Assembly: GCF_003716325.1 (NCBI RefSeq)
Contig: NZ_RDSR01000008.1
Location: 1 to 64,000, forward strand
Length of the DNA stretch: 64,000 nt
Source of the DNA: Cryobacterium tepidiphilum
GTDB lineage: Bacteria; Actinomycetota; Actinomycetes; Actinomycetales; Microbacteriaceae
Direction of reading: 5' to 3'
Shown piece after piece: positions 1-64,000 of the stretch (position 1 is its first letter; each line of letters opens with the position of its first letter). Under the pieces are notes generated by a model, which was not told the DNA's origin, made no database searches, and saw nothing but the letters and a program-made list of their open reading frames with translations. Both the position numbers and the translations under genes were made by a program.

Positions 1-45
1 TGTCGCCTGCGCGCGCACGGGGCGGCAGAAAGCCCGCACTCGCGG
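1..45. repeat. partial copy of the repeat found twice at 9639-9782
   Basis: These bases match the right half of the 70-bp repeat at 9639-9708 and 9713-9782: the shared blocks are CGCCTG, GCACGGNGGCGGCAG and CCGCACTCNCGG, in the same order and orientation. The left half would lie outside the window. It sits downstream of the minus-strand SDR gene. The rest of the left margin (46-112) shows no gene. Confidence 0.55.
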
Positions 46-112
46 AACGTGGCGGCAGGGGACGAAAGGGCGGGGTGAAAGGGGGCCGGCAGCGGATGCG
101 TACGGGGTGAGC

Positions 113-952
113 TCAGAGCCCGGCGTTCGGGTGGCGCGCGGGCGAGGTGAACCGGCCCACTGCGGCGGCCATCAGGCGGCGGGGGAGCACCGTGGAAAGC
201 CCGGCGGCCACGCGGCTCTCGGGGCCGGTGACGACCCGGGGCGGCGTTGTGGCGCGGTCGAGGGCGGCGAAGGTGTCGTTCATCACCCTGTCGACGGTGA
301 GCAGGCCGCCGCCGGGCGACAATCCCTCGTTCCGCGCGACCTGGCCGAACTCGGTGTGCACGGGGCCGGGGCACACCGTGAGCACCTTGAGCCCGGTGCG
401 ACGGGTCTCGTGCCAGAGTGCCTCGGTGAAGCTCGAGACGTAGGCCTTCGTCGCGGCGTAGACCGCCATGTGCGGCATGGGCGTGAACGCGGCCACGCTC
501 GCGATGTTCACCAGGGCCGCGCTGCCGGGGGCGGCGACGGCCTGTTGCAGGAGACCCGGGAGGAATGCATGGGTGAGGGCCGTGAGCGCCTGCACGTTGA
601 CTGCGATCTCGTCCCGCTCCCTCTCGGGGTCCAGGTCGGCGAAGGTGCCCCAGGTGGCGAAGCCGGCGTTGTTCACGAGGGTACCGACGCTGACCTCGCG
701 TTCCCGCAGGTCCTCGACCAGGGTGGCCACGGCATCCGCTTGCGAAAGGTCGGTCGGGATCACCGTCGACACCGTGCCGTACTTCTCGGCGAGGTCGACC
801 GCGAGCGCCTCAAGGCGCTCCTGCCGGCGGGCCACGAGCACCAGGTCGGCGCCGCGCTGGGCCAGCCGATGCGCGTAGGCGTGTCCAAGGCCGCTGGAGG
901 CCCCCGTGACGAGTGCGGTCGTACCGATGGGATTGAACACCGAGGAAGCCAT
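113..952 (-). CDS. short-chain dehydrogenase/reductase (SDR family)
   Basis: This 279-residue cytoplasmic protein is a classical SDR, which carries out NAD(P)-dependent oxidation or reduction of a carbonyl or hydroxyl substrate. The Rossmann dinucleotide motif TGASSGLG is at residues 16-23, NNAG at 94-97, the catalytic Ser near 152 and the YxxxK pair (Tyr165, Lys169) in YAATK. The basic pair ARR at 41-43, after the second beta strand, suggests NADPH preference. Length is a little above the usual 250 residues because of a C-terminal tail. It is divergent from the amidase, with 56 bp between the starts. The substrate cannot be told from the sequence. Confidence 0.9.
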   Translation of the reverse strand: MASSVFNPIGTTALVTGASSGLGHAYAHRLAQRGADLVLVARRQERLEALAVDLAEKYGTVSTVIPTDLSQADAVATLVEDLREREVSVGTLVNNAGFATWGTFADLDPERERDEIAVNVQALTALTHAFLPGLLQQAVAAPGSAALVNIASVAAFTPMPHMAVYAATKAYVSSFTEALWHETRRTGLKVLTVCPGPVHTEFGQVARNEGLSPGGGLLTVDRVMNDTFAALDRATTPPRVVTGPESRVAAGLSTVLPRRLMAAAVGRFTSPARHPNAGL

Positions 953-1008
953 GCTGCCAAGGCTAACGGCGATGGCCGCACTCCGCCGCGGCTGGTTAGG
1001 CTCGGGGC

Positions 1009-2439
1009 ATGGCCCACCTCCACGATCTGACCGCCCTCGAGCAGTGGCAGGCCCTGCAGCGGAACGAGATCACGCCGACCGAGCTCACGCAGCATTACCT
1101 GGGCCGCATCGAGGCGCTGAACCCCTCGCTCGGCGCGTTCGTCACCGTGACAGCGGATGCCGCCCTCCGCCGGGCGCGCCAGGTCGAGTCCGAGGTTCCC
1201 CGCACCGCGTCGCTCTGGGGGTTGCCGTTCGGCGACAAGGACCTGCAGCTGCGGGCGGGCGTGCCCGCCCGGTTCGGCTCCCGGCTCATGGCCGACTTCG
1301 TGCCCGAGGAATCCGACGAGCTCGTACGCACCCTCGACGCCGCCGGCGGCGTCAGCCTCGGCAAGACCAACGCACCGGAGTTCGGCCTGCCCTCCTACAC
1401 CGAGACGCTCGCCGGTCCGCCGGCGCGGAACCCGTGGGACCCGGCCCTCGGCGCCGGCGGCTCGAGCGGCGGCGCCGCCGTGGCCGTGGCCGCCCGCATG
1501 CTCCCGTTCGCCCCGGGCTCCGACGGCGGCGGGTCCGTGCGCATCCCTGCTGCCGCCTGCGGACTTGTCGGGGTGAAGCCGTCCCGCGGGCGCATCCCCG
1601 CGTCGTCCGGCATCGCGTCGCTCGGCGGGCTCGTCGTCGCCGGCCCGCTGGCGCGCACGGTAGCGGATGCCGCGCTGCTGCTCGACGCGATGATCGCGCC
1701 GTTCGGCGGTCGCCCCGACCACCACTTCGCCCTGCGTCCGGCCGGCGACGAGGGACCGCTGCTGGCCGCGGCCGTGCACGGCGAGGGCCGCTACCAGCTC
1801 GGCGTGATGACGACGTCGGCGTGGGACGACGCCTACGAGATCGGTCTGGCGCCGGAGGCCCGCGACGCGCTCGACGTCGCCGTGCAGCAGTTCACCGCGA
1901 TCGGACACGGACTTGAGGAAGTGGCCCTCACCCCCGACGACAGCTACGCGCCGGCGTTCCGCACCCTCTGGCAGGCCGGCGCCGCCGGAATCCCCGCCGA
2001 GGGGGAGGAGCAGGAGTCCCTGCTCGAGCCGCTCACCCGCTGGCTCCTGCACCGGGGGCGCGAACTCACCGCTCGCCAGCTGGCCGACGCGCTGGCCGCG
2101 CTCGCCGCCTACGAGCAGTCGTTCATCGCGCAGCTGTCGCGTTTCGATGCGGTGCTCACCCCGGCGATGGCGATGACGCCCAGGCCGCTCGGCTGGTACG
2201 ACCAAGCGGATGGCGAGCACAACTTCGCCCAGCAGGTGCAATACACGCCCTACACGTCGATGATCAACGTCACCGGGCTCCCCGCGATCGTGCTGCCGGT
2301 GCACCAGACCGCGGACGGGCTGCCGATGGGCGTGCAGCTGATCGGGCGCCCGGGCGGGGAGGCGACGCTGCTGGCCCTCGGCGCCCAGCTGGAACGTCGC
2401 ATCCGTTGGCAGGATCGGGTGCCGGCTGTCACTCGGTAA
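1009..2439 (+). CDS. amidase (amidase signature family)
   Basis: This 476-residue enzyme hydrolyses an amide bond with the Ser-cisSer-Lys triad of the amidase signature family. The Lys is in FGDKD (Lys77), the glycine/serine-rich block GGSSGG is at 150-155 (cis-Ser), and the nucleophile Ser is in DGGGSVRIP near residue 176. It is not gatA by context, since no gatB or gatC lies nearby; closest in type are stand-alone aryl- or aliphatic-amidases. Length is normal for the family. The stop lies 3 bp before the Fur operator, so the regulator has its own promoter signal. Confidence 0.9.
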   Translation: MAHLHDLTALEQWQALQRNEITPTELTQHYLGRIEALNPSLGAFVTVTADAALRRARQVESEVPRTASLWGLPFGDKDLQLRAGVPARFGSRLMADFVPEESDELVRTLDAAGGVSLGKTNAPEFGLPSYTETLAGPPARNPWDPALGAGGSSGGAAVAVAARMLPFAPGSDGGGSVRIPAAACGLVGVKPSRGRIPASSGIASLGGLVVAGPLARTVADAALLLDAMIAPFGGRPDHHFALRPAGDEGPLLAAAVHGEGRYQLGVMTTSAWDDAYEIGLAPEARDALDVAVQQFTAIGHGLEEVALTPDDSYAPAFRTLWQAGAAGIPAEGEEQESLLEPLTRWLLHRGRELTARQLADALAALAAYEQSFIAQLSRFDAVLTPAMAMTPRPLGWYDQADGEHNFAQQVQYTPYTSMINVTGLPAIVLPVHQTADGLPMGVQLIGRPGGEATLLALGAQLERRIRWQDRVPAVTR

Positions 2440-2442
2440 CGA

Positions 2443-2465
2443 TTGTTTTGAATCACTCAAAACAA
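2443..2465. promoter_or_regulatory. palindromic operator upstream of the Fur-family gene and katA
   Basis: Two perfect 9-bp arms, TTGTTTTGA (2443-2451) and TCAAAACAA (2457-2465), flank ATCAC. This AT-rich palindrome sits 15 bp before the regulator start, in otherwise GC-rich DNA. A weak -35 (TTGTTT) and -10 (TGTAGG, 2467-2472) would place transcription start close to the ATG. Inference: autoregulation by the Fur/PerR/FurA-type protein, extending to katA. Confidence 0.75.
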
Positions 2466-2480
2466 CTGTAGGCTGAAGCG

Positions 2481-2951
2481 ATGACCGACACGACGGATGC
2501 GACGGCGCCGGCTGACGGCGCGGCCGAGCGCATCCGGGCGGCGGGCCTCAAGGTCACGGCCGGTCGGGTCGCTGTATGGCGTGCCCTCGCCGCTGCGCCG
2601 CACGCCGACGCCGAGCAGGTTTTCGCGCAGGTGAAGACCGAGCTGCCCGGCACATCACTGCAGTCGGTGTACGGCATTCTGGCCGCTTTCACCGCCGCCG
2701 GCCTGGTGCGCCGCATCGAACCGGCCAGGTCCGCAGCCCGCTACGAGCGGCGCATCGGTGACAACCACCACCACGTCGTCTGCACCGGGTGCGGAGCCGT
2801 CGGCGACGTCGACTGCGTCGTGGGGGAGGCGCCGTGCCTCACGCCGTCCAACACCGGCGGATTCACGGTGCAGACCGCGGAAGTCACATTCTGGGGCGTC
2901 TGCCCGGCCTGCCAGGCCGAGGCATCCGTTGCCCAACCCACCGACCACTGA
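2481..2951 (+). CDS. Fur-family transcriptional regulator (FurA/CatR-like)
   Basis: This 156-residue repressor has a winged-helix N-terminal domain (about residues 15-85) and a dimerisation domain with a His-rich metal site (HHH at 96-98). Two CxxC pairs (Cys101/104 and Cys141/144) would form the structural zinc site. Position directly ahead of a catalase fits the FurA/CatR/PerR subgroup, which senses peroxide and derepresses catalase when oxidised. The palindrome at 2443-2465 is the probable binding site. Iron or zinc sensing cannot be excluded from sequence alone. The gap to katA is 16 bp with a clear ribosome site, so the two are probably cotranscribed. Confidence 0.9.
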
Positions 2952-2967
2952 AATCACAAGGAGCACA

Positions 2968-4458
2968 ATGACCGAACGCACCACGACTCAGACCGGCACG
3001 CCCGTTGCCAGCGACGCCCACTCCCTCACGGCGGGCGCGAACGGCGTGACAGCGTTGCACGACCGCTACCTCGTCGAGAAGCTTGCGCAGTTCAACCGCG
3101 AGCGCATCCCGGAGCGGATCGTGCACGCCAAGGGTGGCGGCGCGTTCGGCGAGTTCGTGGTCACCGAAGACGTCTCGCGGTTCACGAAGGCCGCGGTGTT
3201 CCAGCCCGGCGCGACGACCGAGACCCTGCAGCGCTTCTCCAGCGTGGCTGGTGAGATGGGCTCGCCCGACACGTGGCGCGATGTGCGCGGCTTCTCGGTG
3301 AAGTTCTACACGACCGAGGGCAACTACGACATCGTCGGCAACAACACGCCCGTGTTCTTCATCCGCGACGGCATCAAGTTCCCCGACTTCATCCACTCTC
3401 AGAAGCGACTGCCGGGCTCGGGCCTCCGCGATGCCGACATGCAGTGGGACTTCTGGACCCTCTCCCCGGAGTCCGCCCACCAGGTCACCTACGTCATGGG
3501 CGACCGCGGCCTGCCGCGCACCTGGCGCGAGATGCCCGGTTTCGGCTCGCACACCTACCAGTGGATCAACGCCGACGGGGAGCGGTTCTGGGTGAAGTAC
3601 CACTTCACCTCGAACCAGGGCAACAGCGAGATGGAAGGCTCCGAAGCGGAATTCATCGCCGGCGCCGACGCCGACTACTACCGCCGCGACCTGTACGAGG
3701 CCATCGAGCGCGGCGACTTCCCCTCCTGGGACGTGCACGTGCAGGTCATGCCCTACGACGACGCGAAGTCGTACCGGTTCAACCCGTTCGACCTCACCAA
3801 GGTGTGGCCGCACGCCGACTACCCGTTGATCAAGGTCGGCACCCACACCCTCAACCGCAATCCGGAGAACTTCTTCGCCCAGATCGAGCAGGCGGCGTTC
3901 TCGCCGGCCAACACCGTGCCCGGCATCGACATCAGCCCCGACAAGATGCTCATGGCACGGGTGTTCTCCTATCCCGACGCGCAACGGTACCGGGTGGGCG
4001 CGAACTTCAACCAGCTCCCGGTGAACGCGCCGAAGGCCCCGGTGCACAACTACTCCCAGGACGGCGCCGCGCGCCACGGCTTCAACCCGGCCTCGACGCC
4101 CGTGTACGCCCCGAATTCCTTCGGCGGCCCGACAGCGGATGCCGCGGCGGCCGGCGAGGGCAGCTGGGAGTCGGACGGCGACCTGGTTCGATCCGCGGCC
4201 ACACTGCACTCGGAAGACAGCGACTTCGGCCAGGCCGGAACCCTGTATCGCGAGGTCTTCGATGCTGCCGCCAAGGAGCGATTCCTTGAAACGATCACCG
4301 GAGGGATCAGCGGCGTGACGCGCCCGGAGATCGTCGAGCGCGCTATCTGGTACTGGACCCAGGTCGACGCCGAGCTCGGCGCGGCCCTCCGCGCCAACCT
4401 CGCGTCGACGTCGGAAACCGCGAACGAGGCCGCCGAGTACGTCGGCGTCGCCGAGTAG
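2968..4458 (+). CDS. katA: monofunctional heme catalase
   Basis: This 496-residue enzyme converts hydrogen peroxide to water and oxygen. The distal catalytic His is in [11 protein letters not shown] (His53) and the catalytic Asn in [11 protein letters not shown] (about 125-126). The proximal heme Tyr lies in [12 protein letters not shown] (about residue 335). Size and motifs fit the small-subunit catalases. The start is the ATG at 2968, preceded by AAGGAG; an open frame extends further upstream inside the regulator gene but is not the protein. It forms an operon with the Fur-family gene, so peroxide-induced expression is likely. A stem-loop lies about 40 bp after the stop. Confidence 0.95.
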
Positions 4459-4498
4459 CGCCCTCGCCCCGGCTCGCGCGCTCGGCTCGCGCCGTCCT

Positions 4499-4558
4499 GT
4501 GAGGGGTCAGCTTTTCCTAGTGCACCGCCACCGCGACTAGGAGAAGTTGGCCCCTCAC
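4499..4558. repeat. long stem-loop, TGAGGGGTC family (copy 1)
   Basis: Arms of 23 nt (4499-4521 and 4536-4558) start GTGAGGGG and end in CCCCTCAC around a 14-nt loop. The only three non-identical pairs are G-U wobbles in the plus-strand RNA and would be A-C mismatches in the minus-strand RNA. The hairpin is therefore perfect only as a plus-strand transcript, that is, in the katA 3' region. No U-tract follows. A relative with the same outer arms is at 55791-55847. Confidence 0.8.
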
Positions 4559-4618
4559 GGGCGTGGGCCGGCATGAGCGGGGGCTAGCGGGGGCGAGCGG
4601 GGTCGAGAGGTGGGTGCC

Positions 4619-4666
4619 TCGACAGGTTTAGGTAAGGCATGCCATACTTAGGTAATGCTTACTTCG
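4619..4666 (+). promoter_or_regulatory. iron-regulated, probably leaderless promoter with tandem DtxR/IdeR-like boxes
   Basis: The -35 is TCGACA (4619-4624), then an 18-bp spacer and the -10 CATACT (4643-4648); start is expected at about 4655, the A of the ATG. Two iron-box-like sequences 20 bp apart, from 4628 (TTAGGTAAGGCATGCC) and 4648 (TTAGGTAATGCTTAC), overlap the -10 and the start codon. They match the DtxR/IdeR consensus TTAGGTTAGSCTAACCTAA best in the left half. No Shine-Dalgarno sequence precedes the ATG. Inference: repression with iron, transcription without a 5' leader. Confidence 0.7.
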
Positions 4667-5602
4667 ACTGCCGCCCCGGCTTCTGCGCGCGCCGCACGGC
4701 AGCCGAGACCGAGCTACCGACCCTTCGCGGTGACGGTGGCCGGCATCCGTCGGCTCTCCGACACGTTCACCCGGGTGACTTTCACAGGCCCCGAACTGCA
4801 CGACTTCGGCACCGTCGGCCTCGACCAGCGCGTCAAGATCATCCTGCCGCTGCCGGGCGTCGGCATCAGCCAGTTGCCCGAGAACGAGTCGTGGTACGAG
4901 GCGTGGCGCAAGCTTCCCGACGCGCACCGCAACCCCATTCGCACCTACACGGTGCGCGCCGTGCGCCCTGCCGCGCGTGAGATCGACATCGACTTCGTCG
5001 CCCACGGCGACACCGGCCCCGCCTCCCGGTGGGTCCGGCGAGCCGCCATCGGCGATCCGCTCACCGTCGTCGGCCCCGACGCCCGCGGCGAAAACCCCCG
5101 CTCGGGTGTGGAGTGGCGCCCCGGCAACGCCCGGAATGTGCTGATCGCCGGGGATGAGACCGCAGCGCCGGCCATCTGCGCGATCCTCGCCGCCCTGCCG
5201 CGGGATTCCCGGGGCTCGGCCTTCATCGAGGTGCCGAGCGACGGCGACGTGATGCAGACCGGCGCTCCCGAGGGCGTGGAGGTCACCTGGCTCACTCGCG
5301 CGCAGGCCAACGCGGCCGCCTCGCACGGCTCGGCGCTCGAATCCGCTGTGCGCAGCTGGACCACCCGGTACATCACGGATCGGCACCAGGGCGCCGAGGT
5401 GGCCGACGTCGACATCGAGCACGACATCCTCTGGGACGTCCCAGAATCCACCGGGAAGGGCTCCGACCTCTATGCCTGGCTCGCCGGCGAAGCGAGCGTC
5501 ATCAAGACGCTGCGCCGGTTCCTCGTCTCCGAGACCGGGATCGACCGCAAGCAGGTCGCCTTCATGGGCTACTGGCGGCACGGCCGCGCTGAGGCCAACT
5601 AG
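4655..5602 (+). CDS. siderophore-interacting protein (FAD-dependent ferric-siderophore reductase)
   Basis: This 315-residue cytoplasmic flavoprotein is of the SIP/ViuB family, which reduces imported ferric siderophores to release iron. The N-terminal FAD-binding barrel holds the flavin motif RTYTVR near residue 100. The C-terminal NAD(P)-binding half ends with WAYGE-type residues (WLAGE here) and GYWRHGRAE. Length is slightly above the usual 260-290 residues. It is the first gene before an iron-siderophore ABC transporter, all on the plus strand. The start ATG overlaps an iron box and lacks a ribosome site. Confidence 0.9.
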   Translation: MLTSTAAPASARAARQPRPSYRPFAVTVAGIRRLSDTFTRVTFTGPELHDFGTVGLDQRVKIILPLPGVGISQLPENESWYEAWRKLPDAHRNPIRTYTVRAVRPAAREIDIDFVAHGDTGPASRWVRRAAIGDPLTVVGPDARGENPRSGVEWRPGNARNVLIAGDETAAPAICAILAALPRDSRGSAFIEVPSDGDVMQTGAPEGVEVTWLTRAQANAAASHGSALESAVRSWTTRYITDRHQGAEVADVDIEHDILWDVPESTGKGSDLYAWLAGEASVIKTLRRFLVSETGIDRKQVAFMGYWRHGRAEAN

Positions 5603-5688
5603 GCGCAAAACCCACCGGCGTTCGGGCCGGTCGCAACGACGCGGCATCCGTTCTCACCCCACCCCAGCATCAGACGAAGGGAACCCCT

Positions 5689-6732
5689 GTGCGTACCAAC
5701 CGAGTTCGAGCTGTCGCCGCCCTGGCCGCCGCCACCGTGACGGCACTCCTGCTCGCCGGATGCTCCGGCACCGGCGGCGCCGAGCCGGCCGCGCCCGCAG
5801 ACACCTCCGCCTCCGACAACGGCGCCTTCCCGGTGACGATCGAAAGCGCCCTGGGCGACGCGGTCATCCCCAGCGCGCCCAAGAAGATCGTCACCATCGG
5901 CTGGGGCTCGGCCGACACCGCCATCGCGCTCGGCACCACGCCCGTCGGCATGGAGGCCGCGACCTGGGGCGGCGACAAGGACCAGTACTTCCCCTGGACC
6001 CGCGACGCCATCGAGAAGGCCGGCGATCCGCTGCCCACCACCTTCAACGTGTACCCCGAGATCGACGTGGAGTCGGTGCTGGCGCTCGCGCCCGACCTGA
6101 TCCTCGCCCCGCAGTCGGGCATCACCGCCGACCAGTACGCCACCCTGTCGAAGATCGCCCCCACCGTCGCCTACCCGGGCGAGCCGTGGCGAACCAGCTG
6201 GGACGACCAGATCACCATCATCGGCAAGGCCCTCGGCAAGAGCGACAAAGCCGCCGACCTGATCGACGGCATCAACAATGAGCTGGGGGATGCCAAGGCC
6301 GCCCACCCGGAGTTCACCGGCACGAGCTTCGCCTACGTCTACGCCGCCGAGCCCGGCACCCTGTCGCTGTACCAGGCCGGCGACCCGCGTGTGGACCTCA
6401 TCTCCGGCCTCGGCCTCACGATGGACGAGGCGGTCGCGGCCGTGCCGATCACGAAGGGCACCTTCTCCTCGACCGTGGGCCTGGAGCGCGCCGATGTGCT
6501 GAACGACGTCGACGTGGTCTTCACCTGGTTCAACGACGCCGCGAACCAGAAGACCATCGAGGCGCAGCCGCTCTTCGCGCAGATCCCCGCGGTCAAGCGC
6601 GGCTCGTACGTGCCGAGCGTCGACAACCAGCTTGGCATGGCCTCCAGCATGATCACGCCGTACAGCGTGCCGTGGGCGCTCGACCGTTACATTCCCCAGA
6701 TCGAGGATGCCGTAGCCAAGGTCGCCAAGTAA
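5689..6732 (+). CDS. iron-siderophore ABC transporter, substrate-binding lipoprotein
   Basis: This 347-residue protein has a lipoprotein signal peptide with lipobox LLAGC (Cys25) and a FecB/FhuD-type periplasmic-binding fold, so it is expected outside the cell, anchored to the membrane. It captures a ferric siderophore and hands it to the permeases encoded next. The start is GTG after GAAGGGAA. It lies 86 bp after the SIP gene with no separate iron box visible, so it is probably in the same iron-regulated operon. The particular siderophore cannot be named. Confidence 0.9.
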   Translation: MRTNRVRAVAALAAATVTALLLAGCSGTGGAEPAAPADTSASDNGAFPVTIESALGDAVIPSAPKKIVTIGWGSADTAIALGTTPVGMEAATWGGDKDQYFPWTRDAIEKAGDPLPTTFNVYPEIDVESVLALAPDLILAPQSGITADQYATLSKIAPTVAYPGEPWRTSWDDQITIIGKALGKSDKAADLIDGINNELGDAKAAHPEFTGTSFAYVYAAEPGTLSLYQAGDPRVDLISGLGLTMDEAVAAVPITKGTFSSTVGLERADVLNDVDVVFTWFNDAANQKTIEAQPLFAQIPAVKRGSYVPSVDNQLGMASSMITPYSVPWALDRYIPQIEDAVAKVAK

Positions 6733-6765
6733 CGTTACGTCGGTGAGGCACCGGCGACGTCACCC

Positions 6766-7797
6766 ATGACCAGCACAGCGACGCGAACGGCGGCCGGGCT
6801 CACCCCCGGCCGCCGTCCGGCGTCGCAGTTGGCGCTCGGGCTGCTGGTTGCCGCCGGCATTCTCGGCGTCAGCTGCCTGCTCAGTCTCGCCGTGGGCACC
6901 AAGTACGTGCCGCCCGTGGACGTGTGGAATGCGCTGGTGGATCCCGGCAACAGCTACGCCGACACGGTCATCGCCAGCCGCATCCCGCGCACCCTGCTCG
7001 GCCTGCTCGTCGGGGCCGCCCTGGCGGTGGCCGGCGGCATCATGCAGGGCCTCACCCGTAACCCCCTGGCCGACCCCGGCCTCTTCGGCGTGAACACCGG
7101 AGCGGCCGCGGCGATCGTCACCGCCGCCGCCCTCGGCTGGGGCGGCGCCACCAGCGTCTGGGTAGCACTGCCCGGCGCGTTCGCCGCCGTCGTCGTCGTG
7201 TACCTGGTCGGCTCCGGCCGGGGCCCGGCCATGCCCGTCCGCCTCGTGCTGGCCGGCGTCGTGGTCTCGGCGCTGCTGACCGCCTACATCCAGTCCGTCA
7301 CCCTCAGCCTGCCCGCCGTGTTCGACGCGTACCGCTTCTGGGTGATCGGCTCGCTCGCCGGGCGTAACCCCCACCTCATCGTCGAGGTGCTCCCGTTCAT
7401 CGTGGTCGGGCTGGTGCTCGCCCTCGCGCTGTCCGGATCCCTGAACGCGCTCGCGCTCGGCGACGACACCGCGCTCGCGCTCGGTGCCCACGTCGGTCGC
7501 ACCCGCCTGCTCGGTGCCGTCGCCACGACGCTGCTCTGCGCGGCCGCGACCGCCGCCGTCGGGCCGATCTCCTTCGTCGGCCTCGCCGTGCCGCACATCG
7601 TGCGGAGCGTCACCGGCGCCGACCACCGCTGGCTGCTGCCGTACTGCGTGGTCGTGGGCCCGGCCCTGCTCCTGACCGCAGACATCGTGGGCCGCATCCT
7701 CGTCAGCCCGGCCGAGCTCATGGTCGGCGTGGTCACCGCCTTCATCGGCGGACCGATCCTGGTGCTGGCCGTGCGACGGATGCGGGCCAGCGCATGA
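6766..7797 (+). CDS. iron-siderophore ABC transporter permease (FecCD family), first subunit
   Basis: This 343-residue integral membrane protein of the FecCD family has about nine to ten transmembrane helices. Family hallmarks are the early block RIPRTLLGLLVGAALAVAGG followed by QGLTRNPLADPGLFGVNTGA, and the cytoplasmic coupling segment GPISFVGLAVPHIVR near residue 265. It would pair with the next gene to form the transport channel. It follows the binding protein by 33 bp and overlaps the second permease by 4 bp (ATGA), which suggests translational coupling. Confidence 0.93.
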   Translation: MTSTATRTAAGLTPGRRPASQLALGLLVAAGILGVSCLLSLAVGTKYVPPVDVWNALVDPGNSYADTVIASRIPRTLLGLLVGAALAVAGGIMQGLTRNPLADPGLFGVNTGAAAAIVTAAALGWGGATSVWVALPGAFAAVVVVYLVGSGRGPAMPVRLVLAGVVVSALLTAYIQSVTLSLPAVFDAYRFWVIGSLAGRNPHLIVEVLPFIVVGLVLALALSGSLNALALGDDTALALGAHVGRTRLLGAVATTLLCAAATAAVGPISFVGLAVPHIVRSVTGADHRWLLPYCVVVGPALLLTADIVGRILVSPAELMVGVVTAFIGGPILVLAVRRMRASA

Positions 7798-8825
7798 GCG
7801 CGACGACCCTCCGGCTGGGCGGCTGGCTGAGCCTCCCCGTGCGGCGCCGCAGCGTCGTCGTCGGCGGTGCGCTCGCCGCCGGCATCGTCGTGATCGCCCT
7901 GCTCAGCCTCACCCTCGGACGACTCGGCATCGCCCCGGCCGACCTGATGCCGGCGATCCTCGGGCACAGCACGGGACCCGACGCGATCGTCTTCGAGGTG
8001 CTGCGCGGGCCGCGCTTGGTCGTCGGCATCGCCGCCGGCGCGGCCTTCGGCGTCTCCGGCGCGCTGTTCCAGACCGTGACGCGCAATCCACTCGGCAGCC
8101 CCGACGTCATCGGGCTCACCTCGGGGGCATCCGCCGGCGCGGCCGCGTTCGGCCTGCTCTGGACCGGCATCCTGCCCCTGCCCGTCGGCGCACTCGTCGG
8201 CGCGCTCGCCGCCATGGCCCTGGTCTGGCTGGGTACCGGGCGAGGATTCTCCTCCCCGGCGCGGATGCTGCTGGTCGGCATCGGCGTCTCGGCCATGTCG
8301 CTCGCGTTCGTGCAGTACGCGATCACCCGGGTGGGCGTCGAGCAGGCAACGGTGCTGGCCTCCTTCCTGAACGGCAGTCTCGCCTCCCGCACCTGGGGTC
8401 ACGCCGCCCTCATCTGGGTGAGCGTGGTGGTGCTGCTGCCGTGCGCCCTCCTCACCACCCGCCGCCTCCAGCTCATGGAGATGGGCGACGAGCAAGCGGA
8501 TGCCTTGGGCGCGCGCAGCGCACCGGCGCGGTCGTGGGCCGTGCTCATCGCGATCGGCCTCGCCACCGCCGCGGTCAGTGTGGCGGGCCCCGTGGCGTTC
8601 ATCGCGCTGACCGCGCCGCAGATCGCCCGGCGGCTCACTCGCAGCGCCGGCCCCAACCTCGTGCTCTCGGCGCTGATGGGGGCGTTCCTGCTCACCCTCG
8701 CCGACCTGCTCACGCAGCAGTCGCCGTTTGCCGTGCAGCTTCCGGTCGGCGTGCTCACGGCCGTCATCGGGGGGATCTACCTCGGCTACCTGCTCGTCGC
8801 CCAGTGGAAGAAGGGAACCGTCTGA
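7794..8825 (+). CDS. iron-siderophore ABC transporter permease (FecCD family), second subunit
   Basis: This 343-residue FecCD permease has the same architecture as its neighbour. It has the block RGPRLVVGIAAGAAFGVSGA, TRNPLGSPDVIGLTSGA, and the ATPase-contact segment GPVAFIALTAPQIARRL near residue 265. Equal length and related sequence to the preceding gene point to an old duplication that gave a heterodimeric channel. It overlaps the first permease at ATGA and touches the ATPase gene at TGATG, so the three are likely translated together. Confidence 0.93.
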   Translation: MSATTLRLGGWLSLPVRRRSVVVGGALAAGIVVIALLSLTLGRLGIAPADLMPAILGHSTGPDAIVFEVLRGPRLVVGIAAGAAFGVSGALFQTVTRNPLGSPDVIGLTSGASAGAAAFGLLWTGILPLPVGALVGALAAMALVWLGTGRGFSSPARMLLVGIGVSAMSLAFVQYAITRVGVEQATVLASFLNGSLASRTWGHAALIWVSVVVLLPCALLTTRRLQLMEMGDEQADALGARSAPARSWAVLIAIGLATAAVSVAGPVAFIALTAPQIARRLTRSAGPNLVLSALMGAFLLTLADLLTQQSPFAVQLPVGVLTAVIGGIYLGYLLVAQWKKGTV

Positions 8826-9631
8826 TGGAGGCATCCGCTGCATCGAAGCCGGCCGGCCGGCTCGCCGGACTGGGCCTCAGGCTCGCCTACGATCGCCGTG
8901 TGGTTGTGCCCGACCTCTCGGTCGAGATTCCCGACGGCGGTTTCACGATCATCGTGGGCCCGAACGCCTGCGGGAAGTCGACGCTGCTCAAGGCGCTCTC
9001 GCGCACGCTCAAGCCCGAGGCCGGCACGGTGCTCCTCGAGGGCGCGCCCATCGACTCCTACCGCAGCAAGGCGGTGGCGCGGCAGCTGGCCATGCTGCCG
9101 CAGAGCCCGATCGCGCCGGAATCGATCACCGTGCGCGACCTCGTGGCCCGCGGCCGGTACCCGCACCAGGGGCTGCTGCGGCAGTGGAGCGCAGCGGATG
9201 AACGGGCCGTCACCGGGGCGCTCGAATCGACCGCCAGTATGGAGCTGGCCGACCGGTACGTCGCGGAGCTGTCGGGCGGGCAGCGCCAGCGGGTGTGGAT
9301 CGCGATGGTGCTCGCCCAGCAGGCGGATCTGCTGCTGCTTGACGAGCCGACGACGTTCCTCGACATCGCGCACCAGTACGAGGTGCTGGAGCTGTGCTCA
9401 CGCCTGCACGCCGAGGGCCGAACCCTCGTGGCCGTGCTGCATGACCTGAACCAGGCGGCGCGCTACGCCACCAACCTCGTGGTGATGAAGGAGGGGCGGA
9501 TCGTCGCGGAGGGGGACCCCCGCGAGGTGCTCACCGCCGCGCTCGTCGAGGAGGTCTTCGGCCTGCCGTGCGTGATCATCCCCGACCCGGAGGCCGGCAC
9601 ACCGCTCGTGGTGCCCAAGGTCCCCGCCTGA
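8825..9631 (+). CDS. iron-siderophore ABC transporter ATP-binding protein (FecE-like)
   Basis: This 268-residue ATPase powers the FecCD-type importer. Walker A GPNACGKST is at 45-53, the ABC signature LSGGQ at 149-153, Walker B LLLLDEP at 169-175, and the H-loop His in AVLHDLNQ. The start is taken as the ATG at 8825, which overlaps the permease stop by one base; the open frame begins further upstream inside the permease and is not coding there. It ends the iron operon. A 70-bp tandem repeat follows 8 bp after the stop. Confidence 0.95.
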   Translation: MEASAASKPAGRLAGLGLRLAYDRRVVVPDLSVEIPDGGFTIIVGPNACGKSTLLKALSRTLKPEAGTVLLEGAPIDSYRSKAVARQLAMLPQSPIAPESITVRDLVARGRYPHQGLLRQWSAADERAVTGALESTASMELADRYVAELSGGQRQRVWIAMVLAQQADLLLLDEPTTFLDIAHQYEVLELCSRLHAEGRTLVAVLHDLNQAARYATNLVVMKEGRIVAEGDPREVLTAALVEEVFGLPCVIIPDPEAGTPLVVPKVPA

Positions 9632-9638
9632 GATCCCC

Positions 9639-9782
9639 GTCACCGTCACGGGTGCTGGGTTTCCGCCGCCTGCCGAGCACGCGAGCGGCAGTTGGGCCGC
9701 ACCCGCGGACCGGTCACCGTCGCGGGTGCGGGGTTTCTGCCGCCTGCCGAGCACGGAGGCGGCAGTTAGGCCGCACTCACGG
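9639..9782. repeat. tandem duplication of a 70-bp hairpin-forming repeat
   Basis: Two 70-bp units (9639-9708, 9713-9782) are about 80 percent alike and start 74 bp apart. Each runs from GTCACCGTCRCGGGTGC through GCCGCCTGCCGAGCACG to a GGCCGCAC end. In the second unit an outer stem (CGGGTGCGG with CCGCACTC) and an inner stem (TGCCGCCT with AGGCGGCA) can form around an internal loop. A third, partial copy is at 1-45. All copies are intergenic and have the same orientation. The rest of the intergenic stretch up to 9835 shows nothing else. Confidence 0.75.
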
Positions 9783-9835
9783 GGTTAGCTCGCCGCGCGA
9801 GCGCGGGCATTGCGAGCTCCGGTAGGGTCGGCGAC

Positions 9836-10921
9836 ATGGGGATCGATGCGGACGCACTGCTGGAGGGGCCGCGGGGACGGCGGCTCTGCCTCGAGGCCGC
9901 AATGGGCGGGTCCCGGTACGGCGAGGGCGCGTCGGCCGAGCTGTTCCAGGGCGTGTTCCACGCCGCGTACGACCTCGATCCCGGCCGGGGAACCTCCCGA
10001 GTGATGTTCGGGCCCGGCGCTGACGATCCGCCGCGATTTTCAACAGCGGATGTCGCAGCCCGGCTCGACGCCGTGCCGTTCGCCGACCCGACGGGGCGCG
10101 AGCTGTTGTCCGCGCTCGCGGCCTCGGTCGACAGCGCCCGCTACTGGCAGGAGCCGGCCGGAGAGGACATCCTCGCCGCGGCCCCGGAACTGCAGGCCGG
10201 GCTGGCCCGCGTCGCCACGGCGCTGGTGACAGTTCCCGCGATCGACTGGTGGAGCGCATCCGTCGACCCCGCGCAGTGGTCGGTCGCCTTCGCAGGCACA
10301 GACGCGGAGCGCGGAACCGAGCAGCCGGCAGCCGCTGTCTTGGAACGGTGGCGGAGCGCCCAGGCCGACGAGGAAGCGAGAGCGCACCGCGAGCGGCCGA
10401 CCGATCCGCGCTCGCCGTGGACCGGAACGTGGTGGTCGAAGCCGCCGAGCGGACTGGCCCGCACCAGCCGCCGACTGGAGGGCCTCGGGCCCGTCGCGTT
10501 GTGGCTCGTCGAAGACGGCATGGGGTGGGAGACGGCCACGGCGCAGCGCGTGCACGTGGCCCGGGAGGCGCGGATCTACGAGATCGACGGCCCCGACGCC
10601 TGGGCGGCGCTGTGCCGGCGCCATCCGCTCGAGGTGACCGCCTCCCGGCGGCACGACTGGTACCGCACCACCGGCCAGGCCGGTCGCTGGGTGATCCCCG
10701 ACTGGTCGCGCGTTGCGGAGGAGTTCGACGGCATCCATCTCACGGTGGCCGGCTACCTCACCACGGCCGGGCGGGCGATCCCCGTCGACGAACGGATGAG
10801 CGTGCTCGCCGGGTGGGACCCCGACCTGACCTTCTGGCTGGCCGACGTCACCCGGGAGGAGTCCGGCGCCGAGCACTGGCGGCGCGACCAGGACGAGGGG
10901 TGGACACCCGCGTCCGAGTGA
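9836..10921 (+). CDS. conserved hypothetical protein
   Basis: This 361-residue soluble protein has no signal peptide or membrane segment and is not recognised. It is rich in Trp (for example the pairs at WWSA and TWWSKP) and acidic overall, with codon use like its neighbours. The segment VHVAREARIYEIDGPDAWAALC, read in pieces, and the late DWSRVAEEFDGIHLTVAGYL look like a compact fold, and the last part could be an immunity- or SMI1-like domain, but this is only a resemblance. It stands alone between the iron operon and a minus-strand gene. Translation from the ATG at 9836 is supported by uninterrupted reading and third-position GC. Confidence 0.7.
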   Translation: MGIDADALLEGPRGRRLCLEAAMGGSRYGEGASAELFQGVFHAAYDLDPGRGTSRVMFGPGADDPPRFSTADVAARLDAVPFADPTGRELLSALAASVDSARYWQEPAGEDILAAAPELQAGLARVATALVTVPAIDWWSASVDPAQWSVAFAGTDAERGTEQPAAAVLERWRSAQADEEARAHRERPTDPRSPWTGTWWSKPPSGLARTSRRLEGLGPVALWLVEDGMGWETATAQRVHVAREARIYEIDGPDAWAALCRRHPLEVTASRRHDWYRTTGQAGRWVIPDWSRVAEEFDGIHLTVAGYLTTAGRAIPVDERMSVLAGWDPDLTFWLADVTREESGAEHWRRDQDEGWTPASE

Positions 10922-10937
10922 CCCGGCACGCGCCCGG

Positions 10938-11312
10938 TCAGCGCCCGGTTCCGGCGCGCAGGTAGCCGCCCTTCTCGAGGCCGGCCTCGATCTCCCACCG
11001 GTTCTTCAGCGGGTTGCGCCCGGCGAGCAGATACAGCAGGGGGAAGAGCATGCCGTAGCGCTGCCACTGGCGCTTGTGCACGGCCTCGTGCTCCAGGACA
11101 TCCGCTGACACATTCTGGTTCGTGAGGTAGCAGCCGCCCACGCAGGAGCCGCCGCGGCCGAACGTCCAGTTCGGCATGCCGCGGAACACGACGAGGCCGT
11201 CGCGGCGTTCGACCCGCCCCGTGCTCCAGATGGAACCCCAGGCCAGGCCCACGCAGGTGGCGTAGAGGTAGCCGGCACGGCTGAGCGGGGAGTCGAAGAG
11301 GATGCGGCGCAC
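10938..11312 (-). CDS. small protein with HEAVH metal-binding motif
   Basis: This 124-residue protein has an N-terminal hydrophobic stretch (about 12-30), a Cys-containing loop (SCVGGC) and the motif LEHEAVHKRQW, which fits HExxH-type zinc sites. A second hydrophobic stretch follows (MLFPLLYLLAG). It resembles the zinc-binding core seen in small membrane-linked metallopeptidase-like proteins, but the third ligand is not obvious and catalytic activity is not established. It is convergent with the hypothetical gene before it and lies 28 bp downstream of the enoyl-CoA hydratase gene on the same strand. Confidence 0.65.
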   Translation of the reverse strand: MRRILFDSPLSRAGYLYATCVGLAWGSIWSTGRVERRDGLVVFRGMPNWTFGRGGSCVGGCYLTNQNVSADVLEHEAVHKRQWQRYGMLFPLLYLLAGRNPLKNRWEIEAGLEKGGYLRAGTGR

Positions 11313-11340
11313 GCACCCAGCCTAAGTCGGCCGGCGGCCG

Positions 11341-12153
11341 TCAGCGACCGATGAACTCCGCGGGCTTCCGGGTGATGAACGCCTCCATGCCGATGCGGGC
11401 ATCAGCGGATGCCGCCAGCCGGGCGAGCGCCGGTTGCAGGCCCGCTTCGGCGGCCGCGTCGCCGTCACGCACCGCGGTGCGCGCGTTGGCGAGGGTCGCC
11501 TGCACCGCGAGCGGCGCCTGGGCGGCGATCCGTCGGGCGAGCTCGAGGGCGCGCTCGAGTTGGGACCCGTCGGGCACGATCTCCTGCACGAGCCCCATGC
11601 GCCGCGCCTCCTCGGCGTCGAAGAGGTCGCCGGTGAGCATCCACCGCATCGCGTTCCCCCAGCCCGCGATCCGCGGGAACCGGATGGTGGCGCCGCCGAA
11701 CGGAAGGATGCCGCGGGCGACCTCGAGCTGCCCGAACCGGGTGGATGCGGCGGCGACACACACGTCGCTGGCCAGCATGAGTTCGATACCGAGGGTGAGG
11801 CAGGTGCCCTGCACGGCGATGACCACCGGCTTGCTGAGCGAGCGCCCGTCGACCTGCCACGGGTGGATGCCGCCGTCGGGCACGAATTCGACGCCGTCCG
11901 GCCCGAGCCGCGGCCCGATGTCGGCCAGGTCGAGGCCGGCGGTGAAGTGCTCGCCGATCGCGTAGACCAACCCCACCCGCAGCTCGGGGTCGCGCTCCAG
12001 CTCGCCGTAGGCCAGCGCAAGCTGCTGGAGCATCGCGAAGTCGGCCGCGTTGCGCTTGTCGGGCCGGTTCAGCCCGATGAGGAGAACGTGCCCCTGCCGC
12101 TCGGTGAGCACGCGCGCATCCGTTGCCCGGTCATCCGTCGGTTCGTTGCTCAT
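11341..12153 (-). CDS. enoyl-CoA hydratase/isomerase (crotonase) family protein
   Basis: This 270-residue crotonase-fold enzyme probably acts on an acyl-CoA. The oxyanion-hole segments are GEHFTAGLDLADIGPR and the block QGTCLTLGIELMLASDVCVAA. The usual two catalytic Glu positions are not both conserved, so hydratase activity is uncertain and isomerase or another crotonase reaction is possible. The start is the ATG at 12153 after GAGAGGAC; the open frame runs further upstream into the next gene. It lies 19 bp after the arginase-family gene and may be cotranscribed, although no metabolic link is evident. Confidence 0.85.
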   Translation of the reverse strand: MSNEPTDDRATDARVLTERQGHVLLIGLNRPDKRNAADFAMLQQLALAYGELERDPELRVGLVYAIGEHFTAGLDLADIGPRLGPDGVEFVPDGGIHPWQVDGRSLSKPVVIAVQGTCLTLGIELMLASDVCVAAASTRFGQLEVARGILPFGGATIRFPRIAGWGNAMRWMLTGDLFDAEEARRMGLVQEIVPDGSQLERALELARRIAAQAPLAVQATLANARTAVRDGDAAAEAGLQPALARLAASADARIGMEAFITRKPAEFIGR

Positions 12154-12172
12154 GTCGTCCTCTCGGGCGGGG

Positions 12173-13018
12173 TCAGCGGGCGAGGGCGCCGATGAGGCGC
12201 AGAATGGCGGGCAGGTCGTCGTCCGCCGCGTCGGGGCTGGCGGGCGAGAAGCCTGCGAGGGTCGCCCCGGCCACGCGGAACTCCTGCGTGAGGGCCGTGA
12301 TCGCCGCCACGAGGTCGGGCACGCGGATGCCGAAGGGCACCGGGTTCGCGAGGCCCGCCACATCCGCCGGGTCGAGAACGTCGAGGTCGACGTGCACGTA
12401 CACGTGCCGGGCGCCCGTGGCGCGCACCGCCTCGACAAGGGCGTCGGGCGTGGACACGTCGCCCGCCTCGATACAACGGATGCCGTGCCCGGCGATGAAT
12501 TCCTCCTCGCCGGGATCGATGTCGCGGGCGCCCGCGAGCACCACGCGCGACGGCGGCACCGTTCCCTCGCGGAGGGCGAGGCCGTCGCATCCGTCGCCGA
12601 GGATCGCCCGCAGCACCATGCCCCCGAACACGCCCGACGGCGATGATGCGGCGGTGTTGAGGTCGGGGTGGGCGTCGAACCACACGACGGCCAGGTCGTC
12701 GGGATGCCGCGCGGCCGCGTTCTCGACGGCGGCCAGCGAGACGCCGCAGTCGCCGCCCACGGTCAGAACCCAGTCGGGGTCGTCGCCGGCGGATGCCGCA
12801 GCGAGTTCCGCGGCGAGCCGCTCGCGCGTGGTCGCGAGCGCCGAGAACCGCTGCACCCCGGTCCCCTGGCCGTCGCCGGCCTCGGCTGGAACGTCGACGA
12901 CACGGGTTCGGGAGGCGGGAAGATCACCGCGGATGGCCTCGGCGCCGTCGATCAGGCGCATTGCCCGGGCCGAAGCCGATCCCTGCCATTGCGGAACGAC
13001 GACGAAACGGGGCGACAT
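12173..13018 (-). CDS. arginase/ureohydrolase-family protein
   Basis: This 281-residue protein has the ureohydrolase manganese-site pattern: GGDCGV at 88-93, DAHPD at 115-119 and DLDVLDP at 211-217. In typical arginases and agmatinases the first motif is GGDHS, so the first metal-binding His is Cys91 here. The other Asp and His ligands are present. Family members hydrolyse guanidino or formimino compounds (arginine, agmatine, formiminoglutamate); the changed ligand makes the substrate open. No amino-acid catabolic partner sits next to it. Confidence 0.85.
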   Translation of the reverse strand: MSPRFVVVPQWQGSASARAMRLIDGAEAIRGDLPASRTRVVDVPAEAGDGQGTGVQRFSALATTRERLAAELAAASAGDDPDWVLTVGGDCGVSLAAVENAAARHPDDLAVVWFDAHPDLNTAASSPSGVFGGMVLRAILGDGCDGLALREGTVPPSRVVLAGARDIDPGEEEFIAGHGIRCIEAGDVSTPDALVEAVRATGARHVYVHVDLDVLDPADVAGLANPVPFGIRVPDLVAAITALTQEFRVAGATLAGFSPASPDAADDDLPAILRLIGALAR

Positions 13019-13043
13019 TCCACCAGTATGCCCGCGAACGCAA

Positions 13044-13105
13044 CGCGAAACCGTAGTCGTGGTCGTTATCCGCGAGGAATAGCGACCACGACTTACGGTT
13101 TCGCG
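13044..13105. repeat. long inverted repeat between pspA and the arginase-family gene
   Basis: The arms are CGCGAAACCGTAGTCGTGGTCG (13044-13065, read as CGCGAAACCGT plus AGTCGTGGTCG) and its complement at 13083-13105, with one extra T in the right arm and a 17-bp spacer. It lies 15 bp past the pspA stop and 26 bp before the arginase-family start. It could terminate pspA transcription, but no U-tract follows. The sequence is not related to the other hairpins in the window. Confidence 0.8.
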
Positions 13106-13120
13106 TGAAATGGGGCGCGG

Positions 13121-13855
13121 CTATTTCTCGATGGCGCCCGAGGAGGAGTTGGCCTTCAGGGCGGCGAACCGGGCGTCGACCTCGGTCAGCTCGCCGATGT
13201 CATCCAGGCTCTCGAACTGGGCGTCGAGGCTCGACGCCGCGAGCTCCTGCGACCCGCGAACCTTCGCCTCCTCGCGCCGGATCTTGTCCTCGAAGCGGCT
13301 CACCTCGCTGGTCGGGTCCATGATGTCGATGCTCTTCACCGCGTCCATGACCTGCGTCTGCGCCTGCACGGTCTTCGACCGGGCGACAAGCTCATCACGC
13401 TTCGAGGAGAGCTGGTTCAGCTTCTCCTTCATCTTGTTGAGGCCGTCCTTGAGCTGGTCCACGACCTTGGTCTGCGACTCGATGCGCGGCTCCGCGGCCT
13501 TCGCCTCGTTCTCGGAGTCGAGCTGCCGGCCGAGGGCGACCTTGGCGAGGTTGTCGAACTTGTCGGCGTCGGCGCTGTTGCCGGCGGCCCGCAGCTCGTC
13601 GGCCTTGCGGCTCGCGGCGAGGGCCTTCTGGCCCCACTCGCCGGCGGTCTCCACGTCTTCACGGTGGTCGTCTTCCAACAGGCGCAGGTTGCCGATCGTC
13701 TCGGCGATTGCGCTCTCCGCCTCCGCGATGCTGTTGGTGTAGTCCCGCACCATCTGGTCGAGCATGAGCTTGGGGTCTTCGGCCGAGTCGAGCATGGCGT
13801 TGATGTTCGCCTTCGCCAGCTGTGCGATCCGACCGAAGATGGACTGTTTGACCAT
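13121..13855 (-). CDS. pspA: PspA/IM30 family membrane-stress protein
   Basis: This 244-residue protein is almost entirely helical and charged, as in PspA/IM30/Vipp1 proteins, which assemble on the inner face of the membrane and protect it under envelope stress. The N-terminal amphipathic helix (about 1-24, MVKQSIFGRIAQLAKANINA) precedes a long coiled coil (about 25-215). Length is typical. It follows the TPM-domain membrane protein gene by 63 bp on the same strand, a common actinobacterial pairing. A long inverted repeat follows the stop. Confidence 0.92.
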   Translation of the reverse strand: MVKQSIFGRIAQLAKANINAMLDSAEDPKLMLDQMVRDYTNSIAEAESAIAETIGNLRLLEDDHREDVETAGEWGQKALAASRKADELRAAGNSADADKFDNLAKVALGRQLDSENEAKAAEPRIESQTKVVDQLKDGLNKMKEKLNQLSSKRDELVARSKTVQAQTQVMDAVKSIDIMDPTSEVSRFEDKIRREEAKVRGSQELAASSLDAQFESLDDIGELTEVDARFAALKANSSSGAIEK

Positions 13856-13918
13856 TGTGGGTTTCCCTTCGAGTTGTATTACCTGTAAGACACCGGCGCC
13901 GGGCGTCGCCCGTGCCGG

Positions 13919-15970
13919 TTAGAACCTGCCGCCACCGCCGCGGTGACCCCCGCCGCCGAATCCTCCCGAGCCGCCGAAGCCGCCGAAATCGCCGCCGCCC
14001 CCGCCGCCGAACATGCCGCCGCCCCCGCCACCACCGCCGAGGACGGATCCGATCAGGATGCCGCCGAGGATGGCGCCCATGCCGCCGCCCCCGCCGCCAT
14101 AGCCGCCGCGCCCGTAGCCCACCGGTCCGTAGCCCGCCTGCCCGAACCCGCCGAAACCGGCCACGTCGTCCTGGGCGAGCTGCGCCGCATCCGCTGCGAG
14201 CGAGTTCGCCCGGTTCGCCGTCGTGAGCGCACGCGCCGGGTCGGTGCGGGCCTCCGCCTGCGCCTGCCCGAGCAGCCGCCGCGCCTCGGCGACGCGCGTG
14301 CGCGCTTCCGGGCCGACCGCGCCCCGGCGGGCGGTGATGAAGTCCTCCGCCGCGCTCACGCGGCTGTCGGCCGAGATGAACGTCTGGTTCAGCGCCTCCC
14401 GGGTGCGCTGCGCCTGCACCTCCGCGTCGCGTACGCCCTTCAGCACGGCGTCCATGCGCGTGTTGGCCTCCTGCAGCCGCTGCACGAGGTCGAGCGGGTT
14501 CGTCTTCCCGCTCGCGAGCGCGCTCTTGGCCTCGTCGACCACATGCTGGGTGGTGGCGACCACGCCCGAGATTCCTCCCGCGGCATCGACGGGCACCCGG
14601 TTGCCGCTGACGAGCGCGCGTGCGCTCACGAGGTCGGTCTCCAGGTCGGCGATCGTCGCCATCACGCCCTGCGCCGCCTTCTGCAGCGAGGCGCCGAGCG
14701 TGTCGACGGCCTGCACGAGCAGCTTCGCCTGGTCGACCGCTTCCTCCGCCGCGCGGATCCCGACCGCTGCCGTGCTGGTGTCGCCGCCGGCGAGGCTGGC
14801 CTGGGCCTTCTCGAGGGTGTCGCGCGCGAACACCAGGCGCTCCCGGGCCTGCTCCGGATTGTCGGCCACGGTCGCCACCGCCGCGTCCGAGTAGCCTGCG
14901 GCGAGGGCGTGCACCTTCTTCTCGGCATCCGCGATGCCCGGTTCCACCGCGTCCGCCTCCTGGGCAACGGATGCCGCAGCTGCGGGCGCGTTCTTCTCCA
15001 GCGCGCGCAGCTGGTCGAACGCTTCCGCCTGCTCGTCGAGTTCGTCGTTGGCCTTCTCGCACAGGGCGATGATCTGCTGGTACCAGTCGCGCTGCTGGGC
15101 CTCGGTGTCTGGCACGGCGTCGTCGAGCTTCTGCTGCAGGGTGAACGCGTCGCGGAGCTGGCCCTTCGCCGTGGCCAGCGCGGTGCGGAACGGCGCGGTC
15201 GAGTCGGTGCCGTACGCCGCCACCGCGAAACCGAGCTCCTGCTCACTGGTCTTGACCGCGTCATCCGTTTCGACGAGGGCTCGTCCTGCGCGTTGGCGCA
15301 GCGTGTCGGTGGGAACCGGTGGCGGACCCGCCGGCGCTTTCGACACCGCCGCCGCTTTCTTGCCGCGGCGGGCGAAGAAGATGATCGCGCCGATGACGAT
15401 CGCGGCCACAACGATGAGCCAGAACACGCCCCAGCCGCCCCCGCCGGACGACGGCGCCGGGGCGGCCTCGCCCGGGGTGATGTCGGGGGTCGTGACAGGC
15501 TGCCCCTGCAGGCTCGCGGCGAGACCCTCGGCAGCGCCGATGCCGGCGCCGGCCCAGTCGTTCTCGTGCAGCGCCGGTTCGATCGCCACCGATTCCACCT
15601 CAGCCAGCTGGGCGTCGGTCAGGGCGAAGTCGGGGGCGACGGAGAGCTGGTACTGCCGGTCGCCCGCGGCAACGGCGAGGAGCACGTCGGACGCGCCCAT
15701 GCCGTTGCTGTCGAATGTGACGTCGGCCCAGCGCTGGCTGTCGTCGACACCGGTGAAGCTGTCGACGTAGGCGATGAAGAGGTCGACGCGGGTCTCGTCG
15801 TACAGCGTGCTGATGGCCGCCTCGACCTCATCGGCCCGGTCGCCGAGCACGCCGGCCTTGTCGAGGATGTGGTCGGCGCCGAACTGCACCGGGTCTTCCG
15901 CGTGGGCCGCCGTGGGCACACCCACCAGGCACACCGCCAGCAGAAGCCCCGCTCCGAGTCGTCCCCGCAT
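13919..15970 (-). CDS. TPM-domain membrane protein with Gly-rich tail
   Basis: This 683-residue protein has a signal peptide (about 1-24, ending AAHAED), an extracytoplasmic TPM domain (about 30-165, with HILDKAGVLGDRADEVEAAI) and a transmembrane helix near 185-205 (WGVFWLIVVAAIVIGAIIFF). A long cytoplasmic coiled-coil region (about 220-600) follows, then a Gly-rich low-complexity tail. TPM proteins occur with PspA systems and in photosystem repair in plants; an enzymatic role is unproven. The gene precedes pspA, so a membrane-stress unit is likely, with the coiled coil available for contact with PspA. Confidence 0.85.
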   Translation of the reverse strand: MRGRLGAGLLLAVCLVGVPTAAHAEDPVQFGADHILDKAGVLGDRADEVEAAISTLYDETRVDLFIAYVDSFTGVDDSQRWADVTFDSNGMGASDVLLAVAAGDRQYQLSVAPDFALTDAQLAEVESVAIEPALHENDWAGAGIGAAEGLAASLQGQPVTTPDITPGEAAPAPSSGGGGWGVFWLIVVAAIVIGAIIFFARRGKKAAAVSKAPAGPPPVPTDTLRQRAGRALVETDDAVKTSEQELGFAVAAYGTDSTAPFRTALATAKGQLRDAFTLQQKLDDAVPDTEAQQRDWYQQIIALCEKANDELDEQAEAFDQLRALEKNAPAAAASVAQEADAVEPGIADAEKKVHALAAGYSDAAVATVADNPEQARERLVFARDTLEKAQASLAGGDTSTAAVGIRAAEEAVDQAKLLVQAVDTLGASLQKAAQGVMATIADLETDLVSARALVSGNRVPVDAAGGISGVVATTQHVVDEAKSALASGKTNPLDLVQRLQEANTRMDAVLKGVRDAEVQAQRTREALNQTFISADSRVSAAEDFITARRGAVGPEARTRVAEARRLLGQAQAEARTDPARALTTANRANSLAADAAQLAQDDVAGFGGFGQAGYGPVGYGRGGYGGGGGGMGAILGGILIGSVLGGGGGGGGMFGGGGGGDFGGFGGSGGFGGGGHRGGGGRF

Positions 15971-16053
15971 TCGCCACCCTTTCGGTCCAAGCCCTGCTGC
16001 CGAGCTTAGGGCGACCCTGTGACGGAGTCCACTGCCGTGCTCTCCAGGCGCTG

Positions 16054-16113
16054 CGCGGGTTGAACGCCGTTACGCGGGCTGAATTCAGCCCGCGCAGCGG
16101 CGTTCAACCCGCG
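16054..16113. repeat. 60-bp near-perfect palindrome in a divergent promoter region
   Basis: The outer arms CGCGGGTTGAACGCCG (16054-16069) and CGGCGTTCAACCCGCG (16098-16113) are exact complements. Inside is a perfect 22-bp palindrome centred on GAATTC (16073-16094). The only imperfection is TTA against CAG. It lies between the divergent TPM gene and the glutamine amidotransferase gene, where a terminator is not expected. Confidence 0.9.
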
Positions 16114-16141
16114 TGTCGCTCACATTGCAGTCTGTTACGCG

Positions 16142-16160
16142 GACGGATGCGACATCCGTC
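16142..16160. promoter_or_regulatory. short inverted repeat before the glutamine amidotransferase gene
   Basis: Perfect 8-bp arms GACGGATG and CATCCGTC flank CGA. It lies 48 bp before the ATG at 16208 and could be an operator, though it also contains the octamer-like GGATG/CATCC words that are common across the window. Confidence 0.4.
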
Positions 16161-16207
16161 GCCGGCACGCGAGACTGGACCGACCCACACGCGCGGATGG
16201 AGGACCG

Positions 16208-16963
16208 ATGAACGCCCTTGCCGGCGCACCGCGCCTCGCCGTCGTCGAGGTCACCGCGCATCGCCCCGACCAGCCGGCGTACCACGCCAAGGTGCAGACC
16301 CTGGTCGGGCGCGTGCTCAGCGACGCCCGGCAGGGCGGCTGGCAGGTGAGCCGCCACGCGGCAGCGGATGTGACGCTCGCCGCGCTCCTGGAGGCGACCG
16401 CCGATGCCGATGGCATCGTCATCGTCGGCGGCGAGGACCTCGCGCCCCACTTCTACGGCGGGCAGGGCGGATACGAGGGGGAGACCCGGCACTACCCGGC
16501 CGCCGACGAGGGGCAGATCGCCGTCGTGCGCCGCGCGCTCGCGGAGCAGACGCCGCTCCTCGGCATCTGCCGGGGCCTGCAGGTCATCAACGTCGCGCTC
16601 GGCGGAACCGTCGACCAGCACATCGGCGACGGCGGGATCCACCGCAACGCGTTCGTGCCCATCGAGCAGGTGCTGGCCACGCACGCCGTGACGCTTCACG
16701 ACGACAGTCGGCTCGCGGGCATCCACGGCGGCTCCACGATCCTCGTGGAGAGCGCGCACCACCAGGCGGTCGCCCGGGTCGGGGTCGGCCTGGTGCCTGC
16801 GGCCGTCGCACCCGACGGCATCATCGAAGCCCTCGAGCACGTGTCGGCGCCGATCATCGGCGTGCAGTGGCACCCCGAGGCGCCCGGGGCTGCGGCGCAC
16901 CACCTTCCGCTGCTCCTGCAGGCGCTCGGCGAGCAGGTCGCAGCGGAAAGCGTGGCCGCCTGA
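16208..16963 (+). CDS. class I glutamine amidotransferase (gamma-glutamyl-GABA hydrolase-like)
   Basis: This 251-residue enzyme is of the peptidase C26 family. The nucleophile Cys is in GICRGLQVINVALGG (about residue 121), and the His-Glu pair is in GVQWHPE (about 222). Family members hydrolyse gamma-glutamyl bonds, for example in putrescine degradation (PuuD), but no other puu gene is adjacent, so the substrate is inferred only at family level. The start ATG follows GGAGGACCG. It is convergent with rskA, with only 4 bp between the stops. Confidence 0.88.
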   Translation: MNALAGAPRLAVVEVTAHRPDQPAYHAKVQTLVGRVLSDARQGGWQVSRHAAADVTLAALLEATADADGIVIVGGEDLAPHFYGGQGGYEGETRHYPAADEGQIAVVRRALAEQTPLLGICRGLQVINVALGGTVDQHIGDGGIHRNAFVPIEQVLATHAVTLHDDSRLAGIHGGSTILVESAHHQAVARVGVGLVPAAVAPDGIIEALEHVSAPIIGVQWHPEAPGAAAHHLPLLLQALGEQVAAESVAA

Positions 16964-16967
16964 CCGC

Positions 16968-17867
16968 TCAGGCGGGCTTCATCACCAGCACCGGGTCGGT
17001 GGTCGGCTGCTCCGAGCCGCCCTCCGGTTCCACGGTCACCCCGACGGCGGACCCGCTCGTCATGGTGCCGTCCAGCACGTGCCAGGTCGCCGTGTCCGCC
17101 GACGGCCGGAACGTGCCCGCGGCGCGGGCGCCGGAACCGTCGATGTACCAGGCCTCGTAGACCTTGTCATCGGAGAGGGCCGGGAGATCCTCCACGAGCA
17201 CTGCTGAACGACCGAGCGAACCGGACCAGACCAGGGTGGCTGTTCCGTCGCCCATGGGCTGCGACAGTTTCTGCGCGTCGTCCTGGGCCATGATGTCGGC
17301 CAGGGCGGATGCCGCCTGGTTGACGTTCGCGGTCGTGCCGCCGGTCAGCGAGGTCCCGACGAGGCCGCCCGTGACGAAGAGCACCACGGCCGCCGCCGCG
17401 GCCGCGAGGTAACGCAGCGGGCGCGGGAACTGCGAGAGCCGACCGCGGGACGCGGCGGGCGCGGCGCCCGGTCGATCTTCGGGGCGGGGGAGGTGCCGCA
17501 GACCCCGGCGGGCGACGTCGCCGCCGGTCGTCGTGACGGCATCCGCTTGGACAGCGTCGCTGGTGTCGGCTGCCACACCGGCCGTGGCCGGCTCGTCCGC
17601 CGCATGCGAGGGCGATGCGCTCCGCTGCGGGGTCACCGCGATCTTCGCCATGAGGTCGCTCTTCATGCGCGCCGACGGGGTGACCGGGGTCGTGGCGAGC
17701 CCGAGCAGGCTCGCGGTCTCGGCGAACTCGTCGGCCTCACGGTCGACGTCGGCGGATGCCCGCCTGGCCTTCTCGAAGTCGGCCGACTCCTGGGGGCTCA
17801 CCGCGTCGAGCGCGTAGGCGCCGCTGAGCTCCTGGGCGCCGGGGTCGAAGCTGTCGTCGTTGGTCAT
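16968..17867 (-). CDS. rskA: anti-sigma-K factor RskA
   Basis: This 299-residue membrane protein has a cytoplasmic N-terminal anti-sigma domain (about 10-75, LSGAYALDAVSPQE, without the zinc HxxxCxxC motif). A Pro/Ala-rich linker and one transmembrane helix (about 150-172) lead to an extracytoplasmic RskA domain (DDKVYEAWYIDGSGARAAGTF). In mycobacteria RskA holds SigK until it is degraded by proteolysis. The start overlaps the sigK stop by 4 bp, so the pair is translationally coupled. The linker is longer than in the mycobacterial protein. Confidence 0.92.
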   Translation of the reverse strand: MTNDDSFDPGAQELSGAYALDAVSPQESADFEKARRASADVDREADEFAETASLLGLATTPVTPSARMKSDLMAKIAVTPQRSASPSHAADEPATAGVAADTSDAVQADAVTTTGGDVARRGLRHLPRPEDRPGAAPAASRGRLSQFPRPLRYLAAAAAAVVLFVTGGLVGTSLTGGTTANVNQAASALADIMAQDDAQKLSQPMGDGTATLVWSGSLGRSAVLVEDLPALSDDKVYEAWYIDGSGARAAGTFRPSADTATWHVLDGTMTSGSAVGVTVEPEGGSEQPTTDPVLVMKPA

Positions 17868-18478
17868 GATGCCACTCCCAACTCATCGCGGAGCCTGGCC
17901 ATTCCATCCCGGAGCCTGGTTTTCACCGTACCCACAGGAACGGCGAGGATCTCCGCCACCTCGCGTTGGCTGTAACCGCCGTAGTAGGCGAGGCTGATCG
18001 CTTCACGTTGGAGCTCGCTGATCACCGCCATGGCTCGCTTCACCCTCTCGTGTTCGATCCTGATCTCCACGGTCTCGCTGACGTTGTCGTACCCGGTCTC
18101 AGCGTCGCGCTTGCCGATGCGTTCGTCCCGCTCGCGGCCCGACTGCGAGGCGCGCACCCGGTCGACGGCACGTCGGTGAGCGAGCGTGAGCATCCAGCTG
18201 AGGGCCTTGCCCTTCCGGGTGTCGAACCGGGCGGCATCCTTCCAGATCTCGAGGAAGACCTCCTGGGCGACTTCCTCCGACTGCGAGTGGTCGACGAGCA
18301 CCCGTTCGACGAGTCCGAGGACTCGCGGTGCGGTGCGGTCGTACAGCTCGGAGAACGCCTCCTGGTCGCCGTGGGCTATCTGTTCCATGAGACCCTCCAG
18401 GGTCGACTCGATTCCGGGCGGTGCCGGCTCCGGGGTTCTGTAGGTTGTCACGAGTTCAAGCATGACAGCTGTTTGCAT
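17864..18478 (-). CDS. sigK: ECF RNA polymerase sigma factor SigK
   Basis: This 204-residue ECF sigma factor has region 2 (about 45-110, ELYDRTAPRVLGLVERVLVD and EEVAQEVFLEIW) and region 4 (about 140-195, LQREAISLAYYGGYSQREVAEI). The start at 18478 follows GGGAG by 8 nt; a second ATG five codons later is possible. It lies 18 bp after dipZ and overlaps rskA, so dipZ-sigK-rskA is one transcription unit and sigK probably drives its own expression from the dipZ promoter. The mycobacterial SigK regulon includes mpt70, mpt83 and dipZ, which matches this locus. Confidence 0.92.
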   Translation of the reverse strand: MQTAVMLELVTTYRTPEPAPPGIESTLEGLMEQIAHGDQEAFSELYDRTAPRVLGLVERVLVDHSQSEEVAQEVFLEIWKDAARFDTRKGKALSWMLTLAHRRAVDRVRASQSGRERDERIGKRDAETGYDNVSETVEIRIEHERVKRAMAVISELQREAISLAYYGGYSQREVAEILAVPVGTVKTRLRDGMARLRDELGVAS

Positions 18479-18496
18479 TGTGGTTCTCCCGCCGGT

Positions 18497-20200
18497 CTAT
18501 CCGAACGTGAAGGAATAGGCGGCGACCCCCGGGGAAACGCTCACCGCCAAGGTGTCGGTGGCCGCGGTGTCGGCCGTGAAGATCTCGTACGCCCGCGGGG
18601 TTCCGGTCACCGGCACCGTGGTCGTCTTTCCCGCCACCGTCACGGTCACCGTGCCTTCGCCCGAGAGCACCATCTGCACATGTGAGGCCGTGAATGACAA
18701 GCGGATGCGCGCATCGTCACCCTCGGGAGTGATCGACTGCGAATCCAGCTTCCAGTCGCCGCCCAGGGCGAACGTGTTCTCGGGCTGCGCGTCGGGGAGC
18801 GTGAAGGAACCGCTTCCCTGGCGGTACGGCTCGGATCCGGCGAAGTTCACCTGCTTCGTGGCGCCGAGGTACGTCTCACGGGTGAGGGGCCCGCTGGGGG
18901 TCTCGTCCGGCGTGTCGGTGGGCGGCGGCAGCTGCACGCCGGGGTCGGCGTCCTTCAGCAGTTCGCGGATCAGCTTTTCGGTGCTGTCATAGTCGCCTTC
19001 CCCGAACGAGATGTTGCGCACGACGCCCTCGGCGTCGATGAGGTAGCTGGCCGGCCAGTACCGGTTGCGGTAGTTGGTCCAGGTGGACAGGTTGTTGTCG
19101 ATGGCGACCGGGTAATGGATGCCGAGGCTCTTCGCCCCCGCTTTGACGTTGCGGGGTTCCTTCTCGAAGGCGTACTCGGGGGAGTGGATGCCGATCACCT
19201 GCAGCCCGACGTCCTTGTAGGTGTCGTACCAGGCGGCGACGTGCGGGATGGAGCGCTGGCAGTTGATGCAGGAGTAGGCCCAGAAGTCCACGAGCACGAC
19301 CTTGCCGCGCTGCGAGGCGAGGTCGATGGGCTTGTTGCCTGGCGTGTTGAACCACTCCTGGATTCCGGTGATGCTGGGCGCGGTGCCGCACCGCTGCAGT
19401 TCGGTGGCGTGGTTGGTGCACTTGTCGAGGTCTTTGTTCTCGTCGTTCACCAGACCGCCGAGGGTGAGGGCGTCCTGCACCTCCGACGACTCTGCGATCT
19501 GGTTCTGCAGCCCGCTGGTGTAGTCGGGCACGAGGCGCTGGAGCAGCTGCGGCACGTCGAGGATGAGGCCAACGGACAGGGCGATCATGACGATGCCGCC
19601 CGTGATGCGGATGGCCTTCTGGCGCTTGCGGAAGCTCTTCACCCGCTCGGCGACCCTGCGCCCGGCGAGAGCGAAGACCAGCAGCGGCACCGCGGCGCCG
19701 ATGGCGAACGAGAGAGTGAGCACGATGGTGCCGGCTCCCACCTGCCCGGTCGTCCCCGCGACGGTGATGGCGGCCAGCACCGGCCCCGCGCACGGAACAT
19801 AGACGGCCCCCAGCGCGAGGCCGAGGGGGAAACCGCCACGGTCGGTGCCCACGGCCTTCTGCGGGATGCGGGAGAACGGCTTCTCGAGGAGGTGCTGGAA
19901 GCCGGGAACGATCAGCCCAACGCCGATGAGGATGAGCACGACGATGCCGGCCCAGCGAAGCACGTCCTGGGGCAGCCCGAGGAGGCTGAGGAGCACGGAG
20001 CCGACGAGCGTGACGAGGCTGAAGCTGGTGATGAGGCCGAGGATGACGAGGTAGGGCCGCCAGCGCGAGACGCCGGGAAGGCCGTCTTGCGAACGCGCGC
20101 CCTGCACGCCCCCCGAGAAGAAGATAACGGGGAGTACCGGCAGGATGCACGGCGAGATGCCCGTGATCAGGCCACCGATAAAGCCGATGAGAGCGAGCAT
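18497..20200 (-). CDS. dipZ: DipZ-like protein: CcdA electron-transfer domain plus thioredoxin domain
   Basis: This 567-residue protein moves reducing power across the membrane. An N-terminal CcdA/DsbD-type domain of six or more helices carries Cys in ISPCILPVLPV (about 18) and VPCAGPVL (about 125). An extracytoplasmic TlpA-like thioredoxin domain (about 285-420) has the active site CINC in WAYSCINCQRS, and a beta-rich C-terminal domain (about 450-567) follows. The same three-part architecture is known in mycobacterial DipZ. The ATG at 20200 follows AGGAGGA; the reading frame is open upstream but not coding. It is the first gene of the sigK operon. Confidence 0.93.
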   Translation of the reverse strand: MLALIGFIGGLITGISPCILPVLPVIFFSGGVQGARSQDGLPGVSRWRPYLVILGLITSFSLVTLVGSVLLSLLGLPQDVLRWAGIVVLILIGVGLIVPGFQHLLEKPFSRIPQKAVGTDRGGFPLGLALGAVYVPCAGPVLAAITVAGTTGQVGAGTIVLTLSFAIGAAVPLLVFALAGRRVAERVKSFRKRQKAIRITGGIVMIALSVGLILDVPQLLQRLVPDYTSGLQNQIAESSEVQDALTLGGLVNDENKDLDKCTNHATELQRCGTAPSITGIQEWFNTPGNKPIDLASQRGKVVLVDFWAYSCINCQRSIPHVAAWYDTYKDVGLQVIGIHSPEYAFEKEPRNVKAGAKSLGIHYPVAIDNNLSTWTNYRNRYWPASYLIDAEGVVRNISFGEGDYDSTEKLIRELLKDADPGVQLPPPTDTPDETPSGPLTRETYLGATKQVNFAGSEPYRQGSGSFTLPDAQPENTFALGGDWKLDSQSITPEGDDARIRLSFTASHVQMVLSGEGTVTVTVAGKTTTVPVTGTPRAYEIFTADTAATDTLAVSVSPGVAAYSFTFG

Positions 20201-20225
20201 TGATTGTCCTCCTGGGTCGGGAGTA

Positions 20226-20252
20226 GTTCGTCGCCGTCGCGGAATGGGATTG
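20226..20252 (-). promoter_or_regulatory. SigK-type promoter for dipZ-sigK-rskA
   Basis: On the minus strand the elements are CAATCC (20252-20247), 15 bp, then ACGAAC (20231-20226). This resembles the mycobacterial SigK consensus CCATCC-N16/17-CCGAAT. Start would fall about 20219, close to the dipZ ATG at 20200. It mirrors the element facing the fasciclin gene. Confidence 0.7.
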
Positions 20253-20266
20253 GTCGATGCCGGTTC

Positions 20267-20293
20267 CAATCCGTTTCCGGTGCCACTCCGAAC
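20267..20293 (+). promoter_or_regulatory. SigK-type promoter for the fasciclin lipoprotein gene
   Basis: CAATCC (20267-20272), a 15-bp spacer and CCGAAC (20288-20293) match the dipZ promoter element in both hexamers and spacer length. Start would be near 20300, leaving a 5' leader of about 65 nt with AAGGAG before the ATG. Confidence 0.7.
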
Positions 20294-20366
20294 CACCTCG
20301 TGAAAGCCACGAGGGAACACGGCAGATGCCGGCGGATCTCGTCGCACAGCCCCTAAGGAGAACCCC

Positions 20367-21050
20367 ATGCGCATCACAACTCGCCACACCCTCACGGCGC
20401 TCACCATCGCCGCCGTCGCCTCCCTCGGCCTCGCCGGCTGTTCCTCCAGCAGCGACACCGCCTCGTCGGACACCGACACCTCCAGCAGCGCCCCGATGGA
20501 GAGCCCCTCGCAGAGCCCCATGGAAACGCCGTCGACGAATGCCGACCCGGCCGCCGACCTCGTCGGCCCCGGCTGCGCCGCCTACGCCGACGCCGTCCCC
20601 GAGGGCCCCGGATCGGTCATGGGCATGTCGGCCGACCCCGTCGCCGTCGCCGCCTCGAACAACCCGCTCCTTACCACGCTCGTGGCCGCCGTTTCCGGCA
20701 AGCTCAACCCCAAGGTGAACCTGGTCGACACGCTCAACGGCAGCGAGTTCACCGTCTTCGCCCCCGTCGACGACGCCTTCGCCAAGATCGACCCCGCCAC
20801 GATCGACTCGCTCAAGACCCCGGAGGGCGCTGACACGCTCACCAAGATCCTGACCTACCACGTGGTTCCCGGCCAGATCTCGCCCGACGCCATCGCCGGC
20901 GAGCAGACCACCGTCGAAGGAGACACCGTGACGGTGACCGGCAGCGGTGACTCGCTCAAGGTCAACGACGCCAACGTCATCTGCGGCGGCGTTCACACCG
21001 CCAACGCCACCGTGTACCTCATCGACTCGGTGCTCATGCCCCCGATGTAG
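20367..21050 (+). CDS. fasciclin-domain lipoprotein (MPT70/MPT83-like)
   Basis: This 227-residue exported lipoprotein has a signal peptide with lipobox LGLAGC (Cys24) and a Ser/Thr-rich linker (about 25-60). A FAS1 domain (about 85-227) contains [21 protein letters not shown] and the closing [11 protein letters not shown]. The Cys in GPGC and in VICGG recall the disulfide of MPT70-type proteins. FAS1 proteins mediate adhesion or surface interactions. Divergence from dipZ-sigK-rskA with a matching promoter makes it the likely main SigK target; DipZ may serve its disulfide chemistry. Confidence 0.92.
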
Positions 21051-21069
21051 CCTCGGGTGCTCAAGAGGA

Positions 21070-21100
21070 GGGACGGTCGCTTCGGCGGCCGTCCCTTTTT
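21070..21100 (+). terminator. Rho-independent terminator after the fasciclin gene
   Basis: GGGACGG (21070-21076) pairs with CCGTCCC (21089-21095), with an inner CGC-TTCG-GCG tetraloop hairpin and five T directly after. It lies 19 bp past the stop and is the clearest intrinsic terminator in the window. Confidence 0.9.
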
Positions 21101-21123
21101 GCTGTGCCGGCGCATCCGCCCGC

Positions 21124-22368
21124 CTAGCCGGTCGCAGCGCGCGCGCCGCGCCTGCTCCACGCGACGACGGGAATGAGCAGCAGCGCGAGGAGGCCGCCGC
21201 CGAGGGAGAGGACGGCGTAACTGCTGCCGGCCACCACCATGCCGGAGAGCGCTCCGCCGGTCGCCCCGGAGAGCGCGACCAGGACGTCGACGTTGCCCTG
21301 GGTCTTCGCCCGGGTCGCGGGCGACGTCGCGTCCACGATCATCGCCGTGCCGCTGATGAGGCCGAAGTTCCAGCCGAGGCCGAGCAGCACGAGGGCCACG
21401 ATGAGCACCGGCATCGAATCCGGGGGCGCGAGGGCGGCGACGGTGCCCGCGAGCAACAGGGTGACGCCGGAGGCGATCGACATGGGAACGCGTCCGACCT
21501 TGTCGACGAGCGTCCCGGTCACGAGCGATGGCAGGTACATGGCGCCGATGTGCAAACCGATGACGAGCCCGACATCGGAGAGGCCGTGGCCGTGCGCGCG
21601 CATCTGCACCGGCGTCATCGTCATGATCGCCACCATCGCCAGCTGCGTCAGCACCATCACGCTCGCGCCCACGAGCACTCCTCGGTCGACGCGGTCCGGT
21701 GCCGGGGCGGAGACAGCCGGCGGCGCGGCAGCCCCCCACGCCTTGGCCACGAGGAATGGGTCAGGCCGCAGGAAGACGAAGAGAAGGATGCCGGCCACGA
21801 GGTACGCGGCCGACGCCAGGAGGAAGGGGCCCGCCAGGGCCGGGATGCCCCAGCCCACTGCAAGCTGCCCGGTGACCGGAACGAGGTTCGGGCCGGCCAC
21901 AGCGCCGAGCGTCGTGGACACCAGGGCGACGCTGACCGCGGTGCCGCGCTGCCGCGGCTCGGCAAGGTCGGTGCCGGCGTACCGTGCCTGCAGGTTGGTG
22001 GAGATTCCCGCGCCGTACGCCAGGAGCGAGACGAAAAGCAGGGGAACGTTGCCGAGCACGGCGGCCAGGACGACACCGGCCGCACCGATCCCGCCCGCAA
22101 GGAACCCGGCGCTCAGGCCCGTGCGCCGGCCCCGGCGCTGTGACAGCCGGCCCACCAGCAGGGCGGATGCGGCGGCCCCGAGGGCGAACACTGCGGAGGG
22201 GAGCCCGGCGAACCTGTCTGTGCCCAGCATGTCCTCGGCCAGGAGCGCACCCACTGTCACACCCGCGGCCAGGCCCGCCCCGCCGAAGACCTGCGAAACC
22301 ACGACGACACGCAGCGTGCGGCGATAGAGTCGCTGCCGCTCCGTGGGTTCGGCGGTCGTCTGAGTCAC
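21124..22368 (-). CDS. MFS transporter
   Basis: This 414-residue protein has about 12 hydrophobic helices and the major-facilitator loop pattern LVGRLSQRRGRRTG between helices 2 and 3 and TGTLVDKVGRVP at the matching place in the second half. It probably exports a small molecule by proton exchange; the substrate is unknown. The start is GTG and overlaps the stop of the preceding VOC gene, so the two are likely coexpressed, which suggests a resistance or detoxification pair. Confidence 0.88.
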   Translation of the reverse strand: MTQTTAEPTERQRLYRRTLRVVVVSQVFGGAGLAAGVTVGALLAEDMLGTDRFAGLPSAVFALGAAASALLVGRLSQRRGRRTGLSAGFLAGGIGAAGVVLAAVLGNVPLLFVSLLAYGAGISTNLQARYAGTDLAEPRQRGTAVSVALVSTTLGAVAGPNLVPVTGQLAVGWGIPALAGPFLLASAAYLVAGILLFVFLRPDPFLVAKAWGAAAPPAVSAPAPDRVDRGVLVGASVMVLTQLAMVAIMTMTPVQMRAHGHGLSDVGLVIGLHIGAMYLPSLVTGTLVDKVGRVPMSIASGVTLLLAGTVAALAPPDSMPVLIVALVLLGLGWNFGLISGTAMIVDATSPATRAKTQGNVDVLVALSGATGGALSGMVVAGSSYAVLSLGGGLLALLLIPVVAWSRRGARAATG

Positions 22369-22736
22369 TGACGGGAGATCTGCTGCAGGGCCCAGGAGTT
22401 GCCGTCCGGGTCGCTGAAAAACGCGTAGTGCACGCCGCCACCCATGTCGTGGATGTCGGACACCTCGACTCCGTTGCCGACGAGAGTGCCGCGCACGCCT
22501 TCAAGGTCGTCGACCACGAGGTGGAGGTTGAGGACGGGGGCTGCGTCGGGGGCCGTGATCCCGACGCCGAAAGCGATCGAGCAGGCGGACCCGGGCGGCG
22601 TCAGCTGAACCACGCGCATGCCGTTGCCCGGCGCGACGTCATGATCCAGCTGGAAGCCGACCCGGTCGACGTAGAACTCCTTGCTTCGCTCGACGTCGCT
22701 CGACGGCAACGGAACCAGTTCGAGTCGCATGTCCAT
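22365..22736 (-). CDS. VOC-superfamily (glyoxalase/bleomycin-resistance-like) protein
   Basis: This 123-residue single-module protein has the paired beta-alpha-beta-beta-beta units of the vicinal-oxygen-chelate fold, for example the start MRLELVPLPSSDVERSKEFY and the late HYAFFSDPDGNSWALQQ. Members bind metal and catalyse isomerisation or ring cleavage, or bind drugs. The ATG at 22736 follows AAGGAG by about 8 nt and is preferred over an upstream in-frame start. It overlaps the MFS gene. Confidence 0.85.
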   Translation of the reverse strand: MDMRLELVPLPSSDVERSKEFYVDRVGFQLDHDVAPGNGMRVVQLTPPGSACSIAFGVGITAPDAAPVLNLHLVVDDLEGVRGTLVGNGVEVSDIHDMGGGVHYAFFSDPDGNSWALQQISRQ

Positions 22737-22906
22737 AACGCACTCCTTCGTCTGAATGGGGGCGGCAACATCGGCGACGTGAGCGAAAGATATCGTCACG
22801 GCCATTGTGAGGCCATAGCGCGGCGTTCACAACGGATGCGCTGCCGACCGCGCGGCGCAGACCCCATTCGCGCCGTGCGCCCGCGGCCCGCGCGTTCGAG
22901 GGCGAG

Positions 22907-23551
22907 CTATGCGCTAAGCGTGTCGCGAAGCCGGATCAGGCCGTCCCGGATGCGGGTCTTCGCCGTGCCGAGCGGCACCTGCAGCAGTTCGGAGACCTCG
23001 CTGTGCGTGTATCCGCCGAAGTAGGCGAGCTCGATGGCCTGGCGCTGGCAGGCGGAGAGCGAGCGGAGTGCGGCTCGCAGTCCCTGGGCGTTGAGGGAGG
23101 CCTGCGCTGCCGACGCCGTCTCATCGGTCAGGGTGCGGCGGCTCCGCTCGGCGTCGGCGGCGTCGCGGCGCCGCCATGCCTCACTGCTTCGCACGCGGTC
23201 CACTGCCTTGCGATGAGCCATGGTCATCACCCAGGCGAGCGCGGATCCGCGGTTCTGGTCGAACCGGCTGGACGTTCGCCAGATCTCGAGGAAGACCTCC
23301 TGGGTGACCTCCTCCGACTGGTGCACGTCGCGCAGCACCCGGAGGACCATGCCGTGGATGCGGGGCGCGACGTTGTCGTAGAGGTGTGCGAACGCTTGCT
23401 CGTCGCCGTGGCTTGACGCCTCCAGCTGGGATTCGAGACTCGCGCGCGCCGCGTCGGCTCCGCCGTCGATGCCGTCCACACTCGATTCCGTCGTGCCGCT
23501 TTCCGTTTCGAGTGTTTGGTTCTCGGAGGAGTGAGCGGCGCGAGGGGTCAT
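22907..23551 (-). CDS. ECF sigma factor, SigK-like paralogue
   Basis: This 214-residue sigma factor is strongly similar to the SigK at 17864-18478. The shared region 2 segments include QSEEV-QEVFLEIW, and region 4 segments include QRQAIELAYFGGYTHSEVSELL. An N-terminal extension of about 45 residues is rich in Ser, Thr and Glu. Unlike SigK it has no adjacent anti-sigma gene: the downstream genes on the strand encode a VOC protein and an MFS transporter. It is divergent from an OhrR-like regulator and its upstream region contains that regulator's probable operators. The start follows AAGGAC. Confidence 0.9.
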   Translation of the reverse strand: MTPRAAHSSENQTLETESGTTESSVDGIDGGADAARASLESQLEASSHGDEQAFAHLYDNVAPRIHGMVLRVLRDVHQSEEVTQEVFLEIWRTSSRFDQNRGSALAWVMTMAHRKAVDRVRSSEAWRRRDAADAERSRRTLTDETASAAQASLNAQGLRAALRSLSACQRQAIELAYFGGYTHSEVSELLQVPLGTAKTRIRDGLIRLRDTLSA

Positions 23552-23594
23552 TGTCGTCCTTGGAATGCAGCTGTTACGCGGAGCGGGTATTCGT

Positions 23595-23621
23595 CTTGAG
23601 CACAAGTATCTTTTGCACAAG
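23595..23621. promoter_or_regulatory. tandem near-palindromes, probable OhrR/MarR operators
   Basis: CTTGAGCACAAG (23595-23606) and CTTTTGCACAAG (23610-23621) are related half-palindromes 15 bp apart in the divergent region between the sigma factor and the OhrR-like gene. Their position fits autoregulation and control of the sigma gene. Coordinates may be off by one base. Confidence 0.5.
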
Positions 23622-23641
23622 CTACCTGAAGTCGTGACAGT

Positions 23642-24103
23642 ATGTGGGATATGGCCGAAATTCGGACTCCGTCGCTCTCCGACCAGCTGTGTTTCGATCT
23701 CTACGCAGCCTCGCGAGCGATGACGAATGCCTACCGTCCGGTACTCACCGAACTGGGATTGACCTACCCCCAGTTCCTCGTGCTGGTCGTGTTGTGGGAC
23801 GAGGGCACCCGCACGATGCGGGAGCTCGCCACCGTGTTGAAGTTGGACCACGGCACACTCACACCCCTGCTGCGCCGCATGGAGGCCAGGGGCCTCGTGA
23901 CCCGCCGCCGTGCGAACCTCGATGAGCGTTTCGTGGAGATCGCCCTGACCCCGCACGGAGATGCGCTGCGCGTGCACGCGGAAAAGATCCAGTGCGACAT
24001 GAAGGTCGCCCTCGGCCTGGACCCCGCGCAATTCGCAACGCTGCAAGCGACGCTGCGCGAGCTGACGGCGAGCGTCACCAAGGCGACCGCCGCCCGGCGG
24101 TGA
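23642..24103 (+). CDS. OhrR-like MarR-family regulator
   Basis: This 153-residue winged-helix repressor contains the OhrR signature around the reactive cysteine: DQLCFDLYAASRAMTNAYRP, with Cys17, followed by LGLTYPQFLVLVVLW. In OhrR proteins organic hydroperoxides oxidise this Cys and release DNA. The usual ohr partner is not next to it; instead a FUSC-type membrane protein gene overlaps its stop (GTGA) and a SigK-like gene is divergent. Start may be the ATG at 23642 or three codons later. Confidence 0.88.
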   Translation: MWDMAEIRTPSLSDQLCFDLYAASRAMTNAYRPVLTELGLTYPQFLVLVVLWDEGTRTMRELATVLKLDHGTLTPLLRRMEARGLVTRRRANLDERFVEIALTPHGDALRVHAEKIQCDMKVALGLDPAQFATLQATLRELTASVTKATAARR

Positions 24104-25680
24104 CCTTTGGGCGCCTGATCCCGGCCGCGGTGCGCCCGCTTCGGCGCATCCGTCGCGGGTTCACAACCTCTGACCCCGACCGCGCCCGGCTGCGACTGGC
24201 GACGACGACGATCGCGACCCTTGTCGTGGTTGCCCTGATTCTGTTCGCCCTGGCCACGGTCACGGCCCAGCCGATCACTGCCGTCGTTCCCGGGATCGTG
24301 GTGGCCATGATCGCGTCGCTGGCCGTTCGCGAGCCCGAAGCGGGCCGACGGGCCGTCAGCATCCTGCTGCTCATACCCTCCTCCGTCATCGCGATCACGC
24401 TGGGGGCCGTGGTCCATGCGGTGGCGCCGCTGGCCGATGTGGTCTTCGTCATCGTCGCCGTGGCCGCCGTGCTCCTGCGCGCCCTCGGGCCGCGCGGAAC
24501 GGCCATCGGCATGGTCGCGTTCATGTCGTACTTCCTGTCGCTGTTCGTCAAGACGACCCCTGCCCAGCTGCCCGTGGTGGCCGCAGCAGTGATCGCCGCC
24601 GCACTCGTGACCATCGCGATGCGCCTGCTGCTTCGGCCGCGGCACGCCGACCGCGACCTTCACCGCATGGTGGCGGCGCTCGGGTTCCGGGCCGGTCGCG
24701 TGCTGGACGTCCTCGTGGAGGGCGTGCGCGCCGGTGAATTCGACGAGCGCCTGCGAGCCGACCTGCGGTCACGGGTGGCTGCGTCCGGTTCGACGGCGAC
24801 GTCGGTCGAAGACGTCCTGGAGGCGGCTGAGGGCCGGGTGATCCAGGGGATCGGGAACGACGAACTCGGCGTGCGCGTCTTCGACTTCCAGCTGGCCATC
24901 GAGAACCTCGCGACGACGGCGGTGCACGGGGGCTTGCAGGCCGGCGCCGGTCCTCCCGAGCGGGAGCCGATGGCGTCGCGGCTGCGGGCGTTCGCCGATG
25001 TCCTGCGCGCGCCGATGCCGCTCGTTGGTTCGGTGTACTCGAGCGCGCCCGAATCACCCGGCGAGGAGGGCGCGGCGACCCTCGCGCGGGTGCTGGACGC
25101 CGGGTACGACAGCTGGCATCGCGTCGCATTCCCGGCTGCCGATGATGCACCCGAGCGCCCCCGCGCATCCGCTGAAAACCCGGACGGGCGGCCAGCGGGC
25201 GCCGACGACGACCGCCCCGCCCTGCGCGGGGCCTTCGCCGCGCTTCGCGCGACCACCCGTCCCCTCACCCACGGTCTCACCGGTGTGTTTGACCGCGGGG
25301 GCTCACGGCGCACCCTGCAGATCCTCGCCGCCTGAGAATACCACACGCGCGCCCTCATCCGCCTCTCGGACGCGGCCCTCGCGACTGCGTCGCTGCCACT
25401 CGGGACAAACCTCGAGCAGGTCGCCCGGCTCGTGCGGGACAACATCGACGCGCTCGCAGACAATCTCGGCGAGCGGATGTCCGACGTCGCCTTCCACGAC
25501 ATCGGCGAAGCGGTCAGCGCCCTCGAAGAACAGGCCGGGTCGCTGCGCTCACCGGATACGCTGACGGTGCTCGCCGCGGCACGGCACCTCCAGGCCATCG
25601 ACCAGTCGATCCAGGCGCGTGCCCGGGAGCTTGGCGTCCGGCGACCAGGCGGCGCGGCGGAACCGCCACCCGGTCGCTGA
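24100..25680 (+). pseudogene. FUSC-family transporter gene interrupted by an in-frame TGA
   Basis: The first part (24100-25335, GTG start, 411 residues) has hydrophobic helices at about 35-175 and a long cytoplasmic region, as in FUSC/aromatic-acid efflux proteins. The TGA at 25333-25335 is followed, in the same frame, by 114 sense codons (EYHTRALIRLSDAALATAS onward) of normal high-GC third positions that read like the helical end of the same domain, closing with a second TGA at 25680. A C-to-T change of a CGA Arg codon would explain it. Alternatives are sequencing error or a shorter functional product plus readthrough. It is coupled to the OhrR-like gene by a 4-bp overlap. Confidence 0.7.
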
Positions 25681-25701
25681 GGTGTGGCGGGGGCCGGGTC
25701 C

Positions 25702-26718
25702 TCAGCGCTTGCTGTCCGCTTCGGGGCGCAGCCGGATGAGTCGCTGCGGGCCGTCCTCTTTCAGCTCTGCAAGGTCGCTGCGCGAGGAGAGGAAGTCGGT
25801 GAATGAGCGGAAGCCGAGCGGCTTCTCGTTGAAAGAGGGGTTCATCCGGCGCATCTGGTTCTTGATCGTGCCCGTGTTGAGCCACTCGTCGGCGTCGCCC
25901 TTGGCATGGCCGATCTGCAGCGCGCGCAGGAGGAGCTCCGTCGCCACCGTCTGCGGATCGATGTCGTCGGCCTCCGGCTCGTCGAGCTGCGCGTCTTCGG
26001 TGTGCGAGAACATGGGGACCGTCGCGAGCTTGCGCGCCGTCGGGGCTGCGTCGGCGACGGCGTCGGTTCCAGCGTCGGCGGCTTCCATGGCCTTCTTGCT
26101 CGCCCGCGGGCGCTCTGCGCTCGCCGCAGCGGCGGCGGACTTGTCGATGCCGGGCAGCGAGTCGTAGTCCTCGAACTCGTCGCACGCGGCCGCAAGCGAG
26201 GTGCTCGTCGAGCCCGCGACGCCGATGCCGACCACGAAGCGACCCAGCCGCTTCGACTTCTGGGCGAGGGCGATGTAGTCGGAGTCGCCGGCGACGATGA
26301 TCACGTGGGTCAGGTCGGGCAGCTGGAAGAGGTCCTCCACCACGTCGACAGCCAGGCGGATGTCGGCCCCGTTCTTGGTTCCCCGGGTCGTGGTGGTGAA
26401 CAGCTGGGTCAGGTCCACAGCTCGCGACATCAGCTGCCGCTGGTAACTCGCGTTGATGGGCACCGACCAGTCGGCGTAGGCGCGGTTGACGACGAGCGTG
26501 CCGAATGAGGCGGCGAAGTCGATGATGGCGTTGAAATCGACCGTGGCGGCGGCGAGCTTTGCGGCGATCGCGCGATCGGCATCCGGGTTCGCCTTGTCGA
26601 AATCGCGGATACCGTCGCGCTGGAAGGCGTTGCGCCCGTGCAGCTGCTGATAGCGCGAGATGACGATGTTGTCGAAGTCGATATACAGGCCGACGCGTGC
26701 GTCGTTCGGTTCAGTCAT
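25702..26718 (-). CDS. NYN-domain protein with C-terminal LOTUS/OST-HTH-like domain
   Basis: This 338-residue protein has an N-terminal NYN (PIN-like RNase) domain, about 8-170. The conserved acidic residues are in LYIDFDN (about 14-16), KNGADIRLAVD and IIVAGDSDYI. A disordered Ala-rich linker leads to a C-terminal region (about 240-330, PQTVATELLLRALQ, SFTDFLSSRSDL, PQRLIRL) that resembles LOTUS/OST-HTH RNA-binding domains. A role in RNA cleavage or decay is inferred from the family. The ATG at 26718 follows GAGGAG. It is a single gene, convergent with the FUSC locus. Confidence 0.87.
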   Translation of the reverse strand: MTEPNDARVGLYIDFDNIVISRYQQLHGRNAFQRDGIRDFDKANPDADRAIAAKLAAATVDFNAIIDFAASFGTLVVNRAYADWSVPINASYQRQLMSRAVDLTQLFTTTTRGTKNGADIRLAVDVVEDLFQLPDLTHVIIVAGDSDYIALAQKSKRLGRFVVGIGVAGSTSTSLAAACDEFEDYDSLPGIDKSAAAAASAERPRASKKAMEAADAGTDAVADAAPTARKLATVPMFSHTEDAQLDEPEADDIDPQTVATELLLRALQIGHAKGDADEWLNTGTIKNQMRRMNPSFNEKPLGFRSFTDFLSSRSDLAELKEDGPQRLIRLRPEADSKR

Positions 26719-26827
26719 GGTCAGCTCCTCAGCCACAGGCGGATGACTCAGTCGCGATCCGGTGCCTCCAGTCTGATGCGAGCGGCGTGGCGAGGGCAAC
26801 TCGGGCGCTCAACTCGCCGGTGGCGAC

Positions 26828-27208
<381 letters not shown>

Positions 27209-27273
27209 GACCAGACCTAGCCCGGTCCGCGGCCGGTGGACCGGGCGTGGGGGCGTATGCCAAAGTCGTGTGC

Positions 27274-27657
27274 ATGGCATCTCGAACGGCGAACTTCTGC
27301 ATCGACGCGCATGACCCGCAGGCGCAGGTGGCGTGGTGGGCGAACGTTCTGGACGACTTCGAGCCCGGCGGTGACAGTACCGCCGACGAAGCCGAGTTGC
27401 GCGGGCCTGCGGGCCGCTGGATGATCTTCCTCAAAGTGCCGGAGCCGAAGACCGTCAAGAACCGGATGCACATCTGTCTCCGACCGGTGGACCGGAGCCG
27501 CGACCAGGAGGTTGACCGCCTCCTCGGCCTCGGCGCAACGATGGTGAACGACCTCCGCGATGGCGACACCGGGTGGGCCGTCCTGGCGGACCCGGAGGGC
27601 AACGAGTTCTGCGTACTCACGACGCAAGCGGATGCGGCGGGAATCGCGAAGCAATAG
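27274..27657 (+). CDS. VOC-family protein (glyoxalase-like)
   Basis: This 127-residue protein has FCIDAHDPQAQVAWWANVL near the start and WAVLADPEGNEFCVLT near the end, the pattern of the glyoxalase-like VOC subgroup common in actinobacteria. Start at ATG 27274 is chosen by alignment to that pattern; an in-frame GTG at 27247 would add nine residues. It follows the previous VOC gene by about 65 bp. Function not known. Confidence 0.82.
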   Translation: MASRTANFCIDAHDPQAQVAWWANVLDDFEPGGDSTADEAELRGPAGRWMIFLKVPEPKTVKNRMHICLRPVDRSRDQEVDRLLGLGATMVNDLRDGDTGWAVLADPEGNEFCVLTTQADAAGIAKQ

Positions 27658-27756
27658 CGCGTCACCGTGCTGGCGGGGGAGACGAATCCGTCGATGCGCG
27701 GCAACCAGCTCCGCGCCGCATCCGCTCGCCGCGGCTGGCTGAGCTAACGTTGACCA

Positions 27757-28299
27757 GTGTTTCAGCCACGTCAACTCAGCCACGACGTTCTCCTCCGCGA
27801 GCTGCGCCTCAGCGATGCCTCGGCGCTCGCCGCTGCCTATGTGCGCAACCGCCACTACCTCTCCCCATGGGAACCAGTACGCCTGGAGGAGTTCTACACC
27901 GAGGCGTGGCAGGCAACGGATACCGCCAAGCGTCTTGGTGCGCGTGAGGCCGGCGAGGGATACCCCCTGGGCCTCTTCGCAGGAGACGACCTCGTCGGCC
28001 GATTCAACTTGGCCGGTATCGTGCGCGGCCCCTTCCAGAGCGCGGGGCTGGGCTACTGGGTGGACAACGCGTATGCGGGCCGTGGCCTGGCATCAGCAAC
28101 CGTGCAGGCCATCGTCGAAACGGCCCGCGAGGAACTCGGACTGCACCGCATAGAAGCGAGCACCCTTCTTCACAATGTCGGTTCACAACGGGTGCTGTTG
28201 AAGGCAGGCTTCCAGCAGATCGGCATGGCGCCTCGGTATCTGAAGATCGCCGGAAAGTGGCAAGACCACAATCTCTACCAAGTCGTTCTGCACGATTAG
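27757..28299 (+). CDS. GNAT-family N-acetyltransferase (RimJ/RimL-like)
   Basis: This 180-residue acetyltransferase has the RimL-type layout: LRELRLSDASALAAAYVRNRHYLSPWEP at the N-terminus (read as two pieces), the acetyl-CoA loop region GLGYWVDNAYAGRGLASATV, and RIEASTLLHNVGSQRVLLKAGF. It would transfer acetyl groups to an amine, possibly a ribosomal-protein N-terminus. The start is GTG at 27757. No operon partner. Confidence 0.88.
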   Translation: MFQPRQLSHDVLLRELRLSDASALAAAYVRNRHYLSPWEPVRLEEFYTEAWQATDTAKRLGAREAGEGYPLGLFAGDDLVGRFNLAGIVRGPFQSAGLGYWVDNAYAGRGLASATVQAIVETAREELGLHRIEASTLLHNVGSQRVLLKAGFQQIGMAPRYLKIAGKWQDHNLYQVVLHD

Positions 28300-28382
28300 G
28301 CATCATGCTCGGAGGCTGCCACCGGACGCGAGGCGACCGGTAATGTTCCGTTCGTCGGTATCATTCCGGCGGAGGGGGAAAG

Positions 28383-28625
28383 ATGCTCAATAATCTCGCT
28401 GGTTGGCACGTCCTGATCATTCTCGGGGTGCTGGTTCTCATCACCGTCGTGGTGGCCGCAATCATCCTCGTTGTGATTCGGCTCGCGCGAAGGAACGCTC
28501 GACCTGTATCTTCCTCGCCCAATCCGGTGGACCAGATTCAGAAGCTGGCCCAGCTGCGTGACCAGGGACTACTGACCGAAACCGAGTACGAGGCGAAGCG
28601 AGTCGAACTTCTGGGCCGAATCTGA
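28383..28625 (+). CDS. small membrane protein with SHOCT domain
   Basis: This 80-residue protein has one transmembrane helix (about 10-34) and a C-terminal SHOCT motif (about 48-80, IQKLAQLRDQGLLTETEYEA). SHOCT domains are short oligomerisation modules often fused to membrane anchors. A purine-rich ribosome site (GGAGGGGGAAAG) precedes the ATG. Function unknown. Confidence 0.85.
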   Translation: MLNNLAGWHVLIILGVLVLITVVVAAIILVVIRLARRNARPVSSSPNPVDQIQKLAQLRDQGLLTETEYEAKRVELLGRI

Positions 28626-28691
28626 CCCAGGAGCACCGTATGCGGCTAAGCCGCAGCGGCGCCATGGCTTCCGCTCAGGGCATGTGACATG

Positions 28692-28728
28692 TATCGTTTT
28701 TCGATAGTCAGGTACCGATTATCGATAG
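28692..28728. promoter_or_regulatory. tandem operator-like repeats before the DUF2975/XRE pair
   Basis: TATCGTTTTTCGATAG (28692-28707) and TACCGATTATCGATAG (28713-28728) are imperfect palindromes repeated at a 21-bp period, two helical turns. They end 7 bp before the ATG of the DUF2975 gene. They are the likely binding sites of the XRE-type regulator encoded next. Confidence 0.65.
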
Positions 28729-28735
28729 GAACGAC

Positions 28736-29212
28736 ATGCACAAGACAACCATCGCCTTACTGAAGGCCGTCATCGTCGTGATGATCGCACTACTCCTGGC
28801 CTGTCAGATCTTCACCGTTCCCGGCGTGGCGCGGCAGTCTGCCGAGAACTACGCAGGCCTGAGCTACCTCCAGGTGCCGGGCATCATCGTTGCCGTGCTC
28901 TTTCTGCTGTGCGTGCAGGTGGTGCTCGTGTGCGTCTGGCGGCTCTTGTCGATGGTGCGTACGTCCGTCATCTTCAGCGATGATGCGTTTGTCTGGGTCG
29001 ACATCATCCTTGGCGCGATCGTCCTGGCGACCGTCCTCATCGCGGTGTCGATGGGAACCCTCGCATCGGCGAACGTCGCCTCCCCATCGGTGATGCTGCT
29101 CTGTGCGCTCGGCGTCGTCGTCGGCGCAGGACTTGCGCTGCTGATCGTGGTGATGCGCGGACTGCTGCGCAACGCGCTGCAACTGCAGCAGGACCTGTCG
29201 GAGGTGGTCTGA
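28736..29212 (+). CDS. DUF2975 membrane protein
   Basis: This 158-residue protein has four predicted transmembrane helices (about 8-28, 48-70, 85-110, 118-142) and matches the DUF2975 family, usually paired with a small Cro/XRE regulator. It overlaps the regulator gene at TGATG. Role unknown; such pairs may sense membrane or developmental state. Confidence 0.85.
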   Translation: MHKTTIALLKAVIVVMIALLLACQIFTVPGVARQSAENYAGLSYLQVPGIIVAVLFLLCVQVVLVCVWRLLSMVRTSVIFSDDAFVWVDIILGAIVLATVLIAVSMGTLASANVASPSVMLLCALGVVVGAGLALLIVVMRGLLRNALQLQQDLSEVV

Positions 29213-29484
29213 TGCCCATCGTCATCAACCTCGACGTCGAACTGGCCAAGAAGAAGATGTCGGTCGCCGACTTCGCCGCCGCGATCGACATCACGCCGGT
29301 GAACGTCTCTGTGCTCAAGAACGGCCGGGCCAAAGCGGTCCGCTTCTCGACCCTCGACGCGATCTGCCGCGTACTTGAGTGCCAGCCGGGCGATATCCTC
29401 AGCTGGGTGCCGGGCGATCCGGGGCCCGATGCACCGGAACTGCACAACCCGGCGCAATCGAGCGATCCGGCGGAAGCCTCGTGA
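29212..29484 (+). CDS. XRE/Cro-type helix-turn-helix regulator (YozG-like)
   Basis: This 90-residue DNA-binding protein has a helix-turn-helix at about 14-60 (KKMSVADFAAAIDITPVNVSVLKNGRAKAVR in two parts) and the typical RVLECQPGDILSW segment. It is translationally coupled to the DUF2975 protein upstream, and its stop overlaps the GTG of the large membrane protein, so the three may form one operon. Tandem operators at 28692-28728 are its likely targets. Confidence 0.88.
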   Translation: MPIVINLDVELAKKKMSVADFAAAIDITPVNVSVLKNGRAKAVRFSTLDAICRVLECQPGDILSWVPGDPGPDAPELHNPAQSSDPAEAS

Positions 29485-32400
29485 GCGCGCCTGCTCCGAT
29501 GACGAACCAGTGGAGCGACATCGCCGTCGCACGCCTTCTGGACAGTACATCCTGCCCGGCCTGCGGAGTCGACGCCCTGCAGAACCGGCGCTGCCGCAAC
29601 TGCGGCGTCGACCTCAGTGGGAGAATCGGCCGCGAACTCTGGAGCGCCTCCCGGAAGGCGGCCATCGCACTGCGCGCGCGGCAAGCGCTGCTTGAGCGTG
29701 TGCCGCGCGCGCCCGCACAGTTGTCGGGACCAGGTGCGGCCCAACCGTCACCAGCCGCTGCGGCTACGCCAACCACGGCCACCCCAGCCGCCGCCGATCC
29801 GCGCTCAAGCGCCACGGTGCAGTCGGTGCTGGCGGTCGCGGGTGCTGGGCTGTTCGCCATCGCGGCGATCGTCTTCACATTCTTCAATCCGGAGCTCAGC
29901 GATCGAGTGCTTCGTAGCGCAATCGTCGGCATTATCACCCTCCTGTTCCTGGGCGGCGCTTGGCTGCTCGCCCGGCGCCGGCTGCAGTTCTCGGCCGAGG
30001 TGGTCGGCGCACTCGGGATGGTGTTCGTCGCCCTCGACGTGTACGCGCTCTCCGAACTCACTCCGAACGGTCTTAGCCCGTGGGCGTTCACGGCGGTCGG
30101 AACGCTCGCCAGCGGCTCGGCCATGGTTGCACTGTCCGCTCTCGCGCGCATCCGAACCTGGCTCTGGATATCGCTGCTCGGCCTCGCCGTGGTGCCCGCG
30201 ATGATCGGCTACGCGAGCGCCACCGTGATCTCGGCGGCCATCGGGCACCTCGGCACGGCCTTCGTCGCTCTCGCGCTCGTGCGACTTGCCCGCGCAACGG
30301 CGCGGAGATTCGACGGACGCCTCCGGGTGGAACAGGTGACCCTGACGGTGGTGCAGATCGCCGCCGTCGCAGTCGTGCTCGCGCAGGCAAGACTCATCGA
30401 GGCTGGCAGCCCCACGGCATACTGGCTCGGAATCTGCGCGATCCTTGCGGCTATCGCGGTGTTTGCCGGGCTCGCGAGCCGGTACCTCGCTCGCTCCTTC
30501 TGGAGCTTCATCGCCGGAGCCGCCGGCGTCGCCGCCTTTATCGCGCTGCCATTTGCCCTCGACCTGGGAGCGCATGGCGCCGAGCGCTGGTACCTCGCCG
30601 TCAGCGCTATCGCGGGCGCTGTGGGACTCGTCGTGCTCGCTGCGCTGGTCCCGATCCCGGCGACGATCACGCGGCATTGGTTCACGGGCGGCGCGCTCGG
30701 AATGGCTGTGGTCAGCGTCCTCGCGACGGTCCTCGTCGCGCTCCTGATAGGCGCCCTGAAGGTGCTCGGCTCCTTCAGCGGCTCCAATCCCGTTGCGTCC
30801 GTGATCGAGACCGACGGCGTGCTCGCGGTCGTGCTCGGCCTCATCGCAGGTGCCATCGGCTTTGGAGCGTTTTCCGTCATGACCCTGCACCGCGACATCG
30901 CGCAGGCGTACGGCGCGAAAGGGACCGCCGCGCTCGCCATTTGGCTGGCGGCGCTGGCGGGGCTCGCGTTCGTCTGCACCCCCAGCCTCCTGCCCTGGGC
31001 TCAAATCGTGATCGCGCTCGGGCTGGCGGTGGTCACGAGCGCTGCGCTCGTTCTCGTCCCTCGCATCCGAGCTGCCTCGCTTCGCGTGCGCCTGCCGCTG
31101 ATCGCCGGGGCGCATGTGGCCGTGGTTCTCGCGGGCATCATCTCCTGGACCGACGATCGCCTCGCGGTATGGGCGGGCATCGCGGTGGTCGCGGCAATCA
31201 TCGCGCTGGCGCGGCCAATGCCGGCAGCGACTCGCTTTCTGCACGTCGCTGTCGGCTACGCCTACGCCCTCGTGGTCGCGGCGACGGCGCTCGGACAGCT
31301 CGGCATCGGCACGGTCGCGCTCCTGTGCCTCACCACGTCGATCGGCCTGATCGGCGCGATCGTCGCCACCGCACTTCCGCAGGTGAGGCCCGCAGCCTGG
31401 TACTCGATCCTGGTCGTGACATCCGTGCCCTTCGTGATCGGCGTGATCCAGGTGGTCTTCGAGCGCAGTGGCTGGACCGCCCTCTCAACCGGCATCATGT
31501 GCCTGCTTGCGATGACACTCCTCGTCTCCCGCCGGCCCGGACTCGGCATCGTGCTGCGCGCAATCGCCGCCGGCCTTCTCGTCCCTTCCTTAGCAGTCGT
31601 GGTCGTATGCCTTGGCGCCCAGGTGCTCCTGGGCAGCGCCTCTCCTGTGACGCTGCCGGTCATCGCGGCCATCGTCGCCATTGTGCTCCCGAGCACGGGA
31701 GTGGTCCGCCCGGCCCTCGAACCACGCGGCATCGGCGAACGAGACGCCGCGGTCGCGCGGATCGCCATCGAGGGGTCAGCACTGCTCACTGGCGCGATCG
31801 CCATCGGGCTCGCGCTCATCCGGGTGGCGGCAGGCTTGCCGACGACGTTCCTCGTGCTCGTCATCCTCGCGCTCGGCGCAGCTGCGACGTCGTTCTGGGC
31901 GAAGCGGCGCTACGGATGGTGGATCGCGGCTGCCTGCCTCACGGGAGCCCTGTGGTGCGTGTGGGCTCTGGTCGGCATCGAACTGCTCGAGTCGTACCTC
32001 CTGCCGCCGAGCCTTGCGGCGGCGGTCATCGGCCTGATCCTCACCGCGCGCGGCGCACACGGCATGTCGCTGTTCACCAGCGGATGCCTCGGTGCCGTCG
32101 TGCCGTCCCTCGTGATGCTGGCAGTGACGGAGTCCCGGAGGACCCGTCGTGGCATCGTGGCGCGGTTACGGGCTGGTCGCCGCGTCGTGGGCGCTGTTCG
32201 GGCTCGGCCTGCTGCTGGACCGGGGCGCGTCGCTCCGCGCCGAGCGGCTGCGCACACTCTGCACACCGACCTTGGCGGTCGCAATTGTTGTGGGGGCGGC
32301 CGGGGCGATCCAGGGAGTGCGCTTCGGCGTCGGTGCCGACATGGTCGCCGTCGGGACGCTGCCTCTTGTGGCATTGTGCCTCGTGATCGGTCTGGCCGGC

Positions 32401-33216
32401 GCCGTGCCGGCTGCCGCTGCGGCGCGGGCCATCACTTCCCATGCCTCGGCACCTCACGCGGTGCGCATTCGAGGGTTGCGTGCCGGTCAGCTGTCTGCTC
32501 GCTGGCTGTATGCTCCCGCCGCTCTGTACGTCGGGCTGGCGACGTGGACGTCCATCGAGCGAGACTGGATCGCGATCTGGCTGATGTGGTCGCTCATGCT
32601 CGCCTACCTCACCGCCATGGTCCTTGTCGCAATGCGGCTGCGAAACGGGCGGACGAGCCTGCCGCCCGTCTGGTTCCTCTTCGCGCTCGCCTTCATCACT
32701 GCGATCGTGGCCTGGAGCCCGCGCCAACTGCGGGTCGAGTGGTTCTCGCTGCCGCTGGGCCTGTTCCTCCTCGCCGCTGGCGTCGCCGCCATGCGCGGAC
32801 GGCAAGCGGGTACAGCTGGCACACCGCCGGGCACCTTCAACAGCTGGCCTACTCGTTGGCGCGGCTCGTGGCCGCTGCTTGCCCCCGGCTTCGGGGTGAT
32901 GTTCCTGGCCTCGATCCTCGCGACCTTCACCGACCCGCAGACCTGGCGCGCCATCCTCGTGATCGGCGTCGCGCTTGTCGCCATTCTCGTCGGCTCAAGC
33001 TTGAAACTTTCGGCACCCTTCCTGATGGGCATCATCGTGCTGCCCATCGAGAACATCTTCGTGTTCGTGGTGCAGATCGGCCGCGGAATCGAGTCGGTGC
33101 CGTGGTGGATCACGCTGGCTGTCGTCGGCGCCGTGCTCCTCATCATTGCCGTCACCTATGAGCGTCGGGCGGGGGACGACAACAGCATCGCGGCGAGACT
33201 GCGCGACCTGGCGTGA
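29481..33216 (+). pseudogene. very large zinc-ribbon membrane protein gene with a one-base frameshift
   Basis: The N-terminal part has a zinc ribbon (CPACGVDALQNRRCRNCG, about 25-42) and a Pro/Ala linker. More than 25 hydrophobic helices follow, as in the SCO7613 C-terminal-domain membrane proteins. The starting frame is normal to about 32133, then gives Arg-rich noise while another frame continues the membrane protein to 33216. Removing one C from CCC at 32134-32136 restores a single reading frame of about 1,245 codons (ESGGPVVASWRGYG at the joint). Alternatively GGAGG and GTG at 32149 could start a separate 355-residue protein. Function unknown. Confidence 0.75.
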
Positions 33217-33234
33217 ATCGCATCGCTCTCCGTC

Positions 33235-33384
33235 TTATCGGTAAGAATGCGTGAGTCGAATTCCGAACGGGTGTGGTCCGGCCACGTACCAAGCGATCGA
33301 TCCGAGCAGCGGAGCCAACACGATCACAATGACCCAGACGGCCTTTTCGGTCTCTGAGAGGGCGGTTGCTGCGAGGATGGTCGT
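33235..33384 (-). pseudogene. possible remnant of a PLDc_N-type small membrane protein
   Basis: The minus strand encodes TEKAVWVIVIVLAPLLGSIAWYV followed by AGPHPFGIRL, much like the membrane segment of phospholipase-D N-terminal-domain (PLDc_N) small proteins. No start codon lies in this frame near a plausible N-terminus, and the frame runs into the antisense of the GrpB-like gene. I read it as a truncated remnant. Confidence 0.35.
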
Positions 33385-33951
33385 GTGACAAGGAACCGCA
33401 AGCCACGCCGACCGGACGTCACAGCGGTCGAGCTCATCGGAGGCCCTGAGAAGCTCGAGATAAGACTCCACGACTACGACGACCGGTGGCCGGCCCAATA
33501 CCGTGAGCACCGCGGGCGGATCCTCGACGTGCTCGCAACCGCGAACGTTGAGGTCGAGCACATCGGTTCCACCTCGGTTCCCGGTCTGGCAGCCAAACCG
33601 ATCATCGACATCCTCGTCATGGTCGACGACATCACCGCGGAAGAGGACTACCTCGACGGGCTCCTCGCAGCCGGCTACGAGCTGCGAACCCGCGAACCGA
33701 GGCATCGTCTGGTGCGCACGCCGGCGCGCGACGTCCATGTGCACGTGTACGAGCGGGGTGATCCCGCGGTGGACGAGTACCTCCTGCTGCGCGATTATCT
33801 GCGCTCCGATGCGAAGGACCGCGCCCTCTATGAGAGAACCAAACGGACCCTGCTGAGCAGGGGGTGGGACGACATGAACGACTACGCCGACGCCAAGACC
33901 GAAGTCATCCTCGCGATCAAAGCACGAGCAAGGACGGCTCGCGGGCTCTGA
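33385..33951 (+). CDS. GrpB/UPF0157-family nucleotidyltransferase-like protein
   Basis: This 188-residue protein has the GrpB pattern: LHDYDDRWPAQYREHRGRIL, then VEHIGSTSVPGLAAKPIIDI, with GS and the acidic pair typical of nucleotidyltransferase folds, and a late RDYLRSDAKDRALYERTK. The activity of GrpB proteins is not established. Start is GTG. No ribosome site is evident, and it abuts the membrane-protein remnant on the other strand. Confidence 0.86.
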   Translation: MTRNRKPRRPDVTAVELIGGPEKLEIRLHDYDDRWPAQYREHRGRILDVLATANVEVEHIGSTSVPGLAAKPIIDILVMVDDITAEEDYLDGLLAAGYELRTREPRHRLVRTPARDVHVHVYERGDPAVDEYLLLRDYLRSDAKDRALYERTKRTLLSRGWDDMNDYADAKTEVILAIKARARTARGL

Positions 33952-34144
33952 CCAGGACTTCGATCCCTTCGTGCCCGTTGTGAGTCAACGCACGGTTCTC
34001 GATGGTTGGGCTCTTTTCGTTCTGAGCCGCATGTAAATGCAACTCTTGCCAGGTCAAGCCCTTTTTGGCCTAGAGAGCGCGGGGACGGCTCAGATTTCAT
34101 CGATATTTTCTCGTCTTTCTCTTCTAATGTTGGAGGGGTTGAGG

Positions 34145-34204
34145 TATACTTGAGGCGTGTTCACCAACGTAGGTTTGTTCTCGGAGAGGTTTCGGGTGCG
34201 ATGA
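34145..34204 (+). promoter_or_regulatory. promoter with possible leaderless 15-residue leader peptide before the HNH gene
   Basis: A -10 TATACT (34145-34150) lies six bases before a GTG at 34157, where transcription should start. The GTG opens a frame, MFTNVGLFSERFRVR, that stops at TGA 34202-34204, overlapping the ATG of the HNH gene at 34201 (ATGA). The -35 is poor (TTCTAA, 17 bp away). The stretch 34020-34150 is markedly AT-rich. The coupling suggests the leader is translated. Confidence 0.5.
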
Positions 34205-35667
34205 CGCTCCTGGCCTCGGATCCGGACGTCGATCAGCCCGATGGGGTTGATCCGATCCGGGTTTTCGAGGAGATGACCCGGAAGCTGCAGGAGCTGGCGC
34301 CGGTGGGGACGGCCGGCGGGTTGAACGACGAGCAGGCGCTTCGCTTTGCCGGGGCGGTCGAGAAGCTGGGCCGGCTGGTGGACGCGCACCGCGTGGCGGT
34401 GGTGTCGGATATCAGCCACCGGTCCCGTCCGGAGCTTCTGGAGAAGAAGCTTTCCACGAGGAAGGGCTGCCGCAACGAGGTCGAACTGTTAGAGCGCGTC
34501 ACCCTGGTGTCGGGGGCGACGGTGCGGCGGAGGCTCCGGCTCGGCAAGAACTTCCGGCGCGGGATGACCCTGACCGGGGAACCGATCCCGGCGGCGTTCC
34601 CGGCCATCGGCGCGGCGGTCGCGGCGGGGGCGCTGGGGTTGGATGGGGCGGATGCGATCATCACCGTGCTGACCCCGGCACTGCCGCGCGTGCACCCCGA
34701 CGAGCTTGGCCTGGCGGAGGCGGCCCTCGTCGCCGCCGCGACCGGCACCAGCGGGGAAGACAGCGGGGAAGACAGCGGGGTGCCGGTGTCCGCGGACCTC
34801 TCCCGCGTCCAGGCGGGCCTCTGGCTGGCGCACCTCAACCCCGACGGGGCAGAGCCCCGCGAAGAGCAGGCCATGCAGAACCGGGGCCTGCGCTTCGGAC
34901 GGGAACAGGGCGGGCTCATCCCGGTGACGGGAATGCTGATGCCTGAGACCGCCGCTGCCGCGAAACGCGTCATCGACGCGTATATGAGCCCGCGCACTGC
35001 CCCGGTCGCGTTCATCGACGAAGAACTCGCCGCACGGGGTGAAGACCGCGACCCGGGCGACACCCGCACGCCCGACCAGAAACGGCACGACATCTTCGCC
35101 GTCATCGTCGCCACCGCCGCGAAAGCCGCCGACACCCCCACCATCGCCGGAGACGCCCCGACCGTGTTGGTCAGCGTCCGCCAGGAAGACCTGGCAGCGA
35201 ACCGGGGTGTGGGTCACATCGACGGGGTGGAGACACCGATCTCGATGGACGCGGTGCGGCAGATGATCTGCGCCGGCGGCCTCCAAAAAGTCGTCCTCAA
35301 GAAAAACGGCAAGATCGTGGAACTCGGCACGAAGGAACGCACCTTCAACCGGGCCCAACGCCGCGCCATCATGCTCCGCGACGGCGGCTGCATCATCCCG
35401 GGCTGTGACATCCCCGCCGCGTGGACCGAAATCCACCACGTCTGGCCCGACCGGGACGGCGGACCCACCCACACGAGCAACGGTGTCTGTTTGTGCTGGT
35501 TCCACCACCGCACCATCGAAACATCCGGGTGGGAAATCCGCATGATCGACGGATCCCCACAGATCAAAGCACCACCCTGGATCGACAGAACCAGCCGATG
35601 GCGACCCGCCACCAAATCACCCACCCGGCTGCTCGACCAACTCGAACAGACGCACAACCGCGACTAG
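34201..35667 (+). CDS. HNH endonuclease with DUF222 domain
   Basis: This 488-residue protein has an N-terminal helical DUF222 region (about 20-340) and a C-terminal HNH nuclease domain: CIIPGCDIPAAWTEIHHVW, then DGGPTHTSNGVCLCWFHHRTI, with paired Cys for zinc and the catalytic His. Such genes are multicopy in Microbacteriaceae and mycobacteria (13E12-like) and their role is unclear. A 12-bp word is repeated inside the gene (SGEDSGEDSG). The ATG at 34201 is chosen because the region before it is AT-rich and carries the promoter; the frame is open upstream to 34006. Confidence 0.85.
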   Translation: MTLLASDPDVDQPDGVDPIRVFEEMTRKLQELAPVGTAGGLNDEQALRFAGAVEKLGRLVDAHRVAVVSDISHRSRPELLEKKLSTRKGCRNEVELLERVTLVSGATVRRRLRLGKNFRRGMTLTGEPIPAAFPAIGAAVAAGALGLDGADAIITVLTPALPRVHPDELGLAEAALVAAATGTSGEDSGEDSGVPVSADLSRVQAGLWLAHLNPDGAEPREEQAMQNRGLRFGREQGGLIPVTGMLMPETAAAAKRVIDAYMSPRTAPVAFIDEELAARGEDRDPGDTRTPDQKRHDIFAVIVATAAKAADTPTIAGDAPTVLVSVRQEDLAANRGVGHIDGVETPISMDAVRQMICAGGLQKVVLKKNGKIVELGTKERTFNRAQRRAIMLRDGGCIIPGCDIPAAWTEIHHVWPDRDGGPTHTSNGVCLCWFHHRTIETSGWEIRMIDGSPQIKAPPWIDRTSRWRPATKSPTRLLDQLEQTHNRD

Positions 35668-35821
35668 TCCTACAGAGCCCTGCTCCTGCACGAGTTGAGC
35701 GCGCCATATCCGTTTGGCCATCGGCGCTGCAGCCCATCGCAAACGCTCTCATCCCTCGGCCAGGCCTGTCCACGTCGCCCGCACTTGCTACGTTGACCAT
35801 GACGCTTGAGGAGGAGGCACG

Positions 35822-36673
35822 ATGAAGTACGGACTGCATCTGCCGAACTTCGGTCCATTCGGTGATGCACGTGTCCTCGCGGACTTGGCCGTGGCCGCGG
35901 AGGGCGCGGGATGGGACGGGTTCTTCCTCTGGGACCACCTTCTCTTCTGCGATCTCGATAAGAATCCGCACGTCGATCCATGGGTGGCGCTCACTGCGGT
36001 CGCTGCGGGCACGAAGCGCATCACGATCGGAACCCTTGTCACTCCGCTCGCGCGGAGGCGACCGTGGGAACTCGCCCGGCAGACGGTGTCGCTGCAGAAC
36101 TTTTCCAGCGGCAGATTGGTTCTTGGCGTCGGGCTGGGCGAGCCGACTGAGTGGGACTTCCGCTTCTTCGGTGACCCCACCGATGCGAAGACGCGCGCCG
36201 AGATGCTGGATGAGGGGCTGGAGATCCTCACCGGCCTATGGTCCGGCGAACAGTTCGCGTTCCGAGGCCAGTATTACAACCTCGAGCCGATGACCTTCCT
36301 TCCGCGACCAGTCACGCCCATTCCTATCTGGGTGGGCGGCCAGGCGAGCAATCGGCGGTCGTTGCGTCGGGCGGCCCGCTATCAGGGCATGGTGCCGATG
36401 CAGGATGCGGACGATCGTGTCACCGATCTCCGCCGAGCCGTGGATTACGTGGACGCTCACCGTCTCTCGGACGAGCCGTTCGACGTCGTGGTCAGCGGGC
36501 ACACCGAGAACGACCCCCACTCGGCTCGAACCGTACGTAGCTATGAGGGCATTGCCACCTGGTGGCTCGAAGACCTCAGCCCGCTCAGATTCGGCGTCGA
36601 TTGGCTCGCTCTCGCTGACCCGTGGGACACGGAGGCGCTCACCGCCAGAATCCTCGCCGGACCCGCCCGTTAG
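35822..36673 (+). CDS. luciferase-like (LLM-class) flavin or F420-dependent oxidoreductase
   Basis: This 283-residue TIM-barrel enzyme has the LLM opening YGLHLPNFGPFGDARVLADL, WDHLLFCD, TLVTPLARRRPWELARQT and the late PIPIWVGGQA. Actinobacterial members of this type often use F420. Substrate not known. The ATG follows GAGGAGG. It is a single gene between the HNH gene and an apparently accessory block. Confidence 0.87.
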   Translation: MKYGLHLPNFGPFGDARVLADLAVAAEGAGWDGFFLWDHLLFCDLDKNPHVDPWVALTAVAAGTKRITIGTLVTPLARRRPWELARQTVSLQNFSSGRLVLGVGLGEPTEWDFRFFGDPTDAKTRAEMLDEGLEILTGLWSGEQFAFRGQYYNLEPMTFLPRPVTPIPIWVGGQASNRRSLRRAARYQGMVPMQDADDRVTDLRRAVDYVDAHRLSDEPFDVVVSGHTENDPHSARTVRSYEGIATWWLEDLSPLRFGVDWLALADPWDTEALTARILAGPAR

Positions 36674-36739
36674 GGATCGCTTGCCGGCGCTGCTTCCTCG
36701 GAAGGGAGTGATCCGCCGCCCGTGAGGTGCCGCCTGACG

Positions 36740-36774
36740 AACTAGTCCGGACAAATTGCCAACTCCGGATACGC
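36740..36774. repeat. left member of an imperfect direct repeat bracketing an accessory block
   Basis: CTAGTCCGGACAA followed by ATTGCC and ACTCCGGATACGCC resembles 40293-40330 on the same strand (TTGTCCGGACTAG, ATGGCG, AGTCCGGAATAGCC). The 13-mer itself is also an exact inverted match to 40296-40308. The intergenic stretch 36674-36964 (291 bp) holds nothing else except several ATGGTN words and the ribosome site of the next gene. Confidence 0.35.
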
Positions 36775-36964
36775 CGAATCGTGCGGAAGCCGTGTTGAGC
36801 CGCGCGCGATAACCGACATTGACAGCTTACGAAAAAGTGATGGACCACGGCCGCTCGTAATGGTAGAGCGAGATTGCTCGATATGGTGGACTGATTCCGC
36901 TCAAAATGGTATCTTTGGCGGCCTCAAGGTGGTGTACTAGTCACAATGCGGGAGGTTCATCACA

Positions 36965-38236
36965 GTGGAAGGCTACAAGAGACGGATCATCGATGACGCA
37001 ATCGACGAGCTCTTCCCTTCGTTCGCTGCAATCTCCATCGATGGGGCTCGCGCAATCGGGAAGACCTCGACTGGGAGGCAGCGAGCGAAGACGATTCTCG
37101 ACTTGGACCTCCCCGAGATGCGGGAGTTGGTCCAAGCGGACCCTAAGTACTTGAGCAGAGTAGACACCCCCGTCCTCGTCGATGAATGGCAAAATGTTCC
37201 CGAGGTGTGGGACCGTGTTCGCCGCCTTGTCGACAGTAATTCGACCGGCGAACAGTTCATCCTGGCCGGCAGCGCCGCACCAGTTGGAGCGCACCTCCAC
37301 TCTGGCGCTGGCCGCATCATCAGATTCCGGATGCGACCTCTCTCCATTGCGGAACGCAACTTGGCGGCGCCCACCGTCCGCCTCCGCGATCTGCTCAGCG
37401 CAGACATACCTGACATCCAGGGCTCCAGCGACGTCGAGCTGCGTGACTACGTCCGCGAAATCGTCGCCTCGGGATTCCCTCAGCCCCGACAGATGAACGA
37501 TCGTGCCCGCGGGATTTGGCTGGATGACTACATCGAGCGAGTCATCACTCACGACTTCACCGAACAGGGGCACCGCATCCGCCAGCCTGAACTATTGCGT
37601 GGTTGGCTGAGGGGTTACGCCTCGGCTACCGCCTCGGCAACGACGTTCGCGAAGATCGGCGCCAGTCTCGACCCAGGTGCACCAACAGGCCCGACAAAGA
37701 AGACGTCGATCGCTTATCGTGACGTCCTCAGCAGCCTCTACTTGCTTGACCAAGTCGATGCCTGGTCGCCCAGTCAGAAGCTTCTTTCACGAGCCGCCCT
37801 CGCGCCGAAGCATTTTCTCGCCGATCCCGCACTCGCCGCGCGCCTCCTCAACCTCAACGAGGTCAAACTGATGTCCGCCGCCCAACCTGCGATCAACAAC
37901 GGGGACCGCACTCATCTCGGCGACTTCTTCGAAGCACTCGTCGCCCTCAGCCTCCAGACCTATGCGCAGGCGAATGACGCGCAGGTGTCTCACTTCCGCG
38001 ACCATGATGGCCGGCACGAGATTGACTTCATCATCCACCGAGGACACGGAGAAGCGGTCGGTGTTGAAGTCAAACTCAAATCCGCGATCACCGACCATGA
38101 TGTTCGCCACCTGCGCTGGCTGAAGGAGTCGCTCCCTGACCAAATCGTCGACCTCGTCGTCATCAACACGGGCGCGCACGCCTATCGTCGACAGGATGGC
38201 GTGGCGGTCGTCCCGCTCGCGTTGCTCACCGCCTGA
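36965..38236 (+). CDS. ATPase with AAA_14 and DUF4143 domains
   Basis: This 423-residue protein has a P-loop GARAIGKT (about 27-34), Walker B VLVDEWQN (about 70-77) and a following AAA_14 core. The DUF4143 C-terminal half contains HEIDFIIHRG and GVEVKLK, like a PD-(D/E)xK nuclease core. Proteins of this type are scattered, often in accessory DNA, and their targets are unknown. The GTG start follows GGGAGG. The base composition is lower in GC than the neighbours, and no partner gene is adjacent, so horizontal transfer is plausible. Confidence 0.87.
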   Translation: MEGYKRRIIDDAIDELFPSFAAISIDGARAIGKTSTGRQRAKTILDLDLPEMRELVQADPKYLSRVDTPVLVDEWQNVPEVWDRVRRLVDSNSTGEQFILAGSAAPVGAHLHSGAGRIIRFRMRPLSIAERNLAAPTVRLRDLLSADIPDIQGSSDVELRDYVREIVASGFPQPRQMNDRARGIWLDDYIERVITHDFTEQGHRIRQPELLRGWLRGYASATASATTFAKIGASLDPGAPTGPTKKTSIAYRDVLSSLYLLDQVDAWSPSQKLLSRAALAPKHFLADPALAARLLNLNEVKLMSAAQPAINNGDRTHLGDFFEALVALSLQTYAQANDAQVSHFRDHDGRHEIDFIIHRGHGEAVGVEVKLKSAITDHDVRHLRWLKESLPDQIVDLVVINTGAHAYRRQDGVAVVPLALLTA

Positions 38237-38315
38237 AGGACGTTCACTGGACGCATAGAGGGGTGGACCCGCTCACCTCGACGCTCTGCTCGAACTGCCC
38301 CCAGAAGGGGAACCT

Positions 38316-38492
38316 TCACGCAGGCGCATCCCCGACCCCACTTCGTGCTTCACTCGAATCACGCTTTCTTTCTTGCGTTCGGAGTGCGCGCGAACTTCCA
38401 AAACCCGTAACGGCGAGGCACAGGCCAACGAACAGGTTGATATAGGTCGCGATGTTCCTCGGCTCGAAAAGAAGGAAAACAATATCGGCCAT
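38316..38492 (-). CDS. possible small membrane protein
   Basis: This 58-residue open frame begins MADIVFLLFEPRNIATYINL and has one hydrophobic helix (about 17-33, INLFVGLCLAVTGFGSS). A weak GAGAG ribosome site lies 7 nt upstream. No family is recognised. The rest of the gap between the DUF4143 ATPase and the GntR gene (38237-38620, 384 bp) shows nothing else. Confidence 0.3.
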   Translation of the reverse strand: MADIVFLLFEPRNIATYINLFVGLCLAVTGFGSSRALRTQERKRDSSEARSGVGDAPA

Positions 38493-38620
38493 CACCCGCT
38501 CTCGGTGGAGGTTTACCCTGCTCTCGACACACGGCGACACTTGCCAGGTCTCCCGTAAGTCGAACCTTCAGCGCAACGGGAGACGGAACGCGATCGACAA
38601 GCAGGTCAGTTAGCGATCGT

Positions 38621-39013
38621 TCAGCGTGCATTGAATGTTTCCGGTGTTTCAGATTGGACTTCCTGCTGCGGCCAGATTGCTCTGAGGATACGGATCGTGT
38701 CAGCCAGACTGGTGCCGGCGCGTGTACTGGTGTCGACGAGCTGACGGGCGGCTTCCAATACCGATCGCGGGGTTGTCGCTGCACTCCGGCTGATACGGGT
38801 TCCTCCGCCGGTGCGGGTGACGAGGTAGCCTTCGGCTTCGAGCGTTTTGTATGCCTTTGCAACGGTGCCGGGGGCGACGCCGAGGTCCTTGGCGAGCTGG
38901 CGAACCGAGGGAAGGCGCTCGTCGCCTGCGAGTCGCCCGGACGCGACCAGCCCACGGATTTGATCGCGGATCTGCTCCGCTGGCGGGGCGGAGCCTGACA
39001 GGGCGATGATCAT
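38621..39013 (-). CDS. GntR-family regulator (YtrA-like short form)
   Basis: This 130-residue protein has a GntR winged helix at about 8-75 (AEQIRDQIRGLVASGRLAGDERLPSVRQLAKDL in pieces, then APGTVAKAYKTLEAEGYLVTR) and a short C-terminal helical tail without a ligand domain, as in YtrA-type regulators of membrane or ABC-transporter operons. The start overlaps the stop of the upstream membrane protein gene (ATGA). It may control that gene from 39957-39990. Confidence 0.88.
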   Translation of the reverse strand: MIIALSGSAPPAEQIRDQIRGLVASGRLAGDERLPSVRQLAKDLGVAPGTVAKAYKTLEAEGYLVTRTGGGTRISRSAATTPRSVLEAARQLVDTSTRAGTSLADTIRILRAIWPQQEVQSETPETFNAR

Positions 39014-39927
39014 GAGTTGATGGTGGCGGGAGCCCGTCGCCACGACGGGATCGCGGACAGTGCGACAGCTACCCACAGCGCGAACCCGAGCACGGCGGCA
39101 AGGCGGGATGCCCCGACGAGCGCCGGCTCGAGCGCCGCAAAGGTCGTCCAGAACGTCACGCCTCCCTCAGAGGTCGAGAACATGGATCGCACCGATGCGG
39201 TCCCGGCGAGCGAACCGAGGATGAGCCCGAAGTGCACCAGAAGCGCACCTGTTCCGACCAGGAGGACGTTGCGTGTGCGGACGGTTCGCGTGTGCACGGC
39301 TCGTTCTTGGTTGTGGTCCAGTGCGGGCCGAGCGATGAGGAACAGGTCGAGGATGGCGATCACGATCATGGCGCCCGTGAGGATCAGACACGGCAGGGAG
39401 TTGAACCACCCGTAGATGCTGGTGCCCATGCCCCGTTCCCCGCCGAGGTCCACGAAGTACATTGTGTAGCGCCCTGTGGTGGGGTCGGGCTGGGAGGCGG
39501 CGCCAGCCGTGACGGAGACGATGAGGACGAGCGCAAGGATCAGGGCAGGAGCGACGAACCACCACCCACGCGAGAAACTAACCGGCGTCCGGGGTGTGAG
39601 CTCGGCAGCGCCCCGTCCGCTTCGAGCTCGGACCGGGAATGCGAGGAGCACCAGGCCAAGGATCCCGAGCGACAGCGGGATTGTGAACCGGTAGTCCCGG
39701 TACCATTCCCAGATCACAGTCGGCAAATCGAGCTGTAACGACAGCGGCCCGTCGATCAGACGCACGGCGACCCCGCCAAACACAAGAAAAAGTCCTGCGG
39801 CTAAAGCAAACGCGCTTACGCTTCCGCCTGGTAGTCCCTGCTTGCGCTTCCGAATTAGCCACCATGCTAACGCGAGAATGATGCCCGCGAACACCGGACC
39901 CAGCACTAGGAAGTACAACCAAACCAT
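39010..39927 (-). CDS. integral membrane protein cotranscribed with a GntR regulator
   Basis: This 305-residue protein has about seven transmembrane helices and no recognised family. Helices are near 4-26, 40-60, 80-100, 125-150, 185-208, 230-255 and 270-290. The ATG at 39927 follows GAGGGG; the open frame starts a little earlier. It is followed by, and overlaps, the GntR gene. Pairing with a YtrA-like regulator suggests an envelope-stress or export role, which is inference. Confidence 0.75.
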   Translation of the reverse strand: MVWLYFLVLGPVFAGIILALAWWLIRKRKQGLPGGSVSAFALAAGLFLVFGGVAVRLIDGPLSLQLDLPTVIWEWYRDYRFTIPLSLGILGLVLLAFPVRARSGRGAAELTPRTPVSFSRGWWFVAPALILALVLIVSVTAGAASQPDPTTGRYTMYFVDLGGERGMGTSIYGWFNSLPCLILTGAMIVIAILDLFLIARPALDHNQERAVHTRTVRTRNVLLVGTGALLVHFGLILGSLAGTASVRSMFSTSEGGVTFWTTFAALEPALVGASRLAAVLGFALWVAVALSAIPSWRRAPATINS

Positions 39928-39956
39928 CACTACAACCCCTCGTCCTTGTACCACCC

Positions 39957-39997
39957 AAACAGTACACTAAATGTATCAGTCGATTGCCACAAACGAT
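39957..39997 (-). promoter_or_regulatory. promoter of the membrane protein/GntR operon
   Basis: On the minus strand TTGTGG, a 17-bp spacer and TAGTGT lie just before the gene. The nearby GTAC-N10-GTAC (around 39949-39966) could be part of an operator for the GntR protein. Exact coordinates are approximate. The stretch 39998-40292 has no gene-like frame that I accept. Confidence 0.45.
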
Positions 39998-40292
39998 GCC
40001 CTCGAGGGCTGGAGCGAGCTCCCATTCACGCACGATGGTCTGAAACGGTGTGCCGGTTCGCAGTGCAGATCCGGCGTCGTCTGATGAGCAGGCGTCGGCC
40101 ATCCCCTGCAGCCAGACCCGTTCCCGCCGAGCATCTGTAAGCCCGGCCTCAACGGGGAAGGTCCGTTCAGTAACTGAGCTCCTGGAAGCCACGAGCGGAG
40201 GCAAGCCCGTCAGACCTGCCCGTTGAGCCGGGTCAACTGCATATGCCCGGCTGATGTCCCAAATAGCGCAAGGCGTGACGACGGATGGGTTC

Positions 40293-40330
40293 CGCTTGTC
40301 CGGACTAGATGGCGAGAGTCCGGAATAGCC
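40293..40330. repeat. right member of the imperfect direct repeat, next to tRNA-Arg
   Basis: This copy (TTGTCCGGACTAG, ATGGCG, AGTCCGGAATAGCC) ends 18 bp before the tRNA 3' end. It includes the inverted arms TCCGGACT (40299-40306) and AGTCCGGA (40317-40324), which could instead form a weak terminator for the tRNA transcript. Confidence 0.35.
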
Positions 40331-40347
40331 TGGCACGTGACAGAAGG

Positions 40348-40419
40348 TGCCCCCAGCAAGATTCGAACTTGCGCCCCTGCCTCCGGAGGGCAGTGCTCTA
40401 TCCCCTGAGCTATGGGGGC
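40348..40419 (-). tRNA. tRNA-Arg (anticodon CCG)
   Basis: The minus strand folds into a complete cloverleaf: acceptor GCCCCCA with TGGGGGC, D-stem GCTC/GAGC, anticodon stem CTGCC/GGCAG with loop CTCCGGA (anticodon CCG, reading CGG), T-arm GCAAG-TTCGAAT-CTTGC and discriminator A followed by CC in the genome. The mature length is 72 nt before CCA. argS begins about 770 bp away on the other strand. Its 3' end faces the accessory block at 36.7-40.3 kb. Confidence 0.95.
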
Positions 40420-40471
40420 CAGGGCGGGAACTACGTTACCAGTTGCCGAGCGCCCGCGTTGCGCGACCGGA

Positions 40472-41143
40472 TCAGCCGAGGTTCGACTGGATCATGTCGA
40501 TCAGCTTCTGCGCATCGCCCGGTTCGTAGAAGACAACGGATGACGTGACCACCCAGTACGTGCCGAAGAATACCTGCACGGTGCCGGTCTCGCCCGACTT
40601 GGAGAAGTAGGCCTCCACCTCAGGCGGGGTGCCATACGTCGGCACCGCCTTGCCGGAGGCGGCGGCCTTGTTCTTCAGGTCTTCCAGGGCGTCGTCGGTG
40701 GGCGTCGCCACCGAGACCTCGAGCAGCGCTCGGCTGCTCTGGTTCATCCAACCGCACGCCACACCGCCATATGCGGGAGCCGTGGCGACGACGCCGGTCG
40801 GCTGGTAGTCGGGGGCGGTCCCGAAGTTGGGATTGAACGCGTAGATGTCGTCGGGGCTGAGCACGTCATCGCAGCCGAGCCCGACCGGGTCGCCGGAGGG
40901 CGTGGGCGTCGGAGTCGGCGTCGCCGCGGGCGTCGGCTCCGGCGCATCCGTTGGCGATGGCGTCGCACCGGCCGTCGCAGCAGCGTCCGGCGCGGGCGTC
41001 GACGAATTCGTGGTCGACGCGCTCGGCGTGAGCGAGTCGGCGGAGCATCCGGTGAGCGTGATCAGGGCCACGGCCCCGGTGACGGCCAGCCCGGTGAAAA
41101 GGCGGGGGAAGCGGTCGCGGCGGGGCAATGGTGAGTGTGGCAC
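40472..41143 (-). CDS. putative lipoprotein
   Basis: This 223-residue exported protein has a signal peptide with lipobox LTGC (about Cys33). A long Pro/Thr/Ala-rich linker with [11 protein letters not shown] (about 40-85) is followed by a globular domain (about 88-223) with two Cys (LGCDD and VACGW) that may form a disulfide. No family is recognised. It is divergent from argS, with about 40 bp between starts. Confidence 0.8.
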
Positions 41144-41146
41144 GCG

Positions 41147-41184
41147 ATGACCCTATCAAGTCGGCGACGATAGGATTGCTGGTT
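41147..41184 (+). promoter_or_regulatory. probable leaderless promoter of argS
   Basis: The -35-like ATGACC (41147-41152), an 18-bp spacer and -10 TAGGAT (41171-41176) place the start within one or two bases of the GTG at 41185. No Shine-Dalgarno sequence precedes it. Confidence 0.55.
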
Positions 41185-42897
41185 GTGACCCCCGCTGAAC
41201 TTTCCCAGTCTTTGTTCGAGCTCGTGACCACGCTCGTCGAGCGTCGGCGCGCCGGCGCGAGCGATGACTCCCGCGGAGAGTCCGACGAAGCGAACGCACC
41301 TGTGCCCGACCTGGCGCTCGCGCTCTCCGACGTCACGCTGGAGCGTCCGAAGAACCGTGATCACGGCGACTGGGCGTCAAGCATCTCGATGAAGATCGCC
41401 AAACCGCTCCGGGCGAACCCGCGTGACATCGCCACCCAGCTCGCCGAGGGGCTGCAGGAGATCGACGGCGTCGCATCCGTCGAGGTCGCCGGTCCCGGCT
41501 TCATCAACATCCGGCTCGAGGCGGCGGCCGCCGGCGCCCTCGCCAAGACCATCGTCGAGTCGGGAAGCGACTACGGCAATGGGCACCTCTACGACGGCCT
41601 CAAGATCAACCTCGAATTCGTCTCGGCCAACCCCACCGGTCCCATCCACATGGGCGGCGTTCGCTGGGCCGCGGTCGGAGACAGCCTCGCCCGCGTGCTG
41701 AAGGCCGAGGGGGCGGATGTCACGCGCGAGTACTACTTCAACGATCACGGTTCGCAAATCGACCGTTTCGCGCGTAGCGTCCTCGCCAGTTACCTGGGGG
41801 AGCCCACGCCCGACGACGGCTACGGCGGCGCGTACATCGCCGACATCGCCCGCAAGGTGGTCGACATCTACGACGGCGACCTCGCCGCCCTGCCGCGTGA
41901 CGAACAGCAGGAGGTCTTCCGCTCCATCGGAGTGGACCTGATGTTCACCGAGATCAAGGAGAAGCTGCACGGTTTCGGTGTCGACTTCGACGTCTACTTC
42001 CACGAGGATTCCCTGCACGAGTCCGGCGCTGTCGGGCGCGCCGTGGAGCGGCTGCGCGAGCAGGGGCACATCTTCGAGGCGGAGGGCGCCATCTGGCTGC
42101 GCACCACGACCTTCGGCGATGACCGCGACCGCGTCGTCATCCGCTCGAACGGCGAACCCGCCTACATCTCGGGCGACATCGGCTACTACCTCGACAAGCG
42201 CGAGCGCGGCTTCGAGCAGAACCTCATCATGCTGGGCGCCGACCACCACGGTTACATCGGCCGCATGATGGCCATGGTCGAGGCGTTCGGCGACGAGCCG
42301 GGCGTCAACCTGCAGATCCTCATCGGCCAGATGGTCAACCTGGTGCGCGACGGGGAACCGGTGCGCATGAGCAAGCGGGCCGGCACGATTGTGACGCTCG
42401 ACGACCTCGTCGACGCCGTCGGCGTGGATGCCGGCCGGTATGCCCTCGTGCGCTCCAGCAGCGACTCGCAGCTCGATATCGACCTCGACCTGTGGGGCAA
42501 GCGCACCAACGACAACCCCGTCTTCTACGTGCAGTACGCGCACGCCCGCACCTGCTCCGTGGCGCGCAACTCCGCCGCCTCCGGCGTCGACCGCAGCGCG
42601 TTCGCGCCCGAGCTGCTCACCCACGACACCGAGTCCGCACTCCTCGGGGTGCTGCAGGAGTTCCCACGCGTGGTGGCGCAGGCCGCCGAGCTGCGGGAGC
42701 CCCACCGCGTGGCGCGGTACGTCGAAGAAGTCGCCGGCTACTACCACCGCTGGTACGACAACTGCCGGGTCATCCCGCTGGGCGATGAACCGGTCACCGA
42801 CCTGCACCGCACGCGCCTGTGGCTCAACGACGCCACCGGCCAGGTGGTGCGCAACGGCCTCGGGCTGCTCGGAGTGAGTGCCCCAGAACGGATGTGA
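41185..42897 (+). CDS. argS: arginyl-tRNA synthetase
   Basis: This 570-residue class I synthetase attaches arginine to tRNA-Arg. The HIGH-type motif is HMGG in [19 protein letters not shown] (about residue 155), and the KMSKS-type motif is MSKRAGT (about 395). The N-terminal Add1 domain and C-terminal DALR anticodon-binding domain (about 450-570, [10 protein letters not shown] to the end) are present. The start is taken as the GTG at 41185; an upstream in-frame start would add 19 residues. A tRNA-Arg gene lies nearby. It is followed closely by the LmeA-like gene. Confidence 0.95.
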
Positions 42898-42898
42898 C

Positions 42899-43651
42899 AT
42901 GCCACGCAAGCGCTCCGGACTCAGTGTGCTCGTCATCGCGGGCCTCGCGGTGCTGGGGCTCGTCGCGGTCTATTTCGTCACCGACTTCGTGCTTCGTGGC
43001 TACGCCGAACGGCGCATCCGCCAGGAGATCCAGAGCAGCGTTCCGGCAGCGGTGAGCGGCGACATCAACGTCACCATCGGCGGCATCTCGGTCATCCAGC
43101 AGTACCTCTCCGGCAACTTCGAGCGCATCGACGTGGAGGGGCCGTCGCTCAAGGTCTTCGACGAACCGCTCTCCGTGCACGTCGTCGCGCAGAACGTTCC
43201 GGTGGACCGCGCCAAGACGCTCGGAGCCGTGCACGGCACCGTCGACTTCACCGGGAACACCCTCGAAGCACTCCTGCCTCCGTCGGCGATGGGCGCCCAG
43301 CTCACCTTCGGCGGCGACAGCGTGACGTACACCGGTTCGATCAGCGTGCTCGGGCTCCCCATCGACTACCAGGCGACCGCGACGCCGTCGGTCACCGCCG
43401 ACTCGATCATCCTCACCCCCACCTCGGCCGAATTGGGCACGAGCGTCGGCAGCCTCGACGTTGGCGGCATCGTGCGGCGCATCCTCGGCGAGCAGCCGCT
43501 CCGGCTGTGCGTCGCGAAGTACCTCCCGGAGGGCGTGGAGCTGACCGGCGTGCAGGCGCAGCCGGGCCACGCCCACCTGACGTTCGAGGCCACGGGCCTG
43601 ACACTCGACGGCGACTCGCTCAGCCGCCGCGGGTCTTGCAGCGCGGCCTGA
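42899..43651 (+). CDS. LmeA-family (DUF2993) phospholipid-binding-like protein
   Basis: This 250-residue protein has an N-terminal signal anchor (about 9-30) and a DUF2993 domain (about 35-245: AERRIRQEIQSSV, IGGISVIQQYLSGNFERIDV), the fold of LmeA proteins that bind phospholipid and promote lipomannan elongation in mycobacteria. A role in envelope glycolipid biology is inferred. The ATG lies directly after the argS stop. Confidence 0.85.
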   Translation: MPRKRSGLSVLVIAGLAVLGLVAVYFVTDFVLRGYAERRIRQEIQSSVPAAVSGDINVTIGGISVIQQYLSGNFERIDVEGPSLKVFDEPLSVHVVAQNVPVDRAKTLGAVHGTVDFTGNTLEALLPPSAMGAQLTFGGDSVTYTGSISVLGLPIDYQATATPSVTADSIILTPTSAELGTSVGSLDVGGIVRRILGEQPLRLCVAKYLPEGVELTGVQAQPGHAHLTFEATGLTLDGDSLSRRGSCSAA

Positions 43652-43921
43652 CGCGACGGGGACCGGGGGACCGGCCCGCTTCATTCCGCGCAGTGCATAT
43701 CCCGGTGATTAGGCTGGCAGCGCACCCTGGCCACTCGCAGCCGGCACACCATCCCGCGCCGCTGCCCGTGCCTCTGGTTCGGCGTCCGCAACCCGTGTTC
43801 GCTAGAATCGCGGTACATCGCCCTGTCTGACGGCGACCTCCGTTCACTGGCTTCAGGGACCAATCCGGGTTCGCTCGCCACAGTGAGACACCCACTCGAT
43901 CATCCCGTGAGGTTTTCACCC
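43652..43921. other. intergenic region before lysA
   Basis: This 270-bp region contains a candidate -10, TAGAAT (43803-43808), and a GAGG ribosome site (43908-43911). I see no riboswitch, T-box or conserved hairpin, and no acceptable open frame. Confidence 0.4.
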
Positions 43922-45367
43922 GTGGCCACACCCCCGCCCGCCGGCACTCCGGCCAACCCGCTCGCGCCCGGCTGGCTCCAGGTGCCCGCCGACGCGAACG
44001 CCCTCGACCCCATCCTCTGGCCCGCCGGTGCCCGCCGCACTCCCTCGGGCGAGCTCGAGATCGGCGGCGTGACCGCCGGCTCGCTCACCGCCCGGTTCGG
44101 CACCCCCGTCTACGTCGTCGACGAAGCGGATGCGCGTGGCCGGGCCGCCGGCATCCGCTCGGCTTTCGAGGCGGAGTTCTCCCGCATCGGCACCACCGCC
44201 CGCGTCTACTACGCCGGCAAGGCGTTCCTCTCCACCCAGATCGCGCGGTGGATGGCGGAGGAGGGCCTCGGCATCGACGTCGCCAGCGGGGGAGAGCTCG
44301 CCGTCGCCCTTGCCGCCGGGATCGACCCGGCGAAGCTCGGCTTCCACGGCAACAACAAGTCCGTCGCCGAGATCGATGAGGCCGTGCGGCTCGGCATCGG
44401 CACCATCGTGATCGACAGCGCCATCGAGGTCGACCGCGTGGCCGCAGCGGCCAACCGGCACGGCATGGTGCAGGCCGTGCGGCTGCGCGTGAACAGCGGC
44501 GTGCACGCGCACACCCACGACTATCTCGCCACAGCGCACGAAGACCAGAAGTTCGGCATCGCCCTCGAAGACGCGCCCGCGCTCGTCGCCGCCATCCGCT
44601 CGCACGACGCCTTGCGCTTCCTGGGCCTCCACGGGCACATCGGGTCGCAGATCTTCGGCGCCGACGGCTTCGCCGAGGCCGCCGCGCGGCTCCTCACCGT
44701 GCACGCACAGCTGCTGGAGGGCGGGCCGGTTCCGGAGTTGAACCTCGGCGGCGGCTTCGGCATCGCCTACACGGCCGCCGACTCTCCCACTCCGATCGCC
44801 GAGCTGGCCGCGCAGATCGCCGACAGCGTGGCCGCCGAATGCTCGGCCCGCGGCATCCCGCTGCCGGCCGTGTCGTTCGAGCCGGGGCGCGCCATCATCG
44901 GCCCGGCCGGCGTCACCCTCTACCAGGTGGGCACCACCAAGCCGGTCGCCATCAGCGGCGCGACCCGCCTCTACGTGAGCGTCGACGGGGGAATGAGCGA
45001 CAACGCCCGCCCCGCCCTGTACGGTGCCGACTATTCCGCCCGCGTGGCGAACCGGGTGACGGATGCCGCGCCCGCGCTGGTGCGCGTGGTCGGCAAGCAT
45101 TGCGAGAGCGGCGACATCGTCGTCGACGCCGAATACCTGCCGGGCGACGTGAAGCCCGGCGACGTACTCGCCGTCCCCGCCACCGGCGCCTATTGCTGGG
45201 CGCTGTCCAGCAACTACAACTACCTGGGCCGGCCCCCCGTCGTCGCGGTGAAAGACGGCGAGGCCACGCTGCTCGTGCGCGGCGAGACCATCGCCGACCT
45301 GCTCGCGCGCGACACCGGCGCCGGCGATATCGAACACCACGGCAACCTGAACGGGAGCATTCGATGA
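43922..45367 (+). CDS. lysA: diaminopimelate decarboxylase
   Basis: This 481-residue PLP enzyme makes lysine from meso-diaminopimelate in the last step of the pathway. The PLP Lys is in VYYAGKAFLS (Lys100), the glycine loop is GGGFGIAY (about 280), and the substrate-site Cys is in KHCESGD. The GTG at 43922 follows GAGG. lysA leads a tight lysA-hom-thrC-thrB cluster, so lysine and threonine synthesis are linked on one transcript. Length is somewhat above the usual 420 residues because of an N-terminal extension. Confidence 0.95.
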   Translation: MATPPPAGTPANPLAPGWLQVPADANALDPILWPAGARRTPSGELEIGGVTAGSLTARFGTPVYVVDEADARGRAAGIRSAFEAEFSRIGTTARVYYAGKAFLSTQIARWMAEEGLGIDVASGGELAVALAAGIDPAKLGFHGNNKSVAEIDEAVRLGIGTIVIDSAIEVDRVAAAANRHGMVQAVRLRVNSGVHAHTHDYLATAHEDQKFGIALEDAPALVAAIRSHDALRFLGLHGHIGSQIFGADGFAEAAARLLTVHAQLLEGGPVPELNLGGGFGIAYTAADSPTPIAELAAQIADSVAAECSARGIPLPAVSFEPGRAIIGPAGVTLYQVGTTKPVAISGATRLYVSVDGGMSDNARPALYGADYSARVANRVTDAAPALVRVVGKHCESGDIVVDAEYLPGDVKPGDVLAVPATGAYCWALSSNYNYLGRPPVVAVKDGEATLLVRGETIADLLARDTGAGDIEHHGNLNGSIR

Positions 45368-46710
45368 TCGAGTACCGCAACCTCCGCATCGCCCTCCTCG
45401 GCGGCGGCGCCGTCGGCGCCCAGGTCGCCCGGATCCTGCTCGAGCAGGGCGAGGAGCTGGCGGACCGCGTCGGGGCGGGGCTGGAGCTCATCGGTATTGC
45501 GGTGCGCGACGTCAACGCCCCCCGCTCCGTCGACCTGCCACAGGAACTGTTCACGACCGACGCCGAGTCGCTCATCCTCGGCGCCGACGTCGTCATCGAG
45601 CTGATCGGCGGCATCGAGCCGGCCCGCAGCTACATCCTCCAGGCCATCACCTCAGGAGCGGATGTCGTCACCGCCAACAAGGCGCTGCTCGCGGCACACG
45701 GCCCCGAACTGTTCGCAGCCGCCGACCAGGTGGGCGCGCAACTCAACTACGAGGCCGCCGTCGCCGGCGCCATCCCGATCGTCCGCCCGCTGCGCGACAG
45801 CCTCGCCGGCGACACGGTCAAGCGCATCCTCGGCATCGTCAACGGCACCACGAACTTCATCCTCGACCGCATGGACCAGGCAGGCGACAGCCTCCAGGAG
45901 GCGCTCGACACGGCCACGACCCTCGGGTACGCCGAGGCCGACCCCACCGCAGACATCGAAGGCTACGACGCCGCGCAGAAGGCGGCGCTGCTGGCACGGC
46001 TTGCCTTCCACACCGACGTGCCGCTCGAATCGGTGTACCGCGAGGGCATCACGGGCATCACCCGGGAGCAGATCGAATCGGCCCGCAAGGCCGGCTACGT
46101 CGTGAAACTGCTGGCCATCTGCGAACGCCTGACGGATGCCGCCACCGGCCAGGAGGGCGTCTCCGCCCGGGTCTACCCCGCGCTCGTTTCGCGGGGCCAC
46201 CCGCTGGCGGCGGTGCACGGAGGCAACAACGCCGTGTTCGTCGAGGCCGAGGCGGCCGGCCCACTCATGTTCTATGGCGCGGGCGCGGGCGGCGTGCAGA
46301 CGGCATCCGCTGTTCTCGGCGACCTCGTGTCGCTCGCCCGCCGCCACGTCGTCGGCGGCCCCGGATTCGCCGCCGCCGCCAACGCCGACCTGCCGGTGCG
46401 GGACATCGGACAGGTCATCACGCGCTACGCCGTGACGCTCGAGGTCAACGACGAGCCGGGCGTGCTGGCCACGATCGCGCGGGTGTTCAGCAACCACCAT
46501 GTGTCGCTGGCGCTCGTGGAGCAGTCGACGAACGTGCGAGCGGTGCTCGTTGACGGCGGGGACGGGCCGGAACTGGCGCCATCGACGGCTACCCTAGTGA
46601 TCGGAACTCACGAAGCCACCGAAGCGGCACTCGCCGCCACCGTGAGAGACCTGGCCGCCCACAGCGTCGTCACCACCGTCGCATCCGTACTGAGAGTTGA
46701 AGGAGCCTGA
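45364..46710 (+). CDS. hom: homoserine dehydrogenase
   Basis: This 448-residue enzyme reduces aspartate semialdehyde to homoserine. The nucleotide-binding motif is [12 protein letters not shown] (about 11-22), and the catalytic Lys is in VVTANKALL (about 102). The substrate domain has the [11 protein letters not shown] signature, and a C-terminal ACT domain (about 360-448) implies feedback control by an amino acid, typically threonine. The ATG overlaps the lysA stop (ATGA). Confidence 0.96.
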
Positions 46711-47825
46711 TGTCCGGCGCAACCACCCCCCAAAACGATTCCCAGCGGGTCTCCCGGCTGTGGCGCGGTGTGCTGCGCGAGTACGCCGACCGGCTGAACA
46801 TCACGGATGCCACGCCGATCGTCACACTCGGCGAAGGCGGCACCCCGCTGATCCCGGCGGCCGCCCTGTCCGCCCGCACCGGCGCATCCGTCTGGGTCAA
46901 GTACGAGGGGATGAACCCCACCGGGTCGTTCAAGGACCGCGGCATGACGATGGCGATCTCGAAGGCCGTCGAAGACGGCGCCAAGGCGGTCATCTGCGCG
47001 TCGACCGGCAACACCTCCGCCTCGGCGGCCGCCTACGCCACCCACGCCGGCATCACCGCCGCGGTGCTGGTGCCCGAGGGCAAGATCGCGATGGGCAAGC
47101 TCAGCCAGGCCATCGCGCACAACGCCCAGCTGCTGCAGGTGCAGGGCAACTTCGACGACTGCCTCGACATCGCGCGCGACCTCGCGAACAACTACCCCGT
47201 GCACCTCGTGAACTCCGTGAACCCCGACCGCATCGAGGGGCAGAAGACGGCAGCATTCGAGGTCGTCGACGTGCTGGGCGACGCTCCCGACTTCCACATC
47301 GTGCCGGTCGGCAACGCCGGCAACTACACCGCCTACTTCCGTGGTTACAGCGAAGAGCTCGACCGCGGCGTGAGCACGAAGCTGCCGCGCATGTTCGGCT
47401 TCCAGGCCGCGGGCAGCGCGCCGATCGTGCTCGGCCACCGGGTGACGAACCCCGACACCATCGCGAGCGCCATCCGCATCGGCAACCCGGCGTCGTGGGA
47501 GCTCGCGACCAACGCCCGCGAGGTGAGCGACGGCTACTTCGGCGCCATCAGCGACGAGAAGATCCTCGAGGCGTACCGCATCCTCTCGGCCGAGGTCGGC
47601 ATCTTCGTCGAGCCCGCCTCGGCGATCAGCGTCGCTGGCCTGCTCGAGCGCGCCGAGGCCGGCGTCATCCCTGCCGGCTCCACCGTCGTGCTGACCGTCA
47701 CCGGCCACGGCCTGAAGGACCCGCAGTGGGCGCTACGCACCGCCGACGGCTCCGACGTCACCCCCACCATCGTTCCCGTCGACACCGCTGAGGTCGCCGG
47801 GGTGCTCGGACTGGCCAAGGCATGA
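46710..47825 (+). CDS. thrC: threonine synthase
   Basis: This 371-residue PLP enzyme converts O-phosphohomoserine to threonine. The PLP Lys is in [11 protein letters not shown] (Lys75), and the phosphate-binding glycine/serine block and [13 protein letters not shown] are present. It belongs to the shorter bacterial form. It overlaps hom by one base (TGATG) and thrB by four (ATGA), consistent with tight translational coupling. Confidence 0.96.
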
Positions 47826-48790
47826 CCGAAGCCCCAACCCTCGCCGGACGCTCGGTCTCGGTGCAGGTGCCCGCGACGAGCGCGAACCTCGGACCGGGTT
47901 TCGACACCCTCGGTCTCGCGCTCGCCCTGTACGACCAGCTCGAGGTCACCGTGCGCGATGAGCCCGGTGCGACGGTCGAGGTGCACGGGATCGGCGAGGG
48001 CGAGGTGCCCACCGACGAGTCCAACCTCGTGGTGCAGGCCATCGCGCACACCTTCAGGGCGTTCGGACAACCGCTTCCCGGCCTGAACCTCACCGCGCAC
48101 AACCGCATCCCGCACGGTCGCGGCATGGGCTCGTCGGGTGCGGCGATCGTCTCCGGGATCATGGCCGCCAAGGGGCTGCTCGAGGGCATCGTCGACATCG
48201 ACGGCGACACCCTTCTCGCCCTCGCGACCGAGATGGAAGGGCACCCCGACAACGTGGCGCCCGCCCTGTTCGGCGGCCTCACGATCGCCTGGATGACGCC
48301 CCAGGGTCCCCGGCACAAGAAGCTCATGGTGCACCGCGGGGTGTCGCCACTGGTGTTCGTGCCCGAGCACGTCATGTCCACGGCGCTCGCACGCAGCCTG
48401 CAGCCGGTGTCGGTTCCGCACGCGGATGCCGTGTTCAACGTGTCCCGGTCGGCCCTGCTGGTCGCCGCGCTGATCCAGAGCCCCGAACTGCTGCTCGCCG
48501 CCACGGAGGACAAGCTCCACCAGAGCTACCGCGCCGCCGCGATGCCGGAGACCAACAAGCTGGTCACCCTCCTGCGCGAGCACGGGTACCCGGCGGTCGT
48601 CTCCGGCGCGGGCCCCTCCATGCTGGTGCTGGCCAGCGACCCGGGGGAGCGCCTCACCGCCGCCGAACTCGTGGAGTCGCATGCCGACACCGCCTGGCAG
48701 TCGCTGATGCTCGCGGTGGATTTCAAGGGTGCGACGGTGACGGTACATGGAGGTGCTAAGCTTGGCGTGCACCCGATAGAAAGCGTCTAG
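47822..48790 (+). CDS. thrB: homoserine kinase
   Basis: This 322-residue GHMP kinase phosphorylates homoserine. The N-terminal [16 protein letters not shown] and the ATP loop [12 protein letters not shown] are typical. The ACT-like region in hom, not here, is the expected regulatory site. It is the last gene of the lysA-hom-thrC-thrB cluster; rho follows after a 176-bp gap with its own leader. A short T-run lies after the stop. Confidence 0.96.
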
Positions 48791-48862
48791 CGCGCATTTT
48801 TTCTCCGGTGCGTTCCCTGTAACTCACCGCTGTGCACACCTGTGCGGCTGTGGTTGTTCACA

Positions 48863-48886
48863 CCAGTCCACCATCGGTGGGACTGG
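48863..48886 (+). promoter_or_regulatory. hairpin in the rho 5' leader
   Basis: CCAGTCC (48863-48869) plus ACC pairs with GGT and GGGACTGG (ends 48886), with one bulged base and ATC loop. It lies about 80 bp upstream of the rho start in a 176-bp leader with pyrimidine-rich stretches. Rho autoregulates its leader in other bacteria, so this may be part of such a control region. Confidence 0.4.
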
Positions 48887-48966
48887 ATCACAAACGCAGC
48901 GCCATGGTCGCTGCTCGCTCTCCTGGTTGTCATCTCTACGTTCACCAGGGGGAAGGAAAAGTCTTA

Positions 48967-51171
48967 GTGACTGACATCAATCTCCGCGCCATCCCCGCCC
49001 TCCGCGTTGCCGAGCTCCAGGCTCTGGCAGCCGAGCTGGGCATTCAGGGCGCGTCCAAACTTCGCAAAGGAGAACTCGTGGAAGCAATCCAAGAGGTTCG
49101 CAGTCGGAACGAAGCAGCCGTCGACTCGGTCGTGACCGAGACCCCCGTGGCCGAGCCGGCCGCACCGGTGGTTCCCGAGGCGATCGCGACCGCCGAGCCC
49201 GCTGCCGCTGAGCCGGCCGCAGCTGAGCCGGCCGCCGCCGAGCCCGCTGCCGCAGCGCCGCGCAAGCGTGCACCGCGCAGGGCCACGTCGCTGACCGCCG
49301 AGGCCGGTGCCGTCGCCCCTGCCGAAACCACTGCTGCCGAAACCACTGCTACCGAATCCATTCCTACCGAAACCCCCGCCGGCGACGACGCCGCGAAGGC
49401 AGAGGATGCCACCGCAACCGCCGCCGAGCCGGCCGAGACGACGGGTGCCGAGATGCCGACCCGCCGCGGCAGCCGCACCGGCCGGCCTGAGCGCAACCGC
49501 GACCGGGCCGCCGAGCGCAGGGCCGAGCAGGCGGGCCAGCCTGAGCAGGCAGGCCAGGCCGAGCAGGCAAGCGTCGAGCAGCCCGAGAAGCAGCAGGAAC
49601 AGAACGACCGCGAGCAGGCCGGCGAGTCGTCCGAGCAGGGCTCGCCCCGGCAGGGACGCAACCGGAACCGGAACCGCAACCGCAACCAGGACCGCAACCA
49701 GGACCAGGACCAGGAGCGGGGCCAGGACCAGAAGCAGGATCGGAACCAGGACCAGGACCGCAAGCAGGACCGGAACCAGGACCAGGACCGCAAGCAGGAC
49801 CGCGACCAGGATCGTAAGCAGGACCGGAACCAGGATCAGGACCGCAAGCAGGACCGGGGCGACCGTTCCGACGACGGCAACCGGCGCCAGCGGGGCCAGG
49901 ACCACAACGGCCCCGAGGAAGAGAGCGGTGGGCGCGGCAACCGCAGCCGGTACCGCGACCGCAAGCGCCGCGGCGGCAACGCGAACGACGATTTCGAGCC
50001 CGAGCTGTCGGACGACGACGTCCTGATCCCGGTCGCCGGCATCCTCGACGTGCTCGACAACTACGCCTTCGTGCGCACCTCCGGCTACCTGCCGGGCGCC
50101 AGTGACGTCTACGTCTCCCTCGGCCAGGTGAAGAAGTACAACCTGCGCAAGGGCGACGCCGTCGTCGGCGCGATCCGCCAGCCCCGCGAGGGCGACGCCG
50201 GCGGCCGCCAGAAGTACAACGCGATCGTCAAGGTCGACTCCATCAACGGCCTCACGGTCGAGGAGGCCGCCTCCCGCGTCGAGTTCCAGAAGCTCACGCC
50301 GCTGTACCCGCAGGAGCGACTGCGGCTCGAGACCGAGCCCGGCAAGCTGACGCAGCGCATCATCGACCTCGTCTCGCCCATCGGCAAGGGCCAGCGCGGC
50401 CTCATCGTCGCACCGCCCAAGGCCGGCAAGACGATCGTCATGCAGCAGATCGCGAACGCGATCGCGGCGAACAACCCCGAGGTCCACCTCATGGTCGTCC
50501 TCGTCGACGAGCGTCCCGAAGAAGTGACCGACATGCAGCGCACGGTCAAGGGCGAGGTCATCGCCTCCACCTTCGACCGTCCCGCCGAAGACCACACCAC
50601 GGTCGCCGAGCTGGCCATCGAGCGCGCCAAGCGCCTCGTCGAACTCGGCCACGACGTGGTCGTGCTCCTCGACTCGATCACCCGCCTCGGCCGCGCCTAC
50701 AACCTGGCCGTCCCGGCGTCCGGGCGCATCCTCTCCGGCGGCGTCGACGCATCCGCTCTCTACCCGCCCAAGCGCTTCTTCGGCGCCGCGCGGAACATCG
50801 AGAACGGTGGTTCGCTCACGATCCTCGCCTCGGCGCTCGTCGAGACGGGTTCGCGCATGGACGAGGTCATCTTCGAGGAGTTCAAGGGCACCGGCAACAT
50901 GGAGCTGCGCCTCTCGCGCCAGCTCGCCGACAAGCGGATCTTCCCCGCCGTCGACGTGAACGCATCCGGCACCCGCCGTGAAGAGATGCTGATGTCGAAC
51001 GACGAGGTCAAGATCACCTGGAAGCTGCGCCGCGCCCTCGCCGGGCTCGACCAGCAGCAGGCACTCGAAGTGATCCTCGGCCGGCTGCGTGAGACGTCCT
51101 CCAACGTGGAGTTCCTCATGCAGGTGCAGAAGTCGATGCCGACCCTGAACGGGTCAGACAAGGATCGCTGA
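48967..51171 (+). CDS. rho: transcription termination factor Rho with a long disordered insert
   Basis: This 734-residue RNA helicase ends transcription. Residues 1-45 are the Rho N-domain ([17 protein letters not shown]). About 45-335 are low-complexity: Ala/Pro/Glu repeats, then Gln/Asp/Arg/Asn/Lys repeats such as [10 protein letters not shown]. The RNA-binding cold-shock-like domain follows (about 345-420), then the ATPase core with [11 protein letters not shown] (about 478-488) and Walker [10 protein letters not shown]. The insert is longer than in most species and its DNA is built of tandem units. The GTG start follows GGGGGAAGGAAAA. prfA overlaps the stop. Confidence 0.96.
49660..49860 (+). 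repeat. tandem repeats within rho encoding the RNQD/RKQD tract
   Basis: Units of about 30 bp related to AACCAGGACCAGGACCGCAA repeat with small changes, giving the protein pattern [10 protein letters not shown]. Such tracts are prone to length variation. An adjacent Ala/Glu tract (49190-49260) is also repetitive. This is a coding repeat, not a CRISPR array. Confidence 0.8.
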
Positions 51172-52250
51172 TGTTCGAGTCCGTCTCCAGTCTCGTCGCT
51201 GAACACGATGAGCTGCAGAGCCAGCTGGCGGATCCGGAGCTGCACTCGAACCCAGCCCGCTCGAAGAAGGTCAACCGGCGTTACGCGGAACTCAGCCGCA
51301 TCATCGCCGCCTACAACGAGTGGAAAGAGATCGGCGACAACCTCGACGCCGCCCGCGAGCTCGCGGACGAGGACGAGTCGTTCGCCGAGGAGATCCCGGC
51401 GCTCGAGGAACAGCAGGATGCCGCGGGCGAGCGGCTCCGGCGCCTGCTGATCCCGCGTGACCCCAACGACAGCCGTGACGTGATCATGGAGATCAAGATG
51501 GGGGAGGGCGGCGCCGAGTCGGCGCTGTTCGCCGCCGACCTGCTGCGCATGTACCTGCACTACGCCGAGTCGAAGAAGTGGAAGACCGAGATCATCGAGC
51601 AGACCTCGAGCGACCTCGGCGGCATCAAAGATGTGCAGCTGGCCATCAAGGGCAACTCCAGCGACCCGGCCGAAGGCGTATGGGCGCACCTCAAGTACGA
51701 GGGTGGCGTGCACCGCGTGCAGCGGGTGCCTGCGACCGAGTCGCAGGGGCGTATCCACACCTCCGCGGCGGGCGTGCTGGTCTTCCCCGAGGTCGACGAA
51801 CCCGAAGAGGTCGAGATCCACCCGAACGACCTCAAGATCGACGTGTACCGCTCCAGCGGCCCCGGCGGCCAGTCGGTCAACACCACCGACTCCGCCGTGC
51901 GCATCACCCACCTGCCGACCGGCATCGTGGTGGCGATGCAGAACGAGAAGAGCCAGCTGCAGAACCGCGAGGCCGGCATGCGCGTGCTGCGCGCCCGCGT
52001 GCTCGCCCGGCAGCAGGAGGAGCTCGACGCCGAGGCGTCGGCCGTGCGCAAGAGCCAGATCCGCACCATGGACCGCTCCGAGCGCATCCGCACCTACAAC
52101 TTCCCCGAGAACCGCATCGCCGACCACCGCACTGGCTACAAGGCCTACAACCTCGACGCCGTCATGAACGGCGCCCTCGAGCCGGTGATCGAGTCGTGCA
52201 TCAGCGCCGACGAGGAGTCGCGGCTCGCCGAGATCGGCGACCACGAGTAG
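51171..52250 (+). CDS. prfA: peptide chain release factor 1
   Basis: This 359-residue protein ends translation at UAA and UAG. The GGQ motif is in [16 protein letters not shown] (about 230-232) and the stop-codon recognition tripeptide PAT is in VPATESQG (about 187-189), which marks RF1 rather than RF2. It overlaps the rho stop by one base (TGATG). In most relatives prmC, which methylates GGQ, is next; here four minus-strand genes lie between them. Confidence 0.97.
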
Positions 52251-52303
52251 GTCACCCGCGCTGGGGTGACCAGACACGCCGACAACGGATGCCACGTGGC
52301 GCC

Positions 52304-52765
52304 TCAGCGCTCGAGCGCCTCCACGAGCTGCTCCTGCAGCTCGCCCAGCCAGTAGTAGCTGTGCTGCAGAGGCATCGCCGCTTCGTCGGTGCGCCCCAGG
52401 TCGCCGTCGTGGGCGATGCCGAGGCGGTTGGCGATCGTGAGCCGCAGGTCGGTGATGGCGTGCAGCCACTGCACGGGAGCCGGCTCCGTGAGCACCACCG
52501 GCCCGTCGTTGCTGACCGCGGCCAGGACCGCCCGGGCGCCGGCCAACTTGCGCTCGGTCAGGCCGTCCGCGGTGAACCGGTAGAACTCGGCCGACGCCTC
52601 CGGATCGTCGGGGTAGGCATTCGGCAGCAGGCGCGTCATCGCCGGGTCGGTGCGGTCGGAGAGCACCTCGATGAGCTGCTCTGCGAGCCGTGACAGCAGC
52701 ATCCGCTCGACCACCGAGAGCTCGACCGTGATCGTCGACGGGCTCTGGCGCCGGATCCGGCTCAC
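52304..52765 (-). CDS. DUF2017 protein
   Basis: This 153-residue cytoplasmic protein matches DUF2017, found next to clpS in actinobacteria. Conserved parts are ELSVVERMLLSRLAEQLIEVL, LLPNAYPDDPEASAEFYRFT and the closing SYYWLGELQEQLVEALE. The GTG start overlaps the clpS stop (GTGA), so the two are translated together. A link to ClpS-dependent protein turnover is inferred from this constant pairing. Confidence 0.88.
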   Translation of the reverse strand: MSRIRRQSPSTITVELSVVERMLLSRLAEQLIEVLSDRTDPAMTRLLPNAYPDDPEASAEFYRFTADGLTERKLAGARAVLAAVSNDGPVVLTEPAPVQWLHAITDLRLTIANRLGIAHDGDLGRTDEAAMPLQHSYYWLGELQEQLVEALER

Positions 52766-53046
52766 GCGCCAGCCCTGCTGACCGTGGCCCACAGGCCGTA
52801 TTCGTGCATCGCCTCGACGTGCCGCTCCATCGCCTCGCGGTTGCCCGTGGCGACGACGGCCTTGCCCGCGTTGTGCACCTCGAGCATCAGCTGCTCGGCC
52901 TGCTCCGGCGGGTAGCGGAAGTAGCTGCGGAAGACGTACGCGACGTACGACATCAGGTTGACCGGGTCGTTCCACACGATCGCCACCCACGGCGTCGTCA
53001 CCTGCGACTCGGTCCAGGTCTGCGTGTCCTCGAGCGTCTGCACCAC
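52762..53046 (-). CDS. clpS: ATP-dependent Clp protease adaptor ClpS
   Basis: This 94-residue adaptor delivers N-degron substrates to ClpCP. The core has WVAIVWNDPVNLMSYVAYVF with the Asn-Asp pair (about 27-28) that contacts the substrate N-terminus, and HNAGKAVVATG for Clp contact. The GTG start follows GAGG. It is upstream of and overlaps DUF2017. Length is normal. Confidence 0.95.
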   Translation of the reverse strand: MVQTLEDTQTWTESQVTTPWVAIVWNDPVNLMSYVAYVFRSYFRYPPEQAEQLMLEVHNAGKAVVATGNREAMERHVEAMHEYGLWATVSRAGA

Positions 53047-53196
53047 CCCTCAAGGGTGACACGAACCGGCAAGGCGTGCATCCCTCAATGCGGCGTCGCG
53101 AATGCAGGATGCGCTACCGGATTCGGCGCGTTCTTTCCTGTTCTGGTGACCTGAACGCCGATTGGTCCTGTTCTCGCGGCGGCTCCGGTCACTGTT

Positions 53197-53784
53197 CTAC
53201 CCGTCGCCGAGCCCGAGGCCGCCGCGTGCGGACTCGATGGCGTCGGGAGTGGCCGGGCGCACCCTCGCGGGAATGCCGAGGAGCAACGACTCGGGCGGCG
53301 CATCCTTCGTCACGACCGCGTTCGCGCCCACGGTGCTCCAGGCGCCGATGGTGACCGGCCCGACGACCTTCGCCCCGGCCCCCACCGTCACGCCATCGCC
53401 CAGGGTCGGGTGCCGTTTCACCCCGCGGGCCGCCCCGTGGCGGCTCTTCCCGCCCAGGGTCACGCCGTGGTACAGCATGACGTCATCGCCGATCTCGGCG
53501 GTCTCGCCGATGACCACTCCCATGCCGTGGTCGATGAAGAGTCGCCGGCCGATGCGCGCGGCCGGATGGATCTCGACGCCGGTGAGGAACCGGGTGAACT
53601 GCGAGACCAACCGGGCGAGCAGCCGGAAACGGCGCTCCCACAGCGCGTGGGCGACACGGTACCCCCACACGGCGTGCACGCCGCTGTAGGCCAGGAGCAC
53701 CTCGGCGTTGCTCCGCGACGCCGGGTCGTGGGCGCGGGCCATCCTGACGTCCTCGCGCATCCGTGACAGAACTCGCATGAGCAA
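53197..53784 (-). CDS. cysE: serine O-acetyltransferase
   Basis: This 195-residue enzyme makes O-acetylserine from serine and acetyl-CoA. The left-handed beta-helix has hexapeptide repeats: [22 protein letters not shown], then [13 protein letters not shown]. The catalytic His is in IDHGMG, and the closing GIPARVRPA is typical. The start is TTG at 53784 with GAGGGA 8 nt upstream; an ATG two codons later is possible. It lies 23 bp after cysK, its pathway partner, and probably shares its transcript. The gap to clpS (53047-53196) is empty. Confidence 0.95.
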
Positions 53785-53807
53785 GCCGGCAGTCCCTCGC
53801 AGTCCGG

Positions 53808-54746
53808 CTAGTCCAGCAGGTCCTTGAAGAGGATCGTCGAGATGTACCGCTCCCCGAAGTCCGGAACGACGACGACGATCGTCGTGCCTGCGTTCTCCGC
53901 ACGCTTCGCCTGCTCGAGGGCGGCCCAGACGGCAGCGCCACCCGAGATCCCGGCGAGGATGCCCTCATCGGTGGCAAGGCGCCGGGCGGTCGCGAGGGCG
54001 TCGTCGAGCGCCACGTCGGTGACCTCGTCGTAGATCGAGGTATCGAGCAGGTCGGGCACGAAGTTGGCACCCAGCCCCTGGATCTTGTGCGGGCCCGGCG
54101 TGCCGCCGGTCAGCACGGGCGAGTCGCTCGGCTCGACGGCGACGATCCTGATGTCCGCCTTGCGCTCCTTCAGGTATCGCCCGGCACCCGTGATCGTGCC
54201 GCCCGTGCCGACGCCGGCCACGAAGACGTCGATGTCCCCGGCGGTGTCGTCCCAGATCTCCGCGCCGGTGGTCTGATAGTGCACGTTCGGGTTCGCCTCG
54301 TTCTGGAACTGCCTGGCCAGGATCGCGCCCTCGATCGTGGCGGCCAGTTCGCCGGCCTTCTCCACAGCGCCACTCATACCCGCGGCCCCCGGCGTGAGGA
54401 CGATCTCGGCCCCGTACGCGCGCAGCAGCACGCGGCGTTCCATGCTCATGGTGTCGGGCATGACCAGGACCACCCGGTATCCGCGGGCGGCGCCGACCAG
54501 GGCCAGGGCGATGCCCGTGTTGCCGCTGGTTCCCTCCACGATGGTGCCGCCCGGCTTCAGCTCACCCGAGCGCTCGGCGGCGTCGACGATGGCGACGCCG
54601 ATGCGGTCCTTCACACTGCCGGCCGGGTTGTAGAACTCGAGCTTGGCCAGCACGGTGGCCTCGGCCCCGTCGGTGATCCGGTTCAGCCTGACCAGCGGTG
54701 TTCCGCCCACGGCCTTCGTGATGTCGGGGTATATCTGTGCGGGCAC
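53808..54746 (-). CDS. cysK: cysteine synthase (O-acetylserine sulfhydrylase)
   Basis: This 312-residue PLP enzyme makes cysteine from O-acetylserine and sulfide. The PLP Lys is in NPAGSVKDR (Lys46), the substrate loop is [10 protein letters not shown] (about 69-78) and the phosphate loop GTGGTITG (about 176-183). The GTG start follows AAAGG. Its last residues (LLD) do not end in the Ile that usually docks into CysE, so complex formation may differ. It is the first gene of the minus-strand cysteine unit. Confidence 0.95.
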
Positions 54747-54817
54747 GGCGGGACCTTTCGCGTCGATGGGTAACCTCGCTCAGCCTACGGCCAACCGCGT
54801 GGGGCAGGCGAGTACGT

Positions 54818-54830
54818 TACATTCCAGTAT
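54818..54830 (+). promoter_or_regulatory. probable leaderless promoter of prmC
   Basis: The -10 TACATT (54818-54823) lies seven bases before the GTG at 54831, so transcription would begin at the start codon. No ribosome site is seen. The -35 is not clear. Confidence 0.45.
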
Positions 54831-55763
54831 GTGAGAGAGCACACGACGGACCCCGCTGACGACCACCTCACCGACGCGCACCAGGCCACGGATGCCGCGC
54901 TGCCGGGCACCGTCTCCGCCCTGCGTTCGCAGGTGGTCTCGGTGCTCTCCCTCGCCGGCATCGCCGATGCCGAGGTCGACGCCGACCTCCTCATCGGACA
55001 CGTGCTCCGGCAGAGCCGCGGACAGGTGCAGGCCGCCGGGATACTGCACACCGTGATCGACCCGCAGGATGCGAGGGCCGTCCTGGCCCTCGTGCACCGC
55101 CGGGCCGCCCGGGAGCCCCTGCAGCACATCACCGGCCGGGCACCGTTCCGGTCCCTCGAGCTCTCCGTCGGTCCCGGGGTGTTCATCCCGCGCCCGGAGA
55201 CGGAGCAGGTCGTGCAGCTGGCCATCGACGCGCTCCGCGCCGACGCCTTGCCGGAGCCGATCGCCGTCGACCTCGGCACCGGCAGCGGCGCGATCGCGCT
55301 CGCGATGGCGACCGAGGTGCCCAACGCTCGCGTGTGGGCCGTCGAGAACTCGCCGCAGGCGTTCGGGTGGACCAAGCGCAACTTCGACGAGGTCGCCGCC
55401 GCCAACGCGACCCTCGTGTTCGGCGACCTCGCCCACGCCCTCGATGAGCTCGCCGGGCGCGCATCCGTTGTCATCTCGAACCCGCCGTACATCCCGGAAC
55501 AGGCCGTGCCCCGCGACCCCGAGGTTCGCCTGTTCGACCCAGAGCGCGCGCTCTACGGGGGAGCCGACGGGCTGGACGTGGTGCGCCAGGTGTCCCGCAC
55601 CGGGCTGCACCTGCTCCGCCCAGGCGGAACACTGGTCATGGAGCACGGCGAGCTGCAGGGCGCCCAGATCCGCGAGCTGCTGGCCGGCGACGGCTGGCGC
55701 GGCGCCTCCACCCACCGCGACCTCACCCTGCGGGACCGAGCGACCACCGCCATCCGCCCCTGA
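54831..55763 (+). CDS. prmC: release factor glutamine methyltransferase
   Basis: This 310-residue S-adenosylmethionine methyltransferase modifies the Gln of GGQ in release factors. The SAM loop is DLGTGSGAIAL (about 145), and the catalytic NPPY is in VISNPPYIPEQ (about 218). An N-terminal helical domain (about 25-110) and FIPRPETE complete the family pattern. The start is GTG, apparently leaderless. It is separated from its substrate gene prfA by the minus-strand cys-clpS block. Confidence 0.95.
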   Translation: MREHTTDPADDHLTDAHQATDAALPGTVSALRSQVVSVLSLAGIADAEVDADLLIGHVLRQSRGQVQAAGILHTVIDPQDARAVLALVHRRAAREPLQHITGRAPFRSLELSVGPGVFIPRPETEQVVQLAIDALRADALPEPIAVDLGTGSGAIALAMATEVPNARVWAVENSPQAFGWTKRNFDEVAAANATLVFGDLAHALDELAGRASVVISNPPYIPEQAVPRDPEVRLFDPERALYGGADGLDVVRQVSRTGLHLLRPGGTLVMEHGELQGAQIRELLAGDGWRGASTHRDLTLRDRATTAIRP

Positions 55764-55790
55764 GTCCTCGCCCGCCCGTCGTCTCAGGCC

Positions 55791-55847
55791 TGAGGGGTCG
55801 CAAATCGACCCTCCCGTGCGCTGGGAAGGTCGATGTTTGACCCCTCA
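55791..55847. repeat. long stem-loop, TGAGGGGTC family (copy 2)
   Basis: Arms of 25 nt (55791-55815 and 55823-55847) share the TGAGGGGTC/GACCCCTCA outer ends with the element at 4499-4558, but differ inside. A second paired block (ATCGACC with GGTCGAT) ends at CCC and GGG around a 7-nt loop. Internal mismatches are CAA against TGT. It lies between the convergent prmC and HAD genes. Confidence 0.75.
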
Positions 55848-55885
55848 CGAGGGAGGGGAAGCGAATGCGCAGGTGAGCGGGGGCG

Positions 55886-56422
55886 CTACCGCTCGCCGGT
55901 CGCGAACGCGTCGATCGCCGCGACGAGCCCGTCGACGTCGTAGGCGCCGTGCTTGCGGGTCAGCCGCCTCGTGCAGATGCGCCGTTGGGGCTTCTCCGCG
56001 CCGAGCACCGCCGAGGTGAGGTCGTTGACCTCGAGGATCTCCGAGACATCCGGCGCGAGCATGGGCAGCGAATCCCGGAACGGGATGGGGTTTGTTCGAC
56101 AGGAGCGACACCGTGCCGAGCGTGGCGGCGTGCCGGAGCGCCTCGATCGCCCCGGGATCCGCGTCATCGCCGCCGCGCGTGCCTCCTGCCACTGCGCGAG
56201 CGTCAGCGTCGTGCCGGTCACCTCCCGCCAGGCGTCCAGGTACTCCTCCGCGGAGTTATACTCGCCGGCATTCGCCGCCCGTTCGTGGCCGCCCACCCAC
56301 CAGGTTTTCGCGAGGTGATACTGGCTGGAGCCGACCAGCCTCGCCAGCGTGGGAAGCCGCTTGCGGAAGTCGTAGGCGTAGAGGGTCTTGTCGCAGTCGA
56401 AGAAGTAGACGTCGCCGCCCAT
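55886..56422 (-). pseudogene. HAD-superfamily hydrolase gene with two compensating indels
   Basis: The first part reads FFDCDKTLYAYDFRKRLPTLA (HAD motif I, DCDKT) and continues normally to AAMTR. Codons for about 56160-56094 are out of frame (22 residues of Arg/Ser noise), while the alternative frame gives DPGAIEALRHAATLGTVSLLSN, the expected HAD core; the original frame then resumes at NPIPFRDSLPML. A one-base loss near 56161 and an extra T at 56091-56093 would explain it. The C-terminus also lacks the acidic motif IV. I regard it as decayed, or as an assembly error. Confidence 0.75.
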
Positions 56423-56452
56423 CCCCCCAGTATTCCCCCACTCGGGCTGCAC

Positions 56453-56466
56453 TAGAATCGACCCCA
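56453..56466 (+). promoter_or_regulatory. -10 element close to the tsaC start
   Basis: TAGAAT (56453-56458) lies eight bases before the ATG at 56467, with no ribosome site. A leaderless or very short-leader transcript is likely. The -35 is not recognisable. Confidence 0.45.
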
Positions 56467-57159
56467 ATGGGACGCATCTACGACTGCTCGGTCGAATCTG
56501 AATACACGGCCGGCATGAGATTCGCACGCTCGGCCATCGGTCGTGGTGCGCTCGTCGTCATCCCCACCGACACGGTGTACGGCGTCGCAGCGGATGCCTT
56601 CAACCCGGCCGCCGTGCAGCGCCTGCTCGACGCGAAAGGGCGTGAGCGCACCTCGCCGCCGCCCGTGCTGATCCCGGCGATCGCGACCCTCGACGCGCTT
56701 GCCGACGGTGTCCCGGCCCCGGTGCGGGAGCTCGTCGCCGCATTCTGGCCCGGCGGCCTCACCGTGGTGCTGAAGGCCCAGCCGTCGCTTGCGTGGGATC
56801 TCGGGGAGACCAAGGGAACCGTCGCGCTCCGCATGCCGAGCAATCCCGTCGCCCTCGACCTCCTCGCCGAGACCGGGCCGCTCGCCGTCTCCTCCGCCAA
56901 CCGCACGGGCCTCCCGTCCGCCATCGATGCCCAGGGCGCCGAGGAGATGCTCGGAACCTCGGTGGCCGTCTACCTCGACGGGGGAGTGGCCGGCCTCGAC
57001 TACGAAGCCATCGGGGACCGCCCGGGCGACACGTCGTCGACCATCATCGATGCCACCGGCTTCGACACCGACGGCCGGGTGCGCATCGTGCGGAACGGCG
57101 TCGTGTCCCGCGCCGACATCGAAGCGGTCATCGGCGACGTGCTCGCCGACGCGCGGTAG
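56467..57159 (+). CDS. tsaC: L-threonylcarbamoyladenylate synthase (Sua5/YrdC family)
   Basis: This 230-residue enzyme makes the activated intermediate for t6A in tRNA from threonine, bicarbonate and ATP. The core has GALVVIPTDTVYGVAADAF (about 27-45, nucleotide-binding), then KGRERTSPPPVLI, FWPGGLTVVLKA, RMPSNPVALDLL and SSANRTG. The usual KxR and SxN residues (KGRER; SSAN) are present. It begins a plus-strand run with wecA and the atp genes, 3 bp before wecA. Confidence 0.95.
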   Translation: MGRIYDCSVESEYTAGMRFARSAIGRGALVVIPTDTVYGVAADAFNPAAVQRLLDAKGRERTSPPPVLIPAIATLDALADGVPAPVRELVAAFWPGGLTVVLKAQPSLAWDLGETKGTVALRMPSNPVALDLLAETGPLAVSSANRTGLPSAIDAQGAEEMLGTSVAVYLDGGVAGLDYEAIGDRPGDTSSTIIDATGFDTDGRVRIVRNGVVSRADIEAVIGDVLADAR

Positions 57160-57162
57160 GCC

Positions 57163-58422
57163 ATGACCCTTTTCGTCCTTCTCTCCCTCGTCGCCGCTGC
57201 CGTCACCTTCTGCCTGTCGGTCGTGGTGCTGAAGCTCAGCCTCCGCTACCGGCTGTATCCCAAGATCCGCGAGCGGGACGTGCACACCCGGCCGACCCCC
57301 CGCCTCGGCGGGATCGCGATGTTCCTCGGCATCCTGGTGGCGTTCCTCGTTTCCTACCTGGTCTCCGCGCAGTTCGCTCCGCTGCGACTCATCTTCACGA
57401 GCCCGCAACAGATCCTGGCCATCCTCGGGGCGGCGTTCCTCATCGTGCTCCTCGGCGTGGCCGACGACATATGGGACCTCGACTGGATGACCAAGCTCGC
57501 CGGGCAGTTCATCGCCGCCGGTCTCGTGGCCTGGCAGGGCGGCGTGCAGATCTATTCGCTGCCGATCGCGGGGCGCACCGTCGGCTCCGGGTGGATGTCG
57601 CTGGTCATCTCGATCGTCGCGATCGTGCTGGTCATGAACATGATCAACTTCATCGACGGGCTCGACGGACTCGTCACCGGGGTCGCGCTCATCGCCAATG
57701 GCACGTTCTTCCTCTACAGCTATCTCCTGGTGCGCGGCACGTCGCCCACCAACTACTTCAACCTCGCCTCCCTCATCGCCGCCATCCTGGTCGGGGCGTG
57801 CGTCGGCTTCCTGCCGCTCAACTGGCACCCGGCCAAGATGTTCATGGGCGACGCCGGAGCCCTGCTCGTCGGACTCCTGATGGCGACCTCCGCGATCGCC
57901 ATCACCGGGCAGATCGACCCGGCCGCCATCGACCGTTCGCAGCTGTTCCCCGCATTCATCCCGATCCTGCTGCCGGTGGCGATCCTGATCATTCCGCTGC
58001 TCGACTTCGGCCTGGCCGTCTTCCGCAGGGTGCGAGCCGGCAAGTCCCCGTTCAGCGCGGACCGCAAGCACCTGCACCATCGGCTGCTCGACATGGGGCA
58101 CACGCACCTGCACGCCGTGCTGATCTTCTACGGATGGACCGCCGCGGCATCCGTGGGCTGCCTGCTCTATTTCGTGCTGCCCGTGTACTTCCAACTGCCG
58201 ACCTGGTACGCCACGATCTTCCTCGTGACGGCACTCCTGGTCTGCACCATCGTCACCCTCGCCCCACTCGGCCGCCGCAAGGTCATCGAGGCGGCCAGCC
58301 AACGTTCCCCCGCGGGCGAGGCGGCCACATTCGACCCGCTCGACGCGGCCGGCCAGTCCCCGTCAGCTGCCACCGCCGCGTCGGTCGCCGTGCCGGATAC
58401 GACCCACCAGGAGAAGCCATGA
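57163..58422 (+). CDS. wecA: polyprenyl-phosphate GlcNAc-1-phosphate transferase (WecA/Rfe-like)
   Basis: This 419-residue enzyme starts cell-wall polymer linkage units by attaching GlcNAc-1-phosphate to decaprenyl or undecaprenyl phosphate. It has about ten or eleven membrane helices. The conserved catalytic residues are in GVADDIWDLDW, NMINFIDGLDGLVTG and FMGDAGALLVGL, and the late HLHHRLLDMGHTH. A Pro/Ala-rich cytoplasmic tail of about 45 residues is not conserved. It overlaps the next gene at ATGA. Confidence 0.94.
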   Translation: MTLFVLLSLVAAAVTFCLSVVVLKLSLRYRLYPKIRERDVHTRPTPRLGGIAMFLGILVAFLVSYLVSAQFAPLRLIFTSPQQILAILGAAFLIVLLGVADDIWDLDWMTKLAGQFIAAGLVAWQGGVQIYSLPIAGRTVGSGWMSLVISIVAIVLVMNMINFIDGLDGLVTGVALIANGTFFLYSYLLVRGTSPTNYFNLASLIAAILVGACVGFLPLNWHPAKMFMGDAGALLVGLLMATSAIAITGQIDPAAIDRSQLFPAFIPILLPVAILIIPLLDFGLAVFRRVRAGKSPFSADRKHLHHRLLDMGHTHLHAVLIFYGWTAAASVGCLLYFVLPVYFQLPTWYATIFLVTALLVCTIVTLAPLGRRKVIEAASQRSPAGEAATFDPLDAAGQSPSAATAASVAVPDTTHQEKP

Positions 58423-58883
58423 GCAGCCCCACCTTCCAGCCCACCTCGGTTCCCGTGCTGAAACGCATCCTTGTCTGGGGCGGCCTCGTCGCCGTCGCCA
58501 TCGCCGTCGTTGGCGCCGTCCTCGGCGGCATCTACGCCGGAGGCACGGGCGTGGTGAGCGCCCTCATCGGCACCGCCATGGCCCTCGTCTTCACGGGCAT
58601 CACCGCGGCGAGCATCATCATCGCCAACCGCTTCGCCGGCAGCGAGCTGTACGTGGGCGCATTCTTCGGCATCGTCATGGGCGGTTGGCTGCTGAAGTTC
58701 GTCGTCTTCCTCATCCTCATCGTGGTGCTGAGCGGGCAGCCCTGGCTCAACCCGCTCGTACTGTTCCTGAGCATCGTCGCCGGCGTCATCGCGTCCCTCG
58801 TCGTGGACGTCGTGGTGGTCATGAAGAGCCGCGTCACCTACGCCAGCGACGTCACACTGCCGCAGGTTCCGCACGACCAGTAG
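58419..58883 (+). CDS. small membrane protein upstream of the ATP synthase operon (AtpI-like)
   Basis: This 154-residue protein has four transmembrane helices (about 17-40, 45-70, 83-105, 112-135). Position just before atpB and the general layout fit AtpI-type proteins, which assist c-ring assembly; sequence similarity is too weak for certainty. AGGAGAA precedes the ATG. The 99 bp to atpB hold a hairpin (58886-58906) and AT-rich promoter-like sequence. Confidence 0.8.
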   Translation: MSSPTFQPTSVPVLKRILVWGGLVAVAIAVVGAVLGGIYAGGTGVVSALIGTAMALVFTGITAASIIIANRFAGSELYVGAFFGIVMGGWLLKFVVFLILIVVLSGQPWLNPLVLFLSIVAGVIASLVVDVVVVMKSRVTYASDVTLPQVPHDQ

Positions 58884-58885
58884 CG

Positions 58886-58906
58886 CCCGCCGACCGATTG
58901 GGCGGG
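58886..58906 (+). terminator. weak hairpin after the AtpI-like gene
   Basis: CCCGCC (58886-58891) pairs with GGCGGG (58901-58906), followed by ACGCGCCCTTTATT. The T-run is broken, so it may attenuate rather than end transcription. The downstream TACAGTATGTAG could belong to the atpB promoter. Confidence 0.4.
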
Positions 58907-58982
58907 ACGCGCCCTTTATTGCTACAGTATGTAGAGATTCCCCCGGCTTGCAGTTGTTTCTACGCTGCCGAATGCCGGCCCC

Positions 58983-59846
58983 ATGTTCGTCGCCCGGAGA
59001 GCAGAGCTCACCGCCCCGAAACAGGAGATAGCGCTGCTAGAAACCGCTGTGAACCTGCTTGTCCCGTCCGCAACAGGCGACGGCGGCTTCGTCGGTCCCA
59101 CGATCAATGAGTTCTTCCCCGAGGTCATCGCCTTCGCGGGAACGCCGTTCGAGATCAACCGGGTCATCCTGATCCGCTTCTTCGCCATCATCGTGCTGAT
59201 GCTGGTGTTCTGGATCGGCACGCGCCGCATGAAGGTCGTCCCGACCCGCTGGCAGAGCATCGCCGAGATGGGGCTCGACTTCACCCGGGTGAACATCGCC
59301 GAAGACCTCCTCGGCGAGAAGGACGGCAAGCGGTTCCTGCCGCTCATCACCACCGTGTTCTTCATGGTGCTGTTCATGAACCTCACCGGCATCATCCCGT
59401 TCTTGAACCTCGCCGGCACCTCCGTCATCGGCGTGCCGCTCGTGCTCGCGATCATCGCGTACTGCTCGTTCATCTACGCCGGCATCAACCGCAACGGCGG
59501 CAGGTTCTTCAAGAACGCCCTGTTCCCGCCCGGTGTGCCCAAGGTCCTCTACATCGTGGTGACGCCGATCGAGTTCATCTCGACGTTCGTCATCCGGCCC
59601 GTCACGCTCACGCTCCGACTCATGATGAACATGGTCGTGGGCCACCTCCTCCTGGTGCTCTTCTTCCTGGCCACCCAGTTCTTCTTCTTCGAAGCCACTG
59701 GCGGCTTCAAGCTGTTCGGCGTCGGAACGATCGCGTTCGGCCTGGCCTTCACCCTGTTCGAAGTGCTGATCGCCGTCCTGCAGGCCTACGTCTTCGCCAT
59801 TCTCACCACTGTTTACATTCAGCTTGCCCTGCTTGACGAACACTAA
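58983..59846 (+). CDS. atpB: ATP synthase F0 subunit a
   Basis: This 287-residue membrane subunit provides the proton half-channels. Five or six helices are visible, and the essential Arg is in RPVTLTLRLMMNMVVGH (about residue 215). The ATG at 58983 has no ribosome site; a GTG at 59049 in the same frame would remove 22 residues and may be the real start. It begins the atpB-E-F-H-A-G run. Confidence 0.95.
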   Translation: MFVARRAELTAPKQEIALLETAVNLLVPSATGDGGFVGPTINEFFPEVIAFAGTPFEINRVILIRFFAIIVLMLVFWIGTRRMKVVPTRWQSIAEMGLDFTRVNIAEDLLGEKDGKRFLPLITTVFFMVLFMNLTGIIPFLNLAGTSVIGVPLVLAIIAYCSFIYAGINRNGGRFFKNALFPPGVPKVLYIVVTPIEFISTFVIRPVTLTLRLMMNMVVGHLLLVLFFLATQFFFFEATGGFKLFGVGTIAFGLAFTLFEVLIAVLQAYVFAILTTVYIQLALLDEH

Positions 59847-59850
59847 ATAA

Positions 59851-60138
<288 letters not shown>

Positions 60139-60167
60139 GCCGCTTCTTCCCTTAGTTAGGACGCACG

Positions 60168-60734
60168 ATGTTCCCTGCAGTGCTCGCAGCTGCCGCCGAG
60201 GGTGAGCAGCACAACCCGCTCATCCCCGCCTGGCCCGACATCATCTGGTCAGCGGTCTGCTTCGCGGTGGTCTTGTTCTTCTTCTTCAAGATCGCACTCC
60301 CGCGCATGCAGAAACTCCTCGACGCGCGCTCCGAGGCCATCGAGGGCAACATCGCCAAAGCGGATGACGCGCAGCGCAAGGCCGAAGCTGCCCTCGAGCA
60401 GTACACGGCCCAGCTGGCCGAGGCGCGCGCCGAAGCCAGCCGCATCCGTGAGCAGGCTCGCGCCGATGGGCAGGAGATCCTCGCCGAGCTCAAGGAGCAG
60501 GCAACGACGGAGGCCGCGCGCATCAGCGCCAGCGCCACCGCCCAGATCGAGGCCGAACGGCAGTCGGCCCTCGTGTCGCTCCGCTCCGAGGTCGGAAGCC
60601 TCGCCATCGACCTCGCATCGGGCGTCATCGGCGAAAGCCTGACCGACGACGCCAAGGCCGCCGCCGTCGTCGACCGGTTCCTGGCCGACCTCGAGGCGTC
60701 CGAAGCAGCAGCGCCGTCGGCGAGGAAGAGCTGA
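60168..60734 (+). CDS. atpF: ATP synthase F0 subunit b
   Basis: This 188-residue peripheral stalk protein has one N-terminal membrane helix (about 22-42, DIIWSAVCFAVVLFFFFKIA) followed by a charged coiled coil. It dimerises and holds F1 to F0. The short N-terminus before the helix is typical of actinobacteria. It lies 29 bp after atpE and 4 bp before atpH. Confidence 0.96.
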   Translation: MFPAVLAAAAEGEQHNPLIPAWPDIIWSAVCFAVVLFFFFKIALPRMQKLLDARSEAIEGNIAKADDAQRKAEAALEQYTAQLAEARAEASRIREQARADGQEILAELKEQATTEAARISASATAQIEAERQSALVSLRSEVGSLAIDLASGVIGESLTDDAKAAAVVDRFLADLEASEAAAPSARKS

Positions 60735-60738
60735 CAGC

Positions 60739-61533
60739 ATGAGAAGCGCCACCAGAGAGGCCCTGTCCACAGCAAGGGCCGAACTCGCCGCCATGGGCGC
60801 GGTCGACCTGGCGACGGGGGAGAACCTGTTCGAGGCGGCACGCGCCATCGGGAACTCGTTCCAGCTGCTCGGAGCACTGAGCGACCCCGTTGCGGATTCG
60901 TCCGCGAAGGTCGCCCTGGTCGACGCCGTGTTCACCAAGGCCGTGACGCCGAACGCATTGCGTCTCCTGGAGACGGTGGCCGGGGGCCGCTGGTCCGGCA
61001 GTGACGACCTCCTTTCCGGCATCGAAGACCTCGGACTCCGTTCGGTGGCGATCTCGGCACCCGCGAACACCCGGATCGAAGCGGAGCTCTTCACCGTCCA
61101 GGCGATCGTGTCGTCGGACGACGGACTGGAGCTCGCCCTCTCCGACAAGCTCGGCCGCAGCGAGGCGAAGGCCGGACTCGTCGAGTCGCTCCTGGACGGC
61201 AAGGCCTCCGCGCAGACCGTGGCGATCGTGCGGCACCTCGTGCTGCTTCCCCGTGGCCGCCGGATCGGCGAGATGCTCGACTACGCGGCATCCGTTGTCG
61301 CCGACCAGGCCGACACCATCATCGCGACCGTCACGAGCGCAGGGCCCATCGACGCCCCGCGGCTGGACCGCCTGAAGGCGGGCCTGGCACGCCGATACGG
61401 GCGGGACATCACCGTGAACCAGGTCATCGACCCCAGCGTCGTCGGTGGACTTCGCGTTCAGATCGGCGATGATGTCATTGACGGCAGCGTCGCGACGCGC
61501 CTGCACGACCTCAAACTTCAACTCGCCGGCTGA
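60739..61533 (+). CDS. atpH: ATP synthase F1 subunit delta
   Basis: This 264-residue stalk subunit joins the b dimer to the alpha subunits. At 264 residues it is longer than the usual 180, as is common in actinobacteria, because of a helical extension in the middle. The conserved C-terminal block IDPSVVGGLRVQIGDDVIDGS is clear. It lies 4 bp after atpF. Confidence 0.95.
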   Translation: MRSATREALSTARAELAAMGAVDLATGENLFEAARAIGNSFQLLGALSDPVADSSAKVALVDAVFTKAVTPNALRLLETVAGGRWSGSDDLLSGIEDLGLRSVAISAPANTRIEAELFTVQAIVSSDDGLELALSDKLGRSEAKAGLVESLLDGKASAQTVAIVRHLVLLPRGRRIGEMLDYAASVVADQADTIIATVTSAGPIDAPRLDRLKAGLARRYGRDITVNQVIDPSVVGGLRVQIGDDVIDGSVATRLHDLKLQLAG

Positions 61534-61617
61534 TACCGGCCGCGTAGAACACACTCACGACGGAACCGGTGCGTTCCGGTATAAGCAACCTGTACAGGTA
61601 AGTGCAGAAAAGGGAAG

Positions 61618-63258
61618 ATGATGGCAGAACTAACGATCAGCCCCACTGAGATCCGCGATGCTCTCAAGGATTTCGTCAAGTCCTATGAGCCGGACAAGGC
61701 ATCGACGACCGAGGTCGGCTACGTCACCAACGCCGGCGACGGCATCGCCCACGTCGAGGGTCTCCCCAGCGTGATGGCCAACGAGCTGATCAAGTTCTCC
61801 GACGGCACGCTGGGCCTGGCCCAGAACCTCGACGAAGACGAGATCGGCGTCGTCGTGCTCGGCGACTTCAACGGCATCGTCGAGGGCATGGAAGTCCAGC
61901 GCACGGGCGAGGTCCTCTCGGTCCCCGTCGGCGACGGCTACCTCGGTCGCGTCGTCGACCCGCTGGGCGCCCCGATCGACGGTCTCGGCGAGATCGCCAC
62001 CGAGGGCCGCCGCGCGCTCGAACTGCAGGCCCCGGGCGTCATGCAGCGCAAGAGCGTGCACGAGCCGATGCAGACCGGCATCAAGGCGATCGACGCCATG
62101 ATCCCCGTCGGCCGCGGACAGCGCCAGCTCATCATCGGTGACCGCCAGACCGGCAAGACGGCCATCGCGATCGACACCATCATCAACCAGCGCGCGAACT
62201 GGGAGTCGGGCGACCCGGCGAAGCAGGTGCGCTGCATCTACGTCGCGATCGGCCAGAAGGGCTCCACCATCGCCTCGGTGAAGGGCGCCCTCGAGGATGC
62301 CGGAGCGATGGAGTACACCACCATCGTCGCCGCTCCCGCGTCCGACCCCGCCGGCTTCAAGTACCTTGCCCCCTACACCGGCTCGGCCATCGGCCAGCAC
62401 TGGATGTACGCGGGCAAGCACGTGCTCATCGTCTTCGACGACCTGTCCAAGCAGGCCGAGGCCTACCGCGCCGTGTCGCTGCTGCTGCGCCGCCCGCCGG
62501 GACGTGAGGCCTACCCCGGCGACGTCTTCTACCTGCACTCGCGCCTCCTGGAGCGTTGCGCGAAGCTCTCCGACGAACTGGGCGCCGGCTCGATGACGGG
62601 CCTGCCCATCATCGAGACCAAGGCGAACGACGTTTCCGCTTACATCCCGACCAACGTGATCTCGATCACCGACGGCCAGATCTTCCTCCAGTCCGACCTC
62701 TTCAACGCCAACCAGCGCCCAGCGGTCGACGTCGGAATCTCGGTGTCCCGCGTCGGCGGCGACGCCCAGGTGAAGTCCATCAAGAAGGTCTCCGGCACGC
62801 TCAAGCTCGAGCTGGCCCAGTACCGCTCGCTCGAGGCGTTCGCGATGTTCGCGTCGGACCTCGACCCGGCCAGCCGTCGCCAGCTTGCCCGTGGCGCCCG
62901 GCTCACGGAGCTCCTCAAGCAGCCTCAGTACTCGCCGTACCCGGTCGAGGACCAGGTCGTCTCGATCTGGGCCGGAACCAACGGCAAGCTCGACGAGGTG
63001 CCGGTGGAGGACGTGCTGCGTTTCGAGCGGGAACTGCTCGACTACCTGGGCCGCCACACCGACATCCTCACGACGCTGCGCGAGACCAACGTGCTGACCG
63101 ACGAGGTCGTCACCGCCCTCGACGGCGCCGTCGACACCTTCAAGCTGGAGTTCCAGACGGGCGCCGGCAAGCCGCTCGCCTCGGTCGGCCACGAGGAGTT
63201 CGCTCCCATCGACGCCGCCGACGTGAGCCAGGAGAAGATTGTGAAGCACAAGCGCTGA
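61618..63258 (+). CDS. atpA: ATP synthase F1 subunit alpha
   Basis: This 546-residue subunit forms the noncatalytic nucleotide sites of F1. The P-loop GDRQTGKT (about 170-177) and the signature [14 protein letters not shown] are present. Two consecutive ATG codons start the frame; AAAGGGAAG precedes them. The gap from atpH (84 bp) includes a short AT-rich segment but no clear promoter. Confidence 0.97.
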
Positions 63259-63321
63259 TCCTGCCGATCACCGCTTGATTCCACACACGACCACACTGCA
63301 ACCAGGAAGCACAGGAGACAC

Positions 63322-64000
63322 ATGGGAGCGCAACTTCGGGTCTACCGGCAGAAGATCAAGTCTGCCCAGACGACCAAGAAGATCACTCGGGCCATGGAGC
63401 TGATCTCCGCCTCGCGTATCCAGAAGGCGCAGGCGCGGGTCGCCGCGTCCACGCCGTATTCCCGCGCCATCACGCGTGCCGTGTCGGCCGTGGCGACGTA
63501 CTCCAACGTCGACCACGTGCTCACCACGGAGCCGGAGACCATCGAGCGCGCCGCGATCGTGATCTTCTCCTCGGACCGCGGACTGGCGGGTGCCTTCAGC
63601 TCGCAGGTGCTGCGCGAGGCCGAGGAGCTCGCCGAGCTCTTGCGGGGCCAGGGCAAGGAAGTCGCGTACTTCCTCGTCGGGCGCAAGGCGACCGCGTACT
63701 TCAACTTCCGCAAGCGCGCCTCCGAGAAGACGTGGACCGGCGGGACCGACCAGCCGCAGTTCGAGTCGGCCCGGGAGATCGGCGAGGTGCTGCTGGAGAG
63801 CTTCCTGCGCGACGCGGGCGACGGCGGCGTGGATGAGATCCACCTGGTCTACAACCGTTTCGTCAGCATGGTGACCCAGACGCCTCAGGTCGTGCGCCTG
63901 CTGCCTCTCGAGGTCGTCGAAGGCGTGGAGGAACCCGAAGCCGGCGACATCCTTCCGCTGTACGAGTTCGAACCCGACGCGGCGACCGTCCTCGACGGGC
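63322..64000 (+). CDS. atpG: ATP synthase F1 subunit gamma (partial, cut by window end)
   Basis: The first about 226 residues of the rotor shaft are present: [20 protein letters not shown] and [14 protein letters not shown] at the N-terminal coiled coil, and the Rossmann-like [17 protein letters not shown]. The C-terminal helix lies beyond 64000. ACAGGAGACAC precedes the ATG. atpD and atpC are expected next. Confidence 0.97.

Follow-up and report, generated by a model that had tools for sequence, protein, structure and literature searches.

In Mycobacterium tuberculosis, the sigma factor SigK is under the control of RskA. As described in PMC10540498, the SigK targets of the tuberculosis complex lie in two loci, one of which is the compact mpb83-dipZ-mpb70 cluster. 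A conserved mpt83-sigK-rskA cassette has been published (Veyrier 2008, as cited in PMC7509140), and island PiCp 2 of Corynebacterium pseudotuberculosis is listed with cskE, sigK and dipZ side by side (PMC3078919). According to PMC7509140, conservation of SigK sites extends across Actinobacteria, and the mpt70 promoter of M. tuberculosis is recognised by SigK orthologues. The same source reports that the cysteines of M. tuberculosis SigK matter for its activation by RskA, that 94% of ECF18 sigma factors and 56% of those in ECF19 have the C133/C183 pair, and that RskA is abnormal in 23% of SigKs without this pair.

Here we analyse a 64,000-nucleotide stretch of the Cryobacterium tepidiphilum genome (hereafter the window) in which homologs of sigK, rskA and dipZ and an MPT70/MPT83-like fasciclin (FAS1) gene occur together. 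The best explanation, to which we assign a probability of roughly 85% on the strength of sequence comparison, is a putative autoregulated module in which a SigK, putatively of ECF18/19 type, would have FAS1 and DipZ as its outputs.

Results and Discussion

The genes dipZ, sigK and rskA are packed closely into one operon on the minus strand, faced by a FAS1 lipoprotein gene on the opposite strand (Table 1). The end of dipZ lies 18 bp before sigK, and sigK overlaps the co-directional, full-length rskA by 4 bp. This is the layout of consecutive, coupled genes opposed by a FAS1 lipoprotein that a first-pass annotation had claimed, and coordinates and Pfam matches confirm it. The start of dipZ was taken as the ATG at 20200, which is preceded by AGGAGG, and the mechanical open reading frame start at 20521 was set aside.

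Table 1. The SigK-RskA-DipZ-FAS1 locus and a candidate further target in the same genome; positions are those of the window unless another locus is named.
Feature	Position	Strand	Details
rskA, anti-sigma-K factor	16968-17867	-	299 aa; Pfam RskA_C, E=1.3e-25, above cut-off
sigK, ECF sigma factor	17864-18478	-	204 aa; Pfam Sigma70_r2 and r4_2
dipZ, CcdA-type membrane domain, TlpA-like thioredoxin domain and Thioredoxin_10	18497-20200	-	Pfam
SigK-type promoter (predicted), dipZ-sigK-rskA	20226-20252	-	CAATCC (20252-20247), N15, ACGAAC (20231-20226)
SigK-type promoter (predicted), FAS1	20267-20293	+	CAATCC (20267-20272), N15, CCGAAC (20288-20293)
MPT70/MPT83-like FAS1 lipoprotein	20367-21050	+	227 aa; lipobox LAGC; Pfam Fasciclin, E=2.6e-27
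CHRD-domain surface protein and sortase	L125:3901-5499, contig C4, own genome		behind CAATCC-N16-CCGAAC

SigK and DipZ each resemble their M. tuberculosis counterpart: the best match of SigK in the PDB is M. tuberculosis SigK (4nqw, E=1.1e-48), and DipZ matches M. tuberculosis DipZ (5cyy, E=1.4e-126; 2hyx, E=4.9e-126). As in other CcdA-TlpA fusions of the DipZ kind, the protein has a membrane cysteine pair (in SPC and VPC motifs), a thioredoxin CxxC (CINC) and a C-terminal Thioredoxin_10 domain, and the cysteines of all three motifs are invariant in an alignment of eight sequences. The FAS1 lipoprotein aligns with MPT70 (1nyo, E=8.5e-64) over residues 64-226, and combines the MPT70 N-terminal stretch, the FAS1 domain and the two cysteines of the MPT70/MPT83 family; these are the two cysteines of its mature part, and both align with those of MPT70. 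The sole PDB match to RskA at E<=1 was an unrelated chain, MITSUBA-1 (E=0.73).

The gap between dipZ and FAS1 holds two back-to-back elements whose CAATCC boxes are separated by 14 bp, and the first-pass reading of CAATCC, exactly 15 bp and (C/A)CGAAC in both directions proved correct. They are the only two matches to CAATCC-N14..18-MCGAAC in the 64-kb window, for which shuffled sequence (n=100) gave a mean of 0.05 matches and never two or more, and they place the pattern C[CA]ATCC, 15-16 bp, CGAA[TC] before both the sigK operon and FAS1. The whole 2.86-Mb assembly contains four matches: the divergent pair, one on contig C4 (discussed below) and one on contig C26. The last, set aside as coding sequence, is probably a chance match; it lies inside an open reading frame whose translation resembles an ABC transporter. 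Judged from the position of the elements, transcription would start some 19-21 nt upstream of the dipZ ATG and some 66-68 nt upstream of that of FAS1. The window sigK lacks a site with at most one mismatch in the 500 nt that precede its aligned start, so any feedback would most likely pass through the dipZ promoter. The 15-bp spacing had been set beside an N16/17 spacing in M. tuberculosis, but we reject it as a special feature, because the mycobacterial loci compared are also mostly 15 by the same counting.

Distribution of the genes and the possible role of DipZ

In a sample of 120 Microbacteriaceae genomes, 76 have a SigK match at E<=1e-45 (the next best match in the other genomes is 5e-19), 36 an MPT70-like FAS1 at E<1e-70, and 23 a DipZ at E<=1e-100. 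Every one of the 36 genomes with FAS1 and of the 23 with dipZ falls within the 76 with SigK, such that MPT70-like FAS1 occurs in 36/76 SigK-positive and 0/44 SigK-negative genomes; the Fisher tests on gene nesting gave P=1.2e-9 (for this comparison) and 1.2e-13, both ignoring phylogeny. The occurrence of the genes is nested: many genomes have SigK and no FAS1 (40/76), and many have FAS1 without DipZ (14/36 at E<=1e-100), while DipZ without FAS1 is rare in the family sample, the FAS1 gene adjoining dipZ on the opposite strand in 22 of the 23 dipZ genomes (the exception is G087). In the single other genome of the genus in the sample (G078), sigK is preceded by a site but neither FAS1 nor dipZ gave a match, and the module is therefore not obligatory. 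Relaxing the FAS1 threshold to E<=1e-15 raises the count to 40 genomes; the additional four contain more distant FAS1 proteins. Six such distant proteins, from four genomes, contain no more than a single cysteine, and their best sites have two or more mismatches.

Two cysteines, which we take to form the disulfide known for MPT70, are present in the MPT70-like FAS1 of all 36 genomes, 22 with dipZ and 14 without a dipZ match. The first-pass annotation had suggested that DipZ serves these cysteines. The adjacency of FAS1 and dipZ in nearly every dipZ genome speaks for this proposal, but the cysteines are kept equally in the 14 FAS1 genomes without dipZ (E<=1e-100), so DipZ is not needed for keeping them. 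By these comparisons DipZ looks linked to FAS1 without being required for the retention of its cysteines, which it may nevertheless help.

A different role for DipZ, as a general thiol-disulfide protein that feeds a redox signal to SigK-RskA and does not assist FAS1, appears improbable to us, though it is the alternative that fares best. It would fit the position of dipZ within the sigK operon, the two loci outside the family (L249, L254) that hold dipZ-sigK-rskA with no FAS1 in 13 kb, and the importance of the M. tuberculosis SigK cysteines for RskA-dependent activation as given in PMC7509140. However, the window SigK and RskA contain zero cysteines, the columns of M. tuberculosis C133 and C183 being A and E in the window SigK, and the pair is missing from 86/86 aligned SigK-like proteins of the family (SigK matches of at least 180 bits, including seven from loci without an rskA match and two that are second copies in a locus). 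A SigK disulfide is thus not the switch here, and an action of DipZ through it is rejected. Furthermore, dipZ tracks FAS1 (22/23) and not sigK, 53 of the 76 SigK genomes having no dipZ match at E<=1e-100.

An rskA reading frame accompanies 75 of 77 SigK loci, the shortest encoding 213 aa, with lengths counted from the first possible start and hence possibly too long. A family that lacks the SigK cysteine pair yet retains a full-length RskA argues against the SigK disulfide as a general part of the switch. Among relatives outside the family, both cysteines are present in 3 of 18 scorable SigK proteins (L254, L294, L309) and a single one of them in five more; the other 5 of 23 (L249, L295, L301, L319, L324) were unscorable.

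Conservation of the promoter-like elements

Upstream sites were surveyed for SigK matches of at least 195 bits, FAS1 of at least 150 and dipZ of at least 300, with reversed upstream sequence as the control. A site with at most one mismatch precedes 27/36 FAS1 genes (34/36 with at most two), against 2/36 and 9/36 in the control. At one mismatch the control was zero for the remaining classes, in which sites were found upstream of 10/13 dipZ genes that precede sigK, 43/64 first-in-operon sigK genes and 5/12 other dipZ genes (these 12 include L071, which is cut at the locus edge and is the same gene as L136). Allowing two mismatches, the control itself reached 25/64 for first-in-operon sigK and 3/13 for dipZ before sigK. 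Where dipZ precedes sigK, sigK also has its own site with at most one mismatch in 5/13 cases.

The first-pass annotation had proposed comparing the elements across relatives, and in that comparison they are conserved. Using the motif CMAWCC-N15/16-NCGAAB, 14 of 22 divergent FAS1-dipZ pairs have sites in both directions, five on the FAS1 side only, one on the dipZ side only and two on neither, for a total of 20/22 with at least one site as opposed to 0/22 in reversed sequence. In two loci with dipZ, sigK and FAS1 (L038, L048), a site stands before sigK and none between FAS1 and dipZ. The claim of a compact autoregulated module is supported by this conservation of the divergent elements, which suggests that autoregulation is probable.

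A second SigK-like ECF sigma factor is encoded at 22907 to ~23600 on the minus strand, followed by glyoxalase and MFS genes; no RskA was found beside it. SigK-like proteins without an rskA match also occur in relatives (L080-L082, L085-L087, L089). It is conceivable that the neighbouring genes are not one regulon, and that another ECF sigma factor, for example this paralogue, reads the elements while the targets of SigK are elsewhere. The paralogue shares 49-50% identity with SigK (over 22913-23446), begins 1.9 kb from FAS1, and has a weak one-mismatch N14 element (CAATCC...CCGGAC) 318 nt before its own aligned start. We nevertheless regard this explanation as very unlikely, given that the elements precede sigK itself in the majority of first-in-operon relatives (43/64, control 0), that exact elements precede FAS1 genes far from sigK (L128, L134), and that the seven rskA-less SigK-like loci (>=180 bits) have no site with at most one mismatch upstream. 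That the matched promoters are due to chance or composition, as might be feared where the motif is short and degenerate and the genome rich in G+C, is hardly credible in view of the 0.05 matches expected in the window, the 118 matches to CAATCC-N15/16-CCGAAC summed over the 120 genomes against five to the reversed pattern, and the conservation of the elements at a fixed place in relatives.

Candidate further targets

The match on contig C4, with an N16 spacer, stops 51 nt short of the start codon of a gene for a secreted protein with a CHRD domain (Pfam E=2.8e-5; 25.4 bits, barely above the 24.1 cut-off). A gene for a sortase (E=4.7e-22) comes after it. Fifteen relatives of the CHRD protein were found in 10/120 genomes, all ten of them SigK-positive; the 250 nt upstream contain a site with at most one mismatch in 6/15 and at most two in 12/15, while the reversed pattern is never better than three mismatches. 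Two of the weaker sites are out of place (188 and 231 nt in L182 and L192). On this evidence the CHRD surface protein and its sortase are probably a third SigK target in this genome. In the open-licence papers searched we found no pairing of a CHRD domain with sortase, nor of ECF19 with fasciclin; the 2008 SigK-regulon study, outside that set, may already contain some of these observations.

Across the relatives, 29 of 72 rows of genome-wide motif matches have no plausible start downstream, defined as a start codon with a Shine-Dalgarno-like stretch and an open reading frame of at least 80 aa within 250 nt. Exact SigK-type sites occur before OpuAC-type binding proteins (L152, from a domain scan, and L198, from translation similarity), and the exact-site loci L152, L198, L203, L205, L211, L216 and L225 also include ABC ATPase, alpha/beta hydrolase and DUF4383 genes as well as lipoproteins without a Pfam match. 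A wider regulon comprising such genes is possible. Genome G049 (L196) has another pair of exact sites arranged divergently, this one separating a CHRD gene from a lipoprotein-like gene; the scanned part of the latter (L153) has no Pfam match.

In at least four of the 36 FAS1 genomes (L129, L130, L132, L134) FAS1 is near a YcnI (DUF1775) and/or CopC gene, with no SigK-type site of at most one mismatch before these copper genes. A DUF1775 protein in another genome (L212) has an exact site 45 nt before its start. The DUF1775 family is present in 78/120 genomes, and among 30 loci scored a site with at most one mismatch in 1500 nt upstream was found in two (reversed, 0), leaving a general copper regulon unsupported.

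Loci outside the family

In a phylum-wide sample of 396 genomes, in which few candidates per genome were scored, DipZ was found at E<=1e-80 in at least 15 and FAS1 at E<=1e-30 in at least 32. One same-class genome (L242) carries FAS1-dipZ-FAS1 on one strand, each gene with its own CMATCC-N15-(A/C)CGAAT site. In L249 and L254, of the same class, dipZ, sigK and rskA lie on one strand; the 13 kb examined contain no FAS1, and dipZ lacks a clear SigK-type site upstream. One of these genomes (G494) has FAS1 elsewhere.

A wider scan covered 80 dipZ loci. Among 53 from named organisms or metagenome-assembled genomes (L285-L337), 11 contain all four genes, eight dipZ and FAS1, six dipZ, sigK and rskA, one dipZ, FAS1 and sigK, one dipZ and sigK, and 26 dipZ alone; the counts of linked genes are lower bounds, as some contigs are cut. 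The other 27 (L338-L364), with DipZ 31-36% identical, have dipZ alone. Within L285-L337, a site precedes dipZ in 23/27 loci with sigK or FAS1 versus 2/26 with neither, a comparison made without a shuffled control.

All four genes were found in one locus in Microbacterium psychrotolerans, M. yannicii, M. mitrae, M. ihumii, Mycetocola saprophilus, Humibacter sp., Crossiella sp., Sinomonas susongensis, Streptomyces zagrosensis and Mycobacterium sp. ACS4054. In Crossiella and Sinomonas sigK-rskA lies beyond FAS1, and order and strand vary relative to the window; S. zagrosensis has a more distant FAS1 (55%), which lacks a site. With four-gene loci in 11/53 and a published mpt83-sigK-rskA cassette, the arrangement in the window is ordinary, not unusual. 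The first-pass annotation had contrasted it with M. tuberculosis, where the SigK targets are not all together. Two loci are indeed described (PMC10540498), but one is the compact mpb83-dipZ-mpb70 cluster, and the contrast with mycobacteria is overstated, since Mycobacterium locus L309 has sigK-rskA-FAS1-dipZ-FAS1 together.

A model of the module

The sequences show what the genes are, how the operon is laid out, and that the promoter-like elements are present and conserved. From this we infer that the elements are read by SigK, that SigK is controlled by RskA as in M. tuberculosis, and that DipZ has its partner within the same response. SigK would be kept inactive at the membrane by RskA until an envelope signal alters RskA, whereupon SigK would take RNA polymerase to the two CAATCC-N15-(A/C)CGAAC promoters. 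One of these would drive dipZ-sigK-rskA, providing positive feedback plus its own brake, and the other an MPT70-like FAS1 lipoprotein displayed on the cell surface. DipZ would move electrons across the membrane to its extracytoplasmic thioredoxin-like domain, most likely servicing FAS1 or other exported thiol proteins of the same response, and the regulon probably also takes in the CHRD surface protein and sortase of contig C4.

More tentatively, and with the odds somewhat against it, one might speculate that SigK-RskA of Microbacteriaceae is a thiol-blind envelope sensor whose core output is surface display, consisting of FAS1 with a dedicated DipZ and a sortase-linked CHRD protein. If true, this would offer a simple non-mycobacterial setting in which to find the SigK signal and the roles of MPT70 and DipZ. 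A one-locus, single-FAS1 version outside mycobacteria is a simpler model for the SigK signal (a question raised in PMC7509140), for MPT70/MPT83 and for DipZ, and the link of dipZ with FAS1 points to a partner of DipZ that can be tested.

Comparison with known systems

Systems of this type have been described in mycobacteria as well as in other actinobacteria, and the module in the window belongs to this published kind. It shares with the mycobacterial SigK-RskA regulon (sigK-rskA; mpt83-dipZ-mpt70) the four protein families, the promoter type and the FAS1 and DipZ targets. It differs in occupying one locus, in contrast to the two described for the tuberculosis complex (PMC10540498), in having one FAS1 gene, divergent from dipZ, in place of two, and in a SigK without the C133/C183 pair. 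As in the mpt83-sigK-rskA cassette outlined in PMC7509140, a FAS1 gene adjoins sigK-rskA with SigK sites, whereas in the window dipZ heads the sigK operon. Like the cskE-sigK-dipZ genes of PiCp 2, the window brings together an anti-sigma factor, sigK and dipZ, although the listing of that island in PMC3078919 names no FAS1 gene. Beside the 23% of abnormal RskA that PMC7509140 gives for SigKs without the pair, Microbacteriaceae are a large group with pair-less SigK in which RskA is kept long. What is added here is conservation measured against controls, a switch free of cysteines, the nested occurrence of DipZ among genomes with FAS1, and the CHRD-sortase candidate target.
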